From positions 1 to 26,535 of the IMG/VR virus record IMGVR_UViG_3300042544_000713: DNA of 26,535 nucleotides. The stretch is one strand, 5' to 3'. Every line of letters starts with the position of its first letter. The stretch's first letter is position 1. Both the position numbers and the translations under genes were made by a program. Under the pieces are notes generated by a model, which did not search any database, was not told where the DNA came from, and saw nothing but the letters and a program-made list of their open reading frames with translations. Below are positions 1-26,535 of this stretch, piece after piece. Source of the stretch: a virus.

Positions 1-315
1 CATTGGGCACCTCATACAATATACCACAAATACCATAGAGTATTCAATACCTTAAGTTTCTTACAGAGTAAAGTTGGGATCAAGTATAGAATTCTATGTT
101 TAGATAATGACTTCAAACCATTTAGAACTGAACACTTTATTAATTTCCCAACAAGTTCCGATGAGAATAATTTATCAATAATGAATTGGGTTGATGAAAA
201 TAAATGGACCTTAGGTGACACCAAACCCACCCAGGTTATGAGAACAGATAAACACCCTAATGAAGAGGGACATTATAATATAGGAATACGTTTATATGAA
301 AGCAATATTTGTTAA
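1..315 (+). CDS. SGNH/GDSL-hydrolase-like protein, C-terminal part (5' end outside window)
   Basis: Reading frame 1 is open from the first base to TAA at 313-315, giving 104 residues of a protein that starts upstream of the window. Near the end it has a D-K-H-P-N-E-E-G-H segment followed by an Ile/Leu-rich helix, the usual last block of SGNH hydrolases (catalytic Asp-x-x-His region followed by a conserved Gly). The two SGNH-like proteins at 7573 and 13428 end in the same way. The last 20 bases overlap the next gene (ATG at 296), so the two are probably translationally coupled. The catalytic Ser block is not visible, so the assignment rests on the C-terminal block alone. Substrate unknown; de-esterification of a glycan would suit the context (inference). 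Confidence 0.6.
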   Translation, partial: HWAPHTIYHKYHRVFNTLSFLQSKVGIKYRILCLDNDFKPFRTEHFINFPTSSDENNLSIMNWVDENKWTLGDTKPTQVMRTDKHPNEEGHYNIGIRLYESNIC

Positions 316-1222
316 TTGGACGGCACCTTTTTTCCATAAAAAGGATGCTCAAGGATATAACCATCTTAAGATGTTTGATTTACCTGACAATGAATATGAC
401 ATCGTTGATTACGAGTTATTAATTCAAGAAGTTGCGGTTAGAAGTGCGAAGAAATACATAGGTCAAACTAAATTATACACTGATAATGTTGGGTATGAAT
501 TTTACCGAAAAAAAGGAATGTTAGATTTGTGGGATGAAATTGATGTGGACACTTTGGAAAACTTTAATAAAGAATATCCTGAAGTTAATCCTGGTAGATT
601 TTGGACAACAGGCAAATCAATAGTGATTGGTAAGGAACCGACACCATATCTATTTTTAGATTTAGATTTCATTGTTAGAGGTTATCTACCATCATGGACA
701 AACAACTATGATTTAGTTCACACACAATGGGAAATACAACGAGGAGAATTCTTTGTATTCGAACATCAATTAGATAAGATTGGAGGTATATCTGATTTCT
801 CACAAAATATGATGATGCCCAACACATCGTTCATATTAATGAATAGTGATAAACTTAGGGATGAATATCTCAAAAAACATTTGGATATTATAACTAGAAA
901 ATATGATGAGGTTCCTGAATGGTTATGGTTATTGGCGGACCAAGGGATTATGGGATATAGTGTGAGAAAATGTAAATCCAAGGTTGAAACTATTGAAAAC
1001 AGATTATACATGTCATATCCTGAATTACCTGTATTAGGACCTAAGTTGCCAGGTAAAGGATTATTTTGGGTTAAAGACCCTAACAGAGTAGACCACATAG
1101 AAAATTTAGATTACTACCACGTATGGTTAGAGAAGTATTATTATAAAACAGACACCAATTTTAGAGATACCAAAGTCAAAGAACTACAAAAAGAACTCGA
1201 ATCACTTAAAGAAACAATTTAA
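296..1222 (+). CDS. GT-A-like glycosyltransferase-type protein (DUF6734-like)
   Basis: This 308-aa protein opens with a beta-strand (MKAIFVNWTAPFF) and has a D-L-D-F motif about 120 residues in, preceded by TPYLFL. That is the form of the nucleotide-sugar/metal-binding DxD of GT-A fold glycosyltransferases. The layout recalls the DUF6734 group of glycosyltransferase-like proteins, but this is recognition by eye. No signal peptide or membrane segment is seen. The last ~25 residues are charged and look coiled-coil-like. It overlaps the upstream SGNH-like gene by 20 bases and is followed by a 37-base gap carrying a promoter-like sequence. Donor and acceptor sugars cannot be told. Confidence 0.55.
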   Translation: MKAIFVNWTAPFFHKKDAQGYNHLKMFDLPDNEYDIVDYELLIQEVAVRSAKKYIGQTKLYTDNVGYEFYRKKGMLDLWDEIDVDTLENFNKEYPEVNPGRFWTTGKSIVIGKEPTPYLFLDLDFIVRGYLPSWTNNYDLVHTQWEIQRGEFFVFEHQLDKIGGISDFSQNMMMPNTSFILMNSDKLRDEYLKKHLDIITRKYDEVPEWLWLLADQGIMGYSVRKCKSKVETIENRLYMSYPELPVLGPKLPGKGLFWVKDPNRVDHIENLDYYHVWLEKYYYKTDTNFRDTKVKELQKELESLKETI

Positions 1223-1223
1223 T

Positions 1224-1252
1224 TTGACTTTTTAGAATATTTTTGTTATATT
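1224..1252 (+). promoter_or_regulatory. Sigma70-like promoter before the sulfate-activation genes
   Basis: TTGACT (1224-1229), a 17-base spacer and TATATT (1247-1252) form a near-consensus sigma70 promoter. The -10 box lies only 7 bases before the ATG at 1260, so transcripts would be leaderless or nearly so. The 14-mer TTTTTGTTATATTA (1240-1253) recurs on the minus strand just before the gene starting at 22186. An overlapping TATTTTTG (1238-1245) fits the Bacteroidetes -7 consensus TAnnTTTG, so which factor reads it is open. Confidence 0.5.
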
Positions 1253-1259
1253 ATCTTCT

Positions 1260-1697
1260 ATGATATATTGGTTTACAGGTCAGCCTGGAGCAGGTAAGAC
1301 CACATTAGCAAAACACTTAGTGGCATTTTTGATGAACACTAGTAAAGTCCTCCACATCGATGGTGATGATTTGAGAGACATATTCAAGAATAAAGACTAT
1401 TCCGAAGGGGGTAGGAGAAAGAACATCGAGAGAGCACAAGACATTGCTCTTTTCATGAATGAAAAAGGTCATGATGTCGTAGTATCATTAGTTTCACCTT
1501 ACAGAGACCAACGAGAAGAATTTAAAGACAAATCTGAAGCAGTTGAGATTTATGTTCACACTACCGAAGAAAGAGGTCGTGAGAATTTTCACGTTACCGA
1601 TTACGAAAAACCTGAAGAGAATTACGTTGATGTTGATACAACAAACGTATCCGACGTAGAGTCATTTATTGATTTAATTAAAAGAATAGATTTATGA
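1260..1697 (+). CDS. cysC: Adenylylsulfate (APS) kinase, CysC-like
   Basis: A 145-aa P-loop kinase. The Walker A motif GQPGAGKT occupies residues 7-14. It is followed by D-G-D-D-L-R (34-39), G-R-R-K-N-I-E-R-A (51-59) and V-S-P-Y-R-D-Q-R; these are the family signatures for APS binding. CysC phosphorylates adenylylsulfate to PAPS, the universal sulfate donor. At 145 residues it is shorter than the usual ~200, mainly at the C-terminus. Its stop overlaps the next start by 4 bases (ATGA). Two sulfotransferase-like genes downstream (4756 and 8957) would consume PAPS, which supports a sulfation role. A kinase acting on another small phosphoester is the alternative. Confidence 0.85.
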   Translation: MIYWFTGQPGAGKTTLAKHLVAFLMNTSKVLHIDGDDLRDIFKNKDYSEGGRRKNIERAQDIALFMNEKGHDVVVSLVSPYRDQREEFKDKSEAVEIYVHTTEERGRENFHVTDYEKPEENYVDVDTTNVSDVESFIDLIKRIDL

Positions 1698-2074
1698 GTA
1701 AAAAGTATGCGTTGTATGTAGGCCGTTGGCAAAATTGGCACAAAGGTCACGAATGGTTAATTAACCAACAATTAGAAAAAGGTAAAAATGTTTGGGTGGC
1801 AATTAGAGATGTCCCACAAGATGAGAACAATCCTAAAACTGCGATTCAAATCTTACATGAATTATCCAATGAACCCTTTTTCAAAGATAATTTTGATAGA
1901 GTATTAATCTCAATCATTCCTGACATTGAAAGTATTAACTACGGTAGAGGTGTTGGTTATGATGTAATCTATCATGAGCCACCCGCAGATGTTGCGGTTA
2001 TTAGTGGTACCGCAATTCGAACTGGTCACATGAAACCAGATGGAACAGTTACTTACGATGAAAATAAAGGATAA
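1694..2074 (+). CDS. HxGH-motif nucleotidylyltransferase
   Basis: A 126-aa member of the nucleotidylyltransferase (cytidylyltransferase/NMNAT-like) superfamily. The N-terminal strand is followed by G-R-W-Q-N-W-H-K-G-H (10-19), containing the HxGH catalytic motif. The second motif, I-S-G-T-A-I-R (103-109), matches the ISxTxxR nucleotide-binding signature. These enzymes transfer an NMP from NTP to a phosphorylated or acidic substrate. It overlaps the APS kinase gene and abuts the DUF2061 gene, so it may take part in making adenylylsulfate or in another nucleotide activation. It is far shorter than canonical ATP sulfurylase, which shares the HxGH fold. The real substrate cannot be read from the sequence. 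Confidence 0.7.
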   Translation: MSKKYALYVGRWQNWHKGHEWLINQQLEKGKNVWVAIRDVPQDENNPKTAIQILHELSNEPFFKDNFDRVLISIIPDIESINYGRGVGYDVIYHEPPADVAVISGTAIRTGHMKPDGTVTYDENKG

Positions 2075-2298
2075 TGATAGTAGAAAGAAAAAGACACATA
2101 GCTAAAACAATATCGTATCGTATTATATCTACCTTAATTGGATTTGGTATTATGTGGTGGATAAGTGGTGATGTTAAAGTAGGTGCGGCCTTTGGTGTAG
2201 CTGAATTAGTGTATAAACCCATCCAATACTATCTACACGAGAGAGTATGGTATAAGTGGATTAAATTTGGACTAAGAAAAGAAAAGAATATAAAATGA
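2074..2298 (+). CDS. DUF2061 small membrane protein
   Basis: A 74-aa protein with the DUF2061 layout: a basic start (VERKRHIAKTISYR), one hydrophobic segment over about residues 17-31, a second weaker one (37-48), then the conserved YYLHERVW block. DUF2061 proteins are small inner-membrane proteins of unknown function, and members are often found next to sulfate-activation genes. The same arrangement occurs here, with the start overlapping the nucleotidylyltransferase stop by one base (TAATG). A role in sulfate handling at the membrane is inference from this linkage. The family call is firm, the function is not. Confidence 0.8.
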   Translation: MIVERKRHIAKTISYRIISTLIGFGIMWWISGDVKVGAAFGVAELVYKPIQYYLHERVWYKWIKFGLRKEKNIK

Positions 2299-3527
2299 AA
2301 AATGTAGTTATTATTGGTGGCGGTACTGCTGGGTGGTTAACATCACTTTTTATACGGAAAAATTGGGTAGGTGTTAATATTACATTGATTTCTAGTTCTA
2401 ATATTGGAATACTTGGTGCCGGTGAATCAAGTACAACTAATTTCCCTGATCTTTTAATAGGATTAGATATAGATGAAGTTGATTTTATAATAAAAACTAA
2501 AGCAACAATAAAAATCGGTAATGAATTTGTAAATTGGAGAGGGGACGGTAAAAATATGGTACACCCATTTGTCGGTGGACCAAAATCGTTACATGGATTC
2601 CATTTCGATGCCAAATTAGTTGCGGATTATTTACAAAACATAAGTTTAAATAGAGGTGTTAAACATATTGATTCAGAAGTAATTGGATTTAATCAATTAG
2701 ATAATGGAGATGTAAATGAAATATTATTGACCAATGGAACTAAAGTACAATCTGATTTTGTATTTGATTGTAGTGGTTTTGCGAGATTAATTATAGGTAA
2801 ATTGTATAACCAAGAATGGATTTCATATAACAAATACCTTAATATCGATTCGGCGATTGCTTTTTTCCTACCACAAAAAGATAATTTAAATCATGAGTCC
2901 GAAACCACAACCAAGTCTATAGGGATGAAGTGTGGTTGGATGTGGAATGCTCCACTACAACACAGATGGGGTTGTGGGTATGCCTTCAACTCAAACTACA
3001 TTAATGATATTGAAGCAAAAAAAGAGGTTGAGGATTACGTTGGAGAGGAAATTACCATAGTGAAAAAATTTAACTTTAATCCTGGCACATATAAAAATTC
3101 TTGGGTTAATAATTGTGTAGCTATCGGACTCTCCTCGTCATTTTTAGAACCACTTGAGGCGACATCTATGTTAACGTCAATTATGTTATTGAGGAAATTA
3201 AAAAAATTTGATTTTAATCCAATTAATAAAAATGAGTTTAACGACTATTTTAATCACTTAAATGAACAAAATTTATTATTCATTAAGTATCAATATATGT
3301 GTGATAGAGATGATACTAAATTTTGGATAGACCAAAAAATGGTAGAAGTTCCCGATAACTTATTAAAGTTGGTGAATAGAAAGGGTGAATTGATAGTTAA
3401 ATCAAACGATGAAATTAAATCGGCATTAAACATTGTGGACGATAGTCGTAGTTTAGTTTTTGGGTTTTATAGTTATAACACAATCTATAAGAAAAATTCG
3501 AAAAAATTTAGTAATTCATTAATATAA
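2295..3527 (+). CDS. Flavin-dependent (tryptophan-type) halogenase
   Basis: A 410-aa protein of the PF04820 halogenase family. The FAD-binding glycine motif GGGTAGW lies at residues 8-14. K73 in ATIKIG matches the Lys that forms the halogenating chloramine or hydrogen-bonds HOCl. A W-M-W-N-A-P-L motif near residue 215 corresponds to the WxWxIP signature that keeps these enzymes from acting as monooxygenases. A later S-S-F-L-E-P-L-E-A-T block matches the conserved substrate/halide-side region. It is shorter than PrnA/RebH (~500+), so the substrate pocket is likely different and free tryptophan need not be the substrate. Related genes occur in marine T4-like phages. It overlaps the DUF2061 gene by 4 bases. 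The C-terminus is KKFSNSLI, part of a motif shared with its neighbours. Confidence 0.85.
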   Translation: MKNVVIIGGGTAGWLTSLFIRKNWVGVNITLISSSNIGILGAGESSTTNFPDLLIGLDIDEVDFIIKTKATIKIGNEFVNWRGDGKNMVHPFVGGPKSLHGFHFDAKLVADYLQNISLNRGVKHIDSEVIGFNQLDNGDVNEILLTNGTKVQSDFVFDCSGFARLIIGKLYNQEWISYNKYLNIDSAIAFFLPQKDNLNHESETTTKSIGMKCGWMWNAPLQHRWGCGYAFNSNYINDIEAKKEVEDYVGEEITIVKKFNFNPGTYKNSWVNNCVAIGLSSSFLEPLEATSMLTSIMLLRKLKKFDFNPINKNEFNDYFNHLNEQNLLFIKYQYMCDRDDTKFWIDQKMVEVPDNLLKLVNRKGELIVKSNDEIKSALNIVDDSRSLVFGFYSYNTIYKKNSKKFSNSLI

Positions 3528-3533
3528 AGAGAT

Positions 3534-4187
3534 ATGGAAAAGTTATATTTTGATGAGACCACATATATTTGGAAAACAAAACTTAATAAGTTAAATGAAA
3601 AGTCATCATTTTTAAAAGAGGCTTATTTGGTCATAGAATCTCAGCCAGATGTAAAAACGGACGGGTTCGGTTATAAGAAAGAATGGAATAATAATTTAAA
3701 TTTTATTGGTGAAATTGAGGTTGAAACAAATTTAGATTACGTGGTTCAAAAAGGTATAAATCTTTGTAAAGAACTCTATGGGGAAAAAAATATACCTTAT
3801 AATAAAATAAACACCGACTCTTGGGTTAATGTTGTAAGATCACAAAACCCGGTACAACTACAATTTCGACATGAGGAATTGAAAGGTGTTGATAAATTCC
3901 ATGTTCACACCGATATTAATAGAGATAGTAAAACTTTTATACCACATTACACTTATGTATATTACATCCAAATGCCCGATGTAATGAATGGAGAAGATGG
4001 TGTATTATACTTTAGAGGTAAAGACAATCAAGAGTTTTGGATTAGACCTGAAGAAGACGATTTTATTATAATGGAAGCCGATATGCCACATTCACCAAAC
4101 AACGCTCCTGATTCGACAAATGATAGAATAGTTTTGGCGGGAAACGTTGGATTTGAATTTATTAAAAAAGAAAAATCGTTAATATAA
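3534..4187 (+). CDS. 2OG-Fe(II) oxygenase-like protein (jelly-roll)
   Basis: A 217-aa protein with the facial-triad pattern of 2-oxoglutarate/Fe(II) oxygenases: H125-x-D127, distal H186, and R198 as the likely 2OG carboxylate binder, separated by beta-strands as in a double-stranded beta-helix fold. Members hydroxylate peptides, small molecules or nucleobases. It starts 6 bases after the halogenase stop, with a weak AGAG in front, and overlaps the next gene by one base. It differs in sequence from the other two oxygenases (4187 and 8391), so it is not a recent duplicate. The C-terminus reads KKEKSLI. Substrate unknown. Confidence 0.7.
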   Translation: MEKLYFDETTYIWKTKLNKLNEKSSFLKEAYLVIESQPDVKTDGFGYKKEWNNNLNFIGEIEVETNLDYVVQKGINLCKELYGEKNIPYNKINTDSWVNVVRSQNPVQLQFRHEELKGVDKFHVHTDINRDSKTFIPHYTYVYYIQMPDVMNGEDGVLYFRGKDNQEFWIRPEEDDFIIMEADMPHSPNNAPDSTNDRIVLAGNVGFEFIKKEKSLI

Positions 4188-4756
4188 TGTTTGTAAAATA
4201 TATTGAGAATTTTTTAACAAAAGAAGAATGTGATCAGATTATCCTTTTAGGGGAATCCGTGGGACTAAGTCAAATGAAATCATCATTAATTGTGAACGGT
4301 AAACTTATTGAAGAGAATGTAAGTTATGATGGTAACAAAAGAATGGGTTGTTATTTTTACGATGAATTATTAGAAAATGACGTATTAAAAAATTTGACAA
4401 ATAAGATTGTCGAATTGTCGAATAACTTAAACCCATTCAATGGTATAAATTATATTAAAGTACCGAAATATTCATTTAACAGATATGGTGAAGGTGATTT
4501 TTTAGATTGGCATCCTGATAATCATGAAATATTAAACGGAGCAACAATTACATTTATCATTCAACTTAATGATGATTATGAAGGTGGAGATGTTAAATAT
4601 ATCACAGATGGGACCAATCAAACCACACCTAAAAAAACAGGAAGTGTATTAATATTTGATTCAAATATAGTTCATTCAGTTGACAAGGTAATAAAAGGAA
4701 TCAGATATTCATTGAATGTATGGCCAAGTAAAACAATTAAACAATCGATATTATAA
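4187..4756 (+). CDS. 2OG-Fe(II) oxygenase, prolyl-4-hydroxylase-like
   Basis: A 189-aa oxygenase with W-H-P-D (H109, D111), distal H163 and R173 in G-I-R-Y-S-L-N-V-W, the classic HxD...H...R layout of P4H-type enzymes. The E-G-G-D segment after the first strand pair is also typical. Family members hydroxylate prolyl, lysyl or other residues, or small molecules. The adjacent fibre has no proline in its Gly-X-Y runs, so collagen-type prolyl hydroxylation of those runs is ruled out. It overlaps both neighbours by one base (TAATG), implying coupled translation. The C-terminus is TIKQSIL. Confidence 0.85.
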   Translation: MFVKYIENFLTKEECDQIILLGESVGLSQMKSSLIVNGKLIEENVSYDGNKRMGCYFYDELLENDVLKNLTNKIVELSNNLNPFNGINYIKVPKYSFNRYGEGDFLDWHPDNHEILNGATITFIIQLNDDYEGGDVKYITDGTNQTTPKKTGSVLIFDSNIVHSVDKVIKGIRYSLNVWPSKTIKQSIL

Positions 4757-5547
4757 TGTTAGTAGATAATAAATTCATTTATTTAAGTTTACCTAGATGT
4801 GCATCAACTGCGTTTAATTATTCATGTATTCTTAATGACGTAAGCTTACAAACATTCAACGGAGAATGGGAAAAATCTAATTTAGATATTGATTTTAATT
4901 CAATTGATAAGTCTAAAATAATGGATTATATCTACCATGGACACGAATCGATAACAGACTTACAAAACAAATTTGGTAATGAGTATCCGGTTATTGCGGT
5001 TAAGAGACAAAGACATGAAAGATTTTTTTCTCTATACAAACACGTTTTGTTTGATTTACAACGTACAGGATTTCATAGAATATATGATGTTTTTAGTAAC
5101 ATGACATTAGACGAGCTATTTTTCTTTACCAAAGACGACCTATCAAGTAAGAAAAAACGTTGGGAGGTAATATGTGATTTATTGATAAATTTGAAAATAT
5201 TGGATGAAAGAATCGATATTTCTGTTACATCAAAATTTAAAAAATCTGAAGAGGAGTTTTTTAAGAAAAGTACAAAGGCTTATGCGGTTAATATGATTGA
5301 TATATTATTAACCCCACTATCGTATTGGACAAACAATAACCAAAATATCATTTGGTTTGATTTTAACGAAATGGATAAATTTGAGGGTTGGGTATCTAAA
5401 ACATTGGAAAAACCCTTTAAACTCTATTCCGTAAATTCAAGTAAACATATGGAGTGTAAAATCGTATTAAATGATGAGTTTAAAGAAAAATATGACAGTA
5501 TTTATGATTATTACGATTTTCCTAAATTAAAAAAAAGTTTAATATGA
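4756..5547 (+). CDS. Sulfotransferase-family protein
   Basis: A 263-aa protein. The N-terminal strand leads into S-L-P-R-C-A-S-T-A (11-19), matching the 5'-phosphosulfate-binding loop of PAPS-dependent sulfotransferases. A later V-K-R-Q-R-H-E-R-F-F-S-L-Y block has the Arg...Ser pattern of the 3'-phosphate-binding site. This type usually sulfates carbohydrates, more rarely peptides. The upstream CysC-like gene could supply PAPS. It is soluble in appearance, with no signal peptide or membrane anchor. It overlaps the preceding stop by one base and the next start by 4 (ATGA). The C-terminus is KLKKSLI. Confidence 0.75.
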   Translation: MLVDNKFIYLSLPRCASTAFNYSCILNDVSLQTFNGEWEKSNLDIDFNSIDKSKIMDYIYHGHESITDLQNKFGNEYPVIAVKRQRHERFFSLYKHVLFDLQRTGFHRIYDVFSNMTLDELFFFTKDDLSSKKKRWEVICDLLINLKILDERIDISVTSKFKKSEEEFFKKSTKAYAVNMIDILLTPLSYWTNNNQNIIWFDFNEMDKFEGWVSKTLEKPFKLYSVNSSKHMECKIVLNDEFKEKYDSIYDYYDFPKLKKSLI

Positions 5548-5831
5548 TAGATTATAAGGAGATATTTGAAGCATGGAAAACATCATATAAACCAACAGAA
5601 AAACAGGAAGAACAGGCAAGAGAAAGATTGGATATATGTTTAGGGTGTGACCATAGAAAAGAAGTACTAAAAGGTGTTAAATGGTCAGCATATTGTAACG
5701 ATTGTGGGTGCCCAATAAACAAAAAAGTATTTTCGAAAACTTTTAACGCGTGTACCCAAAAAAAATGGGAGGAAGTTGATTCAAAATACATGGACGTTGT
5801 CCCAACAAAATATAAGAATTCATTGATATAA
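5544..5831 (+). CDS. Small zinc-ribbon protein (DUF6171-like)
   Basis: A 95-aa protein with C32-x2-C35, C51-x2-C54-x-C56 and C70, the pattern of a small zinc ribbon. The C-x2-C-G-C-P-I core followed by a Lys-rich strand and a final Cys before K-K-W resembles DUF6171. The function of such proteins is unknown; they could be adaptors or metallochaperones. It is the last gene of the first tailoring-enzyme run and is followed by a 76-base promoter-bearing gap, so its end is not coupled to another start. Even so it ends in KYKNSLI, like its neighbours, which helps separate the C-terminal motif from translational coupling effects. Confidence 0.6.
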   Translation: MIDYKEIFEAWKTSYKPTEKQEEQARERLDICLGCDHRKEVLKGVKWSAYCNDCGCPINKKVFSKTFNACTQKKWEEVDSKYMDVVPTKYKNSLI

Positions 5832-5855
5832 CATATACATATATATAACTAATAC

Positions 5856-5884
5856 TTGACAAATATTATCGTTATCGGTATATT
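5856..5884 (+). promoter_or_regulatory. Sigma70-like promoter before the ATP-grasp/Hint gene
   Basis: TTGACA (5856-5861), exactly 17 bases, then TATATT (5879-5884). This is a full -35 consensus and five of six -10 bases, with the same spacing and -10 box as at 1224-1252. The expected start near 5891 gives an A-rich leader of about 17 bases before ATG 5908, with no clear Shine-Dalgarno. It lies in the longest gap of the left arm's run of tailoring genes. Confidence 0.6.
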
Positions 5885-5907
5885 TATATAGTAAGATAAA
5901 AAAAATT

Positions 5908-7398
5908 ATGAAAGCAACAATAATAGGTAGTGACTTACTTCAATCGAATGGTTCGGTTAAATTCTTAGAAATAAACACCAACACCACAATATATAATGAG
6001 GGGGCGGATTTATTGGATTATGATTCATTGTTCACGATGTTAAATGACAATGAAATTAATGAATTCCATTTCATTTGGACGGAGTTGGACTCATACAAAC
6101 CATTAACTGAACAATTCAGATTTAAGAAAATTTTAGAAGAAAAATGTGAAGAAAATAACATTTCTTTCTCAGAATACATGGTACCTGTAAATTCGGTAAC
6201 AGTACCATATATTGAGGACGCTAGTAACAAATTCATATTGAGACAATCATTTGACACTACCGCATTGGTGGACGAAACATATTGTGCGGATAAATTTGAA
6301 TTTTTCTCTTTAATGAGTGGAACAACATACGTACCTAAAACATATTTTACTTCAGATTTATTAACATTAGACACGTTAGATGAAGTTGACTTTAATGTTA
6401 CTGACGTTCCAAATTTATTAGTTAAGCCGAGAAATCCTGGTTACAATTCACTTACTTATCCAGCGTTATATCGAGCATCAAGTTCAGCTGAATTAGCAAC
6501 ATTGAAAAGTGAATTAACAACAAGTGATTTAGTTCAGGAATTCATTTTCTCAGAAGATAACCTTGTTAATGGTAGATATTCAGTTATTAGAAGTATTGAC
6601 ATTATATATGGTTCTAATTTGGATATTATTCATATGGGTGGTTACACACAATCCACAATAATTCCAATATCATTCACTCAAGATGAATTTGTAAGTGGGA
6701 CCAACAAGTTAAATCAAAAAAGTAGATACAAATATATAACTAAGGAATTAGGTAATTCATCTCCTATTAACTACCATACTGATGATGATAGCGTTATTTT
6801 AAAATTAGACGGTACTTTAACTGATGTTGATACAATCGCGTTAGGTGATTATGTTCGTTCAATTGATTATACCGATTTTAACGATAATAAAGCATCCAAA
6901 TTCGATGAAAAAATCTTCACATTTGGTTGGGACAGTAATTTAGTTAACGATAACGAAACATTAATTCAAACTGGAACTAGTTTACAACATATGGTATCTG
7001 CTGCGGTTGATACGATTTATATTCGTATAACATTGTCCGATGGTAGAACGTGGACAGACTCACCGTCCGCAACATATTATATCGAAGAATCGGGATCAAC
7101 ATCCACAAGATTCGAAAAGGTTAATAAAATGTACGTTGGTGATAAGTTAGTAATTACCGATGCTTCAACCAATCAACTTACTACAGTTGAAATAACTGGT
7201 TTGGAGATGGAACACGCACAAAAAACCATTTATAGCTTAGATTTTGAACCATCCGATTTATTTTTAGTGGATATTGGTGATGGGGATTTCAGTGTGATGC
7301 ACAACTCATGTTGGTGTCCTTGGAACTATTGTGGTCACTGGTGTAATAGTAACTATTGTCCATCATGTAATGGAGGTGGTTTTGAAAGTAAACTTTAA
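5908..7398 (+). CDS. ATP-grasp-like protein with Hint-like domain and Cys-rich tail
   Basis: A 496-aa protein of three parts. Residues 1 to ~260 look ATP-grasp-like: F-I-L-R-Q-S-F-D-T-T-A, L-L-V-K-P-R and L-V-Q-E-F-I occur in the expected order. Unusually, a V-K-F-L-E-I-N-T-N strand of the kind found late in ATP-grasp folds is at residues 17-25. Residues ~290-466 resemble a Hint/intein-like domain: V-I-L-K-L-D-G then A-L-G-D-Y-V-R-S-I-D at the start, V-G-D-K-L, K-T-I-Y-S-L, and V-M-H-N-S (463-467) at the end, matching the C-terminal His-Asn-(Ser/Cys/Thr) junction. The usual first Cys is absent; the aligned position is about H290. The last 30 residues hold six Cys (468, 470, 475, 479, 484, 487). 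Cleavage after N466 could release this tail (inference). Confidence 0.5.
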   Translation: MKATIIGSDLLQSNGSVKFLEINTNTTIYNEGADLLDYDSLFTMLNDNEINEFHFIWTELDSYKPLTEQFRFKKILEEKCEENNISFSEYMVPVNSVTVPYIEDASNKFILRQSFDTTALVDETYCADKFEFFSLMSGTTYVPKTYFTSDLLTLDTLDEVDFNVTDVPNLLVKPRNPGYNSLTYPALYRASSSAELATLKSELTTSDLVQEFIFSEDNLVNGRYSVIRSIDIIYGSNLDIIHMGGYTQSTIIPISFTQDEFVSGTNKLNQKSRYKYITKELGNSSPINYHTDDDSVILKLDGTLTDVDTIALGDYVRSIDYTDFNDNKASKFDEKIFTFGWDSNLVNDNETLIQTGTSLQHMVSAAVDTIYIRITLSDGRTWTDSPSATYYIEESGSTSTRFEKVNKMYVGDKLVITDASTNQLTTVEITGLEMEHAQKTIYSLDFEPSDLFLVDIGDGDFSVMHNSCWCPWNYCGHWCNSNYCPSCNGGGFESKL

Positions 7399-7428
7399 TA
7401 ACAGAAATAATTTAAAACATATTTTAAA

Positions 7429-7569
7429 ATGGCAGTAAAAGAAAGAGTAGAAAGACCGGCACAAACAATTAAACCAATTGTCGCTCCGTTATCAAACGCG
7501 GTTAAGGAAAAAATAGCAACAGCATTTCAAGCAGTTGTTAATGAGGTTAAAACCAAACACTTGGGGTAA
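7429..7569 (+). CDS. 46-aa small protein, unknown
   Basis: ATG at 7429 to TAA at 7567-7569 encodes 46 residues: a basic start (AVKERVERP), a Pro/Val centre, then an amphipathic helix-like stretch (NAVKEKIATAFQAV) and a Lys-rich end. It fills the gap between the ATP-grasp/Hint gene, 30 bases upstream, and the SGNH gene starting 3 bases downstream. Codon choice matches its neighbours, and the spacing is operon-like. I do not recognise a family. A small protein beside an ATP-grasp-like gene could be a modified-peptide precursor, but there is no recognisable core motif, so this is only a possibility. Confidence 0.55.
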   Translation: MAVKERVERPAQTIKPIVAPLSNAVKEKIATAFQAVVNEVKTKHLG

Positions 7570-7572
7570 TTT

Positions 7573-8394
7573 ATGAAACTATTCACATATGGTGATAGTT
7601 GGACCGAAGGTGCTGGTGTCGACGTTGTTAAAGAAAATTTAATCGAAACAAGAGAAGAAAGAAAAAAATTTAGAAACGATAGGTCTTGGCCGACAAAACT
7701 TTCTAAATTAATGAATCTCGAAGTTCAAAACCAAGCAATTTCAGGATCAAATAATAATTTCACGTTTAACGAGGTTATTGAAAATATAAAATCTAATATA
7801 ATAAATCCTGGAGATTTAATAATAATAATGTGGACATCATCCTTGAGGGATGATGTTCCTTTTTTCCCCAAAAACGAATGGCACACATGGGGGTCCAATT
7901 TCATTAAAGAAAATTATAAACAAAAATGGTTTGTCTCTAAAGATTTAACCAAAAATTCAACATATAATGATTTCTTAATTAATTATAAGGAATTTTTTAT
8001 TGGTGAATTATTTACTCAAGATTATTATAATATAGTAAATCAAAATTACATTTTATTTATTCAAAAATTATGTGAACACTATCAAATAAATTATATCTTT
8101 TGTGATGCGTTTGATAAAATGATTGATGAGATTAAATCAGAAAATGATAAGACTAATTTAATAAATAAAAATCCTTATTGGGGATTCGGTGAGAAAACAT
8201 TTAAAGATTTTTTAATTTCTAAAGATAATAAAATGGTATGGGAGTTACCCCAATTAGATATTTCTAAAACTCCAGGTATGCATCCATCCGAAATTGGGTA
8301 TGAATTTATTGCTGAAGAAATTTATAGATTTATAAATTCTAATAAAAATAATATTATTAGGTACGATAATAACAAAAAAATCAAAATTTTGTGA
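7573..8394 (+). CDS. SGNH/GDSL-hydrolase-like protein
   Basis: A 273-aa protein with the SGNH blocks: block I Y-G-D-S-W-T-E-G with S9 as candidate nucleophile, block II I-S-G-S-N-N (56-61), a strand ending M-W-T-S-S-L-R-D where block III normally sits, and a last block M-H-P-S-E-I-G-Y with H237. The canonical block III GxND is not seen as such, so activity is likely but not certain. Members deacetylate or de-esterify sugars and lipids. It sits 3 bases after the 46-aa ORF and overlaps the next gene by 4 bases (GTGA). The C-terminus NKKIKIL is a looser version of the shared motif. Confidence 0.7.
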   Translation: MKLFTYGDSWTEGAGVDVVKENLIETREERKKFRNDRSWPTKLSKLMNLEVQNQAISGSNNNFTFNEVIENIKSNIINPGDLIIIMWTSSLRDDVPFFPKNEWHTWGSNFIKENYKQKWFVSKDLTKNSTYNDFLINYKEFFIGELFTQDYYNIVNQNYILFIQKLCEHYQINYIFCDAFDKMIDEIKSENDKTNLINKNPYWGFGEKTFKDFLISKDNKMVWELPQLDISKTPGMHPSEIGYEFIAEEIYRFINSNKNNIIRYDNNKKIKIL

Positions 8395-8960
8395 TTCAAT
8401 ATAGTGTAAATGGTAATTTTTTTAACAAAGACGAGATTAATGATATTTTAACCTTTTGTAAAAAAAATGGAGAATCTTTTTCTTACAACCCAAATGAAAC
8501 TTGGGACTGTAAACGAATTTACGATGAAGAATTCAAACAAAAAATATTATCTAAATTTATTGAAAACATTAAGTCTAATGATTTTGAGTTATGGTTTGAT
8601 TTCGAAACCTTCGATTTAAAAAATTTCAATATAAGTTTAACGTCCTATTATGATGGTAGATACCTTAATCTACATAAAGATAAGACAAGTGAATTGACAA
8701 CCGTAATTGTACTATCTGATGATTTTGAAGGAGGTCAATTTGTATTAACTGAAGATGAGAACCCACCATATAATTTTGAAACGTTAGATGGTTTGATAAT
8801 ATCCGATTTAAAGTTAGGGGATAGCATTTCATTTAACGGTTCTAAAACGTTTCATGGAGTTTTACCTGTGACCGAAGGTACAAGGTACGCATTGAACATA
8901 TGGATGACCGAAACTGATTTCGATTACCCAAAACTAAAAAACAATAAAACATTGTTATGA
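8391..8960 (+). CDS. 2OG-Fe(II) oxygenase-like protein
   Basis: A 189-aa oxygenase with H95-K-D97, distal H155 and R165 in G-T-R-Y-A-L-N-I-W, with D-F-E-G-G-Q after the first core strands. The end resembles the P4H-like protein at 4187 (GIRYSLNVW there), so the two may be distant paralogues. The start is GTG at 8391, overlapping the previous stop by 4 bases (GTGA); no ATG lies nearby in frame. The next gene overlaps its stop by 4 bases (ATGA). Substrate unknown; Ser/Thr-rich protein, glycan or small molecule all remain open. The C-terminus is KNNKTLL. Confidence 0.8.
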   Translation: MIQYSVNGNFFNKDEINDILTFCKKNGESFSYNPNETWDCKRIYDEEFKQKILSKFIENIKSNDFELWFDFETFDLKNFNISLTSYYDGRYLNLHKDKTSELTTVIVLSDDFEGGQFVLTEDENPPYNFETLDGLIISDLKLGDSISFNGSKTFHGVLPVTEGTRYALNIWMTETDFDYPKLKNNKTLL

Positions 8961-9610
8961 GAATTGCTATCGTTTGTAATGGTCGAAGTGGGTCAACATC
9001 ATTAACATATTTCATTAATTGTTGTTTGTTGTTTGAGAACAAAAAACATTCTTTATTTTTTGAACCTTTTAATTATAGAAATTTAGATAAGGAGAAAAAA
9101 ATTAAAAGAATTGATGAGATAGTAAATAAACAAAACGTACTAGTTAAGACTTTCATTGATAGAGACAATTTTCCGCACGAGTCATTTAAAAATATTGAGG
9201 AGTATTGGGATTGGTTTTATACCTTTTTTGATAAAGTAATCGTATTAGAAAGAGAAAACAAAAGACTCCAATCCGAGAGTTTACTGTATCATCTAAAAAT
9301 ATCTGAAAATCAAACAGTAACACCTCATTGGCATAAACAAAAATACTATGACTTATCTATTGTTGATGAAAACGAAATTATTGGGTTAACTAAACATTTA
9401 GAATCTGAATCTAATTTTTTAAAATCAATATCAGATATGGGTTATCCACATTATACCTATGAGAAGATATTTGTGGATAAATGCTCGGAGACTATAACCG
9501 ACTTATTAAATTATTTAGGTTTATCTTTCAATCAAAATTGTGTAGATAAATGGATTAACTCACCATATAAAAAGGTGAGGTTAGATGAAAAAACAAATAA
9601 ATTATTATAA
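8957..9610 (+). CDS. Sulfotransferase-family protein (second copy type)
   Basis: A 217-aa protein beginning with a strand and the phosphate loop N-G-R-S-G-S-T-S (8-15), as in carbohydrate sulfotransferases. V-I-V-L-E-R-E-N-K-R-L-Q-S follows near residues 93-105, with the Arg...Ser 3'-phosphate-site pattern. It differs from the sulfotransferase at 4756 in length and loop sequence, suggesting a different acceptor. A P-loop nucleotide-binding role outside sulfation is a minor alternative. It overlaps its neighbours by 4 and 1 bases. The C-terminus is KTNKLL. Confidence 0.7.
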   Translation: MRIAIVCNGRSGSTSLTYFINCCLLFENKKHSLFFEPFNYRNLDKEKKIKRIDEIVNKQNVLVKTFIDRDNFPHESFKNIEEYWDWFYTFFDKVIVLERENKRLQSESLLYHLKISENQTVTPHWHKQKYYDLSIVDENEIIGLTKHLESESNFLKSISDMGYPHYTYEKIFVDKCSETITDLLNYLGLSFNQNCVDKWINSPYKKVRLDEKTNKLL

Positions 9611-10677
9611 TGGTCAACCTTAAAGAATATATATGTTCAGTACCATTTAATGGTTTAGAAATACACGATAATAGTGCGTTCATGTGTTGTGCCAGTTGGT
9701 TAACAAAACCACTACCAAAAAATGGGGCAATTAAAGATTTATGGAAATCCGAAGAGGCAAAGGAAATTAGAAAATCTGTAACAGACGGTTCATATAGGTT
9801 TTGTGATAAGAAACTTTGCCCATACCTAAGTGAATTACAAAAGTTCAATAGAACTCAAGTAGGTCCGGTAAAACATATTAATCAAGTATCGGATGAAATT
9901 AAAAACTATATTGAAAACGGCGAGGATAGTTTTACAAGTGGACCGACGATACTTCAAATGTCATTCGATAGGACATGTAATTATAAGTGTCCGTCGTGTA
10001 GGGTAGATATGATTGTGGCTAGTAGTGATAAAATTAAAACAATTAACTTAACGATTGACGAGATTGAGGAGGCTTATTCCGATTCAATCGAAACGATTTA
10101 TTGTTCGGGTACCGCGGATCCATTTGCGTCGGTATCATATAGAAACTTTCTTAGAAACTTCAACCCCAAAAAATACCCTAATTTAAAATCTATACACCTA
10201 CACACCAATGCTAGTTTATGGAATAAAGAAATGTGGGATAGTATGCCCAACATACATAAATATGTTCGTAGTTGTGAGATTAGTATTGATGCGGGAACAC
10301 AAAACACTTACGAAAACGTAACGAGATTAGGAGGTAATTGGGATAATTTATTAAACAATCTTAGATTTATCTCAACAATCAAATCAATTAGAAATGTAAA
10401 ATGCTCATTTGTAGTTCAACAATCAAACTATAATGAGATGAGTACATTTTTTGATTTAATACGTTCAATTTTCGGTAAAAAAACTAAAGTCTTTTACGGT
10501 AGATTGACAAATTGGGGAACATTCTCCGATGAAATGTTTAAGTTTTTAGATGTTGCCGATGAAACCCATCCCGAACATTCATTTTTCTTAGAGGAATTTA
10601 ACAAAGTGGCAATAAGTCCTTTTGTCTTTCATAATTTACATGATTTTATTGAAAAAAAGGAAACTAAGTTGATTTAA
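9610..10677 (+). CDS. Radical SAM protein with N-terminal SPASM-like cysteines
   Basis: A 355-aa protein. The radical SAM cluster motif C123-x3-C127-x2-C130 lies in R-T-C-N-Y-K-C-P-S-C and is followed by TIM-barrel-like strands (S-I-H-L-H-T-N-A, S-C-E-I-S-I-D-A). Ahead of it, residues 1-75 hold C9, C26, C27, C65 and C70 plus a D-L-W-K-S-E-E-A-K-E-I-R segment, which looks like the auxiliary-cluster (SPASM/twitch) region that usually lies C-terminal. Such enzymes modify peptides, sugars or proteins by radical chemistry. The position beside the ATP-grasp-like, halogenase and oxygenase genes suggests a tailoring role. It is the last gene of the coupled run. The C-terminus is KKETKLI. Confidence 0.8.
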   Translation: MVNLKEYICSVPFNGLEIHDNSAFMCCASWLTKPLPKNGAIKDLWKSEEAKEIRKSVTDGSYRFCDKKLCPYLSELQKFNRTQVGPVKHINQVSDEIKNYIENGEDSFTSGPTILQMSFDRTCNYKCPSCRVDMIVASSDKIKTINLTIDEIEEAYSDSIETIYCSGTADPFASVSYRNFLRNFNPKKYPNLKSIHLHTNASLWNKEMWDSMPNIHKYVRSCEISIDAGTQNTYENVTRLGGNWDNLLNNLRFISTIKSIRNVKCSFVVQQSNYNEMSTFFDLIRSIFGKKTKVFYGRLTNWGTFSDEMFKFLDVADETHPEHSFFLEEFNKVAISPFVFHNLHDFIEKKETKLI

Positions 10678-10678
10678 T

Positions 10679-10703
10679 AGATAAAATTACTTATATTTTA
10701 TCT
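10679..10703 (+). repeat. Perfect 9-bp inverted repeat before the GT fusion gene
   Basis: AGATAAAAT (10679-10687) and ATTTTATCT (10695-10703) are exact inverted copies around a 7-base loop, ending one base before ATG 10705 and beginning inside the 27-base gap after the radical SAM gene. It could be an operator, or a weak RNA hairpin that would hide the start codon region. It contains TTATATTTTA, which resembles the TTATATTA box seen before 1260 and 22186, so promoter overlap is possible. There is no T-run after it, so a terminator is unlikely. Confidence 0.45.
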
Positions 10704-10704
10704 A

Positions 10705-13431
10705 ATGAAGATACTTGCTCACGCTCCGTTTATTGGTACAACAGGTTACGCAAACCACGCACGTTCATTCTTTTGTGCACTCAACAAGTACCATACAGTA
10801 AAAGTTAGAAACCTTACCATTGGAAACAGTTGGAAGGGTATGAATAATCGTCCACATGATGGTGAATCTTATTTCACAGAAGAGATTGGGGACATGTTGA
10901 TATTACAGACATTACATAGGGCCGATGGTAATGGAAGGGTAGATGAACCTATGTACGATTACAAAGGTGATTTTGTACCCGACGTTCACATTGTTTTAAT
11001 GGAAACGAATAACCATTACTTCTATGAAGATTATGATGGGTATAAAATCGCATACAACGTATGGGAATCAACAAGATACCCCGATGAATTCTTCAATAGA
11101 TTATTCTATTTTGATGAAGTATGGGTGCCGACACAATGGCAATTTGATTGTTTAGTTGAACAAGGTTATCCGAAAGAAAAGATTTTCATCGTACCTGAGG
11201 GTGTTGATGTTGATACATTTAAACCAATTAAAAAATTCCCTAAAAGAGAAAAGGTACGTTTCGTACATTTCGGTAGATGGGATTATAGAAAAGGGACGAC
11301 AGAAATATTACAAGCCTTTGCTGAAGAATTCAAAGATGTGGATGATGTGGAACTTTTGGCATCTGTTGAAAACCCATATCCATATGATGGATTAAAGACA
11401 ACTGATGAAAGAGTTAAACATTATGGTATTGACACTAAGAATATTAAATTTCTAAATTTTCCCTCAAGAGAAGAATATGTAAATTATTTACAAACTGCAC
11501 ACGTATTTGTTTCGTGTGCTCGAAGTGAAGGTTGGAACTTACCTTTAATTGAAGCAATGGCTTGTGGAACACCGTCAATATATTCAAATTGGGGTGGACA
11601 ATTACAATTTGCTGAAGGTAAAGGTGTGCCAGTGGCAATCAAAGGATTAAGACCTGCTAACATCGAACATAAAGAGTGGCCCGGTGAATATTGTGAACCA
11701 GATTGGGATGACTTAAAGCGTCAGATGAGACAGGCGTACGATTATAATACCGCAATGTGGGTGACAGCTGTTGGTGACGCAAAAGATATTCACAAAAAAT
11801 TTAATTGGGACACGGTTGCGAAGGGTGCGTGTGAGATATTGGAAAGAAATAAAAAACCATTCGCTTTTGTAACAACAGGTAACTTAGGTTATATGCCTGT
11901 AATTGAGAAATTAGTCCAATCATTATTGGAATTCTCTGAACAAAAGATTTTGGTTTATGGTATCGATTGTGAGGTTCCATTTGATTATCCAAATGTTATT
12001 AAGAGAACAATAAGTGTTCCTAAAATTTCAGAACATGATAAGTGGTATTGGAAACAATGGTCATGTATTGAGGCACTAAAAGAAAACTTCGAAAACTTTG
12101 TATGGGTCGATGGTGATGTGGTTGTTAATTACAACATTGATAACATCAGACAATACTTTAATCAAATAGAAAATTATCCGATTGCCGACATTCACGTACA
12201 AGAGGAATTCTTCGGTATGTACGATAACGGTAATAAATCTCAATTGTTCAATCAAGAATTAGCAAATGAATGGGGTATAGGTAAACGTAACCCATACATG
12301 CACATTTGCTTATATGTTTATAATAAAAATTGTAGTGAATGGTTTGACGAATTACTTACTCACTACGTTTCATTAATGAAGACCAAACCTGAAGATTATA
12401 AGAGACTATATCTTTGGAATGATGAAGGTATCGATAATGCGATGAGATGGAAACATGGTCACATGAAACATTTACCATTATCAAACTTCGATACATCATC
12501 TTATGACGGAGACGCAGGATTCATTGATAAATCATTACATCAATTTTATAAGTTTTGGAATGAAGATGGTCCACAAAATTTTGATAGAATATTTGGTTAT
12601 CAATTTATACCAAAAGACAAATCAAAAATCATTTACTTCCACGGTAATAAGAACGCCGAGATTTCGGATAAAATGATTGAATTCATCAAAATGCAAAGAG
12701 ACAAATCATTTTATAAGTCACATTGTTTTTACACGGATGTTTATAAAGTTGAGAACTTCTCAAAGTATTTCCAATACGAAGGTTCAACTATGGATGTGGC
12801 GGCCAAGTTCGGTTGGTCAGTCGCAATTTTCCATGAGATTTTTAACTTATTAGATTACTATAAGAATAGAGAACGAAGTATTAATGAAGGGGATACTGTT
12901 GTTGACTTAGGTGGTAACATCGGAGTATTCAATAGATGGGCCTATAGTCAAGGAGCAAGTAGAGTAATATCATTCGAACCCGATAAGAGATACTTTAAAT
13001 TACTTTCTTTAAACGCGGACCCACGTTCAGTATTATTCAACGCTGCGGCTAGTGATTCAATTGGTGAATTAAGTTTATTCGAAAGTACTCACTTGGGAGG
13101 ATCTAATTTATTTGGTACACAAGAAGGTGCTAAAGAATATAAGGTTAGAACTTACACGTTAGATTATCTTTTTGAGACTGAATTAATTGATAAGATTGAT
13201 TTCTTAAAAGTTGATATTGAAGGTGCTGAACATCACGCATTAGCGGGTATTAGTAATGAAAACTTAATGAAAGTGAAAACAATATCAATGGAGTATCATC
13301 ACAGTCACTTTGATTATAATGAAGAATTAAGACAGAGTCTAATCGATAGGATGGTTGGTTTAGGATTTAACTCATATCTTTTATTCATGGGTACAAATAA
13401 TGCTTTACAAATGTTATACTTTACACGATGA
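10705..13431 (+). CDS. Trifunctional fusion: GT4 glycosyltransferase, GT-A-like domain, FkbM methyltransferase
   Basis: A 908-aa protein with three recognisable parts. Residues 1 to ~395 form a GT4 (GT-B) glycosyltransferase: F-G-R-W-D-Y-R-K-G near 188 and S-E-G-W-N-L-P-L-I-E-A-M-A-C-G near 272, the E-x7-E retaining-GT signature. Residues ~395-690 hold a second domain with F-V-W-V-D-G-D-V-V-V near 465, a DxD-like motif on a GT-A-type strand. Residues ~715-908 are an FkbM-family methyltransferase: V-V-D-L-G-G-N-I-G near 731, I-S-F-E-P-D, and L-K-V-D-I-E-G-A-E. One chain could therefore add one or two sugars and O-methylate them. No frameshift is seen across the joins. It overlaps the next gene by 4 bases. 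Confidence 0.85.
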   Translation: MKILAHAPFIGTTGYANHARSFFCALNKYHTVKVRNLTIGNSWKGMNNRPHDGESYFTEEIGDMLILQTLHRADGNGRVDEPMYDYKGDFVPDVHIVLMETNNHYFYEDYDGYKIAYNVWESTRYPDEFFNRLFYFDEVWVPTQWQFDCLVEQGYPKEKIFIVPEGVDVDTFKPIKKFPKREKVRFVHFGRWDYRKGTTEILQAFAEEFKDVDDVELLASVENPYPYDGLKTTDERVKHYGIDTKNIKFLNFPSREEYVNYLQTAHVFVSCARSEGWNLPLIEAMACGTPSIYSNWGGQLQFAEGKGVPVAIKGLRPANIEHKEWPGEYCEPDWDDLKRQMRQAYDYNTAMWVTAVGDAKDIHKKFNWDTVAKGACEILERNKKPFAFVTTGNLGYMPVIEKLVQSLLEFSEQKILVYGIDCEVPFDYPNVIKRTISVPKISEHDKWYWKQWSCIEALKENFENFVWVDGDVVVNYNIDNIRQYFNQIENYPIADIHVQEEFFGMYDNGNKSQLFNQELANEWGIGKRNPYMHICLYVYNKNCSEWFDELLTHYVSLMKTKPEDYKRLYLWNDEGIDNAMRWKHGHMKHLPLSNFDTSSYDGDAGFIDKSLHQFYKFWNEDGPQNFDRIFGYQFIPKDKSKIIYFHGNKNAEISDKMIEFIKMQRDKSFYKSHCFYTDVYKVENFSKYFQYEGSTMDVAAKFGWSVAIFHEIFNLLDYYKNRERSINEGDTVVDLGGNIGVFNRWAYSQGASRVISFEPDKRYFKLLSLNADPRSVLFNAAASDSIGELSLFESTHLGGSNLFGTQEGAKEYKVRTYTLDYLFETELIDKIDFLKVDIEGAEHHALAGISNENLMKVKTISMEYHHSHFDYNEELRQSLIDRMVGLGFNSYLLFMGTNNALQMLYFTR

Positions 13432-14072
13432 GTAAGTTATGGATTTTTGGTGATTCCTTCAGTGAGACATTTAAAAAAGAAAACGGAGGAATTTATTTAG
13501 AATGGAAAAAGAAATATGTTGAATTTAAAGGATACGAACCTAAAGTATTTGGGGATATAGTGGCCGAAAGACTCAACTTAGAATTAGTTAACACCAATTT
13601 AAAAGGATTAGCATCCGACAACGCCACCATTCTATCAAGAATAGTTGAACATTGTGATGAAATTCAAGATGGTGATGTGATAAGTGTTGGTTGGTCTACA
13701 TTAACAAGATTTAGACTTGTTAAATTTAAAAAGAATGTTTGGGACATTATCAATCCATCACATCCAATTGCTGTTGATGGAAATATTTCAGAAAAAACAA
13801 TTGAAGAAATAGGAATTAATAGAACCCATTATCTTTACCACAATGAGCTGTGCGATTGGGTTAAGTTGGTTGATAGATTATTTAAAAACAATAAAGTGAT
13901 ACAATGGACATGGACTGAACATAGATTATTGAAGTGTCATACTATTAAAGATGATACCAATGGTTTATTGAATGATGATCATTGGTCAGAAAGAGGACAT
14001 CAACAATTCGCAGAATGGTTTATAGATTGTCATAACAATAATAATTGTGTAGATTTTTTTAAAAAAAAGTAA
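13428..14072 (+). CDS. SGNH/GDSL-hydrolase-like protein
   Basis: A 214-aa protein with block I I-F-G-D-S-F-S (S10 candidate nucleophile), a block II-like G-L-A-S-D-N (60-65), a strand with V-G-W-S-T-L-T-R in the block III position, and D-D-H-W-S-E-R-G-H as the last block with D184 and H185. The V-G-W-S-T and M-W-T-S-S segments put this protein and the one at 7573 in the same subtype, in which a W-(S/T) strand replaces GxND. It starts inside the stop of the GT fusion gene (ATGA) and is followed 5 bases later by a methyltransferase. An esterase or acyl-modifying role on the glycan is inference. Confidence 0.65.
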   Translation: MSKLWIFGDSFSETFKKENGGIYLEWKKKYVEFKGYEPKVFGDIVAERLNLELVNTNLKGLASDNATILSRIVEHCDEIQDGDVISVGWSTLTRFRLVKFKKNVWDIINPSHPIAVDGNISEKTIEEIGINRTHYLYHNELCDWVKLVDRLFKNNKVIQWTWTEHRLLKCHTIKDDTNGLLNDDHWSERGHQQFAEWFIDCHNNNNCVDFFKKK

Positions 14073-14077
14073 CATAG

Positions 14078-14737
14078 ATGAATACATTAGATAAAATAGC
14101 AAAATCGTTTGGGACGGATAAATGTTCTGATAACCACAACTATTGCAACAAATACGAGAAGTATCTCCCTTTCAAAAGATATGATGAATTGAATATATTG
14201 GAGATAGGGGTATTAGACGGTAAGTCATTATTAACATGGAAAGATTATTATTATCGATCAAACATTTTAGGTATCGACATTAATCCTGATTGTAAAAAAT
14301 ACGAAGAAGAAAGAATTTCAGTTGAGATTGGTTCACAAGCAGACGGAGCATTTCTATCAAGAATTTGGCAACAGTATGGTCCATTCGATATGGTATTAGA
14401 TGATGGATCTCATATGAGTTCTCATATGATATATTCATTCGAACATCTTTGGGGTAGTGTGAAGTCGGGCGGTGTTTATGTTATTGAAGATGTTGGTTGT
14501 TCTTATTGGGGGGATTATGAAGGTGGTTATTTGAAACCATCCTCATGTATGGAATATTTTAAATCATTGTCTGATGATATTAACTTCAGAGGACTAATGA
14601 ACTTTAATGTACCTAACGTACATGCTAGAAGAGAAGATTGGTTAATTGACCTATCAAAAGACACACAACCTGGATGTAAAACTGATATTGAATCTATAAA
14701 CTTCCTTAATGGAATTATTATTATAAGTAAAAGATAA
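14078..14737 (+). CDS. Class I SAM methyltransferase, MycE/CmcI-like
   Basis: A 219-aa protein with SAM motif I L-E-I-G-V-L-D-G-K-S (41-50), an acidic G-I-D-I after the second strand, D108-D-G-S-H112 and V-I-E-D (E137-D138) after the fourth strand. The D-D-G-S-H plus I-E-D pair is typical of metal-dependent sugar O-methyltransferases such as MycE and of CmcI-like proteins, where these acidic residues bind Mg. The F-G-T-D-K stretch near the start is also usual in this group. It sits between glycosyltransferase genes, so methylation of a sugar is likely. It overlaps the next gene by one base. Confidence 0.75.
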   Translation: MNTLDKIAKSFGTDKCSDNHNYCNKYEKYLPFKRYDELNILEIGVLDGKSLLTWKDYYYRSNILGIDINPDCKKYEEERISVEIGSQADGAFLSRIWQQYGPFDMVLDDGSHMSSHMIYSFEHLWGSVKSGGVYVIEDVGCSYWGDYEGGYLKPSSCMEYFKSLSDDINFRGLMNFNVPNVHARREDWLIDLSKDTQPGCKTDIESINFLNGIIIISKR

Positions 14738-16860
14738 TGGCACACGTATTTAACGAAGATATTTTTATAATTGATTGTTGGTTAGACACAAAAGAGAAAG
14801 AAGATACATTATTAAATTTAATTAATAGAGTTAAAGGTTTTAATGTACCAATCATTCTGTGTGGTCACTATCCTGTTAAACCCGAAATCCAAAAGATGGT
14901 TGACTATTTCATCTATGACGGGAACAATGACATTTTATTAGAGAAGGACTTCAGTAACTACGAGGTTCTTAGTGATAGATGGACAATAATGAATGACTAT
15001 AAAGTATTCAATAAAGTAGATTTTCATCATGATTACGCAATTTGGTTAACCATGAAGAATGCATTCAATCTTGCGAATCAATTAGGTAAAAAATATATTC
15101 ACTTCTTGGAGTACGATAACTTACCTGACGAAATACAATATCGTCAGGCATTTATGGAATATATTAGAGGTAACGATGCGGTGGTTTACGAATACATGGA
15201 GAATTCAACAAAAGAAGAAAGTCCATACAGTTCCACTTACATATTCTCAATCAGAACACATATTGCCTTGGAATTAATTAACAAGGTAAACAGTAAAGAA
15301 GAATATTTTAAGAATAGACCAAATGGTTGGCAGTTAGAAAAGGTATTCTTCCAAACACTAAAAAGTGTTACCAATAATATTTTTGTTAGTAAGTACATCC
15401 CTAACAATGAGGAACTTAATATATTCGCAGCATGGAACAGAAATGGTATAATCAGAAATGGTGCGAGATTTCAAACATATTTAGCACTTGATGAGGGAAA
15501 CAGACTTCACATTCATTTCATTTCAGGGTTCTCGGAGAAACCTGCGGACAAAGACTATCTTGTTGAGGTGAACTATAAAGGTAAAAACTTCTTCTACACA
15601 ATAAACAAAAATGCTTATCATTTAGAGGAGTTAGGACAATATGAAATTGGTCAGAAAGTTTCAGTTTATTACCAAGGTATTGAGGTGTTCACACAAGTCT
15701 TAACCGAAAACTCATCTGAGTTTAGAAGAAAGAATAAATTAGAACGAGCACACAAACAGTCAAATCGAAGATTTAATATTAATTTCATCGACGGCCCATT
15801 TATTGAAATCCTTGATGATGTAGATTTAACCTATAAGGTAGATTTTGTTAATAGTAAGAATAATAAAATCGAATATTCAACTGTAATGAAGTCCAACACA
15901 TGGGCAAAATGTTCTATAAAATATTATGTTGATTGGGTAATCAAAGTTAATGGTATCGATAACGACTACGAAGGTCATTACGTTTTAAACCCAAAAGGTA
16001 ATAGAATTTTAATTGGATTTGAAAGTAAATCTTTGGGTGATAATTTAGCCTTCATCCCATATGTTGAGGAATTTAGAAAAAAACACGATTGTGAAGTATT
16101 TTGTTCAACATTCCACAATGAATTATTTAAAAAGGAATATCCAAATATTCAATTTGTAACCCCTGGTGAAAGTGTGAACAATATTTTAGGATTATTTAGA
16201 TTGGGTGTTTTCTATGATGAAAATAGAAAAATAGATTACACCAAACATCCGACTAACCCTATTAAAGAACCATTACTTAAAATTGCGTCCGATATTTTGG
16301 GATTAAGTTATAAGGAGATTAAACCTAAGTTACCTAAATTAGGTAAGAAGAAAAAGAAAATGGTAACCATCGCAATCCATTCTACAGCACAAGCTAAGTA
16401 TTGGAATAACCCAACAGGTTGGCAAGACGTGGTTGATTATTTGAAAAGTAATGGGTACGAAGTTAGATTACTTTCAAGAGAAGAAGACGGGTACATGGGA
16501 AATAGTAATCCTAAAGGGGTTACACAACAACCACCAAGTAGTACCAAAGAACTAATTAAAACAATCCAAGAATCTGAATTCTTTATTGGAATCAGTAGTG
16601 GACTTAGTTGGTTGGCATGGGGAGCTGGTGTACCTGTTGTACTAATCTCAGGATTCACTGACGTTTATTTAGAACCATTCAAAGATATTCACAGAATAAT
16701 TAATAAGGATGTTTGTAATAGTTGTTGGCATACACATGAGTTCGACCCAGGTGATTGGAATTGGTGTCCGATAAATAAGAATACTGATAGGCAATTTGAG
16801 TGTTCAAAAACCATCTCATCGTCTTCTGTGATAGATACTTTAAAAAATTTGATTCTTTAA
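14737..16860 (+). CDS. Two-domain glycosyltransferase with TibC/Aah-like heptosyltransferase half
   Basis: A 707-aa protein. Residues 1 to ~230 look like a GT-A-type domain (I-I-L-C-G-H-Y-P-V, then Y-I-H-F-L-E-Y-D-N). A beta-rich spacer follows. Residues ~418-707 resemble the autotransporter O-heptosyltransferase family (TibC/Aah, GT9-like): N-P-K-G-N-R-I-L-I-G-F at the start, S-L-G-D-N-L-A-F, A-I-H-S-T-A-Q-A-K-Y-W-N and G-I-S-S-G-L-S-W-L-A-W. C660-x2-C663, C677 and C689 match the four-Cys iron finger known in TibC. TibC-type enzymes add heptose to Ser in repeated acceptors. The Ser-rich fibre gene starts 62 bases downstream. The actual sugar donor is unknown. Confidence 0.7.
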   Translation: MAHVFNEDIFIIDCWLDTKEKEDTLLNLINRVKGFNVPIILCGHYPVKPEIQKMVDYFIYDGNNDILLEKDFSNYEVLSDRWTIMNDYKVFNKVDFHHDYAIWLTMKNAFNLANQLGKKYIHFLEYDNLPDEIQYRQAFMEYIRGNDAVVYEYMENSTKEESPYSSTYIFSIRTHIALELINKVNSKEEYFKNRPNGWQLEKVFFQTLKSVTNNIFVSKYIPNNEELNIFAAWNRNGIIRNGARFQTYLALDEGNRLHIHFISGFSEKPADKDYLVEVNYKGKNFFYTINKNAYHLEELGQYEIGQKVSVYYQGIEVFTQVLTENSSEFRRKNKLERAHKQSNRRFNINFIDGPFIEILDDVDLTYKVDFVNSKNNKIEYSTVMKSNTWAKCSIKYYVDWVIKVNGIDNDYEGHYVLNPKGNRILIGFESKSLGDNLAFIPYVEEFRKKHDCEVFCSTFHNELFKKEYPNIQFVTPGESVNNILGLFRLGVFYDENRKIDYTKHPTNPIKEPLLKIASDILGLSYKEIKPKLPKLGKKKKKMVTIAIHSTAQAKYWNNPTGWQDVVDYLKSNGYEVRLLSREEDGYMGNSNPKGVTQQPPSSTKELIKTIQESEFFIGISSGLSWLAWGAGVPVVLISGFTDVYLEPFKDIHRIINKDVCNSCWHTHEFDPGDWNWCPINKNTDRQFECSKTISSSSVIDTLKNLIL

Positions 16861-16905
16861 TAGCGTTTTATGTAAAAAAGGTATATGCGAAGTATTTATT
16901 AGATG

Positions 16906-16911
16906 TATAAT
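16906..16911 (+). promoter_or_regulatory. -10/late-promoter-like TATAAT before the fibre gene
   Basis: TATAAT at 16906-16911 (TATAATAC in full) lies 11 bases before the fibre ATG in a 62-base gap. It resembles a sigma70 -10 box and also the T4 late box TATAAATA. No good -35 is seen 17 bases upstream, which would suit a late-type promoter. The assignment is weak because the region is AT-rich. Confidence 0.3.
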
Positions 16912-16922
16912 ACCAAAATTAC

Positions 16923-19109
16923 ATGAAAATATTTGACGCACTCGTAACAGGTTCACTCGGAGTATCAGGTTCAGCCCACGTTCGTGGTGACTTAACTGTT
17001 CTAGGAACGATAAATGCAACTATTAGTGGTACAACATCGAACGCAATTTCTGCGTCGTATTCACTTTCTTCTTCATATGCTGAAGATGCGGATACACTTG
17101 ATGGGTATAACTCTTCAGACTTCGCAATTTTATCACAATCTAACACATTTACAACCGGACAAACCGTAAGCGGTTCTGTTTTGATTCACGGTGACCTTTA
17201 TATAAACGGTACACAATATACTGCCGCAACTTCAGGAACAAGTGGAACATCAGGTTCTTCTGGTTCTAATGGTTCTTCAGGAACAAGTGGAACATCAGGT
17301 TCTTCTGGTTCTGACGGGTCATCGGGAACTTCAGGTTCAAGTGGTTCATCAGGAACTTCAGGTAGTGCTGGAACTTCAGGTTCAAGCGGTTCTTCAGGAA
17401 CGGCTGGTTCATCTGGTAGTTCAGGTTCTTCTGGTTCTAATGGTTCTTCAGGAACTGCCGGTACTTCAGGAACATCAGGTTCTGCCGGTACTTCAGGTAC
17501 TTCAGGTAGTTCAGGTTCATCAGGAAGTTCGGGAACATCAGGAAGTGATGGTTCTTCTGGTACTTCAGGAACGGCAGGTACTTCAGGTTCTTCAGGAAGT
17601 TCGGGATCAAGTGGAACAAGTGGTTCATCTGGTAGTTCAGGTTCTTCAGGGACTGCTGGTACCTCAGGTTCTAACGGATCTTCGGGAACTGCTGGTTCAT
17701 CAGGTAGTTCAGGTTCATCAGGGACAAGTGGGTCTAGTGGAACGTCAGGTTCGTCTGGTTCCTCAGGTTCAAGTGGTACATCAGGAACTTCTGGCTCTTC
17801 AGGAACAAGTGGTTCATCAGGTAGCTCAGGTTCTTCAGGAACTGCTGGTACATCAGGAACTTCAGGAAGTAGTGGTAGTTCAGGTTCATCAGGAACGGTA
17901 ACTTTAGTAGGTACAACAGATAATGGTATTATAACTCTAAATGGTACTTCACCAAATGCTACTGTTGAATCAAATTTAACTTTTGATGGATCAACACTTA
18001 CGGTTACGGGTGATATATTAATAACCAATAACTTATTGGTTCAAGGTACAACAACAAGTTTACAAGTTAACAACTTATTAATTGAAGATAAATTAATAAC
18101 ATTAGCAAGTGGTTCAGCAACAGCGGCTGCGGCTAATGGTGCTGGTATTGAGGTTGTGGGACCAGGTACGGCGGCAACTATCACATATGCTAATACTGAT
18201 GATAGTTGGAATTCAAACAAACAATTTAATGTTCCATCTTTAAAAATTAACGGAACACTATATTCAGCAGCAACTTCAGGTTCAAGCGGAACAAGTGGTT
18301 CATCAGGTAGTTCGGGAACATCAGGTTCTTCTGGTTCTTCAGGTTCTAGTGGAACTTCAGGTTCTTCAGGAACAAGTGGTTCATCTGGTAGTTCAGGTTC
18401 TAGTGGAACATCAGGTTCATCAGGTAGTTCAGGAACAAGTGGGTCTAGTGGTTCATCTGGTTCATCAGGAACAAGTGGTAGCTCGGGATCTAACGGTTCT
18501 TCAGGTACTTCAGGAAGCTCAGGTTCATCAGGAAGTTCGGGAACATCAGGTTCATCAGGTTCATCAGGAAGTTCGGGAACATCAGGTTCATCAGGTTCTT
18601 CAGGAAGTAGTGGTAGTTCAGGTTCATCAGGTACAACAACTATAACAAACGCATCCACTGACCGTATCATGACAAGTGAAGGTGGAGTTACTTTAAATGG
18701 TGAAGCGAATTTAACATTTAACGGAACAACTTTATATGTAAATGGAGCGTTGGGTGTAGGTACATCAACACCTACTACAACAGGTTTAATAAGAGCAACA
18801 AATGACGTTATTGCTTATTTCGGTTCAGATAGTAGATTAAAAGAGAACGTAACACCAATATCTAATCCACTTGAGAAGATTCAACAAATCGGTGGTTATG
18901 AATATGATTGGATTCCAATGGAAGGTATTCACGAAAATGAAGGACATGACATCGGGGTAATCGCTCAGGAAATTGAATCAATATTACCTGAAATCGTAAC
19001 AACAAGAGAGAATGGTTATAAAGCCGTTAAATACGATAGAATAGTTGCTTTATTAATTGAATGTGTAAAGGAACAACAAAAACAAATTGATGAATTAAAA
19101 AACAAATAA
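16923..19109 (+). CDS. Collagen-like tail fibre with S74 autochaperone
   Basis: A 728-aa structural protein. Residues 1-104 are a beta-rich head (V-R-G-D-L-T-V-L-G-T-I, L-D-G-Y-N-S-S-D-F). Residues 105-324 are 73 uninterrupted Gly-X-Y triplets plus a final Gly. Residues 325-452 are a beta-rich linker. Residues 453-570 are another 39 triplets plus Gly. The tail ends with an S74 intramolecular chaperone from about residue 635: S635-D-S-R-L-K640 matches the conserved self-cleavage Ser and Lys, followed by D-I-G-V-I-A-Q-E-I and a terminal coiled coil. Cleavage before S635 would remove about 94 residues after trimer folding (family knowledge). X is only Ser or Thr; Y is Ser, Ala, Asn or Asp; there is no Pro. 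The glycosyltransferases upstream could decorate it. Confidence 0.9.
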   Translation: MKIFDALVTGSLGVSGSAHVRGDLTVLGTINATISGTTSNAISASYSLSSSYAEDADTLDGYNSSDFAILSQSNTFTTGQTVSGSVLIHGDLYINGTQYTAATSGTSGTSGSSGSNGSSGTSGTSGSSGSDGSSGTSGSSGSSGTSGSAGTSGSSGSSGTAGSSGSSGSSGSNGSSGTAGTSGTSGSAGTSGTSGSSGSSGSSGTSGSDGSSGTSGTAGTSGSSGSSGSSGTSGSSGSSGSSGTAGTSGSNGSSGTAGSSGSSGSSGTSGSSGTSGSSGSSGSSGTSGTSGSSGTSGSSGSSGSSGTAGTSGTSGSSGSSGSSGTVTLVGTTDNGIITLNGTSPNATVESNLTFDGSTLTVTGDILITNNLLVQGTTTSLQVNNLLIEDKLITLASGSATAAAANGAGIEVVGPGTAATITYANTDDSWNSNKQFNVPSLKINGTLYSAATSGSSGTSGSSGSSGTSGSSGSSGSSGTSGSSGTSGSSGSSGSSGTSGSSGSSGTSGSSGSSGSSGTSGSSGSNGSSGTSGSSGSSGSSGTSGSSGSSGSSGTSGSSGSSGSSGSSGSSGTTTITNASTDRIMTSEGGVTLNGEANLTFNGTTLYVNGALGVGTSTPTTTGLIRATNDVIAYFGSDSRLKENVTPISNPLEKIQQIGGYEYDWIPMEGIHENEGHDIGVIAQEIESILPEIVTTRENGYKAVKYDRIVALLIECVKEQQKQIDELKNK
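17235..17894 (+). repeat. First collagen-like Gly-X-Y repeat block (73 triplets)
   Basis: A 9-base periodic run encoding 73 Gly-(Ser/Thr)-(Ser/Ala/Asn/Asp) triplets plus Gly. Gly codons (GGT, GGA, GGG) and Ser codons (TCA, TCT, TCG, AGT, AGC) are mixed, so the DNA copies are imperfect while the protein pattern is exact. Thr occurs only in the X position. Ala, Asn and Asp occur only in Y. Confidence 0.9.
18279..18632 (+). repeat. Second collagen-like Gly-X-Y repeat block (39 triplets)
   Basis: A second run of 39 triplets plus Gly, nearly all GSS and GTS with one GSN and no Ala or Asp. It is more uniform than the first block, which suggests more recent expansion or a different constraint. It is flanked by sequences that resemble the flanks of the first block. 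Confidence 0.9.
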
Positions 19110-19115
19110 TAAAAG

Positions 19116-19143
19116 AAAGGGACTCTAATTGAGTCCCTTTTTT
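19116..19143. terminator. Bidirectional rho-independent terminator between converging arms
   Basis: A 10-bp perfect stem (AAAGGGACTC at 19116-19125, GAGTCCCTTT at 19131-19140) with a 5-base loop is followed by a T-run (19138-19143) on the plus strand. The A-rich left flank gives a T-rich tail on the minus strand. It ends the fibre transcript and the minus-strand operon. The stop codon of the minus gene (19125-19127) lies in the stem/loop, so that gene's last codons are part of the terminator. Confidence 0.9.
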
Positions 19144-20231
19144 ATTTCAATTAACATGTTACCAGTTTGATACTTACCAGGTTCATAATGAGGAATAGAA
19201 AGTCTAAGCTTCTGAAGATTTATTATATCTTCTTCTGTAAAAGGATTTACTTCGCTTATCATTACATCTACAGTATCTGTCAAGGTAAATTTAGACCTTA
19301 AATCATAACGAGTATTCACTTGTTCCTTTTCGATATAATCATCTGGCATCGATAACGTTTTAATTTTATCAAAGAATGGTTCGAGTTCGTATAGTTTGTT
19401 AATATGTCTTGTTGTTAAACCCATAGTAAAAGTATTAAACTTAAACTCCTCATCTTCCCAATATCTAAGTTCATTGAAGGCATAAATTGGAATACCCCAC
19501 TTTCTAACAAAATTTCTATTTGAATTAAGTTCAATTATCATTCGGTTATTTTTCATGTCATCACTAAATCTCGATGTCTGCGAAACAAAATGATAAGTAA
19601 TTGCCGAATCACAAGTTTTTAATTGATACCCTTTTAGTTTCGCACGGATAATAAAATCATCGTCCTCACAAAAACATGGGAAGAAACTATAACCATCGAA
19701 GTACCCAACATCCTCAAACATTTTCTTATACCCACTCATAAAGAATACCGCACCTGGATGTAATGTGTTACCATTTTTTGATTTTTGTACATAAGTGTTG
19801 AAATTGTAATAATCAAAGTTGTGAAACCCTTCACCTAAATCTAATATAACCTTACCAGGTCTTTTGTGACCGGCAAAGATTGGTGGTTCGATTGTTGTGT
19901 AAGATAACAATAGATTAGGTTCTAATAGTCTTTCTATCGATTCTAAGAACCCTTCACCAATAACCATGTCATTGTGTATCAGAACTAATTTTTCTGTGTC
20001 TACAATCTTAATACCCGCGTTGTAGGTATCGGAGAAAGTTAACCTATCGTCATCATGAATATAAGAAAGGTATTCATCGTCCAACGACTCTAACCATTCT
20101 TTAGTACCGTCATATGAACCCCCACTACTTATAACAAATGGTGCTGTTGGATATAACTCCCTAACTCTTTTATAACAATTCTTAGTTAAGTCTAATTTAT
20201 TATAGACCGCTAATACAAAACTAATATCCAT
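19125..20231 (-). CDS. GT2-family glycosyltransferase
   Basis: A 368-aa protein starting M-D-I-S-F-V-L-A-V-Y-N-K, the usual first strand of GT2 enzymes. It continues with a G-G-S-Y-D-G-T donor-site segment, I-H-N-D in the DxD position and, further on, F-C-E-D-D-D-F, corresponding to the catalytic-base ED region. GT2 enzymes are inverting transferases using nucleotide-diphospho sugars. The C-terminal ~110 residues are outside the core and unassigned. No membrane segment is seen. It is the last gene of the minus-strand operon; its start overlaps the previous gene's end by 11 bases and its stop lies in the terminator. Confidence 0.85.
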   Translation of the reverse strand: MDISFVLAVYNKLDLTKNCYKRVRELYPTAPFVISSGGSYDGTKEWLESLDDEYLSYIHDDDRLTFSDTYNAGIKIVDTEKLVLIHNDMVIGEGFLESIERLLEPNLLLSYTTIEPPIFAGHKRPGKVILDLGEGFHNFDYYNFNTYVQKSKNGNTLHPGAVFFMSGYKKMFEDVGYFDGYSFFPCFCEDDDFIIRAKLKGYQLKTCDSAITYHFVSQTSRFSDDMKNNRMIIELNSNRNFVRKWGIPIYAFNELRYWEDEEFKFNTFTMGLTTRHINKLYELEPFFDKIKTLSMPDDYIEKEQVNTRYDLRSKFTLTDTVDVMISEVNPFTEEDIINLQKLRLSIPHYEPGKYQTGNMLIEIKKGLN

Positions 20232-21462
20232 CTTTTCTTATAATTTCAAATTTAGGACATGGTACAATAAATTTACCACCTCCGTTTAAATATTCTTTCT
20301 CTCTTTCAGTAAACTCAGAAATAAAGTGCCAAGGAAGTACTAACATATAATCTGGTTTCATTTTCCTTACATCATCTTCAGATAAAATTGGTATGTTGGT
20401 TCCAATAGTTTTATGCCCAAACTTATACGGACTACGTTCGGCAATAGCATCAATCAAAGTATTATCTAAACCAAAGTATTGTAGTAACGTATTCCCTTTG
20501 GTTGACGCACCATAACCACATATTGTTTTACCTTTTGATTTTTCTTCCTTAATAAAATCAACCGTTTGTTTTTTTAGGTCTTCAATACCTTGATAAAAAT
20601 CCAACCATGTTTTTGTTGAATCTAAATTTTGAGTTTGTTCCCATTGACGGATAGATTCAATTCTAACATCACACACATCTCTGTAAGGTCTTGTTGCGAA
20701 TTTAGTGATGTCAGAATCTTCTTTCTTAATGTAGACTCTGAAACTTCCACCATTAACATCGTTAAGTTGACAATCAACAATCTTTAAACCAGCCTCAATC
20801 ATTAACCTCTCTAAAGAATTTAATGACCAATAGTATACGTGTTCATGACATATGTTATCGAACGCCAATTGTTTAATCATTAAGGGAGTGTAACTCATCT
20901 GAATAACAAATAATCCGTCATCATCTAACACCTCTTTAACATCATTTAAAAAATCAATCGGCTCATCTAAATCATAGAACATGGCGATACATGTTATTAC
21001 CTTAGCTTTCTTTGATTTAAATTTAGAACGATTAAAACTTTCTAATGTAAAATAATCTTGAATAATGTCATCAGCAACTAATCTTGATTCAACGGCAAAA
21101 GAATCTTCAGCGGGGTCGATACCTAATTTATTAATGTGTTGACCAACATAACTTAATAGTGTTCCGTCGTTACAAGCAATGTCCAACCACAAATCATCTT
21201 TCTCTAATCTCTGAACCTTCTTAATGTTCTCTACAATGTCAAATAATTCTTTCTTCATTGTGGAATTCACACCACTACGATACCAGTACTTTCCAAACAT
21301 TGAATGTATAGGTGTACACTTTTCTAATCTAGCAGCACCATACCTCTCATCAATTATTAAGGTTAAATCATGTTTACCAGCTCTTGCCTCTTCATCTTGT
21401 TTGATAAAATCGGAAACATATAATTCACCTAAACTAAATAATTTTTTCATATTAAATGTCAT
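20221..21462 (-). CDS. Sugar C-methyltransferase, NovU/TylC3-like
   Basis: A 413-aa protein with the three-part layout of deoxysugar C-methyltransferases. The N-terminal ~70 residues correspond to the zinc-binding part, the centre holds SAM motif I (L-W-L-D-I-A-C-N-D-G-T-L-L) with H-E-H-V-Y-Y-W-S further on, and the C-terminal domain carries I-C-G-Y-G-A-S-T-K-G-N-T. The H-E-H-x-Y-Y motif marks the active site in this family. Only one Cys (in L-E-K-C) is visible in the N-terminal part, where several normally bind zinc, so that domain seems degenerate. The expected product is a branched, C-methylated nucleotide sugar. It overlaps both neighbours by 11 bases. An internal Met (residue 5) is an alternative start. 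Confidence 0.8.
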   Translation of the reverse strand: MTFNMKKLFSLGELYVSDFIKQDEEARAGKHDLTLIIDERYGAARLEKCTPIHSMFGKYWYRSGVNSTMKKELFDIVENIKKVQRLEKDDLWLDIACNDGTLLSYVGQHINKLGIDPAEDSFAVESRLVADDIIQDYFTLESFNRSKFKSKKAKVITCIAMFYDLDEPIDFLNDVKEVLDDDGLFVIQMSYTPLMIKQLAFDNICHEHVYYWSLNSLERLMIEAGLKIVDCQLNDVNGGSFRVYIKKEDSDITKFATRPYRDVCDVRIESIRQWEQTQNLDSTKTWLDFYQGIEDLKKQTVDFIKEEKSKGKTICGYGASTKGNTLLQYFGLDNTLIDAIAERSPYKFGHKTIGTNIPILSEDDVRKMKPDYMLVLPWHFISEFTEREKEYLNGGGKFIVPCPKFEIIRKDGY

Positions 21463-22186
21463 CTCGGATGAAACCTTTATTTTGTCCCCACTCCATAAAT
21501 TTTTGTTGGACAGTTTCGTTTCTAATATCCTCAGTTTTTAAATCTCTTACGTTAGGTCTTATTAATTTTAAATCAAAGTCAGGTAATTGAACAACGTAGT
21601 AATCTAATTTCATTACCGATTTGGCAAACTCAGTATGTATGTTACCCACCATAATCGTTGGTAATGAATCAATAACATTATAAAGAGTTTTGAAATGACC
21701 CATAAAGAAATAATCCATTAAGAAATATTGTTCTAATGATGGTTTACCTGTCACATATATTGGCGTCAATCCAAAAATGACATCTTCCCTGATAAATCTT
21801 GAATAATAATCGGGTGTATAATTGTAGAAAGAATAATTATCAGGTCTTGTCATGATTAACATATCATATTCAACACCACTCTCCTTAATCATGTCCAATG
21901 AACTCTTTAAAAGAAACAAATGTTTGTTGTTATGATATTCTTTATCACCTGAAAAGTCATAATCATTTACATCATATATCTTAATCTTAGCGTTTGGTAT
22001 GTGTTTTAAAATCATATCCTCTGTAACATCCTCGTCAATATGAATATCCAAAACCGTACTCGATTGAACTGATTTTTTCCAAGTTGAAAAATACACATCA
22101 CAATCTAAATCATTTAAAAATCTCCAAGACTTGACAGCAATGTCAAATTCTCTATACATACCCGAAACAAGTACTGCTGTTTTCAT
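21452..22186 (-). CDS. Glycosyltransferase-like protein, unassigned family
   Basis: A 244-aa protein. It starts with a hydrophobic strand (M-K-T-A-V-L-V-S-G-M-Y-R) and has M-L-I-M-T-R-P-D near the middle, a layout found in WavE-like and other polysaccharide-synthesis proteins where the R-P-D strand end takes the place of DxD. Y-F-F-M-G follows. I cannot name the family with confidence. It starts after a 35-base gap bearing a promoter-like box and overlaps the C-methyltransferase gene by 11 bases, so it probably belongs to the glycan pathway. Confidence 0.5.
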   Translation of the reverse strand: MKTAVLVSGMYREFDIAVKSWRFLNDLDCDVYFSTWKKSVQSSTVLDIHIDEDVTEDMILKHIPNAKIKIYDVNDYDFSGDKEYHNNKHLFLLKSSLDMIKESGVEYDMLIMTRPDNYSFYNYTPDYYSRFIREDVIFGLTPIYVTGKPSLEQYFLMDYFFMGHFKTLYNVIDSLPTIMVGNIHTEFAKSVMKLDYYVVQLPDFDLKLIRPNVRDLKTEDIRNETVQQKFMEWGQNKGFIRDDI

Positions 22187-22191
22187 ACGTT

Positions 22192-22205
22192 TAATATAAC
22201 AAAAA
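22192..22205 (-). promoter_or_regulatory. TTTTTGTTATATTA box before the gene starting at 22186
   Basis: Reading the minus strand, TTTTTGTTATATTA ends 5 bases before the ATG at 22186. The same 14-mer lies at 1240-1253 on the plus strand, 6 bases before ATG 1260. The TATATT inside serves as the -10 box there. Here the -35 position is a poor match (TTCAAA at 17-base spacing). The repeat in two gaps on opposite strands argues for a shared promoter element. Confidence 0.45.
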
Positions 22206-22221
22206 ATAAATGAATTTTGAA

Positions 22222-22653
22222 TTAACTTTTGAGTTTCTCTTTAATTAAAGATGTGGATATACTATCGGTATACGGGATATAGATTAATACATATCCATTA
22301 TCATCTAACCATTGTTGAGTGAAGTTCATTTGTTTATAATAATCCTTCTTCGCCCAATCACTACCTATTACAATAAACTTAGGGTTAACATCGAGAATTG
22401 TGGGTTTAGAATCCTCACCTTCAGTATTAGGAATGACTCTATCAACATATCTACACGATAGGAGAACTTCTTTTCTTTCCTCATAACTAATAATTGGATA
22501 CTCACCCTTATATCTGTAGATAAATTCATCAGTATTCAACGATACCGTTACATGATCACCAATTTCTTTACACTGACGAAGAAAATTTACATGACCTTTA
22601 TGAAATAAATCAAACGTTCCCCCCGTGTACACTTTACGATTACTCATATCCAT
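22222..22653 (-). CDS. Cytidylyltransferase, TagD/glycerol-3-phosphate type
   Basis: A 143-aa nucleotidylyltransferase with G-G-T-F-D-L-F-H-K-G-H (11-21, HxGH), N-T-D-E-F, R-Y-K-G-E-Y-P, V-I-G-S-D-W and a final I-S-T-S-L-I-K. Order and spacing match TagD-type enzymes, which make CDP-glycerol or similar CDP-activated alcohols or bases. A heptose-phosphate adenylyltransferase (HldE C-terminal type) has the same fold and is an alternative, of interest given the heptosyltransferase-like gene at 14737. The V-I-G-S-D-W block favours cytidylyltransferase. It overlaps the PNP gene by 10 bases. M1 and M3 are both possible starts. Confidence 0.8.
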   Translation of the reverse strand: MDMSNRKVYTGGTFDLFHKGHVNFLRQCKEIGDHVTVSLNTDEFIYRYKGEYPIISYEERKEVLLSCRYVDRVIPNTEGEDSKPTILDVNPKFIVIGSDWAKKDYYKQMNFTQQWLDDNGYVLIYIPYTDSISTSLIKEKLKS

Positions 22654-23447
22654 TTAATTACATCATTTATTATAGTCCAAACACTATTAACTGATTGATT
22701 AGCAACGTTTTGAACTTCGGTATGATTAGCATCTAAATCACCAATCATATTTGTTACTATTGACATTGAGAATATCCTCATCCCCATTTGTTTTGCCACA
22801 ATGACTTCAGGTATGGTCGACATACCAACAGCATCAGAACCGATTAATTTTAGAAATCTATATTCTGCTGGTGTCTCATATGTTGGTCCTGATAATGCCG
22901 TTAAAATACCTTCCTTAATTCTAATTCGATTTTTATAACCACATAGTAAACCAACACCGATTAATTCTTTATCATAGACTGAAGACATGTTAACAAACCT
23001 TTCACCAAATTCCGGTTCATGTTTACCTATTAATGGATTACCATTCATTAAGTTTATATGGTCATTCACTAACATAATGTCACCAACTTTAAATGATTGA
23101 TTTATACCACCAACTGCATTTGTAGTGAAAAGTGTTTTAACACCTAATATATTCATTATTCGAATAGGGAATATTACATCAGACATCGAATGACCTTCAT
23201 AATAATGATTACGACCCTGCATTATAACAACGGGAACATTATCTATATGACCAAAAACTAAATTGCCTTTATGACCATCAACACCTGAATTAATAAAATT
23301 AGGTATGTCACTATATTTTAACGAAACCGTATCAGATAAGTTACTAACTAATTCACCCAAACCCGAGCCCAAAATAATACCTACAACTGGTGAGATTGAT
23401 ATTTTTTGTTTTATGTATTCACAGGTTTGTCTATATTTTTCCATCAC
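22644..23447 (-). CDS. punA: Purine nucleoside phosphorylase (trimeric type)
   Basis: A 267-aa enzyme with the family motifs in order: I-L-G-S-G-L-G phosphate loop, M-Q-G-R-N-H-Y-Y-E-G-H, F-T-T-N-A-V-G-G, G-P-T-Y-E-T-P-A-E-Y and V-G-M-S-T-I-P-E, then S-I-V-T-N-M. Length is normal for trimeric PNP. The enzyme cleaves purine nucleosides with phosphate to base and ribose-1-phosphate. In a phage it could salvage host purines. Within this operon it sits between an epimerase and a cytidylyltransferase, which is an odd place for a salvage gene. It directly follows the epimerase gene and overlaps the cytidylyltransferase by 10 bases. Confidence 0.9.
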   Translation of the reverse strand: MMEKYRQTCEYIKQKISISPVVGIILGSGLGELVSNLSDTVSLKYSDIPNFINSGVDGHKGNLVFGHIDNVPVVIMQGRNHYYEGHSMSDVIFPIRIMNILGVKTLFTTNAVGGINQSFKVGDIMLVNDHINLMNGNPLIGKHEPEFGERFVNMSSVYDKELIGVGLLCGYKNRIRIKEGILTALSGPTYETPAEYRFLKLIGSDAVGMSTIPEVIVAKQMGMRIFSMSIVTNMIGDLDANHTEVQNVANQSVNSVWTIINDVIKWI

Positions 23448-24440
23448 TTACTTTTTCCAAAAACTATATATCCCATTATCTAATTCATAAAAGGGCCACA
23501 CAAATCTATCTCTTTTGGGTTGGGTTTTTGCCCAAGACCACATATTAATCAACCCTTCTTTCAAGTTTGTTTTATGTTCAAATCCTAAAATATCAACAGA
23601 CTTCTGCCAAGTTGGTATTGAATGTTTCACTTCATGTCTTTGTTCTTTAAAGATAACCTCACCTCCACCTATAACACTTCTCAATACTTCATTAGCCTCT
23701 AATATTGAATGTTCCTTAACCCCACCCAAATTGATAATTTGTTTAGACGATTCAGGTAACACACAAGCTCTCCATAAACATGGTAAACTATCATCAATAT
23801 AACTAAAAGCTCTTGTCTGTGAACCATCACCAAAGATTGTCATAGGTTCACCATTCATATGTTGATACATCCAAATACCCAATACATTACGATACTTATC
23901 CCATATGTTTTGTTTAATACCATAAACATTATGTGGTCGAATGATACACCAATCTAATCCATGTTGTTCACCAGCAATCTGTATATCCATTTCACAACCA
24001 TATTTGGCCACACCATACGGATCAATTGGTTTTGGAATTTGCTCTTCGTTAAAGATACCTCCATTACCATGACCATACACTGCTAAAGTTGATGTAAACA
24101 CTAAACGCTTAACGTTATGTTTGATACATTGATTAATAACTCTCGCGGTTGCTACTAAGTTGTTCTCGTAGTTATATTGTCTTATAAATGGAGAAAGACC
24201 TTCAGCAGCGTAAGCTGCGAAATGAAACACGTAATCAAATTTGTTTACCTCAAAACAATTTTCAATTGGGTGAGATACCAAATTCATTTGCCAAAATTCA
24301 ACCTTTGGGTTGACATTCTCTTTATATCCACCACTCAAATCATCCATACCTACAACGTGTACTTCAGGATGATTCTCAATTATATAATCTGCGAGTCTTG
24401 AACCCAATAGTCCAGCAACTCCTGTAATTAATATTTTCAT
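23448..24440 (-). CDS. NAD-dependent nucleotide-sugar epimerase/dehydratase
   Basis: A 330-aa extended short-chain dehydrogenase/reductase. G-V-A-G-L-L-G (7-13) is the Rossmann GxxGxxG, T118 and Y142-x3-K146 form the catalytic set, and R-P-H-N-V-Y-G and R-A-F-S-Y-I-D-D follow as in UDP-glucose 4-epimerase-like proteins. It would interconvert or modify an NDP-sugar for the surrounding glycosyltransferases. The R-P-H-N-V-Y-G block is closest to UDP-sugar epimerases, but the exact substrate is open. It overlaps the upstream GT2 gene by 4 bases and abuts the PNP gene. Confidence 0.85.
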   Translation of the reverse strand: MKILITGVAGLLGSRLADYIIENHPEVHVVGMDDLSGGYKENVNPKVEFWQMNLVSHPIENCFEVNKFDYVFHFAAYAAEGLSPFIRQYNYENNLVATARVINQCIKHNVKRLVFTSTLAVYGHGNGGIFNEEQIPKPIDPYGVAKYGCEMDIQIAGEQHGLDWCIIRPHNVYGIKQNIWDKYRNVLGIWMYQHMNGEPMTIFGDGSQTRAFSYIDDSLPCLWRACVLPESSKQIINLGGVKEHSILEANEVLRSVIGGGEVIFKEQRHEVKHSIPTWQKSVDILGFEHKTNLKEGLINMWSWAKTQPKRDRFVWPFYELDNGIYSFWKK

Positions 24441-25060
24441 ATTGTACTATAAAAGTTATTTTGTTTCTCTTGTCTTGTGATTGTTTTATGATGTGAGATG
24501 AAATATGTTGGCTCGTCCATCGGTAAAAGGGAATACATCTTTGCCCCCACGATTCTTTCATGAACCTTACCAGACCAAGATAAATGTTTCTTATAAATCC
24601 TTCCTTGATAATCAGGGAAATTAACCCAACCCTTTTCATTAACTCTCCATCCCCATTTTTGAATATGGTCTTGTGTTAAACCATCGACAGTGTTAACTCT
24701 TGGTAAATAGTAGACATCAACTTCAGGATTCATTTCCACGATTTCAGATAATGATTTAATAAAATCTACACTAATTATTTCATCAGCATCCAATTGGAAA
24801 ATGTAATCACCTGTACAGTAATCATTTAACTTATTTTTCCAATCGGCAAAATTGTTATCCCAATCAAGACCTTTCCATGTTTGAACATTAGGTAGTTTAT
24901 TAAACGGTAATAAAAAGTCTAACACTTTTTGATTACCATTTTTATCATCGTAAAGAATTACTATCTCATCTTGGACTCCTTTGTTCTCCAATAGGAATGG
25001 TACTAATTTCTTTATCTCCTCTAGCTCGTTGCAAACTGTTATTGCAAAACTTATTTTCAT
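24437..25060 (-). CDS. Small GT2-family glycosyltransferase
   Basis: A 207-aa protein starting M-K-I-S-F-A-I-T-V-C-N-E-L, a GT2 first strand, with F-Q-L-D-A-D-E (the DxD metal site) near residue 93 and G-R-I-Y-K further on, followed by W-S-G-K-V-H-E. The D-A-D-E form is typical of the WaaE/KdtX-like GT2 group. It lacks the C-terminal extension of the GT2 at 19125. It overlaps the epimerase gene by 4 bases. The ATG at 25060 follows AAAAAAAGAT, with no Shine-Dalgarno. Confidence 0.85.
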   Translation of the reverse strand: MKISFAITVCNELEEIKKLVPFLLENKGVQDEIVILYDDKNGNQKVLDFLLPFNKLPNVQTWKGLDWDNNFADWKNKLNDYCTGDYIFQLDADEIISVDFIKSLSEIVEMNPEVDVYYLPRVNTVDGLTQDHIQKWGWRVNEKGWVNFPDYQGRIYKKHLSWSGKVHERIVGAKMYSLLPMDEPTYFISHHKTITRQEKQNNFYSTI

Positions 25061-25151
25061 ATCTTTTTTTATTTTCTTCCAAAGTTAATTCTTCACATTT
25101 CCAACACCACTCTCTATCTGAAGTGTCCCACATATGTCTATCACATTTCAT
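24966..25151 (-). CDS. Short Cys-rich ORF overlapping the GT2 start
   Basis: A 61-aa ORF from ATG 25151. The first ~35 residues, unique to this frame, include C3 and W-C-W-K-C (16-19), typical of small phage metal-binding proteins. The last ~30 residues lie over the start of the GT2 gene in another frame and look like out-of-frame sequence. The start overlaps the stop of the upstream gene by 4 bases, which favours it being translated. The long overlap with the GT2 is unusual, so a sequencing or annotation problem near 25060 is possible. Confidence 0.4.
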   Translation of the reverse strand: MKCDRHMWDTSDREWCWKCEELTLEENKKRYENKFCNNSLQRARGDKEISTIPIGEQRSPR

Positions 25152-25417
25152 GCTCTATTATTTCCTATATCCATCCAATGATTAAGATAACGTATATTAT
25201 CGTTACCACCGTTTATTCTTCTTGTTATTGTTCTTACTATATCTTCGTCAATACCTCTAGCAATTTCTTCTGACATCACTCTTGTTAACTCTTCTTCAGC
25301 ATCTATCGTTTCTTGATTTAAATCAGGAGTCCATCTGGCTTGTAATCTTCTTACAATATCTTGAATACCTTCCGATTCAATTGTAGGTCCACGAAAAAAT
25401 TTAAACTCCCTAACCAT
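25148..25417 (-). CDS. 89-aa protein resembling a segment of T4-like major capsid proteins
   Basis: An 89-aa protein (ATG 25415-25417 chosen because it overlaps the upstream stop by only 8 bases; an upstream ATG at 25456 would add 13 residues and overlap by 47). The centre, L-Q-A-R-W-T-P-D-L followed by I-D-A-E-E-E-L-T-R-V-M-S-E-E-I-A, recalls the conserved 'ARWTPEL ... DAEAEL ... LSEEI ... EID' stretch of T4-like gp23 capsid proteins. A full capsid protein is about five times longer, so this would be a stand-alone piece, not a capsid gene. The resemblance is from memory and needs a profile search. Function unknown. Confidence 0.55.
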   Translation of the reverse strand: MVREFKFFRGPTIESEGIQDIVRRLQARWTPDLNQETIDAEEELTRVMSEEIARGIDEDIVRTITRRINGGNDNIRYLNHWMDIGNNRA

Positions 25418-25673
25418 TTTGTCTTTGCCTTGCGAATAATTTAAAAACTCTACCATTATTATTGAAAGTCATGTTACCATCTGGACTTGGCACTAAACGA
25501 ATAGTACATTCATTCGGACCTGTCGCAAATGACACCGGATCTTCATCATCAAACTGAAAACAAAATTCAACATCATTATTAAATGTTAATGGTCGACTTA
25601 ACGTTAACAGTTGAGTAGGTTCCAATTGATAGAAACCGTACTGATTATCATTATTGAAGAATTTAAAATTCAC
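25410..25673 (-). CDS. Hypothetical 87-aa protein
   Basis: An 87-aa acidic, beta-looking protein with many Phe and Asn residues (V-E-F-C-F-Q-F-D-D-E-D) and no recognised family. Starts and stops fit the tight packing: ATG 25673 comes one base after the stop of the upstream glycosyltransferase, and the stop overlaps the next start by 8 bases. One Cys pair is widely spaced and no metal site is evident. It could be a small virion or accessory protein; nothing in the sequence decides this. Confidence 0.5.
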   Translation of the reverse strand: MNFKFFNNDNQYGFYQLEPTQLLTLSRPLTFNNDVEFCFQFDDEDPVSFATGPNECTIRLVPSPDGNMTFNNNGRVFKLFARQRQNG

Positions 25674-25674
25674 T

Positions 25675-26535
25675 TTAACTAACTTTATTTAATTTAGGTA
25701 ACACCACTTTATGTTCTTTTGGTTGATTTAAAAATGGATTTAAGTACTCGATAAATTTATCCTTCATTTTTTCTTTTGTAAAGTTTTCAGAATTAATTAA
25801 TCGTAATTGTTCAGATTTTTCTGAGAATTTTTCATAGTCCTCCATTACCAATCTCATAACTTCAGCGGCCTCATTATAATTTGATGTAAACCATTTTGAA
25901 CCTTTAATAATAAAGTTGTCTATAACACTCTCATGTACTTCCGTTAACTTACCACCAATCATAATTGCCTTGTCCATCGGTAAGAAGTCTTTATGTCCTG
26001 ACCAGTTAGATGCTATGATTGGTTTACCCGTCATTGAGAACTCTAATAATGGTCTACCGAATCCTTCACCTTTTGTTATGGAAACCATTGATTTGATTTT
26101 TGGATGATTATATAACTGATTCATTTCACTATCAGTTAATTCACCAAATAAAAGATAAATGGACGGTGGATTTTCAACACCCTCAACAAGTTGTTCAATT
26201 CTTTTTCTAAAGATTTCTCTTTCTTTAATTGAGAAGGTTGCCGATGACGTTTTCAAAACTAATGCTGGTCGTACTTCCTTTCCTTTGAAACCCTCAACGA
26301 ATAATTTAATTAACATACCAACATCTTTTCTATCCTGACCCAATTCACCTTTTAACCAATGACCAACAAATAGATAAGCGAAATCCTCTTTAATGTCTAA
26401 GTCAAATCCGTTGTATTGGTTATTGTAAATTGAAGTATCGACACCTTCAAATAACACTTCAATTGGTTTATTAATTCTATGTTGTTTAACTAATTTACCT
26501 GTGTTCTTTTCATTCTCATTGTATACTGTTTGTAA
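25675..26535 (-). CDS. GT4-family glycosyltransferase, N-terminal part outside window
   Basis: The frame is open from the right edge of the window down to the stop at 25675, so the gene enters from outside. A GTG at 26457 is not a convincing start, because the 26 upstream codons continue a normal GT4 segment (K-P-I-E-V-L-F-E-G-V-D). Visible motifs are Y-L-F-V-G-H-W, then S-I-T-K-G-E-G-F-G-R-P-L-L-E-F, the E-x7-E region of retaining GT4 enzymes, and W-S-G-H-K-D. About 286 residues are seen. It probably belongs to the same minus-strand glycan operon. Confidence 0.85.
   Translation of the reverse strand, partial: LQTVYNENEKNTGKLVKQHRINKPIEVLFEGVDTSIYNNQYNGFDLDIKEDFAYLFVGHWLKGELGQDRKDVGMLIKLFVEGFKGKEVRPALVLKTSSATFSIKEREIFRKRIEQLVEGVENPPSIYLLFGELTDSEMNQLYNHPKIKSMVSITKGEGFGRPLLEFSMTGKPIIASNWSGHKDFLPMDKAIMIGGKLTEVHESVIDNFIIKGSKWFTSNYNEAAEVMRLVMEDYEKFSEKSEQLRLINSENFTKEKMKDKFIEYLNPFLNQPKEHKVVLPKLNKVS

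Follow-up and report, generated by a model that had tools for sequence, protein, structure and literature searches.

Gene organization of the locus

The DNA stretch analyzed here (the window) corresponds to the 26,535 nucleotides of the IMG/VR virus record IMGVR_UViG_3300042544_000713; the cassette genes and the two upstream genes located below lie on its plus strand. The original prediction had drawn attention to nine proteins encoded at positions 2295–10677 that would share a short C-terminal ending, hereafter the tag; all nine endings are present as it listed them and are kept in relatives of the families of this run. The first part of the run encodes (i) a flavin-dependent (tryptophan-type) halogenase, HAL (2295–3527; PF04820, E = 1.9e-88, its Trp_halogenase domain scoring 297.8 bits vs a curated cut-off of 21), ending in KFSNSLI (3504–3524); (ii) a 2OG-Fe(II) oxygenase of type b, 2OGb (3534–4187; PF13640, E = 0.002, below the cut-off of that family), ending in KKEKSLI (4164–4184); (iii) a 2OG-Fe(II) oxygenase of type a, 2OGa (4187–4756; PF13640, E = 5.2e-13), ending in IKQSIL (4733–4753); (iv) a sulfotransferase-like protein, A (4756–5547), ending in KLKKSLI (5524–5544); and (v) a 95-residue zinc-ribbon-like protein (5544–5831), with six cysteines conserved in an alignment of 30 relatives, ending in KYKNSLI (5808–5828). 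Protein A was assigned by fold comparison: Foldseek alone gave no significant match, and sulfotransferases make up nearly all of the VIA-align rows (the best at Z 8.6, with an rmsd of 4.3 over 181 residues). In its AF2 model (pLDDT 89), the last ten residues score 51–75, and the tag lies on an extension of low confidence outside the folded domain.

After two untagged genes described below, the run resumes with an SGNH/GDSL-type protein (7573–8394; PF00657, E = 5.1e-06; NKKIKIL at 8371–8391), a second copy of the type a oxygenase (8391–8960; PF13640, E = 7.7e-09; KNNKTLL at 8937–8957), sulfotransferase-like protein B (8957–9610; KTNKLL at 9587–9607) and a radical SAM protein (9610–10677; NF033640, E = 1.8e-16, and PF04055, E = 9.7e-05; KKETKLI at 10654–10674). 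Protein B has no match in Pfam or PHROG, and its assignment relies on a P-loop-like RSGSTS start together with that made in the original prediction.

The APS kinase gene (CysC, 1260–1697; PF01583, E = 5e-19), often found upstream of the cassette and probably supplying PAPS, is untagged, as is the small nucleotidyltransferase-like protein that follows it (1694–2074). The latter has no Pfam match, displays HxGH and ISGTxIR motifs recognized by eye, is possibly ATP-sulfurylase-like, and is tagged in none of 34 relatives. The tag is also lacking from the 308-aa, 908-aa, 214-aa SGNH and 219-aa methyltransferase proteins of the window, and from the glycosyltransferases and fibres beside the cassette; one fibre gene adjoining it encodes a collagen-like protein that includes an S74 domain.

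A conserved C-terminal tag on unrelated enzymes

The profile of 548 endings defines the consensus K-x-x-K-[ST]-[LI]-[IL]-COOH, with conserved lysines at −7 and −4, Ser or Thr at −3 and position −2 fixed as Leu or Ile; the tag always lies at the exact C-terminus. In 121 related viral loci, 34% of the ORFs (453/1339) end in [STK][LI][LI]; in the comparison with internal positions, the pattern occupies 35% of C-termini vs 0.63% of internal sites. The ending is absent from all 723 ORFs of phage loci that contain a halogenase homologue and no cassette; Fisher's exact test on the two counts gives p = 7e-100, a value to be read as a guide only, the ORFs of related genomes not being independent. Its background in other genes is about 0–2%. 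This rate and the exclusion of base composition (see below) mean that the two refuting conditions set by the original prediction were both decided in its favour.

In the related viral loci, the tag is carried by almost all members of at least 12 families, among them 2OG oxygenases, two sulfotransferase-like families, the halogenase, radical SAM, zinc-ribbon and in-cassette SGNH proteins. All relatives of sulfotransferase-like proteins A (64/64) and B (63/63) and of the radical SAM protein (22/22) are tagged. The figures are 137 of 142 for 2OGa, four of the other five ending in VI, 48/51 for 2OGb, the remaining three ending in SVI, SVL and SLV, and 53/55 for the zinc ribbon, with VI in the other two. 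For the SGNH protein, a loose definition of the tip retrieves a hydrophobic tip in 55 of 60 relatives, the exceptions lying outside the cassette, being truncated or ending in VI or MI. The halogenase allows phage and bacterial copies to be compared: the tag is present in all 44 relatives from cassettes and in none of the 57 from cassette-less loci, and strict matches occur in only 2 of 92 bacterial homologues, as SDPASLL-type ends without the lysine pattern.

The tag is restricted to genomes that contain both untagged central genes, GRASP and sm46 (see below), and even a minimal cassette reduced to 2OG, zinc ribbon, GRASP and sm46 still has tags. In three genomes of 238–289 kb, tags are confined to one cassette, apart from a few proteins outside it that include radical SAM and SGNH proteins; no tags were found in T4-like phage isolates. 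In divergent genomes the ending drifts to -LF in some families, not all: in the L189 clade, the halogenase, the zinc ribbon and one 2OG family have switched to -LF and the other families keep LI or LL. That the tags drift in concert in this clade is only suggestive. Tip residues show a weak concordance within genomes (p about 0.005, descent not being fully corrected for).

Selection acts on the protein

The codons at positions −1 to −3 differ in 26–82% of the pairs compared (zinc ribbon, sulfotransferase A, 2OGb), and 100% of these differences leave the residue in its class, {I,L,V,M,F} or {S,T}; at −5 and −6, just 8–17% of the differences preserve the class (zinc ribbon, sulfotransferase A). 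Alignments of the zinc ribbon and of 2OGa subfamilies show a variable linker preceding the conserved tip. Thus, the tip codons vary while the class of the residue is fixed, which indicates purifying selection on the protein and bears out the view that the likeness does not reside in DNA alone. A conserved DNA junction was ruled out, since all ten Ser/Thr codons are used at −3, roughly at their local frequencies.

The untagged centre of the cassette

The constant members of the cassette, GRASP (5908–7398) and sm46 (7429–7569), are both untagged. A moderate-confidence AF2 model, Foldseek and VIA-align comparisons and alignments divide GRASP into an ATP-grasp domain (about residues 1–276), an intein-like Hint domain (about 289–466) that ends in His-Asn, and a Cys/Trp/Tyr-rich tail. 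For residues 1–276, the VIA-align matches include glutathione synthetase, GSP synthetase and YgiC at Z 7–8, and residues D9, E21, N23, K129, K173 and E211 are invariant in the alignment. Residues 289–466 match Hedgehog by Foldseek (6e-7) and an intein by VIA-align (Z 11.4), and neither H465 nor N466 varies among 29 relatives. In all aligned relatives, the stretch facing residue 1 of the intein has the sequence YHTDDDS or a similar one, with no Cys or Ser there, and the residue following His-Asn varies (S, T, G, A, P, N, V or another). Given this variety and the lack of a canonical N-terminal Hint nucleophile, cleavage is only plausible.

The tail that follows His-Asn consists of 30 residues (SCWCPWNYCGHWCNSNYCPSCNGGGFESKL, 7306–7395); in the relatives it comprises 25–33 residues, mostly with six cysteines. 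We propose that it is a candidate substrate or product peptide. In the divergent relatives L249/L250 a second Hint domain comes after it, and in L260 an S74-like domain does, an arrangement that would suit a peptide to be set free. A link between the presence of the halogenase and a CPW motif in the tail was not retained (p = 0.0004 when dereplication was light, but 0.13 and 0.56 when it was stricter).

The gene directly after GRASP encodes sm46, a conserved 46-residue protein; all 85 loci examined have it or, in its place, a short analogue. A first search pattern missed it in 13 cassettes, which might have passed for losses; in each of them GRASP is followed by a short ORF of this type.

GRASP has no match in Pfam, PHROGs or NCBIfam, and a profile search against solved structures gave one insignificant match. 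We found no relative among 50,697 phage records or in cultured phages, and scanning the genomes of about 85,000 bacterial and archaeal species for its pattern also yielded none; hence, the cassette seems to be limited to T4-like phages that are aquatic and uncultured. Judged by the portal protein, the isolates closest to this group have Microcystis and Flavobacterium as hosts.

A proposed docking role for the tag

We favour, with a probability of about 0.6, the hypothesis that the tag docks the tailoring enzymes onto a GRASP/sm46 core in a phage-encoded, RiPP-like pathway. Docking inside a GRASP-centred cassette is preferred because tags occur only in genomes that contain GRASP and sm46. The tag would be a short linear docking motif acting at the protein level, and we infer that its free C-terminus is read by GRASP, by sm46 or by both together. 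Since -LF drift affects some families and spares others, the specificity of this putative reader may be loose. The enzymes would be gathered on the GRASP precursor, whose Cys/Trp/Tyr-rich C-terminal peptide they would modify, the candidate modifications being halogenation, hydroxylation, sulfation and radical chemistry; the Hint domain might then release the peptide through asparagine cyclization at His-Asn. The idea of a docking or sorting tag put forward in the original prediction therefore stands as far as a protein-level tag, the best-supported reading, is concerned. It does not extend to the 707-aa protein encoded at 14737, which had been counted in: its LIL end is not conserved, its homologues ending in ENLF or EKFF.

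Could the tag instead take the enzymes to the virion, or to a phage-made compartment, where they would act on tail or surface molecules? The fibre and glycosyltransferase genes adjoining the cassette and the S74-like end of one GRASP lineage would fit such sorting, and C-terminal targeting peptides do direct cargo into phage-derived encapsulin shells (PMC7925596). However, the adjoining fibres and glycosyltransferases are themselves untagged, no capsid- or shell-like gene turned up among the cassette families, and tags track GRASP rather than the T4-like virion, making sorting unlikely. Slightly less likely still is a degron that would shorten enzyme lifetime via a host or phage protease. Non-polar C-termini are recognized by proteases such as ClpXP and Tsp, but this ending is restricted to one pathway-like set and never used by other phage proteins, and several of its positions are conserved (Lys at −7 and at −4, Ser/Thr at −3). 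We consider it very improbable that the ATP-grasp domain activates the tag carboxylate and joins it to an amine, e.g. of the core peptide, to which the enzymes would then be covalently bound: the YgiC/GSP synthetase-type fold (glutathionylspermidine/glutathione synthetase type), the six invariant residues and the strictly terminal position are compatible with ligation, but the proteins that bear the tag are enzymes, not typical substrates, and the carboxylate as substrate is hypothetical. Finally, we exclude chance, base composition and a signal for re-initiation of translation, suggested by the many ATGA or TAATG overlaps and by the abundance of TTA and ATA codons in these loci, as causes of the ending, which is missing from the cassette-less loci, varies freely in codons at the tip, is not found in the untagged families of the same loci (these have unrelated ends) and, as the original prediction had argued from the zinc-ribbon gene (next gene 76 nt away), is retained in 92 of 100 genes that are followed by a gene more than 30 nt away or on the opposite strand.

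Relation to known systems

C-terminal address tags are known from eukaryotic organelles and bacterial nanocompartments; to our knowledge, none is common to a whole set of unrelated phage enzymes, and the open-licence papers searched contain no description of this tag system. One parallel is that of the family 1 encapsulins, whose unrelated cargo enzymes share a short C-terminal peptide on a flexible tail (PMC7925596). These targeting peptides are Gly-rich, with charged or Gly ends (NTGGDLGIRK, PLTVGSLRRGG; PMC7925596), whereas the phage tag must be the exact end of the protein and no gene of the cassette was recognized as a shell gene. Comparison of the 548-ending profile with the published peptides revealed no Gly-containing LGI/GSL-type motif, and no shell or capsid Pfam match was obtained among the window proteins searched, the phage's own capsid lying elsewhere. 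PTS1, the SKL-like peroxisomal tag of eukaryotes, and class I PDZ ligands ([ST]-x-hydrophobic) are likewise short linear motifs with a free carboxylate, the latter resembling the phage tag, but in the phage tag position −2 is fixed as L/I; Pfam detected no PDZ domain among the window proteins searched.

As in RiPP clusters, including those of graspetides, a run of tailoring-type enzymes (halogenase, 2OG oxygenases, radical SAM, sulfotransferase-like) is encoded beside a candidate precursor, with an ATP-grasp and a short Cys-rich candidate core peptide. In the phage cassette, however, the candidate core is fused behind ATP-grasp and Hint domains, the enzymes carry a common C-terminal tag, and the arrangement is known from phage contigs only. 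Its ATP-grasp appears to be of the glutathione/GSP-synthetase type; graspetides have an MvdD/RimK-type ATP-grasp macrocyclase and a separate precursor. No PqqD-like RRE was matched by Pfam among the window proteins, RREs being divergent. The Hint fold of GRASP, which ends in His-Asn before a short C-terminal peptide, recalls bacterial intein-like (BIL) and other Hint domains but is fused to an ATP-grasp; the main GRASP Hint lacks a Cys or Ser where its first residue should be, so that splicing is not expected. Among T4-like phages, cyanophages and pelagiphages have halogenases and 2OG oxygenases that belong to the same enzyme families, but these copies have no tag.

Implications

The common ending of these unrelated tailoring-type enzymes suggests an address label that gathers them around one precursor-like protein. 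Our broader picture, to which we give slightly less than even odds, is that of an assembly line in which a shared docking tag recruits a dozen unrelated enzymes to a self-cleaving ATP-grasp/Hint precursor and its 46-residue partner, making a heavily modified six-cysteine peptide. If the tag does dock enzymes, membership of the pathway would be readable from sequence alone, the cassette would point to a modified peptide made by the phage, and its seven residues would constitute a portable recruitment tag.

A C-terminal tag characterizes particular protein families

The window spans an entire IMG/VR virus record (26,535 bases). The original prediction, that enzymes of different folds encoded in a row share a short C-terminal ending, was based on nine endings, all of which are found in the window sequence as written. 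Relatives were fetched from viral contigs, all cassette genomes being metagenomic, with the zinc-ribbon, halogenase, radical SAM and 496-aa proteins as queries. In the first 60 loci, the strict ending [STK][LI][LI] is found on 35% of 732 distinct ORFs versus 0.63% of internal windows; in 121 loci, it is found on 453 of 1339 ORFs (mechanically called, from related and hence non-independent loci). Clustering shows that the tag is a property of particular protein families. Scored by hydrophobic tip (a stricter scoring was also done), it is carried by all sulfotransferase-like A (64/64) and B (63/63) proteins, halogenases (44/44) and radical SAM proteins (22/22), by 48 of 51 and 137 of 142 2OG-Fe(II) oxygenases of types 2OGb and 2OGa, respectively, by 53/55 zinc ribbons and 55/60 SGNH proteins, and by four more families. 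The exceptions mostly correspond to VI, SVL or SLV ends, truncated genes or SGNH proteins outside the cassette. Among the clustered ORFs of the 121 loci, the tag is absent from DUF2061, the nucleotidyltransferase-like protein, APS kinase and phage core genes.

The profile of 548 proteins from 12 families comprises K at −7 (50%) and −4 (54%), S/T at −3 (62%), L/I at −2 (97%) and I/L at −1 (99%). In the zinc ribbon, the domain is followed by a variable linker of about 10 residues, then by an invariant Lys and the tip; likewise, 2OGa subfamilies with a mutual identity of only 21–33% share the tip on linkers of differing length. Codons −1 to −3 differ in 26–82% of relative pairs (zinc ribbon, sulfotransferase A, 2OGb), with the residue class kept in every difference; at −5/−6, it is kept in only 8–17% of differences (zinc ribbon, sulfotransferase A). 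The persistence of the ending without a coupled downstream start, previously noticed in the zinc-ribbon gene, extends to 92 of 100 such tagged-family genes. Selection thus acts on the protein.

The tag follows the cassette

Halogenase homologues were collected by alignment from other viral contigs. Of 18 that share a locus with the 496-aa protein, 17 have the tag and one ends in PPLI; where that protein is absent from the locus, 57 lack the tag and seven have it. These seven come from short contigs and are of cassette type by identity, and the 496-aa gene may have been cut off by the contig end. The tag is found on 0/723 ORFs of loci with untagged halogenases. Halogenases and oxygenases of cultured cyanophages and pelagiphages lack it (ending on 1/121 ORFs in those stretches). 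Judged by portal protein, the closest isolates are phages of Microcystis (52%) and Flavobacterium (49%), and 2/192 ORFs in parts of their genomes display it. In three T4-like records (238–289 kb, T4 portal), 25 of 45 matches fall within one cassette of ~8–10 kb, the other 20 representing ~2% of the remaining ~1000 ORFs. Since several of these 20 are radical SAM, SGNH or a 119-aa protein recurring in more than one genome, the tag goes with enzyme kind as well as with place. The 119-aa protein has a tag-like end in three genomes (L129 18608–18967, L151 6507–6866 and L276 360–719).

An ATP-grasp–Hint protein at the centre

The cassette has two constant members without the tag, the 496-aa protein (GRASP, 5908–7398, plus strand) and a 46-aa protein (sm46, 7429–7569, plus strand) with a conserved C-terminal helix and the end KHL[SG], which, or a short analogue of which, directly follows the centre gene in 85/85 loci checked. 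The AF2 model of GRASP is of moderate confidence (pLDDT 65.5). With this model, Foldseek retrieved Hedgehog and intein domains (6e-7), and VIA-align matched residues 1–276 to glutathione synthetase and YgiC (Z 8.0–8.1) and residues 289–466 to inteins (Z 11.4). All 29 relatives compared share D9, E21, N23, K129, K173, E211, R228, H465 and N466, the first three being presumably the counterparts of the GSP synthetase magnesium ligands. No relative was found in INPHARED phages, nor in GTDB genomes by pattern scan.

After His-Asn comes a tail of 25–33 residues, with mostly six Cys and many aromatics. In L249 (1488–3365) and L250 (10001–11953), the tail precedes another full Hint domain (PT-HINT 3.8e-14, Intein_splicing), which has Cys at its N-terminus and HN at its C-terminus and places the peptide between two self-processing domains; in L260 (1670–3415), L261 and L263, it precedes an S74-like (endosialidase chaperone) domain (E 0.0039, below the Pfam cut-off). 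Because each of these extra domains is of a self-cleaving type, this arrangement suggests that the Cys-rich peptide may be a discrete product. GRASP itself is a candidate for a precursor that releases its own peptide. In the window, a collagen-like fibre protein with GSSGTSG repeats (16923–19109) has a C-terminal S74 chaperone domain.

The cassette enzymes (halogenase, 2OG oxygenases, radical SAM, sulfotransferase-like proteins, with APS kinase upstream) are typical tailoring enzymes. As a constant, non-enzyme-like part, the tail is their obvious candidate substrate. A link between halogenase presence and tail sequence (p = 0.0004) was lost after dereplication. APS kinase and a small nucleotidyltransferase-like protein (HxGH, ISGTxIR) lie side by side at 1260–2074 and may give the phage its own source of PAPS for the sulfotransferase-like proteins. 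A conserved 908-aa glycosyltransferase–FkbM-type methyltransferase fusion (10705–13431) lies beside some cassettes and is never tagged.

Discussion

We favor, with a probability of about 0.6, the idea that the tag is a docking motif, i.e. a free C-terminal short linear motif that would be recognized by the GRASP/sm46 centre. Tip residues are concordant within genomes (p ~0.005), which weakly supports docking since descent was only partly removed. In a divergent clade (L189, L248, L249, L250 and L260), several unrelated families within one genome have changed their tip to -LF, hinting at co-evolution with a common reader. The tag would resemble encapsulin targeting peptides and PTS1 in its way of working, although its sequence differs from the encapsulin motif. 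Sorting to the virion or to a compartment is improbable, and a role as a degron slightly more so. That the tag is a ligation substrate is very unlikely, and a meaningless ending is effectively excluded. Short C-terminal peptides that act as tags are already known. The cassette as a whole is similar to a RiPP cluster, except that the would-be precursor is fused to ATP-grasp and Hint domains; a Pfam search of the window proteins found no RRE. The novelty lies in the combination of one C-terminal tag, shared by an entire set of unrelated enzymes, with this fused centre.
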